64,000 bases of DNA from assembly GCA_021295155.1 (NCBI GenBank), contig JAJTJC010000035.1, positions 1,054,001-1,118,000 of the forward strand, read 5' to 3'. Positions 1-64,000 of the stretch are shown piece by piece. A program made the position numbers and the translations under genes. The notes beneath the pieces were generated by a model, which worked only from the letters and a program-made list of their open reading frames with translations, did no database searches and was not told the DNA's origin. Numbering within the stretch: the stretch's first letter is position 1; the number at the start of each line of letters is the position of its first letter. The stretch is from Flavobacteriaceae bacterium D16 (lineage in GTDB: Bacteria > Bacteroidota > Bacteroidia > Flavobacteriales > Flavobacteriaceae).

Positions 1-153
1 GTGGAGGTAATGAAAGTACTGCAGGAAATCAACCAGACAGGAAGAACCATTCTTATGGCCACCCATGATTACGCCTTGATCCTGAAATACCCCGCCAAAA
101 CTTTGAAATGCGACGGCGCCAAGGTTTTTGAGGTGGTACAAAAAGCAGTATAA
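1..153 (+). CDS. ftsE: Cell-division ATP-binding protein FtsE (C-terminal fragment)
   Basis: The window opens inside this gene; only the last 50 codons are present, in frame from base 1 to TAA at 151-153. The segment LMATHDYALI is the H-loop (switch histidine) of an ABC ATPase, followed by a short C-terminal strand and the ending FEVVQKAV. FtsE is the cytoplasmic ATPase that, with the membrane protein FtsX, controls septal peptidoglycan hydrolysis. Assignment to FtsE rather than another ABC ATPase rests on my memory of how Bacteroidota FtsE proteins end, so the family is firm and the member less so. The next gene overlaps its end or starts just after it. Confidence 0.7.
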   Translation: MEVMKVLQEINQTGRTILMATHDYALILKYPAKTLKCDGAKVFEVVQKAV

Positions 154-982
154 GACCAATTACCATATCGTGCTATTCAAAAAACAGGAAAACCAGGAAC
201 CAAAAAAGGCTAACCCTGTTGTTGGACTGTTGTTGTTTTTAATCTCGTTAATCCTTGTGGTTCTCACCGTACCGCTGGGCTTCATCTACGGTGTTTGCTA
301 CAAAATATTTACAAAGGGACTTACAGGCCTCGGAGAATATACCTTAAAAATCGCCGTCTCCATAGACCAACTTGGCAATGTTATCATGCAACATTTACTG
401 AACCATTTATGGATTCGAAATGGAGGCTATAAGTTCGGAAACCGGGACGAAACCATTTCCAGTGCCCTCGGACGCAATAAGGTGCTGGGTACACTGACCG
501 GTTTTGGAAAGTTCATTGACAGGATGCTGGATATTTTAGATCCCAATCATAGCCTGAACTCTATTGACTATTATATTGAGCCCACTGAAGATATCATTGA
601 TAAAGTGGCCTGGATCTTAATTGAAAACAAGAGAATACTTTGTGTCCGCAGCAAAGACAAGGAACTATTTTATTTACCGGGTGGAAAAAGGGAATCAGGT
701 GAGACAGACAAGCAAACATTATTAAGGGAGATACAGGAAGAACTCAGTGTAGCACTGGACCCGCAGAGTTTGATTTTTGTAAAAGTATTTGAAGCTCCGG
801 CAGATGGGCAATCTCCAGGAGTTATTGTGCGTATGCATTGCTATAAAGCCGATTATAGCGGGGAACTGCAGCCTGATGAGGAGATAGCCGAAATGAAATG
901 GTTGTCTTATGAGCAACGCCATCATGTGTCGGTGGCAGGACAGCTTATCTTCGATTACTATAAGGCATTGGGAGAAATCTAA
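128..982 (+). CDS. Membrane-anchored Nudix hydrolase (small membrane protein fused to Nudix domain)
   Basis: The 284-residue reading frame has two parts. Residues about 1-148 contain a hydrophobic stretch at 31-58 and then a conserved-looking tract (IDQLGNV, GYKFGN, DETISSALG) that resembles a small stand-alone Bacteroidota membrane protein of unknown function. Residues about 150-284 form a Nudix domain, with the Nudix box at 186-208: G186, E192, R200-E201, E204-E205. The usual glycine near the end of the box is Ser207. Nudix enzymes hydrolyse nucleoside diphosphates linked to another group; the substrate cannot be told. No ATG exists near the start: TTG at 128 overlaps ftsE by 26 nt, and GTG at 170, 17 nt after the ftsE stop, is an equally good choice. 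Confidence 0.75.
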   Translation: MRWYKKQYKTNYHIVLFKKQENQEPKKANPVVGLLLFLISLILVVLTVPLGFIYGVCYKIFTKGLTGLGEYTLKIAVSIDQLGNVIMQHLLNHLWIRNGGYKFGNRDETISSALGRNKVLGTLTGFGKFIDRMLDILDPNHSLNSIDYYIEPTEDIIDKVAWILIENKRILCVRSKDKELFYLPGGKRESGETDKQTLLREIQEELSVALDPQSLIFVKVFEAPADGQSPGVIVRMHCYKADYSGELQPDEEIAEMKWLSYEQRHHVSVAGQLIFDYYKALGEI

Positions 983-1013
983 GGCATTGAAATTACTGCC
1001 CATAGAATTTTGT

Positions 1014-1021
1014 TACTTTTA
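1014..1021 (+). promoter_or_regulatory. Possible -7 promoter box of ppgK
   Basis: TACTTTTA is one base off the Bacteroidota TAnnTTTG consensus and lies 43 nt upstream of the ATG at 1065. This is weak evidence because the final G is missing. Confidence 0.25.
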
Positions 1022-1064
1022 CCAGCGTTGAACAAAACGAATAACCAAACTAGAATTTGACATA

Positions 1065-1814
1065 ATGGAGATACTCGGAATTGATATCGGGGGTTCCGGA
1101 ATGAAGGGAGCCATGGTAGACTCCGAAACGGGAGAAATGCTTTCCGAACGCTTCAGGATTCCCACACCATCCTCAAGAAAACCACAGGAAATGGCCGAAG
1201 TTGTGAAACAAATTGTGGACCATTTCAATCATAAAGGACCTGTGGGAGTTGGTTTTCCAACCATCATTAAACACGGTGTCTGTAAGTCGCCTGGCAATCT
1301 GCACAAGAGTTGGATGAATGTAAATGTAAAGGAGCTCTTCAGCGAGGCTACGGGCCTGCCTGTTTCTGTAATCAATGATGCCGGGGCCGCTGGCTATGCT
1401 ACCATGAATTACGGGGTAGGCAAAGGCAAGGAAGGATTGGTTATTATGATTACCATTGGAACCGGATTGGGCAGCGGTGCTTTTTTTAATGGCGAACTTA
1501 TTCCCAATTTTGAGCTGGGACAAATCCCTTACAAGGGATACAAGAAAATCGAAACCTGGGCGGCAGCCTCCGCAAGAGAAAGGGAAGATCTGTCAATTAA
1601 AAAATGGGCGAAGCGTTTTGATGTGTTCCTGGGTCTGGTGGAACTACTGGTATGCCCGGACCTCATTATTCTGGGTGGGGGTACCTCCAAACATTTTGAC
1701 GAATTTAAAAAGTACATTACGATCGACACCCCGGTTATCCCTGCTGAATTAAGGAATCATGCAGGCATCATAGGCGCTGCTGCAGCGGCACTCCATGAAT
1801 TAGTTCATGACTAG
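1065..1814 (+). CDS. ppgK: Polyphosphate glucokinase (ROK family)
   Basis: The 249-residue protein is predicted to phosphorylate glucose to glucose-6-phosphate in the cytoplasm, using polyphosphate and possibly ATP. It begins with the phosphate-binding DIGGSGMKG (residues 6-14), continues with VGFPT, and has the second phosphate-binding segment TIGTGLGSG and a late LGGG. The short length and missing zinc-binding cysteine cluster are typical of PpgK rather than NagC-type or GlcK ROK proteins. The start ATG is the only reasonable one. It converges on typA with a 10-nt gap. An ATP glucokinase of the same fold is the main alternative. Confidence 0.85.
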   Translation: MEILGIDIGGSGMKGAMVDSETGEMLSERFRIPTPSSRKPQEMAEVVKQIVDHFNHKGPVGVGFPTIIKHGVCKSPGNLHKSWMNVNVKELFSEATGLPVSVINDAGAAGYATMNYGVGKGKEGLVIMITIGTGLGSGAFFNGELIPNFELGQIPYKGYKKIETWAAASAREREDLSIKKWAKRFDVFLGLVELLVCPDLIILGGGTSKHFDEFKKYITIDTPVIPAELRNHAGIIGAAAAALHELVHD

Positions 1815-1824
1815 CGTATCTTAC

Positions 1825-3621
1825 TTAGATCGTTTTACGCTTCCGGTCTATTTCCTTAAGAAATATTTTGCGTAACCTGAGGCTTTTTGGGGTTACCTCA
1901 ACGTATTCATCCTTTTGAATGTATTCCAAAGCCTCTTCAAGAGAGAATTTGATTGCCGGCACAATCCTGGCCTTATCATCAGAACCTGCTGCCCGCACAT
2001 TGGAAAGCTTTTTGGTTTTGGTTACGTTTACTACCATATCATCTCCCCTTGAATTTTCACCAATTACCTGCCCCTCGTAGATATCTTCTCCCGGATCGAT
2101 AAAGAACCGACCGCGCTCCTGTATTTTATCTATAGAATAGGGAATGGCTTTACCATTTTCCATAGACACCAGAGAGCCATTGATCCGTTGCGGGATGTCT
2201 CCTTTCATGGGCTGGTACTCCCTAAAACGATGCGCCATAATAGCCTCGCCAGCGGTTGCTGTAAGCAATTGGTTCCGGAGTCCGATAATACCCCTTGAAG
2301 GAATCATAAATTCACATAGCATACGATCTCCTTTAGATTCCATACTGATCAACTCGCCTTTACGAATAGAGACCATCTCTACTGCCTTACCTGAAACTTC
2401 TTCTGGCAGGTCAATGGTCAATTGTTCTACTGGTTCGCATTTTACACCGTCCAACTCACGGATAATTACCTGTGGTTGTCCTATTTGCAATTCGTACCCT
2501 TCCCTGCGCATGGTTTCAATAAGGACCGAAAGGTGCAGAACACCCCTGCCATATACCATAAATTTGTCGGCACTATCTGTACCTTCAACCCTCAAGGCAA
2601 GGTTCTTTTCCAGTTCTCTTTCCAAACGTTCCTTCAGGTGTCTGGAGGTCACGAATTTGCCTTCCCTTCCAAAGAATGGACTGTCATTGATGGTAAAAAG
2701 CATACTCATTGTGGGCTCATCAATGGCTATGGTTTGCAAGGCCTCAGGAGCTTCTGAATCAGCAACGGTATCCCCTATTTCAAAACCTTCAAGTCCGGTA
2801 ATTGCGCAGATGTCTCCGGCTAATACTTCTTCTACCCTTTTTCGGCCCAGGCCTTCGAAAGTGAATAATTCTTTCACCCTGGATTTTACCACCTTCCCGT
2901 CACGCTTAACCAAAGACACCATTTGACCCTCTTTAAGGCTGCCTCTCTGCAACCTTCCGATAGCGATACGGCCTGTAAAGGAAGAATAATCCAGTGATGT
3001 GATCAGCATTTGTGTAGTTCCCGGTAAAGCTGTGAAACTGGGAATATGTTCCAGAACCATTTCCAAAAGCGGTTCAATGGAAGTTGTTTCATCCTTCCAG
3101 TCCAAGCTCATCCAGTTGTTCTTGGCCGAACCATATACAACAGGAAAATCCAGTTGCCATTCTTCCGCCCCTAATTCATACATCAGGTCAAAAACCTTTT
3201 CATGAACTTCATCCGGCGTACAATTCTCCTTATCCACCTTGTTGATTACCACACAAGGCTTGAGTCCCATTTCCAGTGCTTTCTGCAGTACAAACCGGGT
3301 TTGAGGCATGGGACCTTCAAAGGCATCCACTAGCAATAATACTCCATCTGCCATGTTAAGCACGCGTTCTACCTCACCGCCAAAATCAGCGTGACCAGGG
3401 GTGTCAATGATGTTTATTTTGGTATCCTTATAGTTTACCGAAACATTCTTCGAGACAATAGTAATCCCACGCTCTCGTTCCAGGTCATTATTATCAAGGA
3501 TCAAATCCCCGGTTTTTTCATTCTCCCGAAACAAATTGCAGAAATGCAGGATCTTATCCACCAGTGTAGTTTTCCCGTGATCTACGTGGGCAATAATGGC
3601 AATATTTTTCATGTTAGACAT
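1825..3621 (-). CDS. typA: Translational GTPase TypA/BipA
   Basis: This 598-residue GTPase is homologous to EF-G and acts on ribosomes, in ribosome assembly and growth at low temperature or under stress. G motifs appear in order near the N-terminus: AHVDHGKTTL (G1), RERGITI (G2), DTPGHADF (G3) and NKVDK (G4). The C-terminal half contains the BipA-specific region (for example GRGVLHLSVLIE and SRGIIGLRNQLLT). Length is normal for the family. ATG at 3619-3621 is followed in frame by another ATG three codons on, so the start may be 9 nt shorter. A -7 box at 3642-3649 gives it a short leader. Confidence 0.97.
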   Translation of the reverse strand: MSNMKNIAIIAHVDHGKTTLVDKILHFCNLFRENEKTGDLILDNNDLERERGITIVSKNVSVNYKDTKINIIDTPGHADFGGEVERVLNMADGVLLLVDAFEGPMPQTRFVLQKALEMGLKPCVVINKVDKENCTPDEVHEKVFDLMYELGAEEWQLDFPVVYGSAKNNWMSLDWKDETTSIEPLLEMVLEHIPSFTALPGTTQMLITSLDYSSFTGRIAIGRLQRGSLKEGQMVSLVKRDGKVVKSRVKELFTFEGLGRKRVEEVLAGDICAITGLEGFEIGDTVADSEAPEALQTIAIDEPTMSMLFTINDSPFFGREGKFVTSRHLKERLERELEKNLALRVEGTDSADKFMVYGRGVLHLSVLIETMRREGYELQIGQPQVIIRELDGVKCEPVEQLTIDLPEEVSGKAVEMVSIRKGELISMESKGDRMLCEFMIPSRGIIGLRNQLLTATAGEAIMAHRFREYQPMKGDIPQRINGSLVSMENGKAIPYSIDKIQERGRFFIDPGEDIYEGQVIGENSRGDDMVVNVTKTKKLSNVRAAGSDDKARIVPAIKFSLEEALEYIQKDEYVEVTPKSLRLRKIFLKEIDRKRKTI

Positions 3622-3641
3622 GGGCGCGCTGTTTAAGGCCG

Positions 3642-3649
3642 CAAAGATA
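3642..3649 (-). promoter_or_regulatory. -7 promoter box of typA
   Basis: Read on the minus strand the sequence is TATCTTTG, a perfect match to TAnnTTTG. It sits 20 nt before the typA start, implying a leader of about 14 nt. No clear -33 TTTG is visible. Confidence 0.5.
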
Positions 3650-3727
3650 GTTCTAATTTTATTGTACTCGATCCAGAATCCTAAAAACCTGCTTCCTGAG
3701 GCTCAGACAGTTCCAAAAGACTTGTAC

Positions 3728-4336
3728 TTATTTGTCAAAGGTTGGTTTCCTGGATTTGCGTTTGGTAGCTACCCATCCAAAATTGATCCCGATCAGGGGG
3801 CCATATCCAGAAGGAACTCCATCTCCGCGATAGTAGCCCCCTCCTACTTCCACATTGAAATTAAAGCCATTATCATAGGTGCGTTGAATGCCATATACCA
3901 TCCCATAAAAACCCAGATTAAAGTCGTCTGGTTCAATATCTGTAACAAACCGCAGTTGCGAGAAAAAAATAGCCTGTGCTGCCGCTATGTAATTTCCTGA
4001 ATTGCCCGAAACAATTTTTCCCATTCGTTCACGCCTTCGAAAATTGTGGTAGTAGCGATATCTATTATTCATAGCCAGGCCAAAAGCGTAACCTTCCTGA
4101 TACGTCGCTGTGGCCAAACCCAAGCTGGAAGAAACGGACTGGTTTCTAAATAACCCCAATTCATAACTAATACCCGGACTGAGCAAATCGAATTTGAATT
4201 GGTGTTGCTCCAAATGGATTAAACCACTACCCTTTTCTGTTATTCGATAGCTCTGAGCGTATGAATTAAACCCGGCTATAAGTATCATAATTATGACTCC
4301 TTGCTTTACCATTACCTGAGTGTTGTTAAGCTTCAA
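3728..4336 (-). CDS. Secreted or outer-membrane beta-barrel-like protein, function unknown
   Basis: The 202-residue product starts with a hydrophobic segment ending in a likely signal-peptidase site (about residues 12-28, ending NSYAQ). The rest is rich in alternating aromatic and glycine residues (for example GLAMNNRYRYY, GYGPLIGINFGW), as seen in small outer-membrane barrels of Bacteroidota. I recognise no named family. An internal ATG at codon 9 is a possible alternative start. It is divergent from kdsA and their 5' ends are only 50 nt apart, so the kdsA promoter box lies between them. Function is unassigned. Confidence 0.6.
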   Translation of the reverse strand: MKLNNTQVMVKQGVIIMILIAGFNSYAQSYRITEKGSGLIHLEQHQFKFDLLSPGISYELGLFRNQSVSSSLGLATATYQEGYAFGLAMNNRYRYYHNFRRRERMGKIVSGNSGNYIAAAQAIFFSQLRFVTDIEPDDFNLGFYGMVYGIQRTYDNGFNFNVEVGGGYYRGDGVPSGYGPLIGINFGWVATKRKSRKPTFDK

Positions 4337-4363
4337 TTTAAAGAGGAAACCACAGTTTAATAC

Positions 4364-4371
4364 TATCTTTG
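4364..4371 (+). promoter_or_regulatory. -7 promoter box of kdsA
   Basis: TATCTTTG matches the Bacteroidota -7 consensus exactly and ends 15 nt before the kdsA ATG at 4387, leaving a leader of roughly 9 nt. Confidence 0.5.
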
Positions 4372-4386
4372 TGGAAAATTTAAGAA

Positions 4387-5211
4387 ATGAAACTCAGTGC
4401 CATTCCGCAGATCAAGCATACTGAAACCAATAATTTCTTTCTACTTTCTGGTCCCTGTGCCATTGAAGGAGAAGATATGGCCTTGCGAATCGCAGAACGT
4501 ATTATAGAGGTAACAGACAAACTGAAGATTCCCTACGTGTTCAAGGGAAGTTTTAAAAAGGCCAACCGCAGTCGGGTAGATTCCTTTACCGGAATTGGAG
4601 ATGAAAAAGCACTGAAGATCCTGAGAAAAGTCTCGGAAACTTTTTCCGTACCTACGGTAACGGATATCCATGAAGCAGCAGACGCGGAAATAGCCGCAGC
4701 ATATGTAGATGTGTTACAGATACCCGCCTTTTTAGTCAGACAAACCGACCTCGTTGTAGCTGCTGCCAATACGGGTAAGGTTGTTAATTTAAAAAAGGGG
4801 CAGTTTATGAGTCCTGAAAGTATGCAGCATGCCGTTAAAAAGGTGACCGATTCTGGTAATTACCAGGTGATGATCACGGACCGTGGTACCATGTTTGGCT
4901 ATCAGGATATGATTGTGGACTTTAGAGGCGTACCCACTATGAAGCAATATGCTCCGGTGGTACTTGACGTTACCCATTCCCTGCAGCAGCCCAACCAGGC
5001 TTCCGGGGTTACGGGCGGACGGCCCGCTCTTATAGCCACCATGGCTCGTGCAGGTATAGCCACAGGAGTGGATGGACTGTTTATGGAAACACACTTTGAT
5101 CCGTCTAAAGCCAAAAGCGATGGAGCCAATATGTTGCATCTGGATCTGCTGGAACCCCTGTTAACAGACCTGGTTAAAATTAGGACTACCATCAAGGAAA
5201 TAGACGGCTGA
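4387..5211 (+). CDS. kdsA: 3-deoxy-8-phosphooctulonate synthase (KDO-8-P synthase)
   Basis: This cytoplasmic enzyme condenses phosphoenolpyruvate with arabinose-5-phosphate to give KDO-8-phosphate, the precursor of the lipopolysaccharide inner-core sugar KDO. At 274 residues it has normal length. Diagnostic segments are GPCAIEG near residue 22, FKGSFKKANRSR near residue 54, the DVLQIPAFL(V)RQTDL strand and the SGVTGGRP loop. The DAHP synthase fold is shared with AroG-type enzymes, but the FKxSFKKANR signature is that of KdsA. It converges on the DUF1801-like gene with 9 nt between stops. Confidence 0.96.
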   Translation: MKLSAIPQIKHTETNNFFLLSGPCAIEGEDMALRIAERIIEVTDKLKIPYVFKGSFKKANRSRVDSFTGIGDEKALKILRKVSETFSVPTVTDIHEAADAEIAAAYVDVLQIPAFLVRQTDLVVAAANTGKVVNLKKGQFMSPESMQHAVKKVTDSGNYQVMITDRGTMFGYQDMIVDFRGVPTMKQYAPVVLDVTHSLQQPNQASGVTGGRPALIATMARAGIATGVDGLFMETHFDPSKAKSDGANMLHLDLLEPLLTDLVKIRTTIKEIDG

Positions 5212-5220
5212 TCTCCCCCT

Positions 5221-5586
5221 TTATTTTTGACTCCAGAATCCTTTACCCCCAACGGAATAGGCATCCTGTAGTACCTCAACCAGGATGATTTCATCAATTT
5301 CTTCCAGGGATTTGTAACGGAGGGATCGCATCACTTTCCGACCTGCAGTAACCATATGTTCCAGATGAACACTAAGGTGTGTGGCCGACCAGAACCCCAG
5401 GTCTACATAGTCTTTGGATTGGTTCAGATAACAGAAAGGTTTCCCTTCCAGGTAATAAAAAGGAATACGGTACTTGTACCGGAGTTCTGCGGATGGTACG
5501 GTATTTTCTATAATTACCTGTAAATGCAGTAATATGGCCCTGTAAGGTTCGCGTTGTTCCAGTATGTAGGATTCGGCAGGATTCAT
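5221..5586 (-). CDS. DUF1801-like protein
   Basis: The 121-residue protein starts MNPAESYIL, and the start at 5586 is chosen because the longer frame (to 5712) would run into the upstream gene and adds a low-complexity, basic leader. The sequence has the pattern of the DUF1801/YdhG-like fold: an N-terminal helix pair, then EPYRAILLHL, an AELRYKYRIPFYYL strand and the VDLGFW segment. These are small cytoplasmic proteins, some compared with iron-binding frataxin-like folds, with no established reaction. It lies 61 nt after the neighbouring minus-strand gene and may be cotranscribed with it. Confidence 0.7.
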   Translation of the reverse strand: MNPAESYILEQREPYRAILLHLQVIIENTVPSAELRYKYRIPFYYLEGKPFCYLNQSKDYVDLGFWSATHLSVHLEHMVTAGRKVMRSLRYKSLEEIDEIILVEVLQDAYSVGGKGFWSQK

Positions 5587-5647
5587 TATTGACAGGAATG
5601 CTTTGGAAAGAGCTTGTAATTCCCTTTTTGTACTTAAAACCAAATGT

Positions 5648-5932
5648 TTAAGGGGAGAGCTTGGCCTTATAAAAAGTAAACGAACTGAACTCCTTCTGGA
5701 AATCAGAGGCAATTTTCTGAGTAAGACCTAACGGGGTTTTACCACTGATGAATAATTTTCCTGAAGTGAGGTCCACATCAAAATGAAAAGAAGAAAAATC
5801 CCCCTCACATTCGTATTCCAGGCGATCCATCAGGAATCGAGTAATCCTTGGGCGTAGACGATACTCCAAATCAATACAAAGCTTCCTTAGGGAATCATCA
5901 ATCTCTTTTTCGGAAATCCAGTTAAATCTCAT
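5648..5932 (-). CDS. Small conserved-looking protein, unknown function
   Basis: A 94-residue cytoplasmic protein without signal peptide or membrane segment. It has an N-terminal helical part (ISEKEIDDSLRKLC) and a beta-rich middle (FHFDVDLTSGKLFISG) followed by a helix. I do not recognise a family. The reading frame is supported by codon use and by its position directly upstream of the DUF1801-like gene on the same strand, suggesting a two-gene unit. The ATG at 5930-5932 is the only start in the frame that preserves this fold. Confidence 0.55.
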   Translation of the reverse strand: MRFNWISEKEIDDSLRKLCIDLEYRLRPRITRFLMDRLEYECEGDFSSFHFDVDLTSGKLFISGKTPLGLTQKIASDFQKEFSSFTFYKAKLSP

Positions 5933-6063
5933 TGCGCCAATGGTTGCAATAGCTTTTCAATATACTGAAATATTCAATTAGTATTTATTTTGTTAAAAAG
6001 TAATCCGATGATGTGAATCCTTTTTCAGGTTTATTGATAACCATTTAATAAAATCAACCAAAG

Positions 6064-6078
6064 CTGAGAATTTCTCAG
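6064..6078. promoter_or_regulatory. Perfect 7-1-7 inverted repeat upstream of the phosphodiesterase gene
   Basis: CTGAGAA-T-TTCTCAG is a perfect dyad ending 36 nt before the ATG at 6115. Its size and place fit an operator for a dimeric regulator, but I cannot name one and a single copy could be chance. A weak TATTTTTA box follows it. Confidence 0.3.
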
Positions 6079-6114
6079 GATGTCTATTTTTATATTCCAC
6101 ATAAAAAATCCAGC

Positions 6115-7230
6115 ATGTTACGATCTTTTGTTTTTAGCCTTGCTACCCTGGTTGGCCTTGTTAGCTATTCCCAACCTCACAGCCATCAAAGCATGCATGC
6201 TTTGCACTATCCCAATATTGAAGGATACGTCACTTTAAAAACAGACTTGCATCAGCACAGCGTCTTTTCCGATGGGGAAGTGTGGCCAAGTATTCGGGTA
6301 ATGGAAGCCTTGAGGGAAAACCTGGATGTAATTTCTCTTACCGAACACCTGGAATATCAGCCCCATAAAGAAGATATCCCCCATCCTGATCGTAACCGTT
6401 CATACAAGTTGGCCCTGGAAGAAGCCAAAGAACATGGCCTTTTAGTCATAAACGGCTCGGAAATTACAAGGAGCGAACCCATAGGGCACAGCAATGCTAT
6501 CTTCATTGAAGACGCCAACAAACTCCTTAAAAATGAGGCAGAGACTTCCTTTCAGAAAGCCAAGGAACAAGGCGCATTTGTATTCTGGAACCACCCCGCC
6601 TGGTACGACCAAAGCCCAAGCGGGAATCCTGTTTTGAGTGATTTTCAGAAGAAAAGGATTCAGGAAGGGGAACTACATGGGATAGAAGTAATAAACACCT
6701 TTGATTATGCTGAGGAATCCCTGGCTCTGGCATTGGAGTATAATCTGACCATTATGGGAACCAGTGACATCCATGGATTAATCGACTGGGATTACCTGGA
6801 AGATGGAAACCACAGACCCATTACCCTGATCTTTGCAAAAGATAAAACCCTGCAGAGCACCAAAGAGGCTTTGTTTGAGGGACGGACCGTTGCCGTATAT
6901 AATGACTTACTAGTGGGACGGGAAGCTTACCTTAAACCACTTTTAAAAGCCTGTGTGGAGATTACTAAGGTGAATTATATAGAAGGAACCCAAATCCTGC
7001 AGCTGGACCTTAAAAACAACTCCAGTAGCGATCTGATATTTGAAAATCAAATGCCCTATACCTTTTATTCAAGCAGCCCCGTTTTCACTCTGGAAGTAGG
7101 TAAAACTAAAACCTTAAACGTAAAAACATTAGAACGCCTGGATAATCTTACACTTTCCCTGAAAGCGCTTGGGGCCTACACGGCTCCTAAAACACAAGCG
7201 GTAATCGAATGGGATATTAACGTGGAATAG
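6115..7230 (+). CDS. Secreted PHP-domain phosphodiesterase (Sb-PDE-like)
   Basis: The 371-residue protein has an N-terminal signal peptide (about residues 1-19, ending SYSQ), so it acts in the periplasm or outside. PHP metal-binding motifs are in order: DLHQHSVFSDG near residue 44, LTEHLEY, NGSEIT, FWNHPAW and GTSDIHG. These histidines and acids bind two or three metal ions. Relatives include a Sphingobium-type phosphodiesterase acting on organophosphate diesters and histidinol-phosphatase-like enzymes; the natural substrate is not known. A C-terminal beta-rich domain of about 100 residues follows. It converges on the next gene with a 2-nt gap. Confidence 0.8.
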   Translation: MLRSFVFSLATLVGLVSYSQPHSHQSMHALHYPNIEGYVTLKTDLHQHSVFSDGEVWPSIRVMEALRENLDVISLTEHLEYQPHKEDIPHPDRNRSYKLALEEAKEHGLLVINGSEITRSEPIGHSNAIFIEDANKLLKNEAETSFQKAKEQGAFVFWNHPAWYDQSPSGNPVLSDFQKKRIQEGELHGIEVINTFDYAEESLALALEYNLTIMGTSDIHGLIDWDYLEDGNHRPITLIFAKDKTLQSTKEALFEGRTVAVYNDLLVGREAYLKPLLKACVEITKVNYIEGTQILQLDLKNNSSSDLIFENQMPYTFYSSSPVFTLEVGKTKTLNVKTLERLDNLTLSLKALGAYTAPKTQAVIEWDINVE

Positions 7231-7232
7231 GT

Positions 7233-8438
7233 TTATTCTTTCCCATCCACATATTCCTGCAGGTAGGCATATCCTGAGCTGAGCTTTCCATTATGCGTCA
7301 TCCGGGCCCGGGACAGTATACCATCTGCGTCCCCATTGTAAAATGCCGGGATCACATGTTCCACAAAAGTATCCCCGAAGCCTTCGCTTGCATCCCTGGG
7401 GAGTTCGGCAGGGAGGTTGTCTACCGCCATTACTGCAATAGCATTGGGATCATCGTATGAAACCTCCTTCCCAGTTTCCCGGTCATAACCATAGACAGGG
7501 TCGGCTATGGTTGAGGCTCTGATAGTAGTAGCTACAGGTCCATCTATGTCACAACTGATATCCGCAACAACTTCGATATTAAACTCAGGATCCCGAACGT
7601 CTTCCCGGGTAAAGAGGTAGGGGGCCCCATCCCCGTAAAAATGCCCGGCTATATAGAGATTGGTCACTTTTGCGAAGCGAAAGAAGTTAGACTCATATTC
7701 TTCCGGATGCGCAAAGAAATCAGTAATAGGCAGTTCTTGTCCATCCTTACGTTTGTTGTAATCCAGAACATCGATCTGGCAGAACACCGGGACCTCAAAT
7801 GTATTTTCAAGATATTCGGTTACATTAACTTCCCTGAGGCCCATTCCTACCAGCATTTCTCTCGCCCCGTTGCCTACACGGCCCTTTCCTGTTAGTAGTA
7901 TTTTAATATGTCCAAGAGATAAACCCTGAAGTTCCTTAATCAGGGCCTGACGATCCTTAAGCGATTTGGCCTTAGGCATATCAAACAAGCCGGTCTTCAG
8001 CCCATAGGCCCGGAATCCATTGTATGCTCCTACAATACCTGCATAGCGACCAAAAGCAACCAAACGAACACCCTTTGTATTGGTAATCACTTCGTGGTCG
8101 TACAATTCAATGTTTTTCTCCAGTACAGCTCGCAATAAATCCCGGTTATAAGGTTGTTTTTTGATGGTATGGGAAAAGAAAAAGTATTTTTTATTAGGTA
8201 TCAGTGCTTCGATGGGAACTTCCTTTACGCCGAGCAGTACTTCACAAGCTTCAATATCAGCAGAGACGGTAATTCCTGCCTCTTGGTACTCCTCATTAGA
8301 AAAGACCCTTATGGGAGAGGATTCAACGGTAATCTGAGCCTCAGGGAATTGCGACAAGACTTTTTGGCAGTCCCCCGGAGACAGTACAACTCGATGGTCT
8401 GGAGGACTTTTGCGTTCTCTGATGATTGCGAAATGCAT
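7233..8438 (-). CDS. Saccharopine/alanine-dehydrogenase-like NAD(P)-dependent oxidoreductase
   Basis: The 401-residue protein begins MHFAIIRERKSPPDHRVVLSP, the usual N-terminus of the AlaDH/PNT and Lys1 saccharopine dehydrogenase group, including the conserved basic residues that contact the substrate. The nucleotide-binding loop is GKGRVGNG near residue 180. Segments such as ADISCDIDGPVATT and YDRETG are typical of lysine-forming saccharopine dehydrogenase homologues in Bacteroidota. The start at 8438 is preferred over the longer frame to 8495, because the added 19 residues do not fit the family. Saccharopine or a related opine-like amino acid is the likely substrate, by homology only. Confidence 0.8.
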   Translation of the reverse strand: MHFAIIRERKSPPDHRVVLSPGDCQKVLSQFPEAQITVESSPIRVFSNEEYQEAGITVSADIEACEVLLGVKEVPIEALIPNKKYFFFSHTIKKQPYNRDLLRAVLEKNIELYDHEVITNTKGVRLVAFGRYAGIVGAYNGFRAYGLKTGLFDMPKAKSLKDRQALIKELQGLSLGHIKILLTGKGRVGNGAREMLVGMGLREVNVTEYLENTFEVPVFCQIDVLDYNKRKDGQELPITDFFAHPEEYESNFFRFAKVTNLYIAGHFYGDGAPYLFTREDVRDPEFNIEVVADISCDIDGPVATTIRASTIADPVYGYDRETGKEVSYDDPNAIAVMAVDNLPAELPRDASEGFGDTFVEHVIPAFYNGDADGILSRARMTHNGKLSSGYAYLQEYVDGKE

Positions 8439-8534
8439 AATTGGGATTTGGTATAAAATTTGCTCCAAATTACATGGAATTGTAGGGACAGGCAAATTCC
8501 TCCTTCACTAAAGTTACGGAGGATAGATTTTTGC

Positions 8535-8542
8535 TAACTTCG
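8535..8542 (+). promoter_or_regulatory. Probable -7 box of tmRNA
   Basis: TAACTTCG differs from TAnnTTTG at one base. It lies 37 nt before the mature tmRNA 5' end, which suits a precursor trimmed by RNase P. Confidence 0.35.
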
Positions 8543-8578
8543 CAATCCTTTAAATGAAACAACGTTCTTATACAATAC

Positions 8579-8973
8579 GGGGCCGACTGGTTTTGACAGC
8601 GAGACCAATGGCTATGTAAGCATGCCGAGCGCTGGGATACAGCTCGTAAATCTCATATTTCACACTTTTAAATGGCGAATCTAATTACGCTCTTGCCGCT
8701 TAATCTGAATTATAGTAGGATTTAGCCTCGTCTCTGCAAGGCAGAGAAGCGAGATGTCCCTGGATAGCCCTTGTTGACGGCGATCTTTTTAGGGGCACCA
8801 TAAAAGTCAACACCGCCTGCTTTGCGCTTCGATAAGCGGGTTAACTAAAGAAGCTAAGTGTGTAATGGGCGGTTTTTGGTCAGTTACACATCGAAAATTA
8901 AACAAAGACTAAGCATGTAGAAAGCATGGTAATTGCTTGTTTGGACGAGGGTTCGAATCCCTCCGGCTCCACC
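8579..8973 (+). ncRNA. ssrA: Transfer-messenger RNA (tmRNA)
   Basis: tmRNA rescues stalled ribosomes and adds a degradation tag. The 5' end GGGGCCGACTGGTTTTGACAG and the 3' end GGTTCGAATCCCTCCGGCTCC form the tRNA-like domain: the acceptor stem pairs GGGGCCG (8579-8585) with CGGCTCC (8964-8970), one pair being G-U, and the T-arm carries GGTTCGAATCC. The tag frame at 8674-8703 reads GESNYALAA then TAA; the family's usual Bacteroidota tag resembles GENNYALAA. The 3' CCA is not encoded (ACC then T). Length, about 395 nt, is normal. A hairpin repeat begins 3 nt after the end. Confidence 0.97.
8674..8703 (+). other. tmRNA proteolysis tag reading frame
   Basis: GGC GAA TCT AAT TAC GCT CTT GCC GCT TAA encodes GESNYALAA. 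The ALAA end is the expected ClpXP-type degron. Confidence 0.9.
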
Positions 8974-8976
8974 TAC

Positions 8977-9026
8977 GCCCTCCGAAGCTTGAGCACAGCG
9001 AAAGCGAAGGAGGGCTTTATTATTAT
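8977..9026 (+). terminator. First hairpin copy, likely tmRNA terminator
   Basis: GCCCTCC at 8977-8983 pairs with GGAGGGC at 9009-9015, the stem continues inward with GCTT/AAGC, and TTTATTATTAT follows directly. A GC-rich stem plus a T-rich tract 3 nt after ssrA fits an intrinsic terminator, so the repeat appears to serve the tmRNA gene. Confidence 0.5.
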
Positions 9027-9556
9027 ACACTTCCCCTATCTATAGCAGCAACAGGGCTTCGGTGGATCCCGATCAATTACCCCTTCCTCCAAAGCTTGAG
9101 CAAAGCGAAAGCGCAGCCAAACAATATTTCCCAAATCCATCCTCCGTAGCTTGAGCACAGCGAAAGCGAAGGAAGGCTTTATTATTATACACTTCCCCTA
9201 TCTATAGCAGCAACAGGGCTTCGGTGGATCCCGATCAATTACCCCTTCCTCCAAAGCTTGAGCAAAGCGAAAGCGCAGCCAAACAATATTTCCCAAATCC
9301 ATCCTCCGTAGCTTGAGCACAGCGAAAGCGCAGCCAAACAATATTTCCCAAATCCATCCTCCGTAGCTTGAGCACAGCGAAAGCGAAGGAAGGCTTTATT
9401 ATTATACACTTCCCCTATCTATAGCAGCAACAGGGCTTCGGTGGATCCCGATCACTTACCCCTTTCTCCAAAGCTTGAGCAAAGCGAAAGCGCAGCCAAA
9501 CAATATTTCCCAAATCCATCCTCCGTAGCTTGAGCACAGCGAAAGCGAAGGAGGGC
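8977..9556. repeat. Nested hairpin-repeat array downstream of tmRNA
   Basis: Eight copies of a 33-39-bp core containing AGCTTGAGCACAGCGAAAGC (or GAGCAAAGC) occur at about 8977-9015, 9085-9118, 9141-9177, 9247-9280, 9303-9335, 9358-9394, 9464-9497 and 9520-9556. The core folds on itself: outer arms GCCCTCC and GGAGGGC, inner arms GCTT and AAGC, and symmetric GAA bulges. Cores alternate between two types: one keeps the GAAGGAGG arm, the other ends CGCAGCC and loses outer pairing. They sit in a larger unit of 162 bp (starts of TTTATTATTATACAC at 9016, 9178, 9395), and the second spacing is 217 bp because a 55-bp segment is duplicated. Linker sequences are nearly identical between units. Confidence 0.9.
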
Positions 9557-9612
9557 TAATGCTTGTTTATTACATTATAGGCTTCCATATTTCCTGACTC
9601 AACATTTTATAA

Positions 9613-9858
9613 ATGATTTTACCTTACGCTGTTTACATATTAAAATGTGCCAACGGGCAATACTATACAGGCTTTTCACGAAATATCACTAAAAGGCTCC
9701 GAGCTCATAGACGAGGCCAGGTGTCATTTACCCAAGATAAACTTCCAATAAAACTCATTCATATTACTTTCTTTAATGAAGTTATTAGAGCGTATAACTA
9801 TGAACGCTACCTTAAGTCGGGCTCCGGAATTGCTTTTCGCAATAAGCGCCTGATTTAA
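9613..9858 (+). CDS. Small GIY-YIG nuclease-family protein
   Basis: The 81-residue protein is a bare GIY-YIG domain: AVYILKCANGQYYTGFS carries the (G/A)xY-xIL and YxG elements, RLRAHRRGQ carries the catalytic-helix arginine and following histidine, and YNYERYLKSGSG carries the metal-binding glutamate followed by the usual KSGSG. It resembles the UPF0213/YhbQ-like group, whose members can cut DNA in vitro but have unclear roles. The gene starts 57 nt after the hairpin array and nothing else lies between, so the repeats and the nuclease may form one unit. A homing-like or repeat-maintenance role is inference. Length is complete for this group. Confidence 0.85.
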   Translation: MILPYAVYILKCANGQYYTGFSRNITKRLRAHRRGQVSFTQDKLPIKLIHITFFNEVIRAYNYERYLKSGSGIAFRNKRLI

Positions 9859-9926
9859 CCAACTGATTTAAGTACATTTTGCCGAAAATTCCCTAATTTC
9901 CCCTATCCATCTATGGCTGAAGGAGT

Positions 9927-11486
9927 ATGTTTAAATTACACGATCTAAGCGAAACCCTTTCCAGGATCGGAAAGAATACCATTCCTATGGGAAAGACGCA
10001 GACCACCATAAAAAATTCTTCACTAGAAGCCTATTTTGAAGGGTTCCGCAAGAACATCATTGGGATAAACCAGAGCTTCACCTCCCCTTACGGAGAAAAA
10101 AAGATTATTTACGCAGACTGGATCGCCAGCGGGCGGCTTTACCGACCCATTGAAGATAAATTGTTGTCGGACTTTGGCCCGTTCGTTGCCAACACGCATA
10201 CGGAGACCACCATTACCGGCACAACCATGACACGGGCCTATGCCGAGGCGAGGCACATCATCAAGGAGCACGTGAATGCTAATGACGAAGATGTGCTGAT
10301 CACTACAGGGTCCGGCATGACTGGTGTTGTAAACAAGTTCCAGCGGATCCTTGGTCTGAAAGTGCTGGAGAACCTGAAACCCCATACGGAGATACCAGAT
10401 GAAAAAAGACCGGTAGTATTCCTTACCCATATGGAGCATCACTCCAACCAGACCACATGGCTGGAAACTATTGCCCGTGTAGTGGTGGTACCCCCTGGAG
10501 AAGATGGGCTTATCTGCCTGGATCAATTTGAGAAATGCATACAGGAACACGAAAGCGCCCCAATCAAGTTCGCTGCTGTGACCGCTGCCTCTAACGTGAC
10601 CGGGATCCGTACGCCCTACCACGAAATCGCCCGCCTGATTCATCGTTATAACGGCCTCTGCTTTGTGGATTTTGCCTGTTCGGCCCCCTACGTGAATATT
10701 GATATGCACCCGGAAGATCCCGAAGCCCATCTTGATGCCATCTACTTTTCCCCACATAAATTCCTGGGTGGTCCCGGATCAAGCGGGGTGCTCCTTTTTC
10801 ACAATAATCTCTACCACAACAAGGTACCCGACAACCCCGGCGGGGGTACAGTAAGCTGGACAAACCCCTGGGGTAACCACAAATACATAGACGACATTGA
10901 AACCCGTGAAGATGGCGGCACCCCCGCCTTCCTGCAAACCATACGGGTTGCCCTTGCCATCAGGCTGAAAGAGGAAATGGGCGTGGAAAACATATTGAAA
11001 CGGGAACACCAGCTCATAAGACGTGTTTTTGACCGCCTGGCTGAGCGCAGCGGGATCAATATTCTGGCACCCCGGCACAAGGACCGCCTGGGTTGTTTTT
11101 CATTTTATATTGACGATCTGCATTTCAATCTGGCAGTGAAACTGCTCAACGATCGGTATGGGATTCAGACTCGTGGTGGCTGCTCCTGTGCGGGCACCTA
11201 TGGCCACTACCTGCTGCATGTAGATGAGGAAATGTCCCGCAGTATCACCTGTGAAATCGACGAGGGCGACCTATCGCATAAGCCCGGATGGATCCGAATG
11301 TCTATACATCCTACCAATACGGTAGCAGAAATCGATTTCATCTGTAAGGCCATCCTGGAAATCGCTGAAAACCACAAGGAATGGGCCAAGGATTACCGAT
11401 ATGATCCCAAATCCAACGAATTTATCCACAGGTCCAATGGTAAAAACGAATTAAATCAAATGCGTACTTTCTTCACACTCAGCTGA
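9927..11486 (+). CDS. Class V aminotransferase (cysteine desulfurase-like)
   Basis: The 519-residue pyridoxal-phosphate enzyme shows the fold-type I pattern: TTGSGMTG cofactor phosphate loop, HMEHHSN, VDFACSAPY with the cofactor-binding aspartate, SPHKFLGG with the Schiff-base lysine, and RGGCSCAGTYGH, where a cysteine occupies the place of the desulfurase catalytic residue. It is longer than SufS or IscS by about 100 residues, with an extended C-terminus. It could be a sulfur-transfer enzyme or one of the amino-acid lyase/epimerase relatives; no Suf genes are adjacent. GC-richer codon use than the neighbouring repeats gives clear coding signal. Confidence 0.8.
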   Translation: MFKLHDLSETLSRIGKNTIPMGKTQTTIKNSSLEAYFEGFRKNIIGINQSFTSPYGEKKIIYADWIASGRLYRPIEDKLLSDFGPFVANTHTETTITGTTMTRAYAEARHIIKEHVNANDEDVLITTGSGMTGVVNKFQRILGLKVLENLKPHTEIPDEKRPVVFLTHMEHHSNQTTWLETIARVVVVPPGEDGLICLDQFEKCIQEHESAPIKFAAVTAASNVTGIRTPYHEIARLIHRYNGLCFVDFACSAPYVNIDMHPEDPEAHLDAIYFSPHKFLGGPGSSGVLLFHNNLYHNKVPDNPGGGTVSWTNPWGNHKYIDDIETREDGGTPAFLQTIRVALAIRLKEEMGVENILKREHQLIRRVFDRLAERSGINILAPRHKDRLGCFSFYIDDLHFNLAVKLLNDRYGIQTRGGCSCAGTYGHYLLHVDEEMSRSITCEIDEGDLSHKPGWIRMSIHPTNTVAEIDFICKAILEIAENHKEWAKDYRYDPKSNEFIHRSNGKNELNQMRTFFTLS

Positions 11487-11540
11487 AACCAGGCTTAAGA
11501 GTCTCTGTAAAATTGAATCATCTCCCGGGATATTTATTTA

Positions 11541-11552
11541 TTTTTTTTTTTT
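11541..11552 (+). repeat. Run of 12 T
   Basis: An uninterrupted run of 12 T follows a short CTCCCGGGA palindrome (11522-11530) in the 200-bp space between the aminotransferase and the serine hydrolase. It may terminate transcription, or be a length-variable tract. The hairpin before it is weak. Confidence 0.4.
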
Positions 11553-11686
11553 AGTTTAGTGGTAAACAACCTTGCCGCTAAATCGGTTTACCATCCATGA
11601 TTGGCAAACTATTGGCGTTACTTTCCATTTTGTACTCTTCCCCTTTATCCAAAGGAGGATACTTTATCCTACATCAAAGTTTTACC

Positions 11687-12988
11687 ATGAAAAAACCAGT
11701 ATTTATTTATCTGTTCTTAATTCTTGCGATCCACAACAATATGCAAGGTCAGGACTATATCAGTTCGGAAGAATCCAACCCCGTGAAGATGGGCTGGATG
11801 CAGGGATTTCCTCCGTCTCAGGATAAGATCGTATCAGCCATAGACGGCAGTTTCTTTAGGTTTCCCGCGCTGCGCTACAGCGTATGCCATATGAGAGAAT
11901 TTATGCCCACAACGGAAGTAAAAGCTGCTACAGCCAACCCTTATAAGTTTAAAGTCAGGCTTGATAATGCTATTGACGATGTCAACTTCCTGCCCACCAA
12001 TAGTTCCAAACCCATGAGCTGGCGGGAATCCCTTGGTAAAAACTACACAGATGGTATGCTCATCCTGCACAAAGGAAGAATTGTCTATGAGAAATATTTC
12101 GGGGAACTCAAACCCGACGGACTGCATGCGGCGATGTCTGTCAGCAAAACCTTTACGGGAACCCTAGGGGGCCTGCTGGTAGATGAAGGCATACTGGATG
12201 AGAATAAAACAGGAGCGGATTATGTGTCGGAATTAAAGGGATCAGCTTTTGGCGATGCGACCATAAGGCAGATCCTAGACATGACCACCGCATTAAAATA
12301 CAGTGAGGATTATTCAAATCCGAAAGCAGAGATCTGGGCGTTTTCTGCCGCTGGCAATCCGTTCCCCAAACCACAATCTTATAAGGGACCCACTAATTAC
12401 TACGACTATCTAAAAACTGTTCAAAAAGAAGGCACCCATGGGGAGCTGTTCGGGTACAAAACGGTAAACACCGATGTAATGGGCTGGATCGTTTCCAAAG
12501 TTACCGGCAAATCCATACCGGATCTACTTTCAGAAAGGATCTGGAAACCGCTGGGGACCCATTTTGATGGCTACTTTCAGATAGATGGGGCGGGCATTGC
12601 TTTTGCCGGTGGTGGATTTAGTGCCAACATGAGGGATATGGCCATGTTCGGAGAAATGATCCGAAATAAAGGGAAATTCAATAAAAAACAGATATTACCA
12701 GTGTCCCTGATAGAAGACATTATGAGAGGTGGGAGCCAGGAGGCTTTTAGTAAATCGGTTTATGCCTCACTAAAGGACTGGAGCTACCGGAATATGTGGT
12801 GGCATACGCACAATGAGCATGGCGCTTTTGCAGCCCGGGGTGTGCACGGGCAGACCGTTTATATTGACCCCGCTGCAGAAATGGTTATTGTCAGGTTTGC
12901 TTCCCATCCAGAGGCTAAAAATTCCAAAATTGATCCCACATCACTACCTGCCTATCATGCGGTAGCGAAATATTTGATTTCTAAATAA
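11687..12988 (+). CDS. Secreted serine hydrolase, beta-lactamase/NylB-like family
   Basis: The 433-residue protein starts at ATG 11687 (MKKPVFIYLF), giving a signal peptide; the frame extends upstream to 11597 but that part lacks family features. Serine-hydrolase motifs: S151-V-S-K154 (SxxK), GYKTVNTD in the place of the tyrosine motif, and VHGQTVYIDP near the end, all as in class C beta-lactamase relatives such as 6-aminohexanoate-dimer hydrolase. These enzymes hydrolyse esters or amides; true beta-lactam hydrolysis is not implied. It is first of a same-strand run with a porin and a cupin enzyme, so it may release a substrate outside the cell. Confidence 0.82.
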   Translation: MKKPVFIYLFLILAIHNNMQGQDYISSEESNPVKMGWMQGFPPSQDKIVSAIDGSFFRFPALRYSVCHMREFMPTTEVKAATANPYKFKVRLDNAIDDVNFLPTNSSKPMSWRESLGKNYTDGMLILHKGRIVYEKYFGELKPDGLHAAMSVSKTFTGTLGGLLVDEGILDENKTGADYVSELKGSAFGDATIRQILDMTTALKYSEDYSNPKAEIWAFSAAGNPFPKPQSYKGPTNYYDYLKTVQKEGTHGELFGYKTVNTDVMGWIVSKVTGKSIPDLLSERIWKPLGTHFDGYFQIDGAGIAFAGGGFSANMRDMAMFGEMIRNKGKFNKKQILPVSLIEDIMRGGSQEAFSKSVYASLKDWSYRNMWWHTHNEHGAFAARGVHGQTVYIDPAAEMVIVRFASHPEAKNSKIDPTSLPAYHAVAKYLISK

Positions 12989-13042
12989 AAATTTGTAGCA
13001 ATCATATATCCTCTGTCAAAAAATCCATTTTAAAACTAAACC

Positions 13043-14248
13043 ATGAGAAAGAAATCATTATTCATACTAGTTATTTCACTATTGACTTACGGTATAGCCT
13101 CAGCCCAGGAAAAGAATATTCTCAACCCTAACGACACCATTCCCGGACAGGGAATTGACATTAATGTTAGTCCCAAAACCCATTTTACCTTAGGCGGGGC
13201 ATTGTGGATGCGATCAGCTTTCCAGGATTGGCAACAGGATAACAATGCCAATCAAAGAGGCTTTTATTTCGATCAATTCAGATTATCTGTTACCGGGGAA
13301 CATGGGCTGCAGGGGGAGTCCAAGCTAAAATTTTCAGCACAGGCAAGATGGTGGAGCTATCAGTTTGCCCTGCACCATATGTGGTTTGGAGTAGAAATTG
13401 ATGATCACAATGAAATTCGTTACGGAATTACTCAATCTCCTTTTGGCGCCATGCCGTCTATATCTTCAAGTTTCTGGTACTCTCTAAACTATTACCTGGG
13501 CCTGGAGGCCGACCACGACGCAGGCTTGCATTATATCTTCGATAAAAACGGCTTCAATTTTCAGGCTGCCTACTATCGAAATGAAGAGTACAACGATCCT
13601 ACAGCAACCAACAGATGGGCACCCGACCTGATCACAAGCGGGGATCAGCAAAATTTTGAACGCAATCAATTTAACCTTCGCATGGCCTATACATTCAAGC
13701 AGGACTCCGATAATTCTACCCAATTTGGTCTATCTGGTGAATTTGGCCAGATAAAAAATCAATTAGTGGATGAAAATGGGGACAGATGGGCCGCCGCGCT
13801 TCATTACGTAGGATATTATGATAACTGGAATTTTTATGCCCAGGGTACCCGGTATGAATACAATGTTAGCAATCCCATTGGTGTTGATGAGAGTACCGTG
13901 TTGATGGGATTCTTTTCGGATCAAAGACTGGTGGCGGCCAAAGCTACTACCCTTGTAGGGGGTGTCCGGCGGTTTTGGGATATAGATTGGTGGTTGTTTG
14001 ACAAGCTCAATGCCTACGTTGAATACAGTACGGTGCTCAAGGATGAATCCTCATTCAGGGATTCTAAATTGTTTAATCCTGGAGCCGTCTTACAGGCAGG
14101 CCCTTTTTATCTCTGGTTTGATTTCATGGCTGCCCAGAATGCATGGTGGTTTAATGACTCACAGGCCAATAGTGGCCTGGGTGCAGGATCCATTAATCCT
14201 GACGATTGGGAGTTCAGGTATAATTTCTCCATACAGTGGTATTTTTAA
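13043..14248 (+). CDS. Outer-membrane porin-like beta-barrel protein
   Basis: The 401-residue product begins with a signal peptide (about residues 1-21, ending ASAQ). The rest alternates hydrophobic and polar residues, with many Trp and Tyr residues (RWWSYQFALHHMW, FSIQWYF at the very end). A C-terminal aromatic such as this final Phe is usual for outer-membrane barrels. Acidic turns (DDHNE, DENGD) fit extracellular loops. It most resembles phosphate-selective-porin-like or other substrate channels of Bacteroidota, but I cannot name the solute. It sits 20 nt before the cupin gene and probably shares its transcript. Confidence 0.7.
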   Translation: MRKKSLFILVISLLTYGIASAQEKNILNPNDTIPGQGIDINVSPKTHFTLGGALWMRSAFQDWQQDNNANQRGFYFDQFRLSVTGEHGLQGESKLKFSAQARWWSYQFALHHMWFGVEIDDHNEIRYGITQSPFGAMPSISSSFWYSLNYYLGLEADHDAGLHYIFDKNGFNFQAAYYRNEEYNDPTATNRWAPDLITSGDQQNFERNQFNLRMAYTFKQDSDNSTQFGLSGEFGQIKNQLVDENGDRWAAALHYVGYYDNWNFYAQGTRYEYNVSNPIGVDESTVLMGFFSDQRLVAAKATTLVGGVRRFWDIDWWLFDKLNAYVEYSTVLKDESSFRDSKLFNPGAVLQAGPFYLWFDFMAAQNAWWFNDSQANSGLGAGSINPDDWEFRYNFSIQWYF

Positions 14249-14268
14249 AAACAATAAAACCTTTACAT

Positions 14269-15531
14269 ATGACAACTCATCTATTCAAATACATCCTAAG
14301 TGCACTATGCATATTTGTTGTAGGCATTTCCTATGCTCAGGATATACCGGATTTTATCAATCCTGACGATCTGAAAGACATTGATTGCAAATGCCTTGAA
14401 AAAGAAGTTAAGTACAATAAAAAGGAGCAAAAGTATATCGACATATTATGGGAAGAGTCGCTAAAATACCTTGAAGCCTATGTAGTCGCATTAACCACAT
14501 CACCGGAGGGAAGCAATTGTATAAATTCCGATGAAGCCACTTATGAAACAGTGGACGGTTTCAAAAAAATGTGTGTTATGGACCGGAGGGATATGCAATT
14601 ATTGGTAAAACATATCTATCAGATTCTTCACAATCCGGATGAGGCCAAAAAGTGTTTTGCTGCCCGGGAAGATGTGGATTGGATCTACAGTCCGGGAGGT
14701 GAACTGGAAGCGAAATCCGAAGTGGCCCAATGGCTGAAACGCACTACATTTGAGGAGTTTTTCGATACTAAGGTAACCAATATAGAGGTTAAGGCCTATG
14801 GCAAGGAATTTACAAAAAATTTCTACGAAATGGTCACAGGGGAAGCGGTGAAAACCCCACCAAATTTTCCATATGATGTAAGCGCCAGGTCCTTGCCCAA
14901 CCTCTGGGCATCGGTGGGTTGGTTCCCTATGTATGCGGAGGATAGTGAACGTAACAAACGAAATTTTATAAACGTCCGTGGTGGGTATGCATATGCGGAA
15001 ATACTGGGCCATTGGGGTTTACTTCGAATCGATGAAATCAATGGTGAAAAAGTTGGCGCTGAAGTTGGTATGGTAGTTCAGTCCGTAAACACCCTTTACC
15101 CTTACCATAATCATGCTATCTCGGAATTATATTATACCATGAGGGAACCGGCTTGTGTAAATCAATTTCGAACTTTTGCCGTTAGGGAAAACAACCAACA
15201 TGTGGTTACAGTGAGTGAATCTGCTGATGAACGGGTTATCCAATTTGATGCAGGAGCACCAAACGAACATGCCATGTGGGCAAGCTCTTCCTATGATCGG
15301 GAACCGTTGGTATATTTCCATGAAAATACCATACATGCGTTTGAAGTAGATGGAGATTGCGAGAGTAATCCGGCAGAAAATGCCCTGGTTACGGTATGGG
15401 TCAGATCAGACGCTCATGAGCGGGCCAACGATTACGGAACTACCAAACTATGTGAATGTGCAGACGAATTAAACACACCGGCCGTAAGAGGGAAAAAAAT
15501 TCAGTGTCAGCTAACTAAACTGAAATACTAA
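14269..15531 (+). CDS. Secreted cupin protein resembling dimethylsulfoniopropionate (DMSP) lyase
   Basis: Start ATG 14269 gives a clean signal peptide (residues 1-24, ending SYAQ), so the 420-residue product is exported. The C-terminal 170 residues form a cupin: H280-N-H282, then E286 and Y289, and a late H356 in ENTIHAFEV followed by LVTVWVRS. This HxH...E...H metal set with an adjacent Tyr is the arrangement of DddL/DddQ/DddW-type DMSP lyases, which split DMSP into dimethyl sulfide and acrylate. The N-terminal part is helical and Cys-rich (CKC, and later CEC), suggesting disulfides. Export is unlike the known cytoplasmic lyases. The family link is by pattern recognition; activity on DMSP is inference. 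Confidence 0.55.
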   Translation: MTTHLFKYILSALCIFVVGISYAQDIPDFINPDDLKDIDCKCLEKEVKYNKKEQKYIDILWEESLKYLEAYVVALTTSPEGSNCINSDEATYETVDGFKKMCVMDRRDMQLLVKHIYQILHNPDEAKKCFAAREDVDWIYSPGGELEAKSEVAQWLKRTTFEEFFDTKVTNIEVKAYGKEFTKNFYEMVTGEAVKTPPNFPYDVSARSLPNLWASVGWFPMYAEDSERNKRNFINVRGGYAYAEILGHWGLLRIDEINGEKVGAEVGMVVQSVNTLYPYHNHAISELYYTMREPACVNQFRTFAVRENNQHVVTVSESADERVIQFDAGAPNEHAMWASSSYDREPLVYFHENTIHAFEVDGDCESNPAENALVTVWVRSDAHERANDYGTTKLCECADELNTPAVRGKKIQCQLTKLKY

Positions 15532-15610
15532 ATTTAGAGAGTCTGAGTAAAATAAAAATCGAAGGGCTAACCCCTAGTTAAGGTAAAGGAGGCCTGAAAA
15601 AATAGCCAAT

Positions 15611-16387
15611 ATGGACATAATGAATCATTTCAATCTCAAGGATAAAACTGCAATAGTTACCGGAGGGGGCAATGGAATTGGCAAATCCAGCTGTGAAATC
15701 CTAGCGGCCTACGGAGCTAATGTCGTGGTTTCGGATCTGAAACTAGAAGATGCTGAGAGCACTGCTTTTGAAATTAATGCTAAGGGAGGGAAAGCCGTTG
15801 CGGTAGCGTGTAATGTTACCAAAGATGAAGACCTGGTTAACCTGGTCAATGTTGCCAAACAGAAATTTGGCAGTATCGAAATCCTGGTCAATAATGCTGG
15901 TGGTGGCGGAGCCGGAAGGGAGAATCCGTACAAAATCTCCGTAGACGATTTTGCCTGGGTATTTAAGCTGAATGTTTTCAGTGCTTGGCGACTTTCACAG
16001 CTCTGTGCCCCAGAAATGGAAAAAAGCGGTTATGGCTCTATTATCAACATAACCTCCATGAGTTCTGTCAACAAAAGTCCAAATATCAGTGCCTATGCCA
16101 GTTCTAAGGCAGCCTTAAATCACATGACCGCAAACCTTGCTTTTGATTATGGTGCGCAGGGTATTAGAATGAATGCTGTGGGTCCGGGGGCAACAAAAAC
16201 CAGGGCACTGGCCAGTGTACTTACACCAGAAATAGAGAACAAAATGCTAAAGGGCACCCCTATAAAGCGGTTGGGCGAGGTGGAGGATATTTCAGGTGCT
16301 GTATTGTATTTTGCAGCACCAATATCAGAGTGGGTCAGTGGACAAGTATTGTTTGTCAATGGTGGAGGCGTACAGACCTTGGATTAA
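15611..16387 (+). CDS. Short-chain dehydrogenase/reductase
   Basis: A 258-residue cytoplasmic classical SDR. It contains the cofactor loop TGGGNGIG (near residue 19), NNAG, the catalytic serine in ITSMSS, and YASSK with the catalytic Tyr and Lys. The acidic DLKLED after the second strand suggests NAD preference. It is similar in pattern to 7-alpha-hydroxysteroid or 3-oxoacyl reductases; substrate is not assignable. A GGAGG-like ribosome site lies 20 nt before the start, and the alternative ATG four codons in is equally usable. It follows the cupin gene by 79 nt and may act on a later intermediate of the same pathway. Confidence 0.9.
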   Translation: MDIMNHFNLKDKTAIVTGGGNGIGKSSCEILAAYGANVVVSDLKLEDAESTAFEINAKGGKAVAVACNVTKDEDLVNLVNVAKQKFGSIEILVNNAGGGGAGRENPYKISVDDFAWVFKLNVFSAWRLSQLCAPEMEKSGYGSIINITSMSSVNKSPNISAYASSKAALNHMTANLAFDYGAQGIRMNAVGPGATKTRALASVLTPEIENKMLKGTPIKRLGEVEDISGAVLYFAAPISEWVSGQVLFVNGGGVQTLD

Positions 16388-16433
16388 GAGGTATTTGAAA
16401 CTCATAGAGCTTAAATCATTTAAAAATCAAGGT

Positions 16434-17621
16434 ATGAAATCAACCCAACCAAGCAAACCAATCCACAATAGGAATTACCCCTACTTTTACCTTTTGTCCC
16501 TTGCTATTGGTATAGTACTTAGCTCCTGCTCGCTAGTAAAAATAGAAAGCGAACAAAAGCCACTGGGTATACGTGAGTTGAATACCAGACTGTTAACCCA
16601 GAATTTTGCCCGAAATGCGATGGACAGGGTAGAGTTGGCAGCAGACAGTATTTCCAAACGGGCAAAGGAAGACAAGGCTATTCAGATCAATACGCTGCAT
16701 TGGAAAATTCAGACTTCACAGGAATTGGGTAAGATTAGCTTTCAGACGGAACCTAAAATTGCCCTGATGGATACCTGGGCCTATTTTATAGAAGTAAAGC
16801 ATTCGTTCGAGAATCCCCAACTGGAACCTGTCTTTGGAACATACAAGGGCATAGCCATGGACGCTGTAAATCAAAATCTAGATGAAATACAAAATATTGC
16901 CAGGAGTGTACTATCCAGTGAGGAATACCCTGTGATTAAAGATTTTGTGGAAGACTATGCCAGCAATACACCCTTGCTACTGCAGAGCGAATTCAAGCAT
17001 CAGTCTATCAGGGAATCCTATTTAGATTTTAAGAGCATCCCGGACAGTACTGCTGTGCAAACGGTTGGAACTTTGTCTGAAGTGGTTGCAGATGCCTCTA
17101 ACCGTTTTGGCTACTGGACCGATGCGTCCGGAAAGAGGTTCGATTGGAAAACGGAGCTATTGCTAAAGGAAAGAGGCATAGACTCCCTGAATATTGAAGC
17201 TAAAATTGCAGAGATCGATAGACAATTTGAACGATTGCTTGAGGTAGCAGAAAATTCCCCGGAGACTATTAAAGAATCCATAAAGGAGTTCAGAAACAAC
17301 ATCAGTCCACTGTTCCGAGACTTAAATTATGAAATTGGCTCTGCCATGCAAAGCCTGTCTACCGATATAGCATCCGTTGACGGGATGTTACAACGGGAGC
17401 GGGTAGCTTTGGATTCAATAATAAAACGGGAACGAATAGCATTAACCTCAAAGGCGGATAAACTGGCAGAAACAGGCATAAAAAATGCCTTTGACGGTAT
17501 AGGAAGGACAGTTCGTAATTTGATTATTTATTTTATCCTCCTCTTCATTGTTGTTCTTGGTTTGCCCTTTTATTTGGGCTATTTACTCGGCAAACGCAAA
17601 TCCAAACATGAACAGACATGA
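16434..17621 (+). CDS. Lipoprotein-like protein with C-terminal membrane anchor, unknown function
   Basis: Starting at ATG 16434, the 395-residue product has an N-terminal hydrophobic segment ending in a lipobox-like LSSC (Cys32), a mostly helical middle with a long coiled-coil-like stretch (about residues 245-350, Glu/Arg/Ile-rich with repeated RERVALDS/RERIALTS), and a transmembrane segment near residues 362-384 followed by a basic cytoplasmic tail. Having both a lipobox and a C-terminal membrane segment is odd. I recognise no family. The gene overlaps the next one by 4 nt (ATGA), so the two are translationally coupled. Confidence 0.6.
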   Translation: MKSTQPSKPIHNRNYPYFYLLSLAIGIVLSSCSLVKIESEQKPLGIRELNTRLLTQNFARNAMDRVELAADSISKRAKEDKAIQINTLHWKIQTSQELGKISFQTEPKIALMDTWAYFIEVKHSFENPQLEPVFGTYKGIAMDAVNQNLDEIQNIARSVLSSEEYPVIKDFVEDYASNTPLLLQSEFKHQSIRESYLDFKSIPDSTAVQTVGTLSEVVADASNRFGYWTDASGKRFDWKTELLLKERGIDSLNIEAKIAEIDRQFERLLEVAENSPETIKESIKEFRNNISPLFRDLNYEIGSAMQSLSTDIASVDGMLQRERVALDSIIKRERIALTSKADKLAETGIKNAFDGIGRTVRNLIIYFILLFIVVLGLPFYLGYLLGKRKSKHEQT

Positions 17622-18637
17622 AACATATTACCCTCTTGTTTATAGCGATTCTTATTTTGGCTTCCTGTGCGAATAAAAAAGAGCAAGTCTCAACCTTTTG
17701 GATAAGTGGCTTTAAAGTCAGCTGCGATGCAGGTGCTGGTAAATCAAATTGCTTACTTATAAACAAGAGCGATGAATTAAAAGACGACAGCTGGGAATTG
17801 TTTTATTCTGATATTGAAGGTTTTGGATTTCGACAAGGTGATCTGAAGAAAGTAGAGATCCTTATAGAGCAACCAGAGGATGGAGCGCTGGCTTCTGATG
17901 TATCAAAAATGAAGTACACCCTGATCAAGGAATTGGAAGAAATAACAGACCCCAGAGCCGCATTGGCTGTAAACTGGCAACTTGAAGAGCTTAACGGCAC
18001 TGTAATAAATGAAAGAATCATCCATCCTACCCTAACTTTCAGTCTACTGGAAATGGAAATACACGGTAATGGAGGCTGTAATTCTTATAATGGCACTATA
18101 ACAAAACTGGGGTTAAACTCAATCGCCTTTGGTGACCTTATTAAAACTCTTAAAATGTGTGCAGAGGATACTGTAGAGGAGGAATACCTCAATGCTTTGA
18201 GCAAGGTATCTTTCTTTGAAATTGAAAACACAAGACTTACATTTTATAATAAGGAAGAAAAGCCGGTTTTAATATTTAAGGAACCCACCAAACCCGATAA
18301 TAAAGTGAGATTGCATGATATTTGGTCTGTAGTAAGAATGGGCGGACACCCTATTAACAGCATGGTTACCATCCCCAGATTGGAAATTAACACCAGTGAT
18401 ATGAAAATCTATGGCAATGACGGTTGCAACGAGTACTTCGGAACAGTAAACATGTTAACTGAAAACAATATCTCTTTTGGGAATATAGGTTCGACTCGAA
18501 AAATGTGTCCCGATATGGAGATTCCCCAACGCTATAATAATGCACTTTCCAAAGTTAACAGCTACGTTTTTGATGAGCAGGTTTTAGTTTTCACGGATGA
18601 GGAAGGCAAAGAGATTTTAGCTTTATTACCCTTATGA
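17618..18637 (+). CDS. Lipoprotein with DUF4377 domain and two META domains
   Basis: The 339-residue product has a lipoprotein signal (LILASC, Cys17). Residues about 24-112 match the DUF4377 pattern (FWISGFKVSCDAG, GFRQGD, VEILIEQP). Two META/HslJ-type domains follow (about 120-225 and 232-339), each with W-x-L/V, the GxxGCNxYxG core (GNGGCNSYNG and GNDGCNEYFG) and a MC dipeptide. META domains are found in heat-shock HslJ and are thought to act in envelope stress. Start overlaps the previous stop (ATGA) and the stop overlaps the next small gene. Confidence 0.8.
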   Translation: MKHITLLFIAILILASCANKKEQVSTFWISGFKVSCDAGAGKSNCLLINKSDELKDDSWELFYSDIEGFGFRQGDLKKVEILIEQPEDGALASDVSKMKYTLIKELEEITDPRAALAVNWQLEELNGTVINERIIHPTLTFSLLEMEIHGNGGCNSYNGTITKLGLNSIAFGDLIKTLKMCAEDTVEEEYLNALSKVSFFEIENTRLTFYNKEEKPVLIFKEPTKPDNKVRLHDIWSVVRMGGHPINSMVTIPRLEINTSDMKIYGNDGCNEYFGTVNMLTENNISFGNIGSTRKMCPDMEIPQRYNNALSKVNSYVFDEQVLVFTDEEGKEILALLPL

Positions 18638-18777
18638 ACAATGGGGACGGAGATATTCTGCTAGTAACAGATTTAGCCCAAAAAGCGGCTATGTTAATCG
18701 GCTTAACGAGGCAATTCTATCTGGTAATAATAACCGCTGTTGTGGTAGGTAAGTTTATCATGCAAAAGGAGGCCTAA
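18634..18777 (+). CDS. Small single-pass membrane protein (47 residues)
   Basis: ATG at 18634 overlaps the TGA of the META lipoprotein gene (ATGA), a typical coupled start, and the frame runs 47 codons to TAA. The peptide begins MNNGDGDILL and has one hydrophobic segment (QFYLVIITAVVVGKFIM) before a short tail MQKEA. No family is recognised. The evidence is position, overlap type and membrane-helix composition. Confidence 0.5.
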   Translation: MNNGDGDILLVTDLAQKAAMLIGLTRQFYLVIITAVVVGKFIMQKEA

Positions 18778-18798
18778 TACTTTCAAAACGCTTTGTTT

Positions 18799-19833
18799 AT
18801 GAAACATACTTCAATTAATAAAAAATGGTATTTGGCATGTATTGTGCTGATTGTGATTTTTCAAACTTCCTTTGCCCAATCGGATTCCCTTGTTTTTGAT
18901 ATAGGATATAAAACGTTTGTGTTAGGAGAGATCAAGAAGATGGAACGAGGTGTTCTAGATATCGATGTGTCCTATGGAGATGAAAATTTTAAAATCAAAT
19001 GGTCCGAAATCAAGGAGATATATACCCATACCCAATTTGTAGTGAGCATTAAGGGTGAAATCTACCGGGGGAGACTAGCTTCCATTTCGGATCAGCAAAT
19101 TAAGATATTTGACAAGGACTCCGTCTTAATTACCTGTACGCGGGACGATATCGTGTATTTAAATCCTTTTAAAAAGGGTTTTTCTGATCGTCTCGGGGCT
19201 ATGGTGGAGGCTGGGTTTAACATGGCCAAAGCCCAGAATTTACGTCAATTCTCTTTACGGAGCTCGATCAGCTATAAAACCGATAAATGGACGGCCGATG
19301 CATCCTACAATATCATCAGATCCAGCCAGGACAACGTAGAGTCGGTTAAGCGTACTGATGGACTGTTGAATTACCGACGGATTTTGCCTAAAAACTGGTA
19401 TTTGATTGGAACTATTGCTACCCTATCCAACACGGAACAACTTATTGACTTAAGGGCCAATTCACAACTTGGTATTGGTAGATTTATCATCAGTTCAAAT
19501 AAGGCGTATTGGGGGTTGAAGGCAGGCACAAACAACAACCTCGAGCGTTTTACCAATGAAACAACTAGTCGGAACACCTGGGAAGCGTACCTGGGTACCG
19601 AAGTGAATTTTTACAATACCGGTGACCTCAACCTATCCTTTCTGTATATGGGCTATTCAGGACTAACCGATAAGGGACGATATCGTGCAGATATTAATTT
19701 TGATGCCAAATACGACCTACCCCTGGACTTCTTTGTCCGTATGGGCATCACTTTTAATTATGATAACCAACCTGCAGAAAACGCCAGCGAAACCGATTAT
19801 ATCCTAAGAACAGGCATCGGATGGGAATGGTAG
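18799..19833 (+). CDS. DUF481-type outer-membrane beta-barrel protein
   Basis: A 344-residue product starting at ATG 18799 (the frame extends 6 nt upstream to a TTG). It has a signal peptide ending in SFAQ. Residues about 30-130 form a small beta-rich domain (FKIKWSEIKEIYTHTQFVV) like those preceding DUF481 barrels. The rest shows alternating strands with turns, and the protein ends WEW, as barrels do. Function is unknown; some DUF481 proteins are salt-stress-induced. It is last in the same-strand run and converges on the MscS gene with 11 nt between. Confidence 0.75.
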   Translation: MKHTSINKKWYLACIVLIVIFQTSFAQSDSLVFDIGYKTFVLGEIKKMERGVLDIDVSYGDENFKIKWSEIKEIYTHTQFVVSIKGEIYRGRLASISDQQIKIFDKDSVLITCTRDDIVYLNPFKKGFSDRLGAMVEAGFNMAKAQNLRQFSLRSSISYKTDKWTADASYNIIRSSQDNVESVKRTDGLLNYRRILPKNWYLIGTIATLSNTEQLIDLRANSQLGIGRFIISSNKAYWGLKAGTNNNLERFTNETTSRNTWEAYLGTEVNFYNTGDLNLSFLYMGYSGLTDKGRYRADINFDAKYDLPLDFFVRMGITFNYDNQPAENASETDYILRTGIGWEW

Positions 19834-19844
19834 GCCAGGTTCTT

Positions 19845-21617
19845 TTAAGAACGCTTATTCTCCTTATCGGAGCCATCAGAACCCTTTGTTGGAAATTGAA
19901 GGCTTCCCTTTAGGGATTCAATGGTGTCCGGATCAAAATCAGGAATCCGCAATTCATCATTTTCGATCCATTCTTTGACTCGCTTTTCGGCTTCAGCTTT
20001 CTTTTCCTCAGAAAGCCCCTGATCTTTGGATAGGTACAGGGTTTGGGATGGGAAGGCAAATCCGCTACCACTATCCTCTATGACTTTAGCCAAACGCAAA
20101 TTGATATCTTCCTGTATCCCCAAAAATTCACTCCAATCTGCGGCATAACAATAGGCAAACAGTTCTACTTTTAGAGAGTCACTGCCATATCCCAGAAAAC
20201 GGACCCGCGCAGGATCCGGATCTACTTTGGGGTGCGCATACAGAATCTTCCTCAATTCTACCAGGATATAGCGCATCTGATCCGAGGTGGTCTCGTATCG
20301 TAAGCCTAAAACAGTATGATACCAGAACATGTCTCGTTTCGCATAGTTTTCAATTAAACGGGTAGAAAAGTCAGCATTGGGTATGGTTACAATAGTGCGA
20401 TTCAGAGTCCTTATTCGGGTAGAAAACATGCCTATCTTTTCTACCGTACCCAGGGTGTCCCCTACTTTGCAAAAGTCTCCTACATTCACCGGCTGGTCAA
20501 AAACTACCGACAGGCCGCCAACAATATTTTCAATCGTTTTTTGGGCCCCCAAAGCCAGGGCTATACCACCAATTCCCAGTGCTGCCAACGCTCCTGTTAC
20601 CTTAACCCCAACCGTATCCAAAGCAATTAAAAGCGCAACTAAGACCAGGATAAACTTCGCACTATTCCTGAAAAATGAAATCGCCGAAAGTCCGCCAAAA
20701 CTATTTTTTTTCAGTAGTTGTCGTTCTCCATATGCAGATAGTGTATTGATCAATAACCAAATGAAAATAAAGAGGGCGATCCATAAAGCAATTATATTAA
20801 CTACGGCGAACGCCTGCCTTACTACAATTGAGATTCCTAAAGTCCTGGAAAAGTATAGTAGGATGGCCACGGCAAGAACAAGACGCAAGGGGATCAACAG
20901 GGTTTTAAGTACGCCGTGATGTTTGCTTTTGGTAAAATTCTTCCACCATAAGCGTACCAGCCTCCCTAGAATTAAGGTAAGTAACCAGGCAATCAAATAA
21001 GCACCAATGGCAAGTAAAATAATCCCTATCCAATCCTTAATAGGCCCTCCCTGCCACCTTGAAGACAACATGCTATCAGGGTCGCCCTGGTCTGAAAACA
21101 CCTTATCATTGGCATATTCCTTATCAGTCAGTACTTCCAGGGTTTTCCATGAAAACAACCACAGCTTTTGATTATCCTCAGTAGTTATGCGTTCCAGTAA
21201 AAGAGGGATTTCATTGTCCTTCAAGACTATGGTACCCACTTGCTCCAATGTTGGGTCCAGGCCATCGTTCAGGTTTCCTTCCGGGTTACTGCTTATCAGG
21301 TTGACAGGCAAAACCTGTCCACTGCGATCCAATGCCAGTTCTAATTTCCGGACTAAAGATTTAACCTGAGTTTGAAGAACCGTATCAGGAAGGTCCATAT
21401 ATTGTTCAACCTGTAATTGGTTTTCACTTCCAAGTACTTTAAAAAACCCTCTGAAGGTACCCTTTGGGGTTGACCTTCCCATGGGATCAAGATCTTCCTT
21501 TTTCTTTTCTGCCGCTGTTGTATCAACTTTGGCTGGTTTTAATATTTGACTGGCACTTAGGGTGTTAGCAGAAAATATACAACCTAATATTAGGAGCAAA
21601 ACAAGTGGCCTGAACAT
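19845..21617 (-). CDS. MscS-family mechanosensitive ion channel
   Basis: The 590-residue protein has a signal peptide (about residues 1-23), a periplasmic domain of about 170 residues, then several membrane segments from about residue 196. The pore helix and following beta domain are clear: GIGGIALALGAQKTIENIVGG, then VFDQPVNVGDFCKVGDTLGTVEKIGMFSTRIRT and IPNADF. Channels of this family open on membrane tension and release solutes during hypo-osmotic shock. The long N-terminal extension marks it as a large MscS variant. The C-terminal tail is charged. Alternative starts are not needed. Confidence 0.93.
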   Translation of the reverse strand: MFRPLVLLLILGCIFSANTLSASQILKPAKVDTTAAEKKKEDLDPMGRSTPKGTFRGFFKVLGSENQLQVEQYMDLPDTVLQTQVKSLVRKLELALDRSGQVLPVNLISSNPEGNLNDGLDPTLEQVGTIVLKDNEIPLLLERITTEDNQKLWLFSWKTLEVLTDKEYANDKVFSDQGDPDSMLSSRWQGGPIKDWIGIILLAIGAYLIAWLLTLILGRLVRLWWKNFTKSKHHGVLKTLLIPLRLVLAVAILLYFSRTLGISIVVRQAFAVVNIIALWIALFIFIWLLINTLSAYGERQLLKKNSFGGLSAISFFRNSAKFILVLVALLIALDTVGVKVTGALAALGIGGIALALGAQKTIENIVGGLSVVFDQPVNVGDFCKVGDTLGTVEKIGMFSTRIRTLNRTIVTIPNADFSTRLIENYAKRDMFWYHTVLGLRYETTSDQMRYILVELRKILYAHPKVDPDPARVRFLGYGSDSLKVELFAYCYAADWSEFLGIQEDINLRLAKVIEDSGSGFAFPSQTLYLSKDQGLSEEKKAEAEKRVKEWIENDELRIPDFDPDTIESLKGSLQFPTKGSDGSDKENKRS

Positions 21618-21841
21618 GCTGTAAATATCGTTTTAGTTATTGGACTTACTGATACGTTATCTTTACACATACAATATCGTAAAAACAATCAGAAATCAAG
21701 GCCAAGATTATTTGAATTATTGGATATGAAAATGTCGTCAAGCGTTAGTCGGTTGTCGAAGTTTGCACATATAAATAGTCAGGACTATTCCTATACTAAA
21801 AGATCAGATGATGTCTGCTATTTTGCAATTTAAGAGAACAG

Positions 21842-22282
21842 TTACTTCTTTGCCGGAAGTATAAAGAGGGGCACTTTCGAGTTTTTCAGCAAATGCTCAC
21901 ACACGCTTCCCACCAATAGTTCATAGAGCCGACTTCTGCCGTGGCTTCCCAGAACAATCAGGTCTATCCCCAGTTTCTCTACCTCAAGATGGATGGTTTC
22001 CAAGATTTCACCCTGTACGAGCAGTGCTTCACAGTCTATTCCTTGATCGATTAATTCCGATTTGTAATCACTCAGTTGGCGATGCTCTTCCATCAAGTGT
22101 TCTGCCCTGGCATCCCTGATATAATCAGGACCCACATCATATCCTATAAATTCGGGATCAGGCCGGGCAACATGAATGAGCCAGCACTTGGCATTATACA
22201 CTTTGGAAAGCTCAGCGGCCTTGGAAACAATATCATCGGATACTGAAGAAAAATCGATCAACCCTAAAATATTCTGTGTCAT
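21842..22282 (-). CDS. Universal stress protein (UspA family)
   Basis: A 146-residue single-domain Usp. It starts with the strand MTQNILGLIDFSSVSDD and ends with the ATP-binding motif GSHGRSRLYELLVGS, matching G-2x-G-9x-G-S, so it is likely a nucleotide-binding member. Such proteins accumulate under starvation or stress; the exact role is unknown. It starts 10 nt after the stop of the MBOAT gene on the same strand, so it is probably third in that operon. Confidence 0.9.
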   Translation of the reverse strand: MTQNILGLIDFSSVSDDIVSKAAELSKVYNAKCWLIHVARPDPEFIGYDVGPDYIRDARAEHLMEEHRQLSDYKSELIDQGIDCEALLVQGEILETIHLEVEKLGIDLIVLGSHGRSRLYELLVGSVCEHLLKNSKVPLFILPAKK

Positions 22283-22292
22283 GATTTAATTA

Positions 22293-23702
22293 TTAAAACT
22301 GGAAATATATGAACTGCTCTCCCGGGGTTTGTGCAATCAGCAACAGGAATAGCATTACAGACCAAACGATACCTGTCACCCACCAGGGCGTTTTTTCAGA
22401 CAGTGCTTTTACCGAGCTATTCCTCATCAACCAGTGTGTAATAAAAAGTAAGCTGATGACTATAAAAGTGATCCACAGGTCTAATGAAGATACCACTTTT
22501 TCCCCTGACTGGATCAGGAACATAGAACTAATGATATCCATGGCTGAACCAAATTCCTGCGCCCGGAAAAATACCCAGGTAATATTGACACAGGTATAGG
22601 TAAGAAAAGCTAGTATAATCCCATTCCAGGCATTGATTTTTAAGTTGATGTGGACCTTTAAATAACGTTCAACCATCAGGTAAAAACCATGTAAACCACC
22701 CCAGATAACGAAGGTCCAGGCAGAACCATGCCACAATCCCCCCAGTAACATGGTGAGGGCCAGGTTAATATAGGTCCTTGTTGGCCCTTTGCGACTGCCC
22801 CCCAGCGGAATATAAAGATAATCCCTCAACCAACTGGACAGGGTGATATGCCAGCGCCTCCATAGATCAGAGAACCCAATGGAAGCATAAGGATATTTAA
22901 AGTTGTCCGGAAGGATAATCCCAAGCATCAGCGCGATACCGATTGCACAGGTGGAATATCCCGCAAAATCAAAAAAGATCTGCCCTGAAAATGCCAGTGT
23001 ACCCGCCCAGGCGTCCAGAGAGTGAACAACTTTACCAGCTCCAAACACATCATCGGCTGTTTGCGATAGCAATACATCTGCCATGATCACCTTTTCAAAC
23101 ATACCGAGGGTTAATAAAAAGAACCCCCAGAAAAATTGTTTGATGGTCGCCTTTTTAGCCTTATAAAATTGTGGTATAAGTTCCGGTGCCCGAACAATAG
23201 GCCCTGCCACCAGCTGTGGAAAAAAGGTTACAAAGAGCGCAAAGTCCAGGAATGTCTTGGCGGGCTTGTTCCTCCTGTAGTACATGTCTATGGTATAAGA
23301 CATGGTTTGGAAGGTATAGAACGAGATCCCCATGGGAAGCAGAATATCCGGTGCAGCAGCCTGGTATTCGATGCCCACGGCATTGAGCAGCATGGTAAAG
23401 TTCTCCAGCAAAAATCCGCCATATTTAAAGAAGGCCAGAAAACCAAGGTTGACGAAAATACTGAGGTAAAGCCAAAATTTTCGTTTGCGCTCATCCGTCT
23501 CAACATAAAGCTTGTTCCCTGCGGTCCAATCCACAACCGTAGAAATCCACAGTAAGAGGATTAGCGGAGGGTTCCACATGGCATAGAACAAATAACTGGC
23601 CAGCAGCAGCACTCTTTTTTTGTTCGTCCATTTAATGGGACTGTAATACAGCGCCAGAACTACTATTAGGAAGACTATAAAGCCTAAGGAATTGAATAAC
23701 AT
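22293..23702 (-). CDS. MBOAT-family membrane O-acyltransferase (AlgI-like)
   Basis: A 469-residue polytopic inner-membrane protein of the AlgI/DltB group, which moves acyl groups across the membrane onto an extracellular polymer. Key segments are ISFYTFQTMSYTID, FFPQLVAGPIVR, DFAGYSTCAIGIALMLG, LWRRWHITLSSWLRDYLYIPLGG, and MLLGGLWHGSAWTFVIWGGLHG with the conserved catalytic histidine. The adjacent upstream gene encodes an SGNH-like protein, the usual partner that completes the transfer. The acceptor polymer is unknown; there are no alginate genes nearby. Confidence 0.93.
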   Translation of the reverse strand: MLFNSLGFIVFLIVVLALYYSPIKWTNKKRVLLLASYLFYAMWNPPLILLLWISTVVDWTAGNKLYVETDERKRKFWLYLSIFVNLGFLAFFKYGGFLLENFTMLLNAVGIEYQAAAPDILLPMGISFYTFQTMSYTIDMYYRRNKPAKTFLDFALFVTFFPQLVAGPIVRAPELIPQFYKAKKATIKQFFWGFFLLTLGMFEKVIMADVLLSQTADDVFGAGKVVHSLDAWAGTLAFSGQIFFDFAGYSTCAIGIALMLGIILPDNFKYPYASIGFSDLWRRWHITLSSWLRDYLYIPLGGSRKGPTRTYINLALTMLLGGLWHGSAWTFVIWGGLHGFYLMVERYLKVHINLKINAWNGIILAFLTYTCVNITWVFFRAQEFGSAMDIISSMFLIQSGEKVVSSLDLWITFIVISLLFITHWLMRNSSVKALSEKTPWWVTGIVWSVMLFLLLIAQTPGEQFIYFQF

Positions 23703-23744
23703 GTTTTATGGTTTGGTTGGTGTGGTTTGGTGTGGTTGGTTCGG
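23703..23744. repeat. GT-rich low-complexity spacer
   Basis: The 42 nt between the MBOAT start and the SGNH-like gene's stop repeat the motif GGTTTGGTTGGTGTGGTTT several times with small changes. On the coding (minus) strand it reads as an AC-rich, unstructured leader just before the MBOAT start codon. It may be slippage-prone. Confidence 0.5.
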
Positions 23745-24782
23745 TTATAAGGCGCCGTCTTTTAACATCTGCCTGGCAACATCAAGTGTAAACTGTTTGG
23801 CGTCTGGAGTATTCAGGTGAGACCATTCCGGTGGTGTATATTTATTCATAAAGGGGTAATCCTGGAAATGGTAGCCGAAACTACCAGTTTGCCCAACCAG
23901 CTGGTCGAAGTACATATCCCTGGGAAAGGCTTTACCCTCTATGTCGAGAAACAGGTCCGAAGATGGGCATCTCACAAAAATAACCTGGCCGCCCCGCTCT
24001 TCAAATGCCTTGACCAGGCCAACGGTCATAGCTATAGTCCCTTTCCTTCCCTCTTCAATGACCTCTGGTGGTGGGAGTGATTCAGGCGGGACATTTACTG
24101 CCTCCTTCCAGACCTCGGTCACCATTTTAGCATATTCAGGGTCGGTATCGGCCCTCCACATGGTAATATTCCGGTCCCAATCCAGATATTGAAACATAGG
24201 AAAGGGAGCCTCTCCTGGAACTCGTTCAGGCAATTGGATACCCCATTCCAAAAGGGTTCTCGGGTCCAGCTCATTATAAAACGTTTCCGGACTGGAACAC
24301 AGGAAAGCAAAGGTGTTCTGGAAAGGTTTTTTTACCGTATGCGTCCATTGGTCTGCCCAGGTCCTGCTATGGTAATGATCTAAAAGTTTCTGTGCGCGTC
24401 TTAAGAAAAATTGGTCCATAGTTGGTGGACTAAAGTATAGTGGAGGTGTAATTCCCAGGATGATCTTGCCGGAGAAGTCGCTCTTTTCAACAATGTCTTT
24501 TAAAGCCGCTATTGGATTGGTACCTGCAGCAGCCAACATTACCGGACGGCGACCGGTTACGGATTCAAATTCGTCTAACTGGAAATCAAAAAGGACACGT
24601 GAGGACCCTAGCAGGACCACATCGTCTTTTCCTAACTTCTCAATCCTGTGTCGATTTTCTGCATATAAATGTTTATCGTCTTCGGGAGCTATAGGGTATC
24701 CCTCTCCCCTCCAGTGTAATTCCCAGAAAAGAATTGCGATTAAGGTTAATCCCAGCGCAAGAAACAGCGTCTTTTTTTCCAT
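23745..24782 (-). CDS. SGNH-hydrolase-like membrane-anchored protein, partner of MBOAT
   Basis: The 345-residue product has an N-terminal membrane anchor (residues about 5-22) and a periplasmic domain. VVLLGSSRVLFDF resembles the SGNH block I serine motif (GSSRV). A late PEWSHLN segment could supply the histidine, with Glu rather than the usual Asp three residues earlier (E-W-S-H instead of D-x-x-H). DltD and AlgX/AlgJ-like proteins of this kind work with MBOAT transporters in polymer O-acylation; adjacency to the MBOAT gene is the main support. Catalytic competence is uncertain because the acidic residue is replaced. Confidence 0.65.
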   Translation of the reverse strand: MEKKTLFLALGLTLIAILFWELHWRGEGYPIAPEDDKHLYAENRHRIEKLGKDDVVLLGSSRVLFDFQLDEFESVTGRRPVMLAAAGTNPIAALKDIVEKSDFSGKIILGITPPLYFSPPTMDQFFLRRAQKLLDHYHSRTWADQWTHTVKKPFQNTFAFLCSSPETFYNELDPRTLLEWGIQLPERVPGEAPFPMFQYLDWDRNITMWRADTDPEYAKMVTEVWKEAVNVPPESLPPPEVIEEGRKGTIAMTVGLVKAFEERGGQVIFVRCPSSDLFLDIEGKAFPRDMYFDQLVGQTGSFGYHFQDYPFMNKYTPPEWSHLNTPDAKQFTLDVARQMLKDGAL

Positions 24783-25272
24783 GCCAATATGTGTTTATAG
24801 CATGCCGAGACCTATTGCCATAAAATAATCAGTAGGGCTCAACAAATATTAATTCTGATTGTGACAGCGCACAGGTATCCCGAGATTGTTACTCCTATTC
24901 GGTACCCTCTTGCGCTATCGAAATAGGCAGGAATAAGGTTGGTTGTTTGGTGGCTGTGATTAAATATAGGTGATTTTGTTTAACATATACTTTATTTAGT
25001 AGTTTTTTTGGTGGAAAACACTGCACCCGAATTGTATAATAAACTGATACAGGGGTTATCTAACCAGCTGGTAATATCTACCCTCAGATCGAAAAAACAA
25101 ACATTTTATCGTACCCAAAGCATTATTGTTTCATTCGATATATAACAGATTTTACAGTTATGAGGTTAAACAAAACCCCTAAACCTGTTAATATTTGTTT
25201 TTTGTCTAAAAATTCAAGCTGATCGGATACCTCCCTATAAATTGGCAGTATTATCATTAAAAACCCCCGAAA
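24783..25272. other. Intergenic region, no gene seen
   Basis: These 490 nt are AT-rich with stops in all frames. I see no hairpin with T-tract, no exact TAnnTTTG box serving either neighbour, and no RNA motif that I recognise. The region must contain the promoters of the SGNH-like operon (minus strand) and of the small plus-strand gene at 25273. Confidence 0.5.
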
Positions 25273-25377
25273 ATGAAACTTAAAATTAACCTCATTGAAT
25301 TTGGACGTTTTTTAATCTGTCTGGGCATAGCCTTTGTTGGCTGGTTGTATATGTGGAATACAGGTTCCATATTTTAG
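25273..25377 (+). CDS. Tiny membrane peptide (34 residues)
   Basis: ATG at 25273 opens a 34-codon frame ending TAG at 25375-25377: a charged start (MKLKINLIEFGR) then one hydrophobic helix (FLICLGIAFVGWLYMW). It ends 14 nt before the stop of the convergent dehydrogenase gene, the same tight spacing as the other convergent genes in this window. No family is recognised. Confidence 0.4.
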   Translation: MKLKINLIEFGRFLICLGIAFVGWLYMWNTGSIF

Positions 25378-25391
25378 ACACAAATACCTCT

Positions 25392-26564
25392 TTAGTACGG
25401 ATGTTCACTTAACAAATGACGGTATAATTCCCGTGTTGCGCTGCACCCCAGTTGCTCCATGATCTGTTGTAATTGAGTCTTAAGCATGGAAATGGTGTGT
25501 GTACCCCCTTTTCTGCCCAATGCAGCTACCCCGTACATAAAAGGTCGTCCCATAAAAGTAAATGCCGCGCCTGTTGCCATTGCTCTGGCAATATCCGGCC
25601 CGGAGCGCAGGCCACCGTCCATCATGATTGCCATTTGGTCTCCGTAAAGCCAGGCGAGCCGTTTTAAGGAGGAAATAGTGGCCTCTCCGGCATCCAGTTG
25701 CCTGCCACCGTGGTTAGAGATGATAACCCCATCCATACCCAGTTTAATTGCCTTTTTCATATCAGAGGCTGAAGCTACCCCCTTGAGTACCAGTTTACCC
25801 TTCCATCGGTCCCGAATAGGGCCTATTTTATCTTCATTCAGCCGTTTGTCAAAGGTCTGGTCCATAAACTGTCCCAACTGACCGAGATTAAGACCATTGG
25901 GCATATAGGGTTTCAGATTGGCAAAACCAGGCTTACCTTCCCTTAAAGTGGCCAGGCTCCAATGTGGGTGGGCGAGCATCTGTAAAATATTATTTAAGGT
26001 CATTCGGGGGGGCATGGACAGTCCAGAGCGAATCTCTTTGGGCCGGTATCCGAAGGTGGGGACATCACACAGTAAGACGAGCACTTCCGCCCCGGCTGCT
26101 TCAGCCCGGTCAATAAGGTTGTCCCGAATCTCGTTGGAAACCGGATGGTAAAACTGGAACCAGGCCTTGCCCTCTGTAATTTTGCAAATCTCCTCAATAG
26201 GTGAAGTAGCTACGGTGCTTAAAATAAAAGGCAGGTTGTGCTCAAAGGCCGCTTTGGCCAGTATTCTTGAAGCCCCTGGCCATATCAACCCCTGAAGACC
26301 AATAGGTGCCACACCAAAAGGGGCACTGTAGGTATGTCCGAAAAGGGTGGTTGACAAATCTGTCCCCTGATATTTGCTCAGGTAGTCTGGTTGTAACTGC
26401 ACCTCTCGTATCTCACAGGTATTTCGGTTCAGGTTGACCTCATCGTTACATCCTCCATCCAGATAATCATAAGCAAATCTTGGAATGCGCTTCCTGGCCT
26501 TCTCCCTGAGATCTTCAACGCTGGGATATCTTCGATTAAATGCTATTTTGTCCTGATTTCTCAT
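25392..26564 (-). CDS. FMN-dependent alpha-hydroxy-acid dehydrogenase/oxidase
   Basis: A 390-residue member of the L-lactate dehydrogenase (LldD)/glycolate oxidase family, oxidising a 2-hydroxy acid to the keto acid with FMN. Signatures: YDYLDGGCNDEVNLNRN (FMN site) near residue 31, KGVASASDM with the catalytic lysine region, and SNHGGRQLD with the catalytic His and substrate-binding Arg. LPFILSTVATSPIEE is also typical. There is no signal peptide or membrane anchor. L-lactate is the most probable substrate, by homology only. It is separated from the SusD gene upstream by a terminator. Confidence 0.92.
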   Translation of the reverse strand: MRNQDKIAFNRRYPSVEDLREKARKRIPRFAYDYLDGGCNDEVNLNRNTCEIREVQLQPDYLSKYQGTDLSTTLFGHTYSAPFGVAPIGLQGLIWPGASRILAKAAFEHNLPFILSTVATSPIEEICKITEGKAWFQFYHPVSNEIRDNLIDRAEAAGAEVLVLLCDVPTFGYRPKEIRSGLSMPPRMTLNNILQMLAHPHWSLATLREGKPGFANLKPYMPNGLNLGQLGQFMDQTFDKRLNEDKIGPIRDRWKGKLVLKGVASASDMKKAIKLGMDGVIISNHGGRQLDAGEATISSLKRLAWLYGDQMAIMMDGGLRSGPDIARAMATGAAFTFMGRPFMYGVAALGRKGGTHTISMLKTQLQQIMEQLGCSATRELYRHLLSEHPY

Positions 26565-26663
26565 GGCTTGACTTCACATAAAGGTACATATTCCTAATAT
26601 GTAATTGAAGTTAAGAAGCAAGGCAAACTATCCTTCTGCCTAGGGTTAATTTAGGGAAAGAAA

Positions 26664-26698
26664 AAAGCCCTTCCCATGAAATTTATGAGAAGGACTTT
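26664..26698 (-). terminator. Terminator of the SusC/SusD operon
   Basis: Arms AAAGCCCTTC and GAAGGACTTT (one mismatch or G-U pair), extended inward by CAT/ATG, enclose a GAAATTT loop. It is placed 50 nt downstream of the SusD stop at 26749 on the minus strand, with a T-rich run after it in that direction. It could work both ways. Confidence 0.7.
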
Positions 26699-26748
26699 CA
26701 AAAAACTAACTCAAAATTATATCTATTGCAATCGATATATTCGAGTGG

Positions 26749-28395
26749 TTAGTTAGGGTTCTGGTCACCAGGTCCCAGGTTAGGATTGGCATCAATCTCA
26801 GCCTGTGGGATCTTAAATATCCATCGGTTTTCTACTGATGGCCTATCAATCTGGTAAGCATCCTGGTAAAGGATCTCAGAAGCTCCGGAACCTCCGTCAG
26901 CAGCATGGTCAATAGGTTCATCCCAACGAATATGATCAGTATATCCAAAACCTTCCGCATATAATTCGAGGCGACGCTGCCACTTAATGTGGTCCATCAA
27001 TGACTGCTGGGTGTTGTATTGCGTTACATCATAAGCGCTATCGCGTTCACTACCCAGCGCATTAAGTGCTGCCTGAGCTGCAGGGATGTTATTTAACATA
27101 GCATAGGCCTCAGCTTCGATCAGATACATTTCTGCTGTACGCATGTAAATTACGTCATCCGGATCAATAGAACCAGGGTTCTTATTTTTCAGCTTAAAGT
27201 GCATATAAGGGTGCAGGTTAAACCTGGTGGTAATACCGTATACATTGTTTATGGAATCCACGGCCGCATCAAATACAGCTTCGTCCGTATAATTCGGATC
27301 GTTACCAAATCCTCCCTCACCATTGGCTGCAGAAGTATTTGTGTTTGGTGCAGTGGGAAGGAAGGCTTTCTTCCTGTAATCCGTATCCGGAGCAGCGTCA
27401 ATTACCCTTCTGTCCGCAATCTTAGGATTGTTTCGAATCTGGCTACCGTTAAAGGTATTACTGGCCAAATAGAAATACGAACGGAAAAATGTGGTCTCTG
27501 CAGCAATTACATTGGATCCCCAAATAACCTCAGAAAGATCGTTTGTGTTAAATCCTGACAACCATGCTGCTTCATCCATTAAAGGGAAACCATCTCGTGC
27601 GAGTACTGCATAATCAGCTGCAGTCTGCCAATCGCCCATAGACAAAGCCATCCTTGCTTTAAGGCCATAGGCAACATTGATGTTTAACTGAGACTTGGCT
27701 GCGGGTCCACCGCCACCTCTTGGATTTCCATTCTGGAATAGACGAATAGCCTCGTCCAGATCTGCCTCAATCTGGTCATATGTCTCCTGTACGGTAGCTC
27801 TTGGTCCACTTTCAAAAGGAGGATCTGAGTTAAACAGTATGATCACCCCGGGATCTGAAGCAGGATTTCCAATCAGGTATCCTTTAGCATAATGCTGAAC
27901 CAAAGAAAGATAGGAATAAGCCCTGTAGGTATACGCCTGCCCCAAAATGGTATTCAGGGTTGGCGTTTCTGTCAAATTCCCCGCATTGTTAATCAATCCG
28001 TTGGCACCTGCAATTATGTTATAACGATGGTACCACAAAATCCTATTGGTCAATGAAAATGGATCGGTATGAGAAATCCATTGCATTTCACTTCTCCACC
28101 CCAGGTTGTTGGCACTGGCAGAATGAATCAGGCCACCGGTTAAATTATCGCCAATAGGAACCCAATAGTGGTTTCCTGCCCTTTGGGTACTACCTCCAGG
28201 GAAAATAGTCTGAGACTGTGAGTACAATCCACGATGCAATCCGTTAAGGACAAGTTGCATGTTTTCTTCACTAGCAAATGCATCAGCGGCTGCAATCGCA
28301 TCTGTTGGCGAAGTATCGAGGAAATCTTCCTCGCAAGACGTTATGGTAATCGCCAGGATTGCCAATAACATTAGTTTAAATCTACTACTTAACAT
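26749..28395 (-). CDS. SusD/RagB-family nutrient-binding lipoprotein
   Basis: The 548-residue outer-membrane lipoprotein has a signal ending in ITSC (Cys21), then EEDFLDTSPTDAIAAADAFASEEN, the hallmark SusD N-terminus. The body is TPR-like helical with TYRAYSYLSLVQHYA and a C-terminal RRLELYAEGFGYTDHIRWDE motif that is conserved in SusD proteins. It caps the SusC-type transporter encoded directly upstream (19 nt away) and binds the cargo on the cell surface. Cargo cannot be read from the sequence. No glycoside hydrolase or peptidase is adjacent. Confidence 0.95.
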   Translation of the reverse strand: MLSSRFKLMLLAILAITITSCEEDFLDTSPTDAIAAADAFASEENMQLVLNGLHRGLYSQSQTIFPGGSTQRAGNHYWVPIGDNLTGGLIHSASANNLGWRSEMQWISHTDPFSLTNRILWYHRYNIIAGANGLINNAGNLTETPTLNTILGQAYTYRAYSYLSLVQHYAKGYLIGNPASDPGVIILFNSDPPFESGPRATVQETYDQIEADLDEAIRLFQNGNPRGGGGPAAKSQLNINVAYGLKARMALSMGDWQTAADYAVLARDGFPLMDEAAWLSGFNTNDLSEVIWGSNVIAAETTFFRSYFYLASNTFNGSQIRNNPKIADRRVIDAAPDTDYRKKAFLPTAPNTNTSAANGEGGFGNDPNYTDEAVFDAAVDSINNVYGITTRFNLHPYMHFKLKNKNPGSIDPDDVIYMRTAEMYLIEAEAYAMLNNIPAAQAALNALGSERDSAYDVTQYNTQQSLMDHIKWQRRLELYAEGFGYTDHIRWDEPIDHAADGGSGASEILYQDAYQIDRPSVENRWIFKIPQAEIDANPNLGPGDQNPN

Positions 28396-28414
28396 AACTA
28401 TATTTTTTTCTTAA

Positions 28415-31400
28415 TTAAAATGATACATTTAGTCCCATAGAGATAATTCTGGCAGGATTAAAGTCGTTACCAGCAGGTGTTCCTGCTAAGTTATACTGTG
28501 GATCCAATCCGTCTCTTTTACTCTTTAAGTATAAATTCTCTCCGGAAATGGAAACTCGTAAAGCGTCCAGGCCTAAAGATTCAGTTACCTGCCTGCTGAA
28601 GTTGTATCCCAGGTTAACGTTTTTCAAAGACCAGAAAGAAGCATCAGTTAAGAATCGATCAGACTGTGTCCTGACTAAATTTGGATTACCAGATTCGAGT
28701 CTTGGAACATCTGTAATATCACCAGGCTGTCTCCAGGCTCTCAAAATATCCGGGTGGTAAGAACTTCCGAAGTTACCAGAGTGCATCATTGCCGAATATC
28801 CATTATCCAGGAATGAACCTCCTATACCAAAGGTAATCAAGAAATCCAAGGTAAAGCCTTTATAACTTAAGCTATTGGCCACAGAACCTAAAAGGTCTGG
28901 AATAGTAGAATCTCCTGTGTAGGCCCTTTCGGTAGCCTGCCAGTCGTTTGTGGTATCTGTGTTACCGTCGTTATCGGCATCAACAGGTACACTTTCTCCA
29001 TTTTCATCCAGTTCGTAAACAAGGAATAACTGGTCTCCGTTATCCGGGTCAACACCAGCGGTTCTCAAAAGGAAGAAATCAAACCTGGAACGTCCCTCTG
29101 CCCATCGTTTGGATCCGTTAATAAAAGGATCAGGTAAACTGGTGATCTCATTTTTAAAGGTTGACCCTTGCAGGGTAACATCCCAGCGAATATCATCACT
29201 TCTTACAAGGTGGGTTGTCAAAGCAACTTCCCAACCTGAGTTGTACATGTCCCCGATATTTGTTGGGACCTCATTCAATCCATTACTAGGTGCGATCGGT
29301 AAATTATAAAGCAGGTCCGATGAATTTCTCCTGTAGTATTCAACAGATCCGTCAAGGAAATTGTTGAACAAGGTAAATTCCGCCGCTACGTCAAAGTTCT
29401 CTATAGTTTCCCATTTCAGTGCCGCGTTCCCAAGATCGGTGTTGATGATCGCTGGGGCTGCCGCGTTGGAAGTAATGGAGAATCTGGGTTGAGAGATAAA
29501 GAAATCCAGAAGGTCATCGTTACCTACTTCACCGTAAGAAGCCCTGAATTTCAATGCATCAATCCAGGATACATTTTCCATAAAACTCTCCTGATCTACT
29601 CTCCAGGCACCACTCACAGAATAGAAAGTACCCCATCGTGACTCACTGCTGAATACTGAGGAACCATCCCTACGTACAGAAGCACCAATATAGTACTTGT
29701 TGTCGAAGTTATAATTGGTTCTAAGGAAGTAACCTTCAATAGATTTTCTTGTAGTGTTACCACCTAATCGAACAATGTTTGAGAAGTTGTCGTTAACAAA
29801 GATTCCAGTGGCAGTTTGAACAGTTTTCAAACCGTCAATACCGTTAAAAGTTCTGTCATAACTTTCGTGTCCGGCTGTTATGTCTAAATTGTGATTGCCA
29901 AAACTCTTATTATAGGTAATAATCTGGTTGAAGTTTTCGACCTGTCTTCTGAAACGCTCATCACTAAACCTTCCGTCTGGCTGAGCATCCCCGATAATCG
30001 CATTTTCATATTCCTGCTCCAGGCCTTCATTGATATCCCTACCGTAGTTCAATCTTACTTTAAGTCCATCGATAATTTCCCACTCTCCAAACATCCTGAA
30101 GCCATAGGTATTATCCCTGTCGCGCTCGTCGTTAAGCACCAATTCCTGAAGGGCATGACGTCCCTGGCTGATAGGCCTTGATCCGATATTGAATTCAGCA
30201 AAACCTTCACCATTATCGTAAACCGGATTTCCAAAATCATCGAGTACCAGGTTACCATTTAGATCATTAACGAATACAGGGTATACGGAACCAATGTTCT
30301 TGGCAAAACCAAAGGGGTTTACGATACTACCAGTTCCTGCAGAACTTGGACCTGCAGCATTGGATATTGTTATGTTGGCACTACCACCAACAGTGATTTT
30401 ATCACTTACATCAAATTCACCATTAACACGAGTAGTTAAACGATCAAATGCTGAAGTAACCACATATCCTTCTTCTTCCAGATAGGAAGCCGAGAAAAAT
30501 ACCCTGCTGTCTTCACCACCTCCAGAAACGTTTACGTTGTAGTTTTGTCTGACTCCTGTTCTGGTCAGCACATCGTACCAATCCAGGCTTTTGTAGATCA
30601 ACTGGGCGCTGGGATTAATACTACCGTCCAGTCCAACAATCTGATCGTTAGGCACATTAAATGGGTTATACCCAAGACTCTGGTAGATGTTGGCAGAAGC
30701 GAAGGCAGGATCTCCACCACCGGCACTTGAGTTTCTCAGGGCCTCCCACATGGTTTCGTAATACTGCTGAGGGCTTAATTCATCGTAGAAAGGTATTGCG
30801 GGGCTGGTAAGACCGTATTGCATGGAGGCAGTAACCCGCACACCTCCTTTTTTACCTGATTTGGTGGTAATGATAACCACACCATTTGCCGCCCTCGAAC
30901 CGTAAAGTGAGGTGGAGGCTGCATCTTTAAGAATGGTAAATGAAGCAATATCTTCCTGGTTAATGGCGGTTAATGCACCTTCCCATTGTACACCGTCTAC
31001 AATATACAGCGGATCGGTAGAACCATTAAGAGTACCCACACCTCGTATTACAATACCAGGTGAGGATCCGGGCTGTCCGGAAGGAGAGGTAAACTGAACC
31101 CCTGTTGCCCTACCTTCAATAGCCGCAATAGGAGAGGTTACCTGCCTTATAGCAAGGTCTTCGGCTCCTACTACAGTGGCAGAACCTGTAAAGGCTTCTT
31201 TTGTTGACGTACCATATGCGGTAACGATTACTTCTTCCAGAGACTCTACATCGTCCAGAAGTTGCACATCAATAGAGGAGCGTGATCCTACGGCTAATTC
31301 CTGTGTAACATAACCCAGGTATGAGTATACCAGAGTTTCATTAGATGAAGCCTGAATGGAGTAATTACCGTCAAAGTCGGTTTGCACACCTCTTGCGGTA

Positions 31401-31543
31401 CCCTTTACCACAACGCTCGCGCCTGGTAAGGGTGAATTACTAGCGTCGGTCACGGTACCTGTAATAGTTTTTTGCTGTGCAAATGTGAACTGCACGATAA
31501 AAACCAATAACAAGACCAATAGTCCAGATTGTTTTGTTCTCAT
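28415..31543 (-). CDS. SusC/RagA-family TonB-dependent outer-membrane transporter
   Basis: At 1042 residues this is a full-length SusC: signal peptide (ending FTFAQ), a carboxypeptidase-regulatory-like domain (ITGTVTDASNSPLPGASVVVKG, about residues 25-105), a TonB box region ending in VTAYG, a plug with GVGTLNGSTDPLYIVDGVQWEG, and a 22-strand barrel ending in a C-terminal Phe. It imports an oligomer with energy from TonB, together with the SusD partner. The start ATG at 31541-31543 is unambiguous. I found no clear TAnnTTTG box in the 377-nt upstream region. Confidence 0.96.
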   Translation of the reverse strand: MRTKQSGLLVLLLVFIVQFTFAQQKTITGTVTDASNSPLPGASVVVKGTARGVQTDFDGNYSIQASSNETLVYSYLGYVTQELAVGSRSSIDVQLLDDVESLEEVIVTAYGTSTKEAFTGSATVVGAEDLAIRQVTSPIAAIEGRATGVQFTSPSGQPGSSPGIVIRGVGTLNGSTDPLYIVDGVQWEGALTAINQEDIASFTILKDAASTSLYGSRAANGVVIITTKSGKKGGVRVTASMQYGLTSPAIPFYDELSPQQYYETMWEALRNSSAGGGDPAFASANIYQSLGYNPFNVPNDQIVGLDGSINPSAQLIYKSLDWYDVLTRTGVRQNYNVNVSGGGEDSRVFFSASYLEEEGYVVTSAFDRLTTRVNGEFDVSDKITVGGSANITISNAAGPSSAGTGSIVNPFGFAKNIGSVYPVFVNDLNGNLVLDDFGNPVYDNGEGFAEFNIGSRPISQGRHALQELVLNDERDRDNTYGFRMFGEWEIIDGLKVRLNYGRDINEGLEQEYENAIIGDAQPDGRFSDERFRRQVENFNQIITYNKSFGNHNLDITAGHESYDRTFNGIDGLKTVQTATGIFVNDNFSNIVRLGGNTTRKSIEGYFLRTNYNFDNKYYIGASVRRDGSSVFSSESRWGTFYSVSGAWRVDQESFMENVSWIDALKFRASYGEVGNDDLLDFFISQPRFSITSNAAAPAIINTDLGNAALKWETIENFDVAAEFTLFNNFLDGSVEYYRRNSSDLLYNLPIAPSNGLNEVPTNIGDMYNSGWEVALTTHLVRSDDIRWDVTLQGSTFKNEITSLPDPFINGSKRWAEGRSRFDFFLLRTAGVDPDNGDQLFLVYELDENGESVPVDADNDGNTDTTNDWQATERAYTGDSTIPDLLGSVANSLSYKGFTLDFLITFGIGGSFLDNGYSAMMHSGNFGSSYHPDILRAWRQPGDITDVPRLESGNPNLVRTQSDRFLTDASFWSLKNVNLGYNFSRQVTESLGLDALRVSISGENLYLKSKRDGLDPQYNLAGTPAGNDFNPARIISMGLNVSF

Positions 31544-31881
31544 GTGTTGATTTTTTAAGTTAGAAGAGGTAAAAATCCTAAAAAAAGGTTAATAAACCTA
31601 GTATTTTTATGTTAAGATTAAGAAAATACAGGCATTTTAACTATTTCTCACTACAGTTAGGCGAAAACACGTTTTTCTCAAAAAAAACAAGAACATTTTG
31701 ATGGTTCTCCAATGTTAAACACGGCTTTTTGTTAAGCGGGTTAGAGCACTATTTGTAAGGTTTCGGACAGATATCCTCTTTAGCCTAAAAGAGTTGGTTT
31801 TAAACTGAAGACTTACACAAAAATTAGTTATCTAACCACTACGGATATTTCTGCTTCTTATTTTTACAAAAGGTCCCGAAC
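31544..31881. other. Intergenic region between divergent genes
   Basis: About 340 nt separate the SusC start from the promoter of the exonuclease gene. It is AT-rich with no open frame of note, no strong hairpin and no exact -7 box reading toward SusC. Confidence 0.5.
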
Positions 31882-31889
31882 TATATTTG
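31882..31889 (+). promoter_or_regulatory. -7 promoter box of the exonuclease/GIY-YIG gene
   Basis: TATATTTG matches TAnnTTTG exactly and ends 31 nt before the GTG start at 31921. Confidence 0.45.
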
Positions 31890-31920
31890 TGCTTACTTTA
31901 GTATTTCATAAAAATCAGCA

Positions 31921-33294
31921 GTGTATACAATTGTCGATATAGAAACTACCGGAAACGGGATCAAAGGCAACAAGATCACGGAAATTTCCATTTTTAAAAC
32001 CGATGGACATCAGGTTCTTGACGAATTTACTTCACTGGTCAACCCGGAATGTGAAATCCCCTACTTTATTACCGGACTTACCGGGATTGACAATTTCATG
32101 GTTCGTGAAGCCCCTACCCTGAAAGAAATCGCTCCGAAAATAGAGGAGATCACCCGTGATTGTATTTTCGTGGCCCATAGTGTTAATTTTGACTATCACG
32201 TTATTAAAAACGAGTTTTCCCTGATCGGAAAATCCTTCGTACGTAAAAAGCTTTGTACTGTACGCCTCGCCAGAAGGGCATTTCCAGGCATCTCCTCCTA
32301 TAGCCTGGGAAAATTATGTACTGCCCTGGAAATACCCATCACAGACCGCCACCGGGCCCGCGGGGATGCCGAAGCCACCATGGTCCTTTTCCAGAAAGTA
32401 CTTTCCCAGCCGGATTCGGAATCTCTTATTAGTCACTTTTTAAACGCCAGATCTCAGGAAGCCACATTACCTCCCGGATTATCAAGAAAAACCTATGATC
32501 GCCTGCCCAAAAAACCGGGAGTCTACTATTTCAAAAACGGCAAAGGCGAAATTATTTATGTAGGCAAGGCCAAAAGCATCCAAAAAAGGGTATTGGGGCA
32601 TTTTTATGACCGATCTGAGAAGGAAATGCGACTTTGCCGTGAAACTTCAGACATCAGTTTTGAATTGTCCGGAAGTGATCTTCTGGCATTACTCATGGAA
32701 TCGGCTGCTATCAAACATCATTTCCCTAAATACAACAGGGCTCAAAAGCGCAATACGGTTCCTTACGGGATTTTCTCCTATGAAGATCGAAATGGTATAA
32801 AACACCTGGCTTACGAACGTTTATCAAAAGTCAATCGACCTATAGCAGTGCTCAGAAATACCACGGAATGTCGGCTGTTTATGGAAGAACTTTGTAAAGC
32901 CTATGAGCTGTGCCCCAGGTATTGCCACTTACAGCAAAATGTAAAACAGTGCTCCCATTTTCGCATTGCTAATTGCAGGGGTATATGTCGTGGAGAAGAA
33001 ACGGTATATGCTTATAACGAAAGAGTAGAGCGGGCCATTGAAGATTATCGCAACCAACAGGAAAACCTGCTCATCAAGGAAAAAGGAAGAAATGCCAATG
33101 AAGAAGCTGTTGTGTGCATTCAAGACGGTTGTTACAAGGGATATGGTTTTGTTAACAAGGAAATAAGCTTGTCCTCAATTGAAGATTTATTGGCTCTAAT
33201 TATTCCCCAGAAAGATACTATAGAAGCTCGTCAGCTAATTTCAGCATATTTAGCTCGTCACCCGGATAAGTGCCTGCCGCTGGAACTGCAGTGA
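31921..33294 (+). CDS. DEDDh 3'-5' exonuclease fused to a UvrC/Cho-type GIY-YIG domain
   Basis: The 457-residue protein starts with GTG. Residues about 1-165 form a DnaQ/PolIII-epsilon-type exonuclease: VDIETTGN (first acidic pair), AHSVNFDYHV, and HRARGDAEAT with the catalytic His and Asp. Residues about 195-290 form a GIY-YIG domain: KPGVYYFKNGKGEIIYVGKA and KRVLGHF, then ELLL-like LLALLMESAAIKHHFPKYN. A cysteine-containing C-terminal part (CPRYCHLQQNVKQC) follows. This resembles excision-repair incision proteins of the Cho type joined to a proofreading nuclease, so a DNA-repair role is likely. It has its own promoter box. Confidence 0.85.
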   Translation: MYTIVDIETTGNGIKGNKITEISIFKTDGHQVLDEFTSLVNPECEIPYFITGLTGIDNFMVREAPTLKEIAPKIEEITRDCIFVAHSVNFDYHVIKNEFSLIGKSFVRKKLCTVRLARRAFPGISSYSLGKLCTALEIPITDRHRARGDAEATMVLFQKVLSQPDSESLISHFLNARSQEATLPPGLSRKTYDRLPKKPGVYYFKNGKGEIIYVGKAKSIQKRVLGHFYDRSEKEMRLCRETSDISFELSGSDLLALLMESAAIKHHFPKYNRAQKRNTVPYGIFSYEDRNGIKHLAYERLSKVNRPIAVLRNTTECRLFMEELCKAYELCPRYCHLQQNVKQCSHFRIANCRGICRGEETVYAYNERVERAIEDYRNQQENLLIKEKGRNANEEAVVCIQDGCYKGYGFVNKEISLSSIEDLLALIIPQKDTIEARQLISAYLARHPDKCLPLELQ

Positions 33295-33339
33295 ATTAAG
33301 AATGTGATAAAAGCGATGGAAGTTGAACTCTGATAAGGC

Positions 33340-33438
33340 TTATTTTTTGATCTCCCGGTACATCCGAATGACGAATACAAACCAGATCAGAAAAATTATG
33401 CCTACCACTAAAGAGTAGCCTAGGATAAATGCTATCAC
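33340..33438 (-). CDS. Tiny membrane protein (32 residues), coupled to the gene before it
   Basis: GTG at 33436-33438 overlaps the TGA of the 60-residue gene (GTGA) and opens a 32-codon frame to TAA at 33340. The peptide (VIAFILGYSLVVGIIFLIWF, then VFVIRMYREIKK) is one membrane helix with a basic C-terminal end. The overlap and composition suggest a real cotranscribed gene; no family is known to me. Confidence 0.45.
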   Translation of the reverse strand: MIAFILGYSLVVGIIFLIWFVFVIRMYREIKK

Positions 33439-33617
33439 CTTCTATATTTTAAGTAGTTCATAAAACCAAGTATGGTTGGTGCCCAGAAAGCGATAAATAT
33501 GGCTTCCAGTTTGTTTCCCGTGAGAAAAAGATATTCGGATACTATAATAATAGAGAGGACCACAAGCAACATTATAAAGCTCATCGTCCCTATTTTCACA
33601 ATAAAATTCTTTAACAT
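33435..33617 (-). CDS. Small two-helix membrane protein (60 residues)
   Basis: The product is almost wholly hydrophobic: helix 1 at about residues 10-32, helix 2 at about 36-54, and a basic end LKYRR. The ATG at 33615-33617 is the only start. It overlaps the tiny gene that follows it by 3 nt. I recognise no family. A TAnnTTTA-like box lies about 25 nt upstream (near 33641-33648). Confidence 0.55.
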   Translation of the reverse strand: MLKNFIVKIGTMSFIMLLVVLSIIIVSEYLFLTGNKLEAIFIAFWAPTILGFMNYLKYRR

Positions 33618-33786
33618 GATTAGGTTTAATTATGCTTACCTAAATATAGTTATTATTTCCAACTAGGAAACTTACAGCTATATAAATTAGTGCATAGATT
33701 ATCAATTCCTAACCGAGGGATTTTTCGGATCAGAAGAATTATAGATATGACCTCCCAGGATGAGTTGACAGCCGGTCAGATATGGA

Positions 33787-33915
33787 TTACTTAGGTTTTC
33801 CGCTGTTCATTAAACTCACTAGAATAGCAATTAGTGCAATCACGACAAAGGCAAAAACTGCAATCATGATTATACCATTACTCCAATCTACCAGAGGTAT
33901 TAAAAGTGATTTCAT
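33787..33915 (-). CDS. Tiny membrane protein (42 residues)
   Basis: ATG at 33913-33915 opens a 42-codon frame ending TAA at 33787: MKSLLIPLVDWSNGIIMIA, then a hydrophobic helix, then LVSLMNSGKPK. It carries one clear membrane helix. An opposite-strand frame of 91 codons crosses the same place but has no membrane or family logic, so I favour this one. No family is recognised. Confidence 0.45.
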   Translation of the reverse strand: MKSLLIPLVDWSNGIIMIAVFAFVVIALIAILVSLMNSGKPK

Positions 33916-34040
33916 AGATGTATTTCTTCAATTAATAAAGCGAAAATACATAAGAGAATTTCCTGAAAATATGACAAATATCACACCGTGGAGATCCCTC
34001 CCGGAACCTGCTATTTGTAGAAAACGCCTATGCTTTTTTA

Positions 34041-34247
34041 CTATTTTTTGCGTTTAGCTGAATTGAGTCCGAGTAATCCATAAAGCGGACAGAAGCCTGT
34101 GAGGCTTGTCAGAAAGAAGACAACAGCCACGGCTATTAAGACGTATGCTAGAGGTTCTTGCAGGACATCGTAATATACCAATAAGGCCACCGCAACGGCG
34201 AGTAGAAAGCGAAGAACCTTATCCAATTTCCCCATATTTGTTTTCAT
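34041..34247 (-). CDS. DUF2892 (YgaP-like) inner-membrane protein
   Basis: A 68-residue protein with two membrane helices and the family pattern MGKLDKVLRFLLAV near the start and TGFCPLYGLLGLN near the end. DUF2892 modules occur alone or fused to rhodanese domains and accompany sulfide or persulfide handling genes. It lies 73 nt from the beta-lactamase-fold/rhodanese gene upstream and is probably in the same unit. ATG at 34247 or four codons later at 34235 are both possible. Confidence 0.85.
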   Translation of the reverse strand: MKTNMGKLDKVLRFLLAVAVALLVYYDVLQEPLAYVLIAVAVVFFLTSLTGFCPLYGLLGLNSAKRKK

Positions 34248-34320
34248 CCTTAATTTGATTTAGAGATTGCTGATAAAAATTAAAAGTAGGTGCATTGCCC
34301 TATGATTACTATGATAATTA

Positions 34321-35736
34321 TCAGGACTGCTTTGTACTCGGACAGACGAAATCCGAAGTGGGTAATCCGGCTTTCTTCATTGCGGTGAAGCCACCGGCAA
34401 TGTCAACCAGGTTATGGATACCCCTGCTTTTCAATATGGAAGCTGCTATTACTGAACGATAGCCACCTGCACAATGCACATAAAAGGTTTTGTCCGACGG
34501 GAATCCTGCAAGATGCTTATTTAGTAAAGACAAAGGTGAATTCACAGCGTCCTCCAGGTGTTCGGCAGCGTATTCACTCTCTTTCCGGACATCAAATACG
34601 GGGTATTCTTTTTGGGTCAATATTGCACGGATTTCTTCTGGTGTCTGGGATTTGAGTGTATCAACTTCCTTCCCCGATGCCTGCCAAGTCTCAAAACCAC
34701 CTTCAAGATAGCCCAAAGTATTATCGAAACCTACACGAGACAAACGGGTTACCGTTTCCTCCTCCTTGCCTTCTGGAGTTACCAGAAGAATGGGCTGCTT
34801 TACATCTGCGATAAGCGCACCAACCCAGGGGGCAAAATCGCCTTTAAGACCAATAAAAATAGACCTTGGAATATGTCCGTTTACAAAATCGTCCTGGTGC
34901 CTTACATCCAGAATAACGGCAGTTGTTTCATTGGCCGCCGCTTCAAAAGCCTCCGGTGAGAGCGCACGCGTTCCCCGTTCCAGTATAGCCCCGATATCTT
35001 CATATCCCTCCCGGTTGAGCTTTACGTTTGCTGGAAAATATTTAGGGGGTGGCAACAGCCCTTCGGTTACCTCTTTGATAAACTCATCACGGGTCATATC
35101 GGCCCTTAAAGCGTAATTCATTTTTTTCTGATTGCCCAGGGTATCCACTGTTTCCTTCATCATATTCTTCCCACAGGCAGATCCTGCACCATGCGCAGGA
35201 TACACTATGAGGTCGTCAGACAGGGGCATTATTTTGGTTCTCAAGCTGTCAAAAAGCATCCCGGCCAGCTGCTCCTGAGTCATATCTGCCGCCTTTTGAG
35301 CCAGGTCAGGCCTACCCACATCACCGAGAAACAACGTATCGCCGGAGAAGATTGCGTGATCTTTACCATTTTCGTCAATTAGTAAGTAGGTGGTACTTTC
35401 CATGGTGTGTCCCGGAGTGTGAAGCACCTTTAATGTAATCTTTCCTAATTGAAATTCCTGTTGATCCTCTGCTATGATCGCATCAAAGGAGGGGTTGGCC
35501 AGTGGACCGTAAACTATCGGAGCCCCGGTTTGCCGTGAAAGGGTAACATGACCGCTTACAAAATCGGCGTGGAAATGGGTCTCGAATATGTACTTTATGC
35601 TTGCTCCGGATTCCTGAGCACGCCTCAGATAGGGTTCCGTTTCGCGCAAAGGATCAATAATGGCTGCTTCCCCTTCGCTCTCAATATAATAAGCACCCTG
35701 GGCCAGGCATCCGGTATATATTTGTTCAATCTTCAT
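34321..35736 (-). CDS. Metallo-beta-lactamase-fold protein with two rhodanese domains (persulfide dioxygenase-like)
   Basis: A 471-residue cytoplasmic protein. Residues about 1-235 are a metallo-beta-lactamase fold of the glyoxalase II/persulfide dioxygenase type, with ETHFHADFVSGH, LHTPGHT, FSGDTLF and VYPAHGAG metal ligands. Two rhodanese domains follow (about 265-360 and 370-465). The first has no Cys at its active-site loop (LVTPEGKE); the second has YVHCAGGYRS with the catalytic Cys. This arrangement is common in sulfide detoxification and in transfer of sulfane sulfur. It sits with a DUF2892 gene, a SulP permease and a Crp/Fnr regulator. Confidence 0.88.
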   Translation of the reverse strand: MKIEQIYTGCLAQGAYYIESEGEAAIIDPLRETEPYLRRAQESGASIKYIFETHFHADFVSGHVTLSRQTGAPIVYGPLANPSFDAIIAEDQQEFQLGKITLKVLHTPGHTMESTTYLLIDENGKDHAIFSGDTLFLGDVGRPDLAQKAADMTQEQLAGMLFDSLRTKIMPLSDDLIVYPAHGAGSACGKNMMKETVDTLGNQKKMNYALRADMTRDEFIKEVTEGLLPPPKYFPANVKLNREGYEDIGAILERGTRALSPEAFEAAANETTAVILDVRHQDDFVNGHIPRSIFIGLKGDFAPWVGALIADVKQPILLVTPEGKEEETVTRLSRVGFDNTLGYLEGGFETWQASGKEVDTLKSQTPEEIRAILTQKEYPVFDVRKESEYAAEHLEDAVNSPLSLLNKHLAGFPSDKTFYVHCAGGYRSVIAASILKSRGIHNLVDIAGGFTAMKKAGLPTSDFVCPSTKQS

Positions 35737-35755
35737 CTCTGTTTCAAATTTTTGT

Positions 35756-35763
35756 CAAAATTA
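35756..35763 (-). promoter_or_regulatory. -7 promoter box of the beta-lactamase-fold/rhodanese gene
   Basis: The minus-strand reading is TAATTTTG, matching TAnnTTTG, 20 nt before the ATG at 35736. It lies inside the short space after the SulP stop. Confidence 0.4.
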
Positions 35764-35790
35764 AGGCATTTACAAGGCATAATGTTAACC

Positions 35791-37521
35791 TCAGTTAGCT
35801 GACTTTTTACTTTGCCAGGTTACTTTTTTCTGTAAAGGCGTGGGTGTTTCTTTGCCATCATGGTAGGCCACAGCTTCTACAATTCTCACAAACAAATGGG
35901 ATTTGGGAATTACCTCAAGCAGGGCACTGTCAAAAATTATGTCTCGTAATGGGCCTATAGCCCCAGTTATGTAAAATTGCTTACCCTCTTCCCGAAGCTT
36001 AGTAATGGTTTTATGGAGCATACGGGTAGCCGTAGAATCTATATAATTAATGGCTTCTGCGTTGAGGATAACTGCCTCCAATTGGGGACCCTTCTCTTTT
36101 ACATATTTAAAAAGTTGCCTTTTGAAAAAACTGCAGTTCCCGAAATACAGCTGGTCATCAAAACGAACGATTAGCAAATCCTCTCGAATATTCTGATCCC
36201 CTGTGAATCGGTCCACATTGCGATAGTAATCCGTACCCTTAATATTCTCCAGCACAGCAAAATGCGGATTCGAAGTACGATACAACATTAACAACAAGGA
36301 TAACAATACCCCTACGAGTATACCTTCTGTAATGCCTACAAACAAGGTAAGCAGGAAGGTGCCTAATAGGATAAAGAATTCATCCCTTCTCCTGTGCCAG
36401 AGGGATAGGGCATAGGATACGTCTATCAGCCTGAATACGGTAACCATAATAATGCTGGCCAGGACCGCCTTGGGGAGGTAATAAAACACAGGTGTGAGGA
36501 AAAGGAGTGTGACCACTACCACCACTCCGGAAATCAACCCGGAAATATTAGAACGTGCACCGGAATCAAATAGCAATGCAGACCTTGAGAAGCTTGCCGT
36601 AACGGGGTACGCCTGAAAAAAGGAACCCAACATATTGGATAAGCCCAGTGCCCGCAATTCCTGATTGGGGTCCAAACGATCTTCGTTACTCTTGTCCTCA
36701 ATACCCTTGGCAATAGAAATTGCTTCCAAATAGCCTATCATCGCAAGCGTAAGGGCTATGGGCCACAGTTTCAGTATCATTTCCAGACTCAATTCCGGTA
36801 TTGCAAAGGCAGGCAGGCCCATGGGTATGGAACCAACCAAACGCACACCTCTGGCCTCCAGATCAAAAATAAAGGCGGCAAGAATCCCAAGAACAACCAC
36901 CAGCAAGATCGCCGGAAACTTTCGCTTCCATTTCCGGAAAAGAAGGATGATTATGATTCCGAGTAATCCAATCAGCAGGTCGAATCCCTGAATATTAGGC
37001 AAGGCCTCAAATGCATTGATAATTAACTCATAAATGCGATTACTTTCGGGGATTTTAGCACCAAATAAATGTTTTAGCTGACTTAGCATAATGATTAAAG
37101 CCGCGGCAGAAATAAAACCACTGATCACAGGTCTGGACAGAAAGTTTACCAAAAACCCCATACGGAGGACTCCTAACGCCAGCTGGATGGCCCCTACAAA
37201 AAAGGCCAGGGCAATAGCGAGTGCAATATATTCCGCAGGTCCATTAGCTCCCAGAATACCCAAACCGGCAGCAACCAACAGGGAATCCATGGCAACCGGT
37301 CCTATTCCCAAATACCTTGAAGTGCCAAATACGCTATAAACCAAAAGGGGAAATAGGGAGGCATAAAGACCATAAACCGGGGGAAGCCCGGCAATCATTG
37401 CATAAGCCATTCCCTGTGGAACCAATAGTATCCCAACAGAAAGACCGGATCCCAAATCACGTGGAAAATCCGCTTTGGAATAACGAGATAGCCAGTCAAA
37501 AACAGGAAAATAGCGTTGCAT
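35791..37521 (-). CDS. SulP-family anion permease with STAS domain
   Basis: The 576-residue protein has a 10-14-helix transporter core beginning DLGSGLSVGILLVPQGMAYAMIAGLPPVYGLYASLFPLLVYSVFGTS and including the family's FSRSALLFDSGARSNISGL, then a C-terminal STAS domain (about residues 450-555, with ILNAEAINYIDSTATRML). Family members transport sulfate, bicarbonate or other anions. Its place beside sulfur-handling genes favours sulfate or a related sulfur anion, but that is inference. The start at 37519-37521 is supported by the conserved VFDWLSRYSKADFPRDL beginning. Confidence 0.93.
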   Translation of the reverse strand: MQRYFPVFDWLSRYSKADFPRDLGSGLSVGILLVPQGMAYAMIAGLPPVYGLYASLFPLLVYSVFGTSRYLGIGPVAMDSLLVAAGLGILGANGPAEYIALAIALAFFVGAIQLALGVLRMGFLVNFLSRPVISGFISAAALIIMLSQLKHLFGAKIPESNRIYELIINAFEALPNIQGFDLLIGLLGIIIILLFRKWKRKFPAILLVVVLGILAAFIFDLEARGVRLVGSIPMGLPAFAIPELSLEMILKLWPIALTLAMIGYLEAISIAKGIEDKSNEDRLDPNQELRALGLSNMLGSFFQAYPVTASFSRSALLFDSGARSNISGLISGVVVVVTLLFLTPVFYYLPKAVLASIIMVTVFRLIDVSYALSLWHRRRDEFFILLGTFLLTLFVGITEGILVGVLLSLLLMLYRTSNPHFAVLENIKGTDYYRNVDRFTGDQNIREDLLIVRFDDQLYFGNCSFFKRQLFKYVKEKGPQLEAVILNAEAINYIDSTATRMLHKTITKLREEGKQFYITGAIGPLRDIIFDSALLEVIPKSHLFVRIVEAVAYHDGKETPTPLQKKVTWQSKKSAN

Positions 37522-37579
37522 TTTCCAAATGTACTACTTAATCAGAAATCCATTCAGGTGACAAAGGGGTAAACCAAAA

Positions 37580-38488
37580 CTATTGCTTGAAATAATCTTT
37601 CCTGTAGAATTCAGCCAGTTCCGGAGTGAGCACTAGAATTTCAGGCTTATCTTTCCTAAGCATCACCTGCCAGTTGTTATAAGCTTCCCAGTCTTCATTC
37701 TGGTACAGGGCAGGACCATAAGTCTGTACCAAACGCTGTCTTAGCCGGTCTTCCTCACCTTTGCCCGTTAATATCCAGACAACATTCAACTTACCATCCC
37801 CGAATCTGGCTTCAAATTTTCTGAGGAATCCCGCATATGGTACCCCAAAACAGTCTATCTGCAGCTGGGCGTTGGGATCACTGCCATCCAGCTGCTGTTC
37901 ATATGTAAATGCTGAAGCAGCTTCAAGAGCAGGTTTCAATGCTTCCAGGGAAGCTCCCATTTGCAGGTATTCCGGGATTAAAACGGAAGGGTCAATCGGA
38001 TCATTATTACTCTTATTAACAGGTAAATACGGGTTATTCCAGGTAAAAAGGTTGGGGTGAGCGGCCTCAGGAGTGAGTAGCCAAACTTTATCTTCTTCTG
38101 TTTTCGCTATTATCAGGTCTTTCCAATACCCTTTAAAATCCATGTAGGTCTGTGCTGTATCCTTGCGATGGCCGGTTAAAGCTTTAACCGCATTGCCGTA
38201 GGCCTCAATATAAACCAGCTTATCATCGGCAAAAGTAAAAACCAACTCTGCTATAGTACCCCTGGCCGAATTGTAATTCAGGCTTACCAAATGCTCCTCT
38301 TTCTTTCTGGCGAGCGGGAACGAGGTTTTATCTGGGGAATAGACCGAAACCTCCTGGGCATGGGATTCGATCTTTGCCCTGGCACTGCTCAGGGATTCCT
38401 GCCATTCTAATCCATAAAAAAGTTCTTCTGTCTGATCAAAGCTGGTGAAGACCATAAAGACCATGATGATATAAATACACTTATGCAT
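37580..38488 (-). CDS. Secreted protein, unknown function
   Basis: The 302-residue product has a weak signal peptide (residues about 1-17, ending VFTSF). The remainder is a mixed alpha/beta protein with repeated short tracts around Trp and Tyr (LFYGLEWQESL, KGYWKDLIIAKTEEDKVWLLTPE, WQVMLRKDKPEILVLTPEL). The two "...VWLLTPE / ILVLTPE" segments suggest an internal duplication of one domain. I recognise no family. It precedes the SulP gene on the same strand by 58 nt. Confidence 0.6.
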   Translation of the reverse strand: MHKCIYIIMVFMVFTSFDQTEELFYGLEWQESLSSARAKIESHAQEVSVYSPDKTSFPLARKKEEHLVSLNYNSARGTIAELVFTFADDKLVYIEAYGNAVKALTGHRKDTAQTYMDFKGYWKDLIIAKTEEDKVWLLTPEAAHPNLFTWNNPYLPVNKSNNDPIDPSVLIPEYLQMGASLEALKPALEAASAFTYEQQLDGSDPNAQLQIDCFGVPYAGFLRKFEARFGDGKLNVVWILTGKGEEDRLRQRLVQTYGPALYQNEDWEAYNNWQVMLRKDKPEILVLTPELAEFYRKDYFKQ

Positions 38489-38572
38489 ATGACATTTAGA
38501 TCAAGAAATTGATATAACGCAAAGACAAGAAAATCCCGGGTTTGTTACAGCTTCACTCCAGGATTAAGAGAA

Positions 38573-39205
38573 TTAAAGTTCAAGTACCTTAATCTGATTT
38601 CGGTTGAGTTTGATCTTACCTTCTTTTTCAAGGCTCTTCAAAAGTCTCGAAACAACTACTCTGGAGGTATGCAGGTCCCGGGCCACTTCCAGGTGAGTAG
38701 CGTAAATAACATCATCATGAGTTACCATAGCCTTGTCCCTTAGGTATTTTAATAGGCGCTCATCCATTTTCATAAAGGCAAGAGTGTCTACGGTTTCCAA
38801 GAGTTCGGAAAGTCGCGTATGGTAGCTATCCAGTATAAATTGTCGCCAACTGGTATAGCGACTTAGCCACTCTTCCATTTTTTCAATCGGAATCATGAGT
38901 AGTTCGGTATCTGTCTCGGCTACAGCGCGAATTTCACTTTTGCCAGTACCCATGCAACACGAAAAGGTCATGGCACAGGTATCTCCTTTCTCAATAAAAT
39001 AAAGGATCAGCTCGTCTCCTACCTCATCTTCACGCAAAATCTTGATGGCCCCGCTAAACAACAGGGGCATAGCGTTAATAGACTGTCCAATATCCATCAA
39101 GGTTTCTCCCTGCTTCACTTTTTTACAAACTCCAGCAGCTTCTATCTCATTGAGTAATTCCTCCTCAAAGAGATAGCCATAGTGCCTTTCTAATAATGCG
39201 CGCAT
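38573..39205 (-). CDS. Crp/Fnr-family transcriptional regulator
   Basis: A 210-residue regulator. Residues about 10-130 form the cyclic-nucleotide-binding fold (GETLMDIGQSINAMPLLFSGAIKI...), with a Cys pair CCMGTG near residue 83. A C-terminal HTH (about 145-210) includes THLEVARDLHTSRVVVSRLLKSLEKEG, the DNA-recognition helix. In Bacteroidota similar regulators often sit beside SulP, DUF2892 and rhodanese genes, and may respond to sulfide or redox state. The signal is not known. The Cys pair is a possible sensor site, by inference. Confidence 0.88.
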   Translation of the reverse strand: MRALLERHYGYLFEEELLNEIEAAGVCKKVKQGETLMDIGQSINAMPLLFSGAIKILREDEVGDELILYFIEKGDTCAMTFSCCMGTGKSEIRAVAETDTELLMIPIEKMEEWLSRYTSWRQFILDSYHTRLSELLETVDTLAFMKMDERLLKYLRDKAMVTHDDVIYATHLEVARDLHTSRVVVSRLLKSLEKEGKIKLNRNQIKVLEL

Positions 39206-39226
39206 AAATTTATTTAGTTAGTCAAA

Positions 39227-40006
39227 TTACTTTTGAGGGATGATGTTTACCGAATAGGTCTTTCCTTCCCGACCAAGGTAATCAAATCCGTCGTGTAAAA
39301 ATTGCTGCGGTCTGGAATAGGGGTAATAAGTAACCGGTTCAATGCAAATCATATTGGGCACCTCTGTCCATAACATAAAGTTATCAAATCCTTTTGTCTT
39401 TATTTGAACCTTACATTGGTCCAATAAAACAATCTCGCTGATACCGGGAACTTCTAGTGCCTGGCTTCCGGCCTCCATTACCTCATCTAAGGTTATCTCA
39501 AGCGTACCTGCCTGCAACAGGGGCTTATCCGCAGTGAGGTTAAAGGCGGGATGATACCCTAACATATAAGGCATATCCAGATCACCACTAAGCTTGAATG
39601 CTATGCTAAGGCCCTCATCATTCAGCTCAAATTCTTTGGTGAAATCAAAGGAATAAGGCCACATTAAATATTGCATAGGAGACTTATTCGGATACTTGGA
39701 ATTCTTGACAATAGTTCCGGCCGTGTAACTTTTTCGATATGAGGCCGCGTTTGCAGAGACCTCCAGAGGTTGATACTTCAATTCCCTTAGCAAACCATGT
39801 TGGTCCTGAATGGCATTACCCTTAGACACCTGTACGCGGTACGCGGTTTCTGCCGTAGGGCCAATTACCGGAAACATCTCCGTATCACTATGGGACCACC
39901 CTGGTTGCCCTTTCTGGTGAATTAGCTCTAAGCCATAAAAAGTATACCCAACAAGTTCCCCCTGATCAATCCTAACCAGGTGATTGCCTTTTTTTAAATT
40001 GTCCAT
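39227..40006 (-). CDS. Aldose 1-epimerase-like (galactose mutarotase) protein
   Basis: The 259-residue protein starts MDNLKKGNHLV at ATG 40004-40006; the longer frame to 40135 runs into the M20 gene. Conserved parts are FPVIGPTAE, QHGLLRELKYQP (with the catalytic-type His), YMLGYHPAFNL, and the C-terminal CIEPVTYYP where Glu would act as base. The fold converts alpha- and beta-anomers of sugars. The start overlaps the M20 stop (TAATG), so both are translated together. Substrate is unknown. Confidence 0.82.
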   Translation of the reverse strand: MDNLKKGNHLVRIDQGELVGYTFYGLELIHQKGQPGWSHSDTEMFPVIGPTAETAYRVQVSKGNAIQDQHGLLRELKYQPLEVSANAASYRKSYTAGTIVKNSKYPNKSPMQYLMWPYSFDFTKEFELNDEGLSIAFKLSGDLDMPYMLGYHPAFNLTADKPLLQAGTLEITLDEVMEAGSQALEVPGISEIVLLDQCKVQIKTKGFDNFMLWTEVPNMICIEPVTYYPYSRPQQFLHDGFDYLGREGKTYSVNIIPQK

Positions 40007-41307
40007 TACTTTTCGTTGATAAGTCTGTAAATCATAATAGCTGTGCGTTTGGTCAGCTCTGAAAACGTGTTCAAATTTACAGTTTCCTCTGGCGTATGCG
40101 CTCCGGATCCCATGGTACCCAGTCCGTCCAGACAATCTACATAGGCCGCCACAAAAGAGGTGTCTGCTGCTCCGCGTTTACCAGGATCGTATGGGAGGAC
40201 TTCTCCCTGACCGAGATCAAGGCTTACTTCATTGAGCTTCGCTAAAAGATTGAGATTCCCTTCTGTTGGGCCCATAGCCGGGTAACTATCCGTAAAGTTT
40301 ATCCTGGCAGAAGTGTTGGGCAGGTTATTGCTTACTATCTCCCTCATTTTATTCCGAGCCTCTTCCTTTTGTTCTTCCGAAATAAAACGAAGACCACCGC
40401 GAACCAATGCCTTCTGTGCTACTACATTGCTTTTACCAAAAACTTCAGCCTTGGATGATTTTTGGTCGTAATCGACAAAAGTACCCCCAAGCAGGATCCC
40501 CGGATTAAACGTCAGGTATTCTTCCCCCCGCACTTCCTCATAGAAGGCATTAAGGATACGGGACATTTCAAAAACCGCTCCTGCACCAACCCTTTCATTA
40601 AAAATACCACTGGAATGGGCTCGCTTACCCTCCACCTCAACTTCCCATCCGGAAGCTCCGCGACGTGCTACAGTGGCGTAATTAAAACCTGTTGAAGTTT
40701 CAAATCCCAATGCTATATCACTGCGCTTTGCCGCTTCGATCAGATCCTTCCTGCTTATGGAAAGGGGTTTACCCGTGCTTTCCTCGTCTCCTGTAAATGC
40801 CACTATTATCTGGGCATTGTTAAGCAAACCATTCTCCTGCAGAGCCTTTAGAGCGTAGAGTATTATTACATTCCCTCCTTTCATATCATTTCCGCCAGGC
40901 GCATGAGCGATACTATCATTGACCATTTTAAAAGTCTGGAAGGGACTATCTTCTTCAAAGACGGTATCCAAATGACCGATCAATAATAGTTTCTTTCCGC
41001 GGTTTCCGTTTATCTCGGCAAACATATGCCCGGCCCGGTTCATTTCCTCTGGCATAGCAATCCACCTCGAGCCAAAACCTATATCCTCAAAGGCTTCAGA
41101 AAAAACCTCGCCTACTTCCTTTACCCCATCTTTGTTGAGCGTACCGCTATTGATATTAACAACCCGTTCTAAAAAGGCAATAGCCTCATCATTATTTTCT
41201 TCAATGGTTTGTACAATCCTTTTTTCCTTTCCGGATAATTGCTGTGCAGATAGAGACCCTATTGTAAAAAGGACCACGACCAGCAGCATCATGAAATTTT
41301 TAAACAT
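40006..41307 (-). CDS. M20-family metallopeptidase/glutamate carboxypeptidase-like
   Basis: A 433-residue exported enzyme (signal peptide ending LSAQ). Zinc-binding motifs in order: LIGHLDTVFEEDS (His, Asp), GGNDMKGGNV (bridging Asp), AFTGDEESTGK (catalytic Glu and zinc Glu), GFETSTGF, and a final MGSGAHTPEETVNL with the last zinc His. The insertion domain (dimerisation) lies at about residues 205-310. These enzymes cleave C-terminal or pteroate-linked glutamate; carboxypeptidase G2 is the closest type I know. Expression is coupled to the epimerase-like gene. Confidence 0.9.
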   Translation of the reverse strand: MFKNFMMLLVVVLFTIGSLSAQQLSGKEKRIVQTIEENNDEAIAFLERVVNINSGTLNKDGVKEVGEVFSEAFEDIGFGSRWIAMPEEMNRAGHMFAEINGNRGKKLLLIGHLDTVFEEDSPFQTFKMVNDSIAHAPGGNDMKGGNVIILYALKALQENGLLNNAQIIVAFTGDEESTGKPLSISRKDLIEAAKRSDIALGFETSTGFNYATVARRGASGWEVEVEGKRAHSSGIFNERVGAGAVFEMSRILNAFYEEVRGEEYLTFNPGILLGGTFVDYDQKSSKAEVFGKSNVVAQKALVRGGLRFISEEQKEEARNKMREIVSNNLPNTSARINFTDSYPAMGPTEGNLNLLAKLNEVSLDLGQGEVLPYDPGKRGAADTSFVAAYVDCLDGLGTMGSGAHTPEETVNLNTFSELTKRTAIMIYRLINEK

Positions 41308-41328
41308 GCTGTTGAATTTTTGTATTTC

Positions 41329-42309
41329 TTATTCGAGAAACCCCTGTTCCCGCATCCAGTCATCATTGTACACCTTGCCCACATACCGGCTTCCATGGTC
41401 ATGGAATAGCACTACAACAACGTCTTCGGGGGTAAAATGTTCGGCGAGCTGCAGTACCCCTTTTATAGCCGCTCCAGCTGAATTACCCAGGAACATGCCT
41501 TCTTCCCGGGCGAGCCGACGGGTATAGATAGCGGCATCTTTGTCCGTGACTTTAGTAAACCCGTCGATGATATCGAAATTTACATTTTTTGGTAGAATGT
41601 CCTCCCCTATTCCCTCGGTTATATAAGGGTATATTTCATTCTCATCGAATATACCCGTCTCGTGGTATTTCTTAAAAACAGATCCATAGGTATCCACACC
41701 CCATATCTTGACATCAGGATTTCGGGATTTTAGGTAGCTGCCTACCCCCGATATTGTTCCTCCAGTGCCAACACCTACAATAAAATGGGTTACTTTCCCT
41801 GAGGTCTGCTCCCAAATCTCGGGACCAGTGGTCAGGTAATGTGCTTTGCAATTAGAAGGGTTATCGTACTGATTTACGTACCAGGAATTGGGAATCTCAG
41901 TAGCCAAACGCCGTGCGGTGGAATAGTAACTCCTGGGATCTTCAGGGGCAACATCCGTAGGACAAACATATACCTCCGATCCAACAGCCTTAAGGATATC
42001 AACTTTCTCTTTGGATTGTTTATCATTGATAACACAGATGATCTTGTATCCCTTGACCACAGCTGCAAGGGCCAGACCCATGCCTGTATTTCCCGAGGTA
42101 CCTTCTATAATAGTTCCTCCCGGTTTTAGTATCCCGGCTTGTTCAGCATCTTCAATCATCTGCAGGGCCATTCTGTCCTTAACCGAGTTACCCGGATTAA
42201 AGGTTTCATATTTGGCCAGAACAAGACAAGGGAGTTCTTTGGTGAGCTTGTTTATTTTTACCATTGGGGTGTGCCCGATGGTTTCGAGTATAGTATCAGC
42301 GTATTCCAT
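41329..42309 (-). CDS. Cysteine synthase/cystathionine beta-synthase-like PLP enzyme
   Basis: A 326-residue enzyme of the cysteine synthase/cystathionine beta-synthase family. NPGNSVKDRMA holds the Schiff-base lysine (near residue 44), EGTSGNTGMGLA is the substrate loop, GVGTGGTISG binds the cofactor phosphate. It likely makes cysteine or cystathionine from activated serine; no C-terminal CBS pair is present. The ATG at 42309 is preferred over TTG at 42318, because a -7 box ends 7 nt before it, which would give a leaderless message. Confidence 0.88.
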   Translation of the reverse strand: MEYADTILETIGHTPMVKINKLTKELPCLVLAKYETFNPGNSVKDRMALQMIEDAEQAGILKPGGTIIEGTSGNTGMGLALAAVVKGYKIICVINDKQSKEKVDILKAVGSEVYVCPTDVAPEDPRSYYSTARRLATEIPNSWYVNQYDNPSNCKAHYLTTGPEIWEQTSGKVTHFIVGVGTGGTISGVGSYLKSRNPDVKIWGVDTYGSVFKKYHETGIFDENEIYPYITEGIGEDILPKNVNFDIIDGFTKVTDKDAAIYTRRLAREEGMFLGNSAGAAIKGVLQLAEHFTPEDVVVVLFHDHGSRYVGKVYNDDWMREQGFLE

Positions 42310-42315
42310 GTGGTG

Positions 42316-42323
42316 CAAAGATA
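42316..42323 (-). promoter_or_regulatory. -7 promoter box of the cysteine synthase-like gene (leaderless type)
   Basis: TATCTTTG on the minus strand, with only 6 nt between its final G and the ATG at 42309. Transcription starting at the usual distance would begin at the start codon. Confidence 0.5.
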
Positions 42324-42382
42324 ATGTTCAGACTAACAAAGCTTCCTAGCTAAGAGATTAAAATATTGCTTAGAGGATTATC

Positions 42383-43624
42383 TTATTCGAATTGAATGGC
42401 CTTGACAGGTGTGATACGGGTAATGATAACAGATGGCAGAACCAACATCAACAAACACAGGACCAGAACCCCAATATTTAAAAGAAGTACTGTTGGGACA
42501 TCCAGAGAGACCGGGATGTAGTCAATGTAATATTCCTTTGGGTTAGGAAACTTAAAAAGTCGGTACCGATCCTGGATCCAGATCAGTCCCAGACCAAAAA
42601 GATTGCCCCAGAACAATCCCACCCCAATCAAATAAGCGGCATTGTAAAGAAATATCCTGCGAACCTGCCAGTTATCCGATCCCAAAGCCTTCATTATCCC
42701 TATCATTTGTGTACGTTCCAGGATTAGCACTAACAGCGCCGTTATCATGTTAATGCCCCCTACGATGATCATAATGCCTATAATAATGGCTATGTTGAAA
42801 TCAAAGAGACCAATCCATTCGAATATCTTGTAATACTTGCCCATGATAGTCTGTGTATCGAGGGTTGAAAGTGTAGTCCCATAGATCTCCGCACTCTTGG
42901 TTTCAATATCATCGAAGTTTTCCAGGAAAACCTCAAAATTGCCAACCTCATCGGCTTCCCAGCGATTCATCCGCTGCACATGCCGGATATCTATAAAAAG
43001 ATAAGTGCTGTCAAATTCCTCAAAACCACTATCATAGATCCCCACCACAATAAATTTCCTCTGGTTGGGTATTTTCGAAGGGTCTTCATCCCGCAGGAAA
43101 AAAGTGAAAAATTCATCTCCAACCCCCAATTGCAAACGATTAGCCATATAGGCTGATAGTAAAACCTCCTCATTCAATTCCCCTTTAAAATCCGGAATGC
43201 GTCCTCCTACCAGGTATTCTTCAAAGGCAGACCATTGATAGTCCTTCCCCACGCCTTTGGCGATTATACCTTCAAAAGTCTCTGAGGTGCGAATAATACC
43301 CGCCTTTGTGGCAACAGCCTGAACGTGAGCCACCCCCTCAACATTAGTGAACTCAGGATAAAACTCCTGGTTCAGGGATACCGGACTTACGGAGACGTCA
43401 GAAAGGTTGTTGTCGTAATTGTAGATCTGGATATGCCCATTGAAGACGGACACCTTTTCACGGATTTTTTCCTTGAGGCCTACGCCTGTGGCAATGGCAA
43501 CCAGCATCATGATAACCCCAAGAGCAATGGCTAAAACTGCTATTTTTATTATTGGGGCGGATATGCTAATTTTATGATCTCCGCCTTTGATAAGTCTCCT
43601 GGCAATAAAAAACGATAAATTCAA
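42383..43624 (-). CDS. ABC-transporter permease of the FtsX/LolC-E type
   Basis: A 413-residue protein starting with TTG at 43622-43624 (MNLSFFIARRL...). The longer frame would add about 100 residues that are not family-like. It has an N-terminal membrane segment (about residues 24-48, with a GVGLKEKIR after it), a large periplasmic domain and three C-terminal helices with IILILERTQMIGIMKALGSDNWQ, the classical FtsX-like region. LolC/LolE proteins lift lipoproteins from the inner membrane. No ATPase gene is adjacent. The TTG start is fixed by the promoter box 25 nt upstream. Confidence 0.85.
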   Translation of the reverse strand: MNLSFFIARRLIKGGDHKISISAPIIKIAVLAIALGVIMMLVAIATGVGLKEKIREKVSVFNGHIQIYNYDNNLSDVSVSPVSLNQEFYPEFTNVEGVAHVQAVATKAGIIRTSETFEGIIAKGVGKDYQWSAFEEYLVGGRIPDFKGELNEEVLLSAYMANRLQLGVGDEFFTFFLRDEDPSKIPNQRKFIVVGIYDSGFEEFDSTYLFIDIRHVQRMNRWEADEVGNFEVFLENFDDIETKSAEIYGTTLSTLDTQTIMGKYYKIFEWIGLFDFNIAIIIGIMIIVGGINMITALLVLILERTQMIGIMKALGSDNWQVRRIFLYNAAYLIGVGLFWGNLFGLGLIWIQDRYRLFKFPNPKEYYIDYIPVSLDVPTVLLLNIGVLVLCLLMLVLPSVIITRITPVKAIQFE

Positions 43625-43628
43625 GGTA

Positions 43629-44879
43629 ATGCCCTTTATGTCTGGTCTCAAAAATACGTTATTCTTATGGTTTTTGTGTCTGATGGCCTGTGGGAATATG
43701 GGTAATAGGGATACCCTTGCTCCAGCAGTAGTTAATTCAGAAAAGACCCAGGATGAAACCGCCATAATTGTTGCTGCCAACCGCACATCGGAATACCTGA
43801 AATATCTGCACAATAAAAAAGTAGGTGTTGTGGCAAATCCCACAAGCGTGATTTTTAAAAATTCAGACCTTCCACAACAGGGGCATACCCATTTGATTGA
43901 TTCTCTGCTAGCGCTGAATATTGCCATAAAAAAAGTTTTTGCACCGGAGCATGGGTTCCGGGGTCAGGCTGATGCCGGGGAAGCAGTAAAAGATGGTCTG
44001 GATACCCAAACCGGACTACCTATTATCTCGCTTTACGGAAAGAATCGAAAACCCACGGCGTCCCAGTTGAAGGACCTCGACCTTGTTCTTTTCGACATAC
44101 AGGATGTTGGCGTTCGTTTTTACACCTATATCGCTACCCTGCAATTGGTGATGGAAGCCTGTGCGGAACTGGACATACCTGTCTTAGTTCTGGACCGCCC
44201 CAATCCAAACGGCCATTATGTGGATGGCCCCACCATGGAAGAAGAACATCAGGGGTTCCTGGGGATGACACCCATACCCCTGGTGTATGGGATGACTATC
44301 GGGGAGTATGCCACAATGATCAATGAAGAAGGCTGGTTGAGCGGTGGACTTAAGGCTCATATTTCTGTGATCCCTCTGGAAAACTACACCCACGAAAGAT
44401 CCTATTCCTTGCCTATCAGGCCCTCACCCAACCTGCCCAATGACCAGGCTATAACCCTCTACCCCTCTTTGGGCCTTTTTGAAGGCACCCATATAAATGC
44501 AGGCAGGGGAACAGAATATCAATTCCAGCGTTTTGGTGCGCCTTTTTTGAGTAAAGAGCATTTTATGTTCACCTATATCCCGGAACCCAATTTTGGTTCT
44601 AAAAATCCGAAACACAAAGAAATGATCTGCTATGGGCAGGACCTTAGTCAACATCCGCGAATGGACTCCGTTTCTCTTAAGTGGCTAATTGATGCCTACA
44701 AGCACAGCAAAGATCAATCCCGGTTCTTTAAGACTTCGGGATTTACCAAACACGCGGGTACAGCCAAACTGCAATCTGCCATTGAAACAGGATTATCGGA
44801 AGGGGATATCAGAAAGAGCTGGCAAGCAGATCTGGACCGGTTTAAAACTGTCCGGGCAAAGTACCTGATCTATCCCTGA
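43629..44879 (+). CDS. namZ: Exo-beta-N-acetylmuramidase NamZ-like lipoprotein (DUF1343)
   Basis: A 416-residue DUF1343 protein. Two starts are possible, ATG 43629 (MPFMSGLK) or ATG 43638 (MSGLKNT); both give a lipoprotein signal with the LMAC lipobox. Conserved segments are VGVVANPTS, KVFAPEHGFRG, PIISLYGKNRKPT, FDIQDVGVRFYTYI, LVLDRPNPNG and RPSPNLPN, with conserved acidic residues in EHGF. NamZ removes terminal MurNAc from peptidoglycan fragments, so it recycles cell wall. The first codons overlap the promoter of the divergent permease gene. Confidence 0.9.
   Translation: MPFMSGLKNTLFLWFLCLMACGNMGNRDTLAPAVVNSEKTQDETAIIVAANRTSEYLKYLHNKKVGVVANPTSVIFKNSDLPQQGHTHLIDSLLALNIAIKKVFAPEHGFRGQADAGEAVKDGLDTQTGLPIISLYGKNRKPTASQLKDLDLVLFDIQDVGVRFYTYIATLQLVMEACAELDIPVLVLDRPNPNGHYVDGPTMEEEHQGFLGMTPIPLVYGMTIGEYATMINEEGWLSGGLKAHISVIPLENYTHERSYSLPIRPSPNLPNDQAITLYPSLGLFEGTHINAGRGTEYQFQRFGAPFLSKEHFMFTYIPEPNFGSKNPKHKEMICYGQDLSQHPRMDSVSLKWLIDAYKHSKDQSRFFKTSGFTKHAGTAKLQSAIETGLSEGDIRKSWQADLDRFKTVRAKYLIYP
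43649..43656 (-). promoter_or_regulatory. -7 promoter box of the LolC/E-like permease, inside the namZ coding region
   Basis: Minus-strand TATTTTTG matches TAnnTTTG and lies 25 nt from the TTG start at 43624. It falls in codons 4-7 of the divergent namZ (from ATG 43638). Confidence 0.5.
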
Positions 44880-45716
44880 TTACTCTTCTACTGCCGTTGT
44901 AGGTTTACGATATTTATGGAAGGGTTGTTTGAGCAATCCGCTTATACTGCTATTCTCCTTAGGATCAGGAAAGGTATCTACTCCGTATACTATTTTCTGA
45001 CGATCCAGCTTCATAAACGTGCCAAACATACGGTCCCAGATGGAAAAAATATTTCCGTAATTAGAATCTGTATAAGGTAGTACGTAATGGTGATGAACCT
45101 TATGCATATCCGGCGAAACAATAACCCAACTGATAATCTCGTCTACCTTTTTAGGCAAACGGATATTCGCATGACTGAACTGAGTGGCCACCAAAGAAAG
45201 GGATTGATACAGCATAACGATACCAATTGGTGCCCCAACTATAAAAACACCAACCAGTGTGAAGGTAAAACGAATAAGGCTTTCGAAGGGGTGATGGCGA
45301 TTGGCTGTTGTGGTATCTACTTCATGATCCGTATGGTGTACCAGATGAATCATCCAGAGGGGTTTTACCTTGTGTTCAACATAATGAGCCAGATAAGCGC
45401 CGATAAGGTCTAATAACATAACCCCCAGAATGATGTAAAGCCAAAGGGGCATTCCCGAGATCCAGTTGATAACACCAAAATCATTGGCTGCTACCCAATC
45501 ACTTGACTGCAGCAAAAGAAAAGCCAGCGCAAAATTGATGATAATGGTAGTTAATGTAAAAAAGAAATTGGGAAGGGCGTGGCGCCACTTTTTATATTTA
45601 AATCGAAACAATGGTACCGCTCCTTCCAATAACCAGAAAAAAGTTATTCCCAACACCAGGATAGCACTCCTGTGCGAGGAGGGTATGGTTTCAAAATAGT
45701 TCAGAATCGCTTCCAT
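44880..45716 (-). CDS. Sterol-desaturase/fatty-acid-hydroxylase superfamily protein
   Basis: The 278-residue integral membrane protein carries the three His-box groups of the superfamily: HYVEHKVKPLWMIHLVHHTDHEVD (HxxxH and HxxHH), NRHHPFE, and DMHKVHHHY. Two iron ions are expected to be bound by these histidines to perform hydroxylation or desaturation of a lipid. The ATG at 45716 is chosen over a TTG 9 nt upstream, since a promoter box ends 6 nt before it. It converges on namZ with no base between the two stops. Lipid substrate unknown. Confidence 0.9.
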   Translation of the reverse strand: MEAILNYFETIPSSHRSAILVLGITFFWLLEGAVPLFRFKYKKWRHALPNFFFTLTTIIINFALAFLLLQSSDWVAANDFGVINWISGMPLWLYIILGVMLLDLIGAYLAHYVEHKVKPLWMIHLVHHTDHEVDTTTANRHHPFESLIRFTFTLVGVFIVGAPIGIVMLYQSLSLVATQFSHANIRLPKKVDEIISWVIVSPDMHKVHHHYVLPYTDSNYGNIFSIWDRMFGTFMKLDRQKIVYGVDTFPDPKENSSISGLLKQPFHKYRKPTTAVEE

Positions 45717-45722
45717 AGAGTG

Positions 45723-45730
45723 CAAAAATA
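45723..45730 (-). promoter_or_regulatory. -7 promoter box of the sterol-desaturase gene (leaderless type)
   Basis: Minus-strand TATTTTTG with 6 nt between its G and the ATG at 45716, the same geometry as at 42316-42323. Confidence 0.5.
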
Positions 45731-45745
45731 ATATTTTCCCAGTAT

Positions 45746-46258
45746 TCAGGAATTAGCCAAACGCGCTTTCATATTTTCTACAATCTGAAATGCTGCCGGA
45801 CAAACAGCAACATTTTTAAGGGTAAGGTCGCTAATCTGCTGAAAATTTCTCCGGTCGGTATGTGGAAATTCCCGACAGGCCTTTGGTCGGTAGTCATAAA
45901 TCATGCAATGATTATCCGGGCCAAGAAAAGTACAGGGCAGTTCCTGCAAAACATAGTCCTGTTCCTCGTCTATCTGTAAATAGGATTCTATGAATACTCC
46001 GGGTTTCATCCTAAGTTTTTTAGCAATTCTTTCTATGTCGGCCTGCGTAAACAAAGGACCTGTAGTCTTACAGCATTGTGCGCATTGCAAGCAGTCTGTG
46101 TGTCCAAATTCCTCATTGTGCAGTTCCTGCATGAGATTGTCCAGATGCTTAGGTGGTTTTTTTCTCAGTTTTTTAAAAAACTGTTTATTCTCCTGATGCG
46201 CGCGGGCAGCTCTGTTTCGCAGGTTGGCCAGCCTTGTTCCCATTTCTTCTTTCTTCAT
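45746..46258 (-). CDS. YkgJ-family cysteine-cluster protein
   Basis: A 170-residue cytoplasmic protein of the YkgJ/Zn-Fe-binding group: DCLQCAQCCKTTGP (Cys cluster), then CTFLGPDNHCMIYDYRPKACREFP with further Cys residues, and a late CPAAF. The cluster probably binds zinc or an iron-sulfur centre. The function is not established. Start ATG 46256-46258 follows standard length for the family. It is divergent from the methyltransferase gene. Confidence 0.88.
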   Translation of the reverse strand: MKKEEMGTRLANLRNRAARAHQENKQFFKKLRKKPPKHLDNLMQELHNEEFGHTDCLQCAQCCKTTGPLFTQADIERIAKKLRMKPGVFIESYLQIDEEQDYVLQELPCTFLGPDNHCMIYDYRPKACREFPHTDRRNFQQISDLTLKNVAVCPAAFQIVENMKARLANS

Positions 46259-46336
46259 GACCTGATGATATTCATACTTCTTTCAGAATTGGATCAAAAG
46301 TCCCAAATTTGCGTTCAATTAGCAAATCAATGCCGT

Positions 46337-47044
46337 ATGGACCTTTTCGGACAGGCCCTCAAGGATTACCAAAAGGGCGAATATACCGAAGACCTGATCA
46401 CCTACTCCTCTTTGGAACAGGAAGACGTTTTACCGCTTCCCCATCTCTTTCGTTCTTACGAAGAAATGCCTTACCTGGAGCAGGAAGCCCTTAAGCTGTG
46501 TAAAGGTAAAGTACTGGATATTGGTTGTGGTGCAGGCAGTCACAGCCTGTATCTTCAAGAGCAAGGATTTGCAGTAACTGGGCTTGATATTTCCGAGGGA
46601 GCGATAGCTACCTGCGAGCAAAGAGGAATAAAAAATGTGGTATGCGATAGTATTCTCGACTATTCAGGCACAAAATTTGATACCATATTGCTGTTGATGA
46701 ACGGTATAGGTGTGGCAGAAAGGATACGGCTGCTAGGGCCCTTTCTGGAACATTTGCAAACACTCCTTAAACCGGGGGGTCAGATTCTGACTGATAGCAC
46801 TGATATTCTGTACGTTTTTGAAGAGGAAGACGGGGGTTATCGTATCCCTGCTAATCAGGATTATTACGGAGAAGTTATCTTTACCGTTGGATACAAAGGA
46901 TTGAAAAGTAAGCCATTTCCCTGGTTTTACATTGATTTCAACTTATTGAAAGATGTTGCTGAAAATAACGGGTTTAACTGTGAACTGGTCTGTACCGGGG
47001 AACATTTCGATTATTTGGCCCGCTTGTCCAAAGAAATATACTAG
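46337..47044 (+). CDS. Class I SAM-dependent methyltransferase
   Basis: A 235-residue enzyme beginning MDLFGQALKDY. The longer frame from 46076 is not used, since it overlaps the divergent gene. Motif I is VLDIGCGAGSHSLYL (SAM binding), motif post-I is GLDISEGAI, and LLKPGGQIL matches motif III. The C-terminal half is aromatic. It probably methylates a small molecule or RNA; the substrate is unknown. The gap of 78 nt to the divergent YkgJ-like gene holds both promoters, although I saw no exact -7 box there. Confidence 0.85.
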   Translation: MDLFGQALKDYQKGEYTEDLITYSSLEQEDVLPLPHLFRSYEEMPYLEQEALKLCKGKVLDIGCGAGSHSLYLQEQGFAVTGLDISEGAIATCEQRGIKNVVCDSILDYSGTKFDTILLLMNGIGVAERIRLLGPFLEHLQTLLKPGGQILTDSTDILYVFEEEDGGYRIPANQDYYGEVIFTVGYKGLKSKPFPWFYIDFNLLKDVAENNGFNCELVCTGEHFDYLARLSKEIY

Positions 47045-47085
47045 ATAGTGGTAGTAGTCGTTATAAATCCAATAATACAAATGCT

Positions 47086-47889
47086 ATGAAAAGATTTAAG
47101 TTATTATTACTTTTTGCCGGGTTAACGCTTTTGCTCAATTGTTCCAAGGATGAGGATTCGCAACCTCAGGTAGAACAGGAAACAGATAAATCGGCCAACC
47201 TTTTAGCGACTGGTGATTCTGCGCATGACCTGTTGGCCAATACCAACTTCAGTAATCTGCTGATTGAAATAGGGTATGTGGAAGGATTCCAGCCTTCAAC
47301 CACAACTATGGCCAATTTTGAAGATTTCCTGAGGGATAGAACTTTCAAGGAAAATATCACAGTTCAGTATCTGGAATTACCTTCTCCTGGCAAGGAGACC
47401 CTGACCCTTCAAGAGATTGCAGACCTGGAAACCGAAAATCGTACGGCCTATAACGAAGGGAACACCCTGGCAGTCTATATCTATTTTGCAGATGCCCCCG
47501 CTGATGGGGACGACGAGGAGCAAAATTTGGTGACCCTGGGATCCGTTTATCGCAATACCTCTATGGTGATTTATGAACGTACCGTAAGGGCCATAGCAAA
47601 CCGGAGTGCTCTCATTACCATATCAGACGTGGAAGAAGCCGTGTTGAGCCATGAATTCGGTCATCTCTTCGGACTGGTAAATTTGGGTTCCCCAATGGTA
47701 GCACTGCATGAAGATGCTGCTTCAACTAACCATTGTGATGTGGCTGGTTGTCTGATGCAGGCTGAAATCGAGTTTGGTGGTGGTTTGATGGGTATTCTTG
47801 AAAGTCGTGCTCTTGCAGGAAAAGGCGCGGCTGTTCCAAGCCTGGATGCCGCATGCCTTGCGGATCTGCAGGCCAATGGTGGCCGTTAA
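47086..47889 (+). CDS. Zinc-metalloprotease-like lipoprotein
   Basis: The 267-residue product has a lipoprotein signal ending LLNC (Cys19), and a linker rich in Asp, Glu and Gln. The core motif is H189-E190-FG-H193-LFG-L-V-N199, a HExxHxxG protease site whose usual third-ligand position is Asn199, followed by HED (208-210), H216-C and CLM (222-224). A later His or Asp probably takes the third ligand place, and the CLM may form the Met-turn. I recall a flavobacterial lipoprotein protease family with a similar HEFGH...HED...CLM layout. Catalytic activity is unproven. Confidence 0.7.
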   Translation: MKRFKLLLLFAGLTLLLNCSKDEDSQPQVEQETDKSANLLATGDSAHDLLANTNFSNLLIEIGYVEGFQPSTTTMANFEDFLRDRTFKENITVQYLELPSPGKETLTLQEIADLETENRTAYNEGNTLAVYIYFADAPADGDDEEQNLVTLGSVYRNTSMVIYERTVRAIANRSALITISDVEEAVLSHEFGHLFGLVNLGSPMVALHEDAASTNHCDVAGCLMQAEIEFGGGLMGILESRALAGKGAAVPSLDAACLADLQANGGR

Positions 47890-47898
47890 TAGGCTTTA

Positions 47899-48531
47899 TT
47901 AGGGAATATTAAGATATTTATGGGTCTGGAGTGAAACCCGCCATTTGGGATGTTTCATAACAAAATCGACAATCAACGGGGTTACCTTTTCCCTTACGCT
48001 CCATTCAGGTTGTAAGTATAAAATACAATCGGCATTTACCTTCGCGGCTTGCTCTTCAGCAAATTTTAAATCATGCCTGTTGTACACGATGACTTTTAAT
48101 TCATGCGCCTTTTGATAAATGGGCTCCAGCGGTAATTTGTTCTTTTTGGGCGACAGACATATCCAGTCCCACAAACCGGTCAGCGGATAAGCCCCGGAGG
48201 TCTCTATATGGGTCTGAAGTCCTTTGGATTTTAAGGCAGTGGTTAAGGGTTCCATGTTCCAGGTAAGTGGTTCTCCACCGGTAACCACAATGGTATCTGA
48301 GGCATTGGCTGCGTTTTCGACAATTTCTCCGATATGGGTAGGTGGATGAACATCAGCATCCCAGCTTTCTTTTACATCACACCAGTGGCATCCAACATCA
48401 CATCCTCCCACACGAATGAAATATGCCGCAGTACCCTTGTGATAACCTTCTCCCTGTATGGTATAAAAAGCCTCCATTAAAGGCAACATCCTGCCTTTAT
48501 CTACCTCAACCATTACTTGTTTATCTGCCAT
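47899..48531 (-). CDS. queE: 7-carboxy-7-deazaguanine synthase
   Basis: A 210-residue radical-SAM enzyme that converts carboxy-tetrahydropterin to 7-carboxy-7-deazaguanine in queuosine/7-deazapurine biosynthesis. The N-terminus has EAFYTIQGEGYHKG, then GGCDVGCHWCDVKESWD with the Cys-x3-Cys-x2-Cys cluster that holds the 4Fe-4S centre, and VVTGGEPLTW. Length is typical. The start ATG at 48529-48531 has a -7 box only 5 nt before it. No other que genes are nearby. Confidence 0.93.
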   Translation of the reverse strand: MADKQVMVEVDKGRMLPLMEAFYTIQGEGYHKGTAAYFIRVGGCDVGCHWCDVKESWDADVHPPTHIGEIVENAANASDTIVVTGGEPLTWNMEPLTTALKSKGLQTHIETSGAYPLTGLWDWICLSPKKNKLPLEPIYQKAHELKVIVYNRHDLKFAEEQAAKVNADCILYLQPEWSVREKVTPLIVDFVMKHPKWRVSLQTHKYLNIP

Positions 48532-48536
48532 CCGGC

Positions 48537-48544
48537 AAAGATAC
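48537..48544 (-). promoter_or_regulatory. -7 promoter box of queE (leaderless type)
   Basis: TATCTTTG on the minus strand with 5 nt between the last G and the queE ATG. Confidence 0.5.
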
Positions 48545-48653
48545 TACTTCGCCTTAATATCTCCTTCCTGTCTTATTTTCTTAGTTCGAGAATGCGGCGT
48601 CTAAGACTGTCAAATTCCCAAAAATTACCCTATTTTTAACCTAAATTTCTACT

Positions 48654-50189
48654 ATGCCAAGTCAAGAAGATTTTTATAAGCATATTGAGAAGGGGTATAC
48701 TACCAAAGGAGATTACCTGACCATGGGGTCCGCGATCTATGAAGGGGAACCAGTTTCCGGAGCTTTTGTTAAAATACCGCTCAAAACACTGAACCGGCAT
48801 GGGCTTATTGCAGGAGCTACCGGTACCGGTAAAACAAAAACCCTGCAGATAATTGCCGAAAACCTCAGTGAACAAGGGATTCCCGTGCTGTTAATGGACC
48901 TTAAAGGAGACCTTAGCGGACTGGCACAACCCAGTCCGGGACATCCGAAAATTGATGAAAGGCACGAAAAGATCGGGCTTCCTTTCGAGGCAAAACGATT
49001 TCCTGTAGAGATATTGTCTCTTTCTGAACAGGATGGAGTAAAACTCAGGGCCACGGTATCAGAATTTGGTCCGGTACTGCTTTCCCGTATACTGGATCTC
49101 AATGAGACCCAGGAAGGAATTGTTGCTGTTGTTTTTAAATATTGTGATGACAACAGGTTACCACTCCTTGACCTGAAAGACTTTAAAAAAGCCCTGCAAT
49201 ATGCCACCGGGGCAGGCAAAAAGGAATTTACAGCAGAATACGGTAGAATTTCCACCAGTTCCACAGGGACTATCCTGAGAAAGATTATTGAATTGGAACA
49301 GCAAGGTGCTGACCTTTTCTTTGGTGAAAAATCCTTTGATGTGAATGACCTAACCCGTATAGATGAAAAAGGTCGGGGTATGATCAATATCATCCGTCTC
49401 ACCGATATACAGGACAGGCCTAAACTGTTCTCAACCTTTATGCTAAGTCTGCTTGCAGAGGTTTATGCTACCTTCCCGGAACAGGGAGACAGCGACCGTC
49501 CTGAACTGATTCTCTTTATAGATGAAGCCCACCTTATTTTTAAGCAGGCTAGTAAGGCGCTTTTGGAACAGATAGAAAGTATTGTAAAATTGATTCGTTC
49601 CAAGGGTGTAGGGCTGTATTTTGTTACCCAGAACCCTACTGATGTGCCCGATGAAGTTTTGGCACAGCTTGGGCTAAAAGTCCAGCATGCCCTGCGTGCA
49701 TTTACGGCGAAGGATCGCAAAGCCATTAAACTCACAGCGGAAAACTACCCCTTGTCTGATTATTACGACACCAAGGAAGTGCTGACTTCTCTGGGGATAG
49801 GGGAAGCACTGATCACAGCTCTGGATGAAAAAGGCCGACCTACCCCTCTTGCGGCTACTATGCTCAGGGCACCTATGAGCCGCATGGATATCCTAACCCC
49901 TGCGGAATTGAAAGCGGAGATTGCGAGCTCCAAATTGGTCCCCAAATACAATGCAGTAATAGACCGTGAAAGTGCCTATGAATTGCTCAATGAGAAGATC
50001 GAACGCGCGGAAGAATTAGCCAGGAAGGAAGAGGAAAAGGAAGCCACAAAAAGCAGCAGGAGAAGCAGCAGCACACGAAGAACAAGTAGCAGACACAAAA
50101 GCACACGACAACATCCTGTTGTAAAAGTGCTAACCAGTGCTACATTTATTCGCGAAGTATTAGGAATTATGAAAAAAGCAATGCGCTAG
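48654..50189 (+). CDS. HerA-like/DUF853 P-loop ATPase
   Basis: A 511-residue ATPase. Walker A is GATGTGKTKTLQ near residue 57, then LLMDLKGDLSGLAQPS, Walker B is LILFIDEAHLIF, and a sensor segment is YFVTQNPTDVPDEVLAQLG. The C-terminus is a basic Ser/Arg/Thr-rich tail (about residues 465-490). The family is FtsK/HerA-related, with hexameric DNA-translocase relatives and unclear in vivo function. The next lipoprotein gene starts 5 nt after it. Confidence 0.9.
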   Translation: MPSQEDFYKHIEKGYTTKGDYLTMGSAIYEGEPVSGAFVKIPLKTLNRHGLIAGATGTGKTKTLQIIAENLSEQGIPVLLMDLKGDLSGLAQPSPGHPKIDERHEKIGLPFEAKRFPVEILSLSEQDGVKLRATVSEFGPVLLSRILDLNETQEGIVAVVFKYCDDNRLPLLDLKDFKKALQYATGAGKKEFTAEYGRISTSSTGTILRKIIELEQQGADLFFGEKSFDVNDLTRIDEKGRGMINIIRLTDIQDRPKLFSTFMLSLLAEVYATFPEQGDSDRPELILFIDEAHLIFKQASKALLEQIESIVKLIRSKGVGLYFVTQNPTDVPDEVLAQLGLKVQHALRAFTAKDRKAIKLTAENYPLSDYYDTKEVLTSLGIGEALITALDEKGRPTPLAATMLRAPMSRMDILTPAELKAEIASSKLVPKYNAVIDRESAYELLNEKIERAEELARKEEEKEATKSSRRSSSTRRTSSRHKSTRQHPVVKVLTSATFIREVLGIMKKAMR

Positions 50190-50194
50190 AAACC

Positions 50195-50740
50195 ATGAAG
50201 AAAAGAATCTTTCCCACCTTAATAATACTTGCCCTTTTCTGGCAATGCCAACAGGAAAAAGACCCAACATTCAGTATTCGCAAAGACGGCGTGGGCCTGG
50301 TGGAGCAGAACACTCCTTTTGCGGACATAGAATCACTTTATCAGGCAGATTCCGTGGTGGTTGATTCCGTATATTCCCTGTCTGCCAACCAAAGAATTCG
50401 CGTCTTTGAAAAGGGAGGAGCACATTTATTATCCATAACTTCAAATACGGATAGTGTTCCTGGTATTGGAAACATACGTATACATGACCCGCGTTATTTA
50501 ACGGATAACGGCATTGGCCTGGCAAGCACATTTAAGGACGTTAAGGAGGAGTATGAAATCAAAAAGGTGGTGACTTCCCTGAGCAATGTTGTCGTCTTTG
50601 TAAAGAACCATGACCTGTACTTTACCATAGACCGCGAAGAACTTCCCGCGAGCCTTAGATATACCAAAAACGTAAATATTGAGGAAGTGCAGATCCCGGA
50701 CGAAGCCCGCATCAAATACCTGATGATAGCCTGGGAATAG
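50195..50740 (+). CDS. Lipoprotein, unknown function
   Basis: A 181-residue product with a lipoprotein-like signal (ALFWQCQ, Cys18). After a short linker comes a beta-rich domain with repeated hydrophobic strands (VDSVYSLSANQRIRVFEKGG, HLLSITSNTD, GIGNIRIHDPRY) and a later helix. I do not recognise the family. It is 5 nt downstream of the HerA-like gene and is likely cotranscribed with it. A relation to DNA translocation is not implied. Confidence 0.65.
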   Translation: MKKRIFPTLIILALFWQCQQEKDPTFSIRKDGVGLVEQNTPFADIESLYQADSVVVDSVYSLSANQRIRVFEKGGAHLLSITSNTDSVPGIGNIRIHDPRYLTDNGIGLASTFKDVKEEYEIKKVVTSLSNVVVFVKNHDLYFTIDREELPASLRYTKNVNIEEVQIPDEARIKYLMIAWE

Positions 50741-50818
50741 CCCTTTTTGATCTATTCATCTTACCGCTTCCTTGCCCTCAGTGTATTAGACGCTGTTTTA
50801 TTTATAGCCAAAACTAGT

Positions 50819-50826
50819 TACTTTTG
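50819..50826 (+). promoter_or_regulatory. -7 promoter box of the alpha/beta hydrolase gene
   Basis: TACTTTTG matches TAnnTTTG exactly and ends 35 nt upstream of the ATG at 50862. Confidence 0.45.
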
Positions 50827-50861
50827 CCTCTTTATTAATTTGGTTACCTAGAGTAAATCGA

Positions 50862-51701
50862 ATGAGGACGCTGCTCAACCGCTTACTGCCGCCACTATAC
50901 GGCGCCTATTTTAATGTCCTTGCTTTGTTTTCAGAAAAGATAGCAGCAGAAAAGGCATTTACCCTTTTTTGTACCCCCAGAAAAGGGAAGGTCTTGCCTA
51001 TTCAACAAGATTTTCTCGAAAATGCGCATGACCAGATTATAACTATTGGGGGGATGGAACTTCAGACATACCACTGGCCTGGGGATAAAGAACGAGTTTT
51101 GCTGTTACACGGATGGGAAAGCAATACCTTCCGTTGGAGAAAACTTATTACAGAACTAATAAGGGAAGGATTTGATATTGTTGCTTTTGATGCCCCTGCG
51201 CATGGAAAATCCAGCGGTGAAATCCTGAATGTTATTCTTTATGCTGAATGTGTTGAAGAGATTAAGAAGGTTTACCACCCCCAATTTATAGTGGGGCACT
51301 CTGTTGGAGGAATGACCGCAGTGTATCATCAATACGCCTATAAACCTAATGATATTCAGAAAGTAGTAACCATTGGTTCTCCTTCCGAATTTCCGGAGAT
51401 CATGGAATTCTACCAGGATTTGTTGAAATTCAACAATAGAGTGATGAGGGCTCTGGACCAGTATTTTCAGAAGCATTTTGGTTTTGGTATACAGGACTTC
51501 TCTACCTCCAGGTTTGCTAAAAACCTGGAAGTTCAAGGCCTGCTAATACATGATGAACTGGACACTATTGCTCCTTATTCTTCTTCAGAACGGGTTCATG
51601 CCAACTGGAAAGGAAGCAAGTTGATCAAAACCAGAGGTTTGGGTCATTCACTCCACCAGGAAGAGGTAAACGACCAAATTGTAGATTTTTTGAAATCGTA
51701 G
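50862..51701 (+). CDS. Alpha/beta-fold hydrolase
   Basis: The 279-residue protein has [16 protein letters not shown] (oxyanion-side HGW), [14 protein letters not shown], the nucleophile elbow VGHSVGGM, an acidic residue in LLIHDELD, and RGLGHSL with the catalytic His. This is a complete Ser-Asp-His hydrolase. The substrate is unknown; ester or lipid cleavage is typical. There is no signal peptide. It precedes a VOC-family gene by 34 nt. Confidence 0.88.
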
Positions 51702-51735
51702 AAAAGGGCTATTTTTAGACTTTAAAAAGGTATCT

Positions 51736-52155
51736 ATGGCAATCACCCCTTTTCATGTGGCTATTCCCGTTCATAATCTGGCGGAATGCCGAAGTTTTTA
51801 CAGAGAAATCCTGGAGTGTGAGGAAGGACGAAGCAGTGATCACTGGGTCGATTTCAACCTTTTCGGGCACCAACTGGTAATCCATTACAAACCAAAATCC
51901 GAGGAGGAGTTACACACCAATCCCGTTGATGGTAAAAATGTGCCTGTACCCCATTATGGTGTGGTTTTGCCCTGGGATACCTTTCAATCTTTTTCCGAAT
52001 CCCTAAAAAATAAAGGGGTCTCCTTTATCATTGAACCCTACATTCGTTTTGAAGGTCAGGTAGGTGAGCAGGCTACCATGTTCTTCCTGGATCCTGCAGG
52101 TAATGCTTTGGAGTTCAAAGCCTTTAAGGATATGGGGCAATTATTTGCGAAATAG
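51736..52155 (+). CDS. VOC-family (glyoxalase-like) protein
   Basis: A 139-residue single-unit VOC protein: [22 protein letters not shown] at the N-terminus, [21 protein letters not shown], and the C-terminal [15 protein letters not shown] with the metal-binding Glu. The His near the start and the Glu at the end suit metal binding. The family covers glyoxalases, dioxygenases and resistance proteins, so no function is given. It converges on the 61-residue gene with 4 nt between stops. Confidence 0.88.
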
Positions 52156-52159
52156 GGGC

Positions 52160-52345
52160 TTATTCCTTTTTCCGAAAGCGTTCCCTGAGCCACATCAGCA
52201 CCCCAAAAATAGCCCCGAAGATAAGTGCTTCCCTACCTTGAGTTAACCAGGAGTCCATACTGTAATCCTTTTCCAGAATAACTGATATTACGGTATACAG
52301 TACAATAGCTGACAGAACTTGTGAAATAAACTTTTTTTTGTCCAT
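52160..52345 (-). CDS. Small membrane protein (61 residues)
   Basis: A 61-residue protein with one helix at about residues 7-24, a short acidic loop (EKDYSMDSW) and a second helix (ALIFGAIFGVLMWL) before a strongly basic RERFRKKE tail. Inward-facing tail fits the positive-inside rule. No family is recognised. It follows the aldo/keto reductase orientation... it lies downstream of that gene on the minus strand by 15 nt, so probably cotranscribed. Confidence 0.6.
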   Translation of the reverse strand: MDKKKFISQVLSAIVLYTVISVILEKDYSMDSWLTQGREALIFGAIFGVLMWLRERFRKKE

Positions 52346-52360
52346 TTTAATTTTGTGTTA

Positions 52361-53332
52361 TCACTGAGACCAGGAAGTGGGCTTTCGATCCCATCGATGT
52401 TTTCTCAATTCTGCCAATAAATCAGCCGATAAACCTAATCCATCACTGGTTTCCACATTGGCCAAAACATTCCTTTCCTTACGCATCCCGGGTATGGTGG
52501 TGCTCACAGATGGATTGCAGAGGATAAACCTCAGGGCCATTTCGGCCATGGTCATTCCTTCCGGAACCACAGGGCGCAACAGATCTGCTTTGTCCGCGCT
52601 TGCTTCCAGGTTTTCGGGTACAAAATAGGACGCTCGCCAGTCTTCTTCAGGAAAAACGGTTTCCCTGGTAATATTACCTGTCAAGGTACCTTCATCAAAG
52701 GGCACCCTGGCAATAATGCCGATATTTAATTGATCACAAAGCGGAAAAAGGACATCTTCCGGAGCCTGATCAAATATGTTATAAATCACCTGCACAACAT
52801 CTATTAACCCTGTATGTAAGGCCTTAATTCCATTCTCGGGCTCCCAGCGGTTCATGCTGATTCCCATCGCTACTACTTTACCCGATTTCTTGAGGTCCTC
52901 AACGGTCCGCTGCCATTCCTCACGTTGCACCCAACTGTCGTCCCATGTATGGAACTGCATCAGGTCTATTTGTTCGGTGCCCAAATTCTTTAACGTCTTG
53001 TGAGTATAGTCCAGAATATGCGCGGAAGGATAAGAATCGTCAAATGAGTATTCTGGCCTGGCCGGCCATTTAAAATTTTTTGCAGGTATTTTGCTTGCCG
53101 TATATAATTTTTTCTCCGGATGGGTTTTGAGCAGTTGTCCGAGAAGCCTTTCACTATGTCCGTTTCCATAGGCCCATGCCGTATCAAAGAAATTTACGCC
53201 CTTATCTACTGCTATACTCAAAGATCGCTGTGAAAGCCGATCATCGGATTCCGTCCAGCTCCCCATACCCCACATTCCGTAACCTATCTCACTGACATTA
53301 AAACCTGTCCTGCCCAGGGTCCTGTATTTCAT
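52361..53332 (-). CDS. Aldo/keto reductase
   Basis: A 323-residue TIM-barrel reductase. The catalytic segments are FDTAWAYGNGHSERLLG (Asp and Tyr), TASKIP with the Lys, LMQFHTWDD with the His, and an NADPH-binding GMRKERNV near the C-terminus. It reduces aldehydes or ketones with NADPH in the cytosol. The specific substrate is unknown. Starts MKYRTLGRTGFNVSEIGYG as is standard. Confidence 0.92.
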   Translation of the reverse strand: MKYRTLGRTGFNVSEIGYGMWGMGSWTESDDRLSQRSLSIAVDKGVNFFDTAWAYGNGHSERLLGQLLKTHPEKKLYTASKIPAKNFKWPARPEYSFDDSYPSAHILDYTHKTLKNLGTEQIDLMQFHTWDDSWVQREEWQRTVEDLKKSGKVVAMGISMNRWEPENGIKALHTGLIDVVQVIYNIFDQAPEDVLFPLCDQLNIGIIARVPFDEGTLTGNITRETVFPEEDWRASYFVPENLEASADKADLLRPVVPEGMTMAEMALRFILCNPSVSTTIPGMRKERNVLANVETSDGLGLSADLLAELRKHRWDRKPTSWSQ

Positions 53333-53407
53333 TCTTTACTTTTTTTAATTCCAACAATATTTTCTAGTATTTCTATCCTCCACTATTTGTCTTTTTCCGG
53401 GATAAAA

Positions 53408-55141
53408 TCAGCGATATCTCCAGCTAACAAGATCAGCTCCCGGAGGAGCACTAGCCTCAATCCGTTTCATGATCTTGGGCACATACATGCTGTTGTAGCG
53501 AAGGCGGCTAAGGTGGTTGGGGAGTTCCGGGTCGCCATTCCAGCAGTGTTCCGCCCGATCACCATATAATACCTCTCCTTCATAATACGGGTCCGTGGTA
53601 TTCTCGAGGAAATCCTCCATCAGATATACTGCGTTGTTGAGGTAGTAATTGTCCATATCTCCGCAATAGATATGGATCTTACCCCGCAGCTTCTCTCCCA
53701 GCTTGTCCCAGTCGCGCTCCAGGATATGGCGTAAATCAAAGTTTTCCTTCCAATACTCGGCCACTTCGTGGTTGATTTCTCCACTGCGTTTATCCCACAA
53801 ACGCTGCGGATAGCCTTCATCTCCCTGGGGGGAATAAGTGGCTTCCCAGATATCCCATTGCTGGCCAGACCTGGATCTATCTCCCAGGACCAGTTCCAAG
53901 TGGTTCTCTTCTCTTAATGTGGACTGTATGTGCCCCAGATAATCCCTGTGGGCAGGAACTTCAAGCTGTTTATGATTACTGTTGTAGAAATATGCATTTT
54001 CATCTTCGTAAATATTGGTCAGGCAATACGCACGAAAGTCAATTGGATCCGGGCAGGCAGCAAAACAACCGTTGTACTCTTCAGGGTATTTAACCTGTAC
54101 GGCAAGGGCCTCCCAACCTCCTGTAGAACCGCCATATAAAAAGCGCGACCAGCCCTCGCCAATTCCCCGAAATTCTTTTTCAATATGCGGGATAAGCTCG
54201 TAGGTGATAGCATCTCCATAGGGTCCCTGGCTGGCAGAGTTTACGGCATAGGAATCGTCGTAATACGGAGTTGGGTGCTGTATTTCAATAATCAGGAAGC
54301 GCGGGAATTCGGGGTTTGTCCACCGCTTGTAAAAATCATAGGCTTCCTGTTGCTGCACGAGATTATAACCCTCAACATCGAAACGGGCGGAGTATTCCGG
54401 CTTAAGATCCTCATCCGGGGGTGTAGTTCTGAAACCCCCGAAATCTGAGGGAAAATGCCCTTGAAAGACCATAAGCGGGTACCGGGCTTCCGGGTGTTCA
54501 TCGAACCCTTTTGGCAAGAGTACATGCGCTCCAAGGTACATATCCCTACCCCAAAACTCAGAAAGCTTCTCTGACTTGATTTTTATGTGCTTGATCCATT
54601 CCGTGTCCTCTGGTTCAGGAATTGGCGGTATTTCCTGATCGAGGACAATATCAAACTCAGCTTTCCCGCTATCGGGAACAGTTATTTTTACTGGTTTGCT
54701 GTATAAGTTGCCGGGGGAACGGTTCCACTGTTGTCCTTCACCCCTGTCCATAGGTAATTTTACGGTATGGCCTGTCGCCAGGGTAAAAGTATCATAAACG
54801 TGGAGCAGTCCCTGAACCCAATAGTCCCCCGGAGGCAGTTCAGTGAGGCTTGTATAAGGAAAACCAAATGCTTTATCATCAAAAACCTTAGATTCCCCGG
54901 GTTTTAAACCTTCCACATTCATGCCAAATACAGGTTGGGCGTTAAGTCCGGTATTGATTTGAAAGCGGGGTTCGCGATCTTCGTTATCGGCCAGCATTAG
55001 CAATAACCTGCCATCTTCAGCTGCCTCGGCCAGATTTTCAGAAATACTAACAGTAAAACTAACCTTAGTATCGGCAGCGGATTGTTTTTGACAGCCTTTT
55101 AGGAAAATTGACAGAAAAAGCAGGACTATAATTTTTTTCAC
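53408..55141 (-). CDS. Esterase-like lipoprotein (alpha/beta hydrolase, putative esterase D-type)
   Basis: The 577-residue product has a lipoprotein signal (LFLSIFLKGC, Cys17), an N-terminal beta-rich domain of about 170 residues and an alpha/beta hydrolase domain. The nucleophile elbow is FLYGGSTGGWEAL, and GPYGDAITYELIPHIEKEF fits the esterase D/feruloyl-type fold. The late EHCWNGD could supply the His. It may release acyl or ester groups from glycans or peptides at the cell surface. It is separate from a polysaccharide locus, so the target is unknown. Confidence 0.8.
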   Translation of the reverse strand: MKKIIVLLFLSIFLKGCQKQSAADTKVSFTVSISENLAEAAEDGRLLLMLADNEDREPRFQINTGLNAQPVFGMNVEGLKPGESKVFDDKAFGFPYTSLTELPPGDYWVQGLLHVYDTFTLATGHTVKLPMDRGEGQQWNRSPGNLYSKPVKITVPDSGKAEFDIVLDQEIPPIPEPEDTEWIKHIKIKSEKLSEFWGRDMYLGAHVLLPKGFDEHPEARYPLMVFQGHFPSDFGGFRTTPPDEDLKPEYSARFDVEGYNLVQQQEAYDFYKRWTNPEFPRFLIIEIQHPTPYYDDSYAVNSASQGPYGDAITYELIPHIEKEFRGIGEGWSRFLYGGSTGGWEALAVQVKYPEEYNGCFAACPDPIDFRAYCLTNIYEDENAYFYNSNHKQLEVPAHRDYLGHIQSTLREENHLELVLGDRSRSGQQWDIWEATYSPQGDEGYPQRLWDKRSGEINHEVAEYWKENFDLRHILERDWDKLGEKLRGKIHIYCGDMDNYYLNNAVYLMEDFLENTTDPYYEGEVLYGDRAEHCWNGDPELPNHLSRLRYNSMYVPKIMKRIEASAPPGADLVSWRYR

Positions 55142-55262
55142 GGTGAATGGTATTTTTGATAAAAGGTACTCATTTTGTTGTATCCTACCATACCATATAT
55201 GCCTTTTTAGACGTTATATCTGGAGTTAAACTCGATAAGGATACCTACTAAATTATGGAGTT

Positions 55263-55409
55263 ATGAAGCAATTGATCGTTTATATTTTGATCGCCTTGTT
55301 TGCGGTGATAAGTATTTCAGCATGCACCAATGATGAAGGAGGGGAGGATCTGGATATCATTACCCCGAATGATACTACTCAGTCTAAGGTTAACCAAAGG
55401 ACCCTTTAG
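55263..55409 (+). CDS. Small lipoprotein (48 residues)
   Basis: ATG at 55263 opens a 48-codon frame to TAG at 55407-55409. A basic start MKQ precedes a hydrophobic segment (LIVYILIALFAVISISA) that ends in Cys21, with ISAC as the lipobox, then an acidic tail (EGGEDLDIITPND). It ends 3 nt before the folD stop on the opposite strand. No family is known; the lipobox makes it credible. Confidence 0.5.
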   Translation: MKQLIVYILIALFAVISISACTNDEGGEDLDIITPNDTTQSKVNQRTL

Positions 55410-55412
55410 TAT

Positions 55413-56297
55413 TTAAGAATTGTTTCGGTGCCTATCTCTGGCCAGAAGCGTATTTTTCAATAACATAGCTATAGTCATAGGGCCAACTCCTCCGGGAACG
55501 GGTGTAATATAGGAAGCTTTCTTGCTTACCGGTTCAAAGTCAACATCCCCGGTAATGTAATATCCTTTTTCTTTGGAAGCATCAGCTACCCTGGTAATTC
55601 CTACATCAATGATAACAGCCCCTTCCTTAACCATATCAGCCTTTAAGAAATTGGGTACCCCTAAGGCCGAAACAACAATATCTGCCTTTTTGGTGAGTTC
55701 GGCTATGTCTTTAGTCCGGCTGTGGGTCAGGGTTACCGTAGCATTGGCAGCCTTTCCCTTTTGACTGAGAAGTATACTGATGGGTCTTCCTACAATATGG
55801 CTCCTTCCAATCACTACAGCGTGCTTACCTTCCGTATCTACATTGTAGCGTTTAAGCAGTTCCATAATCCCGAAAGGAGTAGCAGAGATAAATGTCTCCA
55901 TATGCAGAGCCATCTTGCCAAAATTCGTCGGATGAAAGCCGTCTACATCCTTATCCGGATGGACCGCCATTAGAATTTTCTCCTCATCGATATGTTTAGG
56001 CAGGGGTAATTGCACGATATAACCGTCAATATCCTCATCCTGGTTCAGTTGGTTAACAAGGGTAAGAAGTTCTTCCTCTGTGGTTTCTTCAGGAAGGTGT
56101 TTCAGGGTAGACTCAAATCCGATACGCTTGCAGGAACGCACCTTACTTCCTACATAGGTAAGGCTGGCCCCATCATTACCTACCAGTACCGCTGCAAGGT
56201 GAGGTACTTTCTCTCCTCGTTGCTTCATTAGAGCCACCTCAGCAGCAATTTCTTCTTTAATTTGATTCGAAATCTTTTTGCCGTCTAAGAGGATCAT
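55413..56297 (-). CDS. folD: Bifunctional methylenetetrahydrofolate dehydrogenase/cyclohydrolase
   Basis: A 294-residue FolD that interconverts methylene-, methenyl- and formyl-tetrahydrofolate. It shows YVGSKVRSCKRIGFES with the catalytic Lys region, VQLPLPKHID, VIGRSHIVGRPIS (NADP loop) and the closing PGGVGPMTIAMLL. Length and order are standard. Start ATG 56295-56297 is clear. It lies 33 nt after ffh on the same strand, so both may be read together. Confidence 0.96.
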   Translation of the reverse strand: MILLDGKKISNQIKEEIAAEVALMKQRGEKVPHLAAVLVGNDGASLTYVGSKVRSCKRIGFESTLKHLPEETTEEELLTLVNQLNQDEDIDGYIVQLPLPKHIDEEKILMAVHPDKDVDGFHPTNFGKMALHMETFISATPFGIMELLKRYNVDTEGKHAVVIGRSHIVGRPISILLSQKGKAANATVTLTHSRTKDIAELTKKADIVVSALGVPNFLKADMVKEGAVIIDVGITRVADASKEKGYYITGDVDFEPVSKKASYITPVPGGVGPMTIAMLLKNTLLARDRHRNNS

Positions 56298-56330
56298 ATG
56301 GTAATATTAATTTGTGTTTACCTAAGTCAG

Positions 56331-57659
56331 TTATCTCATGTTTTGCATCATCTGCATCATCTTCTTGCCGCCACCTCCTTGCATCATTTTCATCATTTTG
56401 CTCATTTGATTGAATTGTTTCAGCAGCTGGTTCACTTCCTGAATGCTTCTTCCACTTCCCTTGGCAATCCGTTTTTTACGACTTGCATTCAATTTCGCCG
56501 GAGTGGAACGTTCTTCAGGAGTCATGGAATAGATAATGGCCTCTACATGTTTGAAGGCGTCATCATCGATATCCATGTCTTTTAGTGCTTTTCCAGCACC
56601 AGGGATCATTCCCATGAGGTCTTTCATATTCCCCATCTTCTTGATCTGCTGGATCTGCTTCAGAAAGTCGTCAAAGCCAAATTTGTTTTTGGCAATCTTC
56701 TTTTGAAGCTTCCGTGCCTCCTCTTCATCAAACTGTTCCTGAGCCCTTTCCACCAGTGAAACCACGTCACCCATACCCAGGATCCGATCTGCCATCCTGG
56801 CGGGATAGAAAACGTCAATCGCTTCCATTTTCTCCCCGGTACCAATAAACTTGATTGGCTTATTTACTACGGATTTGATGGATATTGCAGCTCCCCCACG
56901 GGTATCACCATCGAGTTTGGTGAGGATAACCCCATCAAAATCCAGGACATCGTTAAAGGCCTTAGCGGTATTCACTGCATCCTGACCAGTCATGGAATCC
57001 ACAACAAAAAGGGTTTCCTCAGGAGATACAGCATCCCTGATATTGGCAATTTCGGTCATCATCTGCTCATCAACAGCCAAACGCCCGGCGGTATCAATAA
57101 TGACTACATTATTTCCATTCGCTTTGGCGTGGGCCACTCCAGCCTTGGCAAGGGATACGGGATCCTGATTTTCCCTGTCTGAATACACCGGAACCCCAAT
57201 CTGATCGCCTACTACATGAAGCTGATCGATAGCAGCAGGACGGTACACGTCACAAGCTACCAGCAAGGGATTCTTTGATTTTTTCTTTTTGAGGAAATTT
57301 GCCAGTTTACCTGAGAAAGTGGTTTTACCCGAGCCTTGCAGACCGGACATCAGAATAACAGAGGGGCTTCCTGACAAATTAATTCCTGCGGCATCACCAC
57401 CCATAAGTTCGGTAAGCTCATCCTTAACGATCTTGACCATGAGCTGTCCGGGCTGCAACGTTTTCAAAACGTTTTGTCCCAGGGCTTTCTCCTTTACCTT
57501 GTTTGTAAATTCCTTGGCAATTCGAAAATTGACATCAGCATCCAGGAGCGCTCTGCGCACTTCCTTGGTGGTCTCCGCAACATTGATCTCTGTGATTTGC
57601 CCATGCCCTTTGAGAACGTGAAGGGCCTTATCCAGTTTTTCGCTTAAACTATCGAACAT
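56331..57659 (-). CDS. ffh: Signal recognition particle GTPase (Ffh/SRP54)
   Basis: The 442-residue protein has the N domain, then the G domain: GLQGSGKTTFSGKLA (G1), DVYRPAAIDQL (insertion box), DTAGRLAVD (G3) and TKLDGDTRGGAA (G4 and closing loop). The C-terminal M domain is rich in Met (MMKMMQGGGGKKMMQMMQNM) and binds 4.5S RNA and signal peptides. It targets membrane proteins to the translocon with FtsY. A -7 box at 57685-57692 precedes it. Confidence 0.97.
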   Translation of the reverse strand: MFDSLSEKLDKALHVLKGHGQITEINVAETTKEVRRALLDADVNFRIAKEFTNKVKEKALGQNVLKTLQPGQLMVKIVKDELTELMGGDAAGINLSGSPSVILMSGLQGSGKTTFSGKLANFLKKKKSKNPLLVACDVYRPAAIDQLHVVGDQIGVPVYSDRENQDPVSLAKAGVAHAKANGNNVVIIDTAGRLAVDEQMMTEIANIRDAVSPEETLFVVDSMTGQDAVNTAKAFNDVLDFDGVILTKLDGDTRGGAAISIKSVVNKPIKFIGTGEKMEAIDVFYPARMADRILGMGDVVSLVERAQEQFDEEEARKLQKKIAKNKFGFDDFLKQIQQIKKMGNMKDLMGMIPGAGKALKDMDIDDDAFKHVEAIIYSMTPEERSTPAKLNASRKKRIAKGSGRSIQEVNQLLKQFNQMSKMMKMMQGGGGKKMMQMMQNMR

Positions 57660-57684
57660 GTAATCCTTTCTTTTGGAAGAAGTG

Positions 57685-57692
57685 CAAATTTA
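57685..57692 (-). promoter_or_regulatory. -7 promoter box of ffh
   Basis: Minus-strand TAAATTTG fits TAnnTTTG, 25 nt from the ffh ATG. Confidence 0.5.
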
Positions 57693-57742
57693 ACAATAAC
57701 AGACAGAAGTGGGAAATACAAGTATCTGAAATATAAAAAGAG

Positions 57743-57775
57743 AAAAGGGCAACTCCGCTACGGAGTTGCCCTTTT
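57743..57775 (-). terminator. Strong terminator hairpin after the acidic lipoprotein gene
   Basis: A perfect 15-bp stem, AAAAGGGCAACTCCG pairing with CGGAGTTGCCCTTTT, around a 3-nt loop CTA. It lies 51 nt past the stop at 57827 on the minus strand, with a T-rich tract after it in that direction. It may also work on the plus strand. Confidence 0.85.
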
Positions 57776-57826
57776 CAACAAAATTGGGGCAAATAAGGTG
57801 ATTTTTATGGGTTTACTCCCATAACA

Positions 57827-59602
57827 CTATTGTTTTCTCTCAAAAACCAGTACATCGTAGGCTGCGGTTCCGGGTTCAGCGTCGTCATTCCAGTCTTTGA
57901 GTACAATGAAGTCTGCTGAAAATTCAACCAGTTCCCAGTCTTCAGTAAGTTCCGCAAAAGGTGCATCGTCTCCGAAGTTCAGGTATACTTTCAACTCGTT
58001 TTCGTAGTTGCGAATTACCCTCCAAAGTCCGTTGAAAAGTGGATCCATATTAGTGGATACAGTTACCAGGTGCTCTGGCTGGAAGTTGAAGTCGTATCCT
58101 TCAAACTCCTGAGTAATATCCACACCATTATCCGTGAACTCGGCTACTGTCCATTCTCCTTCGATCATGGTACCACGGATGTCCAATACATCACCATCAT
58201 TGGCATTATCATCACAAACACGTTGCAGTACCAGTTCGTAGTCAATCTCAGGAACCTCAAACTTCAATCGGTCATACCTAAGGCTGCTCAATGGCCACTC
58301 GAAGTTTACACCAGGCTCTTCACCTATAGTTATGGACATAACCAGTCTTCCCTGATCATTCCTGGTAATTTCCCAGGAACCTTCGTAGGTGATCTCGCTG
58401 TTACTTAAAGTTACAACACCTTCAGCAAAGAAACTGAATTCATATCCGAGCAAGCGATCGATTTCCTCTCCCTGGTTTTTCACATTTTTGATCACCCAGC
58501 TACATTCCTTAAGGATTTCCCTGAGGGTATCAGGTTCAACATCTTCCTCACAGGCAATCTTCATGATGATACGGTTACCTTCATCGGAGAAGAGTTTAAT
58601 CTTTCCTTCACCAATTTCATATACCTTCCAGCTCAGGCTGAAATCTACAAGCGTATCAAAGAAAAGTTCTAATTCAACATAGTCACTATTGGTATCGTTG
58701 AGTTCCCATTCACCATTCAGGATGTTTCCAGCACGATCCCTTACCGTTACAGTACCGTTTTCCTCAAATCTCATTAGGAATGCCTCGTACTGCTCGGATT
58801 GGTTAACTCCATCACGTTCTACAGAAAGAACTATCCATGGGCATTCTACCAGGTAATTGGCCAGACGCTCTTTATCAAAATCATCGTCGTTATAGTCATC
58901 ATCGTCATCCTCATCACATGCTTCTTTGGCATTCTCGATGGTGATAGCCAGTTCTGCATTATTCTCTACCGTGATTACAGTACCGTCATAAAGCTTAAGG
59001 CTTACCGGGAAATCGATACTAATAAGGTCGTCTTCATCAAGACCTTCCAGGAAGCGTCTTAATTCCTCGTCATCATTAACGGTAACACTACCTGTCTGTA
59101 CCTCGTTGATATCGAAAGTGAAGAAGGTTACAGGATAAACAAAGTCGATACATTCAATATCGTCGTCTCCACCACCTTCAATACATGTAGCCGCGAGTTC
59201 TCTTAGCTCATCAAAATTATTAATGGTAATCTCGGTGTAATCTGCAAGGGTAATAGTGATGGGGAAAAGTATTTCCAGCACATCGATATCATCATCCAGT
59301 GCGTCAAAAATCTCTTCGATCACATGCAGATCTTCACGTGAATCGATGGTAATGTCAAGACCGTTTACGTTAACAGTGTAAGGGAACTTAACTGCAAAAC
59401 AGCTAGCTCCATCTACGATATTATCAAAGGAACCATCCTTGGATGCGGTTCGTTCAATAAGTTTAGCCGTTGAAGAACTCGCCATAATGGTTTGTTGTTC
59501 ATCGGGTTGTGGTAATTCTTCAAACTCCTCCTGACAAGAAGTAAATGTCAGTGCCGTAATAAGCAGTAGGGCTAAAGCTGAATAATTAAAGAACTTTTTC
59601 AT
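57827..59602 (-). CDS. Large acidic multi-repeat lipoprotein, unknown function
   Basis: The 591-residue product has a lipoprotein signal (Cys23). Two related units of about 75-80 residues follow (about 68-139 and 152-231), each with a C-(F/I)-x-F-x-YPVT-like start, a D-rich centre, a second FP(I/V)-type strand, ITI(N)N and an EL...C end. Then come three lipocalin-like units of about 100 residues starting CPWIV, CSWVI and GEWTV, each with a repeated GxW pattern. The protein is strongly acidic. I do not know its function. It is divergent from the sigma/anti-sigma operon, with about 124 nt between start codons. Confidence 0.75.
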   Translation of the reverse strand: MKKFFNYSALALLLITALTFTSCQEEFEELPQPDEQQTIMASSSTAKLIERTASKDGSFDNIVDGASCFAVKFPYTVNVNGLDITIDSREDLHVIEEIFDALDDDIDVLEILFPITITLADYTEITINNFDELRELAATCIEGGGDDDIECIDFVYPVTFFTFDINEVQTGSVTVNDDEELRRFLEGLDEDDLISIDFPVSLKLYDGTVITVENNAELAITIENAKEACDEDDDDDYNDDDFDKERLANYLVECPWIVLSVERDGVNQSEQYEAFLMRFEENGTVTVRDRAGNILNGEWELNDTNSDYVELELFFDTLVDFSLSWKVYEIGEGKIKLFSDEGNRIIMKIACEEDVEPDTLREILKECSWVIKNVKNQGEEIDRLLGYEFSFFAEGVVTLSNSEITYEGSWEITRNDQGRLVMSITIGEEPGVNFEWPLSSLRYDRLKFEVPEIDYELVLQRVCDDNANDGDVLDIRGTMIEGEWTVAEFTDNGVDITQEFEGYDFNFQPEHLVTVSTNMDPLFNGLWRVIRNYENELKVYLNFGDDAPFAELTEDWELVEFSADFIVLKDWNDDAEPGTAAYDVLVFERKQ

Positions 59603-59688
59603 AATGATTTGGATAAATTATTGTTTGTACCCCCTTATAACAATTGATTCTCTCTCTACCCTACCCCGATTTTTAAAAATTTTTAAAA

Positions 59689-59696
59689 TATCTTTG
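59689..59696 (+). promoter_or_regulatory. -7 promoter box of the ECF sigma gene
   Basis: TATCTTTG fits TAnnTTTG exactly. It ends 30 nt before the ATG at 59727 and supports that start over the upstream frame. Confidence 0.5.
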
Positions 59697-59726
59697 AATA
59701 GAGACCAACTTTATAACCTGGGGCAT

Positions 59727-60227
59727 ATGGACAATGTTTGTGAAGAGGAAGTATACAGTTCCCTCTTCAGGGCCAATTCCAAAACGGTATTCAATTATAT
59801 ATATTATAAATTCGGCAATGAAGAGAAAGCCTATGATGTAGTACAAGAGGCTTTTATCAAACTTTGGGAGAATTGTGCCAAGGTATCACCCGAAAAAGCC
59901 AAATCCTTTGTCTATACCGTTGCCAATAATCTGTACCTGAATCTTATCAAGGCCGAAAAAGTACGTCAGAAATACGCCGCTGATAGTAAAAAAGCTATTT
60001 CCCATGAATCTCCTGAATTTTTACTGGAAGAACAGGAATATAAAGAAAAGCTGGATCGTGCATTGGCCAGCCTGCCAGATAATCAGCGTACTGTATTCCT
60101 ATTAAGCCGTATAGATGGAAAAAAATATGCTGAAATTGCAGAAATGGAGGGTGTTAGTGTTAAGGCTATAGAAAAAAGGATGCATCTGGCCCTGAAAACG
60201 CTGAGGGATCAAATAGCAGGTATCTGA
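59727..60227 (+). CDS. ECF RNA polymerase sigma factor (FecI-like)
   Basis: The 166-residue sigma-70-family factor starts MDNVCEEEVYSSLF (the frame extends 123 nt upstream, but the promoter box lies there). Region 2 is YDVVQEAFIKLWEN, and region 4 is LPDNQRTVFLLSRIDGKKYAEIAEMEGVSVKAIEKRMHLAL, whose HTH binds the -35 region. Together with the downstream FecR and TonB receptor it forms a cell-surface signalling set that switches on genes for uptake of a ligand. The ligand is not known. Confidence 0.93.
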   Translation: MDNVCEEEVYSSLFRANSKTVFNYIYYKFGNEEKAYDVVQEAFIKLWENCAKVSPEKAKSFVYTVANNLYLNLIKAEKVRQKYAADSKKAISHESPEFLLEEQEYKEKLDRALASLPDNQRTVFLLSRIDGKKYAEIAEMEGVSVKAIEKRMHLALKTLRDQIAGI

Positions 60228-60336
60228 CAACCTTAATAAGGTAAGCCGATAGTAAATAGGAATGAAACCGATTTTTTTTGACAAACAGGTAGGGTAGATT
60301 AGTTTTAAGTTGTTATAAAGACGAAAAGTTAGCAAA

Positions 60337-61242
60337 ATGCAAGAGAATTATTTGGCAAAATGGCTTAACAACGAACTTTCGGACGAAGAGCGAAGGCAAT
60401 TCGAAGAATCCGAGGAGTTTGCCTCATACCAGAAGTTGATTGATGCTTCCGGTAAGTTGAGCGCGCCCGAATTTGATGTGGAAAAAGCACTGGCTGACTT
60501 GCAGCAACGTAAAGGGAATTCAGGTGGACAAGTAATACGGCTCAATTCCTTCCAGCGGTTTATCCGTGTGGCTGCTGCGGTAGCGGCAATAGCTGTGCTA
60601 TCCATATACTTCCTTTCTTCTAACGATACATCTGTCCGCACGGACTTCGCAGAACGAGGTGAAGTGGTGCTCCCGGACAACTCTGAAATTATCCTTAATG
60701 CCGGATCAGAAATAACATACAGCGAGGAGAACTGGGAAAAAGAACGTAGCCTGAATTTAAAAGGGGAAGCTTTTTTTAAAGTGGCAAAAGGTGAAAAATT
60801 CCAGGTTACTACTGCCGAAGGTACAGTCACTGTATTGGGGACACAGTTTAACGTAGAAAACCGGAACGGGTATTTTGAAGTAAGCTGTTTTGAAGGTCTC
60901 GTTAGCGTTAGCTACAAGGGCGAGGAAACTCAACTTGCGGCAGGTGATGCCTTCCTGGCAATCAGGGGACAGGTCATCCCAGCAAATAGTCCTTCTGGAA
61001 GTGTTCCGGTATGGATGCTGGATGAAAGTAGTTTTAAAAGTACCCCACTTACTTATGTGCTTGATGAACTGGAAAGACAGTTTGACCTTGAGGTGACAAC
61101 CCAAGACGTTAACCTGGATCAGTTGTATACGGGCAGCTTTAGCAACACAAACCTGAATTTGGCGTTAGAGAGTATAAGCGCCCCTTCAAATCTTAAATTT
61201 ACTATTGAGGGGAAACAGGTTTTAATATATGCTAAAGACTAA
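60337..61242 (+). CDS. FecR-family anti-sigma factor
   Basis: A 301-residue inner-membrane protein. A cytoplasmic N-terminal part (residues about 1-67, with LNNELSDEERRQFE) binds sigma, a membrane helix is at about 70-88, and the FecR periplasmic domain (about 105-195, with FEVSCFEGLVSVSY) and the DUF4974-type end (about 220-301, TPLTYVLDELERQFDLEV) receive the signal from the receptor. It holds the sigma factor until the ligand is bound. It overlaps the TonB receptor gene by 14 nt. Confidence 0.93.
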   Translation: MQENYLAKWLNNELSDEERRQFEESEEFASYQKLIDASGKLSAPEFDVEKALADLQQRKGNSGGQVIRLNSFQRFIRVAAAVAAIAVLSIYFLSSNDTSVRTDFAERGEVVLPDNSEIILNAGSEITYSEENWEKERSLNLKGEAFFKVAKGEKFQVTTAEGTVTVLGTQFNVENRNGYFEVSCFEGLVSVSYKGEETQLAAGDAFLAIRGQVIPANSPSGSVPVWMLDESSFKSTPLTYVLDELERQFDLEVTTQDVNLDQLYTGSFSNTNLNLALESISAPSNLKFTIEGKQVLIYAKD

Positions 61243-63820
61243 CCTTAACCGGATTTTTCTTGGTATCCTTTTCTTTCTGGCGCTCTTACAAAGTGTTCAT
61301 AGCCAGGAAGCAACAGGGGCATCCCTCCCATTGATCGACTATATTGAAGAATTGGAAAACCAGTTCCAGATAAAGTTCAGTTTTGTGGACGAGGACCTGC
61401 GCTCCCTTAAGATTATTCGGCCTGTAGAAGAAGACCTGCCAGGTATATTACAGGAAATTCGAAGGCAAACCCAGTTAACTATAAAACAATTGAATGACCG
61501 GTACTATACGGTATTCAAAAGCACTACAGTAGATATTTGTGGTAAGGTCCTGGACAATTATATGACTCTGGGAATCCCGGGTGCTTCCGTGGAGGTGCTG
61601 GGAAGTTCCCTCGCAATGATCACAGACAGCCAGGGAGAATTTACGTTCACCAACATACCCCGAAATGCGGTGATAAGAATACGTCATCTGGGCTATAAGG
61701 TTAAGTATATCACTGCTGAAGACCTGATAAATAAGCCATGTACCAGAATTCCCCTGGGCTTGCGTTACCAGCAACTGGAAGAAGTTGTAGTCTCCCAATT
61801 CCTGACTACGGGGATCAAACTTGAGGACGATGGTAGTATCTCTATTCAGCAGGAGGAGTTCGGGATCTTACCCGGACTTATAGAACCAGATGTGCTGCAG
61901 ACTATTCAGGCACTACCCGGGATTAAAAGTATAGACGAAAGGGTTTCCGATATCAATATCCGCGGAGGGACGAATGATCAGAATCTCATTCTTTGGGATG
62001 GGATCAAAATGTATCAGTCGGGTCATTTTTTTGGCCTGATTTCGGCTTTTAATCCCTACCTCACCGATAATATCAATATTATCAAAAACGGCACAAGCGC
62101 TCAATATGGAGAAGGGGTAAGTGGGATCATCAGTATGGAAAGCAGAAACCACCTCACCCAGAAAGCCTATGGAGGGGCGGGTTTTAACCTGATCAGTGGT
62201 GATGCTTATGCGCAAATACCACTTACTAACGAGCTAGCCGTACAGTTTTCGGCAAGAAGATCGGTGACTGATTTCCTGAACACGCCTACCTATAGCCAGT
62301 TTTTTGACCGGGCTTTTCAGGACTCCGAGGTAATAGGCGGACAATCAGCATCCAATATTCCCATTAACCGGGAAGAATCATTTTACTTTTATGATTTCAC
62401 CGGGAAAGTACTTTATAATCCCAGTCCGGATCATAAAATTCGATTTAACTTCATCAACATTAATAACAACCTGGATTATGAAGAAGAATCCCTGGATACG
62501 GGGCTGAGAAACAGCAGCACCCTGGACCAGACCAATATCTCTTTTGGGGGAAGCCTGGAAAGTTCATGGAGCAATCGTTTTCAAACCCGTTTTAACGCCT
62601 ATTACACCGAATATAACCTGGAGGCTCAAAACAGTTCAGATGGAGGGGTACAGGAGCTTTTTCAGAATAACCGGGTAGTTGAAACGGCTGTAAAAGCTTC
62701 CGGAAGCTATCAATGGAAACCTAATTGGGGGTGGCAGGGAGGATATCAATTCACCGAAGTAGGGGTTACCAATTTCACCGATGTTACCCAACCTCCTTTT
62801 AATAGCAACATAAAAGGAGTAATACGCACCCATGTGCTATATTCCGAAGGGATACACCAGTCTGAAAATGGACGGCTAAAAGCAATCGCTGGAGTACGGG
62901 CACACTATATTGAAAACCTGAATACTTTTTCAGAGATTATCATCGAACCGCGGATCAATATAAACTACAAGCTGTCAGAGGACTGGCAGGCACAGTTGCT
63001 GGGTGAGTTCAAAAATCAAACCACCAATCAGGTTATCGACCTGGAGCAGAATTTTCTGGGCGTTGAAAAAAGGCGTTGGATAGTTTCTAATACAACAACA
63101 GACACCTTGGTTAATGGTAGTCCCAATGAACGTCCGCTGCCTATTGTACGCAGCAAACAAGCATCTTTGGGCCTTAATTATGATAAAGGTCGCTGGTTTG
63201 TGGGCCTTGAAGGTTTCTATAAATATGTAGATGGTATAAGTACAGATACCCAGGGCTTCCAGAACGAGGATCAGTTCAATGGGGAAATTGGGGAATACAG
63301 TGTAATGGGCCTGGAATTTCTGATCAATCATAAAAACCGATATTTCAGTACCTGGCTGAGTTATACGTTTAACGAAAACGAATATACGTTTAACAATATC
63401 GATCCTAACACTTTTCCAAACAACCTGGATATTAGGCATACTGTTTCCTTTGCCACTACCTATATGTACCGCGATTTTAAACTCGGAGTTGGAATTAACT
63501 ACCGGACCGGCAGGCCTTATACTGAACCTCTGGAAGGTGCAGCAGGGATAGATACCAGTGTTTTCCCTTTTACCATAGCCTACCAATCTCCCAACAGCAG
63601 CACCTTGCCCGATTACTTTCGGACAGATCTATCAGCCCTTTATGATTTTAATATTGGATCCAGGGTCCGCGCTACAGCCGGTGCATCGGTATTGAACGTG
63701 CTTAACCGGCGTAACGTATTGAACACCTATTACAGGCTGAATCGTCAGAATGAAATAGAAACGGTGGAAAGCATCTCACTAGGACTCACCCCCAATATTA
63801 GTTTTCGGGTTTCCTTTTAA
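61229..63820 (+). CDS. TonB-dependent receptor with STN signalling domain
   Basis: The 863-residue outer-membrane receptor has a signal peptide (ending VHSQ), an STN/secretin-like N-terminal domain (about residues 30-95, with IEELENQFQIKFSFVDEDL), a carboxypeptidase-regulatory-like domain (about 105-180), a plug (PDVLQTIQALPGIKSIDERVSDINIRGG) and a barrel ending in VSF. The STN domain touches FecR and reports ligand binding, so the receptor, FecR and sigma form a control loop. The ligand (siderophore, heme, glycan or other) cannot be told. It ends overlapping the stop of the next, opposite-strand gene by 4 nt. Confidence 0.93.
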   Translation: MLKTNLNRIFLGILFFLALLQSVHSQEATGASLPLIDYIEELENQFQIKFSFVDEDLRSLKIIRPVEEDLPGILQEIRRQTQLTIKQLNDRYYTVFKSTTVDICGKVLDNYMTLGIPGASVEVLGSSLAMITDSQGEFTFTNIPRNAVIRIRHLGYKVKYITAEDLINKPCTRIPLGLRYQQLEEVVVSQFLTTGIKLEDDGSISIQQEEFGILPGLIEPDVLQTIQALPGIKSIDERVSDINIRGGTNDQNLILWDGIKMYQSGHFFGLISAFNPYLTDNINIIKNGTSAQYGEGVSGIISMESRNHLTQKAYGGAGFNLISGDAYAQIPLTNELAVQFSARRSVTDFLNTPTYSQFFDRAFQDSEVIGGQSASNIPINREESFYFYDFTGKVLYNPSPDHKIRFNFININNNLDYEEESLDTGLRNSSTLDQTNISFGGSLESSWSNRFQTRFNAYYTEYNLEAQNSSDGGVQELFQNNRVVETAVKASGSYQWKPNWGWQGGYQFTEVGVTNFTDVTQPPFNSNIKGVIRTHVLYSEGIHQSENGRLKAIAGVRAHYIENLNTFSEIIIEPRININYKLSEDWQAQLLGEFKNQTTNQVIDLEQNFLGVEKRRWIVSNTTTDTLVNGSPNERPLPIVRSKQASLGLNYDKGRWFVGLEGFYKYVDGISTDTQGFQNEDQFNGEIGEYSVMGLEFLINHKNRYFSTWLSYTFNENEYTFNNIDPNTFPNNLDIRHTVSFATTYMYRDFKLGVGINYRTGRPYTEPLEGAAGIDTSVFPFTIAYQSPNSSTLPDYFRTDLSALYDFNIGSRVRATAGASVLNVLNRRNVLNTYYRLNRQNEIETVESISLGLTPNISFRVSF

Positions 63821-64000
63821 ATACGGTTCACCTTGTTCATAACGAGAACATGCGGGAAAGTAATAGCCGCCAGGAAATATATCAGAATTGAGAAAAAGAG
63901 TTTGTCCTGACCCTCAAACAGGAAATACAGCACGCCCAGGCCTACCAGAGAAAAAATCCAATACACTAGGGAAGATTTAAAATAGTTCCATAGTGCCTTT
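63817..64000 (-). CDS. blh: Probable Brp/Blh-family beta-carotene 15,15'-dioxygenase (C-terminal fragment)
   Basis: The window cuts the gene; only the C-terminal 60 codons are present, with TAA at 63817-63819. Two hydrophobic helices (LVYWIFSLVGLGVLYFL and LFFSILIYFLAAITFPH) end in ITFPHVLVMNKVNRI, where the AAITFPHVLVM pattern resembles the last helix of Blh proteins. Blh cleaves beta-carotene to retinal, the chromophore of microbial rhodopsins. The assignment rests on one short conserved tract. If right, a rhodopsin gene is expected just beyond the window. Confidence 0.5.
   Translation of the reverse strand, partial: KALWNYFKSSLVYWIFSLVGLGVLYFLFEGQDKLFFSILIYFLAAITFPHVLVMNKVNRI

What the first reader, a model, noticed from the sequence alone, without database searches (positions are those of the whole stretch)
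8977..9858. Nested hairpin-repeat array and GIY-YIG nuclease placed directly after tmRNA: possible self-maintaining repeat/nuclease element
Seen: eight copies of a self-complementary core begin 3 nt after ssrA, and the array ends 57 nt before a stand-alone GIY-YIG gene. Known: REP/RAYT systems pair palindromic repeats with a trans-acting nuclease, and small GIY-YIG proteins can cut DNA. Inference: the array and the nuclease may form one unit in which the nuclease recognises or propagates the hairpin, with tmRNA as a safe insertion site. I recall similar small GIY-YIG genes near RNA genes and hairpin repeats in Flavobacteriaceae, but cannot verify that here.
Basis: partly seen in the sequence, partly recalled or inferred. 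Interest (0 to 1): 0.72.

Follow-up and report, generated by a model that had tools for sequence, protein, structure and literature searches.

The report
Nuclease element anchored at RNA-gene ends
A tiny nuclease gene and its hairpin leader sit at the 3' end of the tmRNA gene, and the same unit recurs at the 3' ends of tRNA and tmRNA genes in many other bacteria, so it looks like a family of small selfish DNA elements that live at the ends of stable RNA genes.

Summary
Only four copies keep both hairpin arms; the core was found nowhere else in the genome.

The surprise lies outside the window. Of 80 related loci, 52 have an intact tRNA or tmRNA gene on the same strand within 700 nt upstream (about 1 expected), and 22 more have one slightly farther off or an RNA-gene 3' end just before the leader. 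In 45 of 53 loci with an intact RNA gene, hairpin A begins where that gene ends; its stem is compensatorily conserved (10 of 11 pairs). A second hairpin, B, often copies the last bases of its host RNA (48 of 68 leaders; shuffles at most 38). In Salinimicrobium one ssrA carries the unit, flanked by a 15-nt repeat of the ssrA 3' end; a sister species has the matching empty site.

Best reading: a mobile, probably homing-type GIY-YIG element at tRNA/tmRNA 3' ends; the array is a local amplification of its leader. Association, boundary and patchiness are shown; cleavage and mobility are inferred. My paper searches found no description.

The parts
8579..8974 (+). ssrA (tmRNA), tag GESNYALAA; the host RNA gene. 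Its 3' end is the left boundary of the element
   Evidence: ARAGORN, Rfam RF00023 162 bits
8977..9015 (+). hairpin A, copy 1: 7-bp outer stem, GAA/GAA internal loop, inner stem; terminator-like, conserved in relatives
   Evidence: fold z -5.3; compensatory changes in relatives
9054..9074 (+). hairpin-B region, copy 1 (GGGCTTCGGTGGATC...); its GGTGGA is complementary to the ssrA end TCCACC. Further copies start at 9216 and 9433. The 3' arm is decayed here
   Evidence: positions; family pattern
8977..9557 (+). whole leader array: 8 cores (4 two-armed, 4 one-armed), a tandem amplification of the A/B leader
9139..9177 (+). hairpin A, second two-armed copy
9356..9394 (+). hairpin A, third two-armed copy
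9518..9556 (+). hairpin A, fourth two-armed copy, fold z -3.2
9613..9858 (+). stand-alone GIY-YIG nuclease, 81 aa, under purifying selection; Y8, Y18, G20, R28, H32, E64 are invariant among eight clade members (that these are the catalytic positions is recalled)
   Evidence: Pfam, alignment, AF2 model pLDDT 89.5, Foldseek to UPF0213 and Slx1, dN 0.11 with saturated dS against L200

Best explanation
The leader hairpins plus the GIY-YIG gene are one compact element that occupies the exact 3' end of a stable RNA gene, here ssrA. SHOWN: same-strand anchoring, the left boundary, a conserved hairpin A, a hairpin B adapted to the host RNA's last bases in most leaders that have one, patchy occurrence, one occupied and empty site pair, and purifying selection on the nuclease. 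INFERRED: the nuclease cuts element-free RNA-gene 3' ends and host recombination copies the element in (homing). Hairpin A replaces the terminator that the insertion displaces, which would keep the RNA gene working. The altered second copy of the RNA 3' end at some right borders, and the changed 3' flank on the left, would shield the occupied allele. The 8-core array is a local tandem amplification of the leader, by slippage, unequal recombination, or nuclease-provoked repair as described for phage SegB.
For: Own genome: all 6 small GIY-YIG genes (of 9 PF01541 hits) lie beside a tRNA or tmRNA on the same strand. In 40 genomes (own and 39 relatives), 30 of the 83 listed small GIY-YIG hits lie within 600 nt of an RNA gene, all 30 on the same strand; 0 of 10 long GIY-YIG proteins do. 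In 80 loci of this clade, 52 have a same-strand RNA gene within 700 nt upstream (38 tmRNA, 6 Ser, 3 Ala, 3 Val, 1 Pro, 1 Thr) and 1 an opposite-strand one; in 308 kb of the same loci outside that zone there are 6 (expected 1.0). Of the other 28, L229 has tmRNA at 815 nt, 11 carry an ssrA 3'-end string, and 10 a tRNA- or tmRNA-like 3' end read by eye (L271 and L272 weakly); 6 show none, five near a contig end and one with an assembly gap. In 45 of 53 loci with an intact RNA gene hairpin A starts at its end (by eye). On 53 sequences 97.7% of cells pair and 10 of 11 pairs have two-sided changes; no shuffle of 500 reaches these, and 3 of 500 reach the number of pair types. Hairpin B carries the host RNA's own 3' 5-mer in 48 of 68; 5000 shuffles: mean 29.6, maximum 38. 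Hairpin-first search: 9 hits in 199 genomes, 0 for the reversed pattern, all 9 at an RNA 3' end or fragment, 6 followed by GIY-YIG. Salinimicrobium: 2 of 10 ssrA occupied; L351 has a 15-nt repeat of the ssrA end, then a flank that aligns best, of 119 ssrA flanks, to empty L354. Fewest RNA-type changes on the tree 23, shuffled mean 44.
Against: No cleavage, recognition site or mobility was measured. A repeat of the RNA 3' end after the gene is rare: 13 of 13 nt in 3 of 52 loci, and 5 of 52 beat shuffles; the window shows none. In 8 of 53 loci the RNA gene itself is followed by other sequence and the unit sits behind a second RNA 3' end; in one of these (L137, same genome as L203) the nuclease frame is open, so a shield at ssrA is not evident. 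Hairpin A also occurs without a GIY-YIG gene in reach: L313, L314, L318, L099, L379. Clades keep one RNA type better than chance, which also fits vertical descent. Hairpin A may be just a terminator. In the window hairpin B has lost its 3' arm, and no T-rich terminator was called there.
Confidence: 0.6

Rival explanations
1. Host function. The nuclease and its hairpin leader act on the RNA they follow (3' processing, termination or quality control of tmRNA/tRNA) and are kept for that use.
For: Purifying selection; same strand and downstream of the RNA gene in this clade; hairpin B fitted to the RNA end; clades keep one RNA type better than chance.
Against: GIY-YIG follows only 6 of 109 ssrA loci in the family sample and 2 of 10 in Salinimicrobium. 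One clade serves tmRNA and several tRNAs. The nearest solved folds are UPF0213 and the DNA nuclease Slx1.
Confidence: 0.17
2. Passenger or scar of tyrosine-integrase islands. Such islands attach at tRNA/tmRNA 3' ends; the GIY-YIG unit is cargo or flank caught by them, which would also explain extra RNA 3' ends.
For: An integrase ORF follows ssrA in L353. Several GIY-YIG units sit behind an ssrA 3'-end fragment with a shared CCTATTCGGTG motif.
Against: No integrase lies in the stretches read between ssrA and the next gene or native flank in the window, L075/L200 and L351. Hairpin A follows an RNA 3' end with or without an island. Islands explain displaced units, not the hairpin/target match.
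Confidence: 0.12
3. REP/RAYT-like unit: the nuclease propagates the hairpin as a dispersed repeat.
For: Hairpins without a GIY-YIG gene in reach exist at tRNA-Ala (L314, L318) and at an ssrA fragment (L313).
Against: The core is confined to this array in the genome; the nuclease is GIY-YIG; hairpins found elsewhere also stay at RNA 3' ends.
Confidence: 0.06
4. Ordinary terminators plus slippage beside an unrelated small gene; the association is a hotspot effect.
For: Hairpin A is usually followed by T-rich sequence; tandem leader arrays arise in 9 of 64 leaders.
Against: 52 same-strand RNA genes where about 1 is expected; hairpin A at only 1 of 33 tRNA 3' flanks of the own genome, and that tRNA is GIY-linked; hairpin/target match.
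Confidence: 0.05

Closest known systems
Phage T6/T4 SegB and other free-standing GIY-YIG homing endonucleases (PMC13096335: abstract and two sections read)
   Same: Stand-alone GIY-YIG gene enriched beside tRNA genes; SegB provokes tandem amplification of the tRNA segment.
   Different: Phage genomes; the sections read report no fixed side or distance and no hairpin leader. Here the gene is chromosomal, about 80 aa, on the RNA gene's strand, bounded by the RNA 3' end, with hairpins fitted to that end; also at tmRNA.
REP / RAYT (TnpA-REP) systems (search listing and abstract beginnings only; otherwise recalled)
   Same: A palindromic repeat tied to one nuclease gene; hairpins can occur without the gene.
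   Different: Tyrosine transposase rather than GIY-YIG; REPs are dispersed in many copies, this core is at one locus.
Integrative islands at tRNA/tmRNA 3' ends (tyrosine integrases; recalled, with one example in L353)
   Same: Exact use of the RNA-gene 3' end, with a repeat of that end on the far side in L351.
   Different: No integrase in the unit; the element is about 0.5 kb with one nuclease gene.
UPF0213-type stand-alone GIY-YIG proteins
   Same: Same minimal fold.
   Different: Other small GIY-YIG genes of these genomes that look UPF0213/YhbQ-like by eye (recalled, no tree made) have no RNA gene nearby.
GIY-YIG-coding insertions in rRNA genes of Patescibacteria (PMC11270868: passages read)
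   Same: GIY-YIG proteins tied to stable RNA genes in Patescibacteria.
   Different: Those lie inside rRNA genes; 'tRNA' does not occur in that paper's main text.

Membership tests
Free-standing homing endonuclease element | Nuclease domain of a homing family with its catalytic positions kept | tested here: met
   PF01541; invariant positions (catalytic assignment recalled); AF2 fold; purifying selection. Activity not measured.
Free-standing homing endonuclease element | Occupied and element-free alleles of the same site | tested here: met
   Salinimicrobium L351 versus L354, exact junctions; one clear pair only, between species.
Free-standing homing endonuclease element | Site-specific cutting of the element-free allele | not testable with these tools
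   Needs purified protein.
Free-standing homing endonuclease element | Insertion makes the occupied allele resistant | tested here: inconclusive
   Both junctions differ from the empty site in L351, but L137/L203 keep an ssrA with ordinary flank.
Free-standing homing endonuclease element | Spread not explained by vertical descent alone | tested here: inconclusive
   Fewest RNA-type changes 23 against 44 shuffled, on a poorly resolved tree; patchy in genus and family; three Patescibacteria MAG loci could be mis-binned.
REP/RAYT | Dispersed multi-copy palindrome in the genome | tested here: not met
   8 of 8 copies in one array.
REP/RAYT | Tyrosine (HUH) transposase encoded with the repeat | tested here: not met
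   The linked gene is GIY-YIG; the other ORFs of at least 50 aa between ssrA and the aminotransferase are two of 70 and 56 aa lying in the array.
Tyrosine-integrase island at ssrA | Integrase gene inside the element | tested here: not met
   Window. L351: the 0.5 kb between the ssrA end and its repeat holds the GIY-YIG gene.
Group I/II intron with homing endonuclease | Insertion inside the RNA gene with an intron RNA | tested here: not met
   ssrA is full length and Rfam finds only tmRNA in 6000-12000 at gathering score.

The most novel reading that the evidence does not exclude
A distinct class of minimal mobile element, one roughly 80-aa GIY-YIG nuclease plus a two-hairpin leader, that colonises the 3' ends of tRNA and tmRNA genes across Bacteroidota and Patescibacteria. 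It finds or re-adapts to each new host RNA gene by acquiring the last bases of that RNA in hairpin B, so that the RNA's own end serves as address and shield. Hairpins without the gene, such as those after tRNA-Ala in L314 and L318, would be its non-autonomous form.
Probability: 0.4. Interest if true: 0.9.

Novelty: new variant of a known kind. Interest (0 to 1): 0.74.

Why it matters
Stable RNA genes are the classical landing sites of mobile DNA, but the known residents carry integrases or introns (recalled). A 0.5-kb resident with a single small nuclease, an exact RNA 3' boundary and hairpins matched to its host RNA would be a new minimal kind of resident, and it would explain many of the small GIY-YIG genes of these bacteria. 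It gives a testable rule (RNA gene, then hairpin A, then hairpin B copying the RNA end, then GIY-YIG) that can be scanned in any genome, and a ready substrate for cleavage assays.

Tried and rejected
Reading the array as a dispersed REP-like repeat: rejected, the core is at one locus. Looking for other RNA genes beside the small GIY-YIG genes that have none: of 46 such loci Rfam gave only Flavo-1 (L047), Acido-Lenti-1 (L019) and a weak tRNA before L087. A general repeat of the RNA 3' end after the gene: mostly not found (5 of 52). A right-end motif TTTGCAGGAC: only 5 of 49 tmRNA loci, and also in 5 of 95 ssrA loci without GIY-YIG, so I make no general claim of a right border. NCBIfam and PHROGs gave no family at E 0.001. 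Sigma-70 and terminator scan: no terminator called, 5 promoter-like sites where 2.4 are expected. Papers: searches; among the results listed (lists capped at 8-20, abstracts begun) I saw nothing describing this association in bacterial chromosomes, and passages of the GIY-YIG superfamily paper PMC1564403 do not mention it. Subscription papers and most preprints are not held. The phylogeny rests on 81 columns and 54 of 114 inner branches are open.

Rows dropped or chosen: one search covers 83 hits with an open frame under 200 aa from the capped list, and 10 long ones for which loci were held; some hits lie at contig ends and some are fragments or tandem copies. One search covers 109 ssrA loci of 108 genomes: of the 110 genomes, G007 (occupied, seen as L062) and G106 (ssrA at a contig start) were not fetched, and one genome gave two loci; 7 loci have under 600 nt downstream. 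The hairpin-A alignment used 52 of 64 leaders plus the window; left out were eight where the RNA gene is followed by other sequence (L203, L207, L220, L225, L227, L238, L262, L275), three short nested forms (L237, L267, L278), and L259 by mistake, although it has hairpin A. The 80 leaders are 74 of the 80 named loci, the window, the own tRNA-Ser and four others; 12 had no recognisable hairpin B and were not scored, and the ends of 18 loci were set by hand. The window's end was cut wrongly there and it counted as a miss; read correctly it is still a miss. One search took 26 of the 53 rows with loci, the best by score; L287 and L391 are one gene, and L288 and L290 repeat L230 and L257. The hairpin-first pattern was drawn from known loci and includes the last two bases of the RNA end, so it is not blind and misses variants.

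Full report
THE LOCUS. ssrA lies at 8579-8973/8974 on the + strand. Three nt later a leader of eight related 38-nt cores begins, with spacing 107/55. Four cores (8977, 9139, 9356, 9518) keep both arms of a hairpin; four have lost the 3' arm. Three copies of a second motif, GGGCTTCGGTGGATC (9054, 9216, 9433), lie between them. The GIY-YIG gene 9613-9858 follows, then a class-V aminotransferase gene at 9927. The core occurs only here in the genome.

THE GENOME SHOWED THE PATTERN. PF01541 has nine hits in the 3.22-Mb genome. Three belong to long proteins. All six small ones lie beside a tRNA or tmRNA gene on the same strand: two at tRNA-Asn, one at tRNA-His, two tandem copies between tRNA-Ser and tRNA-Pro, and the one in the window. 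At tRNA-Pro two copies of the 319-bp tandem unit contain a tRNA-Pro-like sequence whose T-arm is replaced by another hairpin. In 40 genomes (own and 39 relatives), 30 of 83 listed small GIY-YIG hits lie within 600 nt of an RNA gene, all on its strand, against 0 of 10 long ones. Most of the other small ones look like UPF0213/YhbQ proteins by eye (recalled; no tree made) and have no RNA gene nearby; a few at contig ends resemble the RNA-linked ones.

ONE CLADE, MANY RNA GENES. An alignment of eight tmRNA-linked proteins brought 80 named loci (the best 80 of 321). ARAGORN places an intact same-strand RNA gene within 700 nt upstream in 52 of 80: 38 tmRNA, 6 tRNA-Ser, 3 Ala, 3 Val, 1 Pro, 1 Thr. 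One RNA gene is on the opposite strand in that zone. Outside it, 308 kb of the same loci hold 6 RNA genes, so about 1 would be expected; the loci are not all independent. Of the other 28 loci, one has tmRNA at 815 nt (L229), 11 have an ssrA 3'-end string before the leader and 10 have a tRNA- or tmRNA-like 3' end read by eye, L271 and L272 only weakly (L261 also by Rfam). The last six show none: five lie near a contig end (L214, L218, L243, L249, L252; 42 to 586 nt upstream) and L258 has an assembly gap. A second set of 26 loci, taken from the best rows of family and phylum searches, has an upstream same-strand RNA gene in 21; L286 and L395 of the other five have an RNA 3'-end fragment before the hairpin. 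By their titles the named loci include Flavobacteriaceae, Cyclobacteriaceae, Bacteroidales and three Patescibacteria MAGs (the last grouping recalled).

THE LEADER. In 45 of 53 loci with an intact RNA gene, hairpin A begins where that gene ends (by eye); in the other 8 it stands behind a second RNA 3' end. On 53 sequences, 97.7% of cells pair and 10 of 11 pairs have changes on both sides; shuffles average 84.4% and 4.9 pairs. None of 500 reaches the observed value in four measures; 3 of 500 do so for the number of pair types. The internal loop is mostly GAA/GAA and a T-rich stretch usually follows. Hairpin B carries GGYGGA and then, in most cases, a copy of the host RNA's last bases: TCCAC at tmRNA and tRNA-Ala, TCCGC at tRNA-Ser, CCCAC at tRNA-Val and tRNA-Ile. 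The own 5-mer is present in 48 of 68 leaders; 5000 shuffles gave mean 29.6 and maximum 38. Of 17 leaders scored as ending otherwise than TCCAC (one of them the mis-cut window), 10 carry their own 5-mer and none carries TCCAC. The rows are not phylogenetically independent. The third base of hairpin A and the base before hairpin B are complementary in 31 of the 32 leaders where both were recognised. Leader arrays (period 25 or more) occur in 9 of 64 leaders, so the window's array is an extreme case of a recurrent amplification; the same-genus genome G001 has two hairpins and no array called by TRF.

HAIRPIN-FIRST AND EMPTY-SITE TESTS. The pattern CCTWCGCYCNCCGWAGC, drawn from known loci, has 9 hits in 199 Flavobacteriaceae-level genomes and none when reversed. 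All 9 lie at an RNA 3' end or fragment; 6 have GIY-YIG downstream within 1.5 kb, 3 have none in reach (L313, L314, L318). In 109 ssrA loci from 108 genomes of different genera, GIY-YIG follows in 6, all with hairpin A: four directly at ssrA, and two behind a second ssrA 3' end (L098, whose frame is broken, and L137). Hairpin-like starts without GIY-YIG are L099 and L129, the latter at a contig end. Seven of the 109 have under 600 nt downstream. In Salinimicrobium, 10 of 12 genomes give a full ssrA; 2 carry the unit, 8 show no GIY-YIG within 1.5 kb. In L351 the unit runs from the ssrA end to a second CCCCTCCGACTCCAC, a 15-nt repeat of the ssrA end before which the T-loop is replaced. The flank that follows aligns best, among 119 ssrA flanks, to the flank directly after ssrA in L354 (score 24, next 15, 500 shuffles at most 11). 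In the genus of G107 (3 genomes) L379 has hairpin A behind ssrA 3'-end copies but no GIY-YIG in reach.

THE PROTEIN. It is a minimal GIY-YIG domain: AF2 pLDDT 89.5 from 8 sequences, nearest folds UPF0213 and Slx1, nearest PDB sequence UPF0213 at 2.6e-14. dN is far below dS in five pairs. On a poorly resolved tree of 118 proteins, RNA type needs at least 23 changes against a shuffled mean of 44 and minimum of 40: the clades keep to one RNA type but switch repeatedly, for example tRNA-Ser L230 inside a supported set of otherwise tmRNA-linked or unassigned rows.

MECHANISM. I commit to a homing-type element at RNA-gene 3' ends, confidence 0.6. Anchoring, boundary, hairpin conservation and the single occupied/empty pair are shown. 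Cutting, self-protection and the terminator role are inferred. SegB of T6 is the nearest worked example: a stand-alone GIY-YIG enzyme beside tRNA genes that drives tandem amplification (PMC13096335; abstract and two sections read). REP/RAYT is rejected as membership, because the copies are not dispersed and the nuclease family differs. Nothing that I saw in the paper searches describes this association in bacterial chromosomes.

Counts corrected: 21 (not 22) of 26 loci; 108 genomes (not 109 genera) behind 109 ssrA loci; 40 genomes including the own; the leader does not always start at the intact RNA gene (45 of 53). None of these changes the odds.

Noticed in passing
L003 1100-2450 (own genome C22:714-715 kb): Two tandem 319-bp units of GIY-YIG gene plus tRNA-Pro-like sequence sit before the intact tRNA-Pro; the tRNA-like copies have the T-arm replaced by another hairpin.
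   Followed up: partly
L001 780-1830 (own genome C11:895-896 kb): The tRNA-Asn gene is flanked by two different GIY-YIG genes, with partial tRNA-Asn copies that carry palindromes in the D-loop and T-loop positions (by eye).
   Followed up: partly
L314, L318: Hairpins A and B without a GIY-YIG gene in reach sit at the end of tRNA-Ala next to tRNA-Ile, probably the rRNA-operon spacer; possibly a non-autonomous form.
   Followed up: no
L202, L204, L213, L216, L247, L248 upstream of GIY-YIG; L353: ssrA also looks like a hotspot for tyrosine-integrase islands: presumed far borders share a CCTATTCGGTG motif and end in an ssrA 3'-end copy. The L353 ORF after ssrA is an integrase.
   Followed up: partly
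L199 (G125:C1:772661-775672): A second, weak tmRNA match (49 bits) in a genome that also has a normal ssrA; ARAGORN does not call it.
   Followed up: no
L275 about 2100-2500: Patescibacteria locus where a tRNA gene before the GIY-YIG leader seems to be split by an intron-like insert (by eye).
   Followed up: no
window 23709-23746: A short tandem repeat (period 14-19) elsewhere in the window.
   Followed up: no
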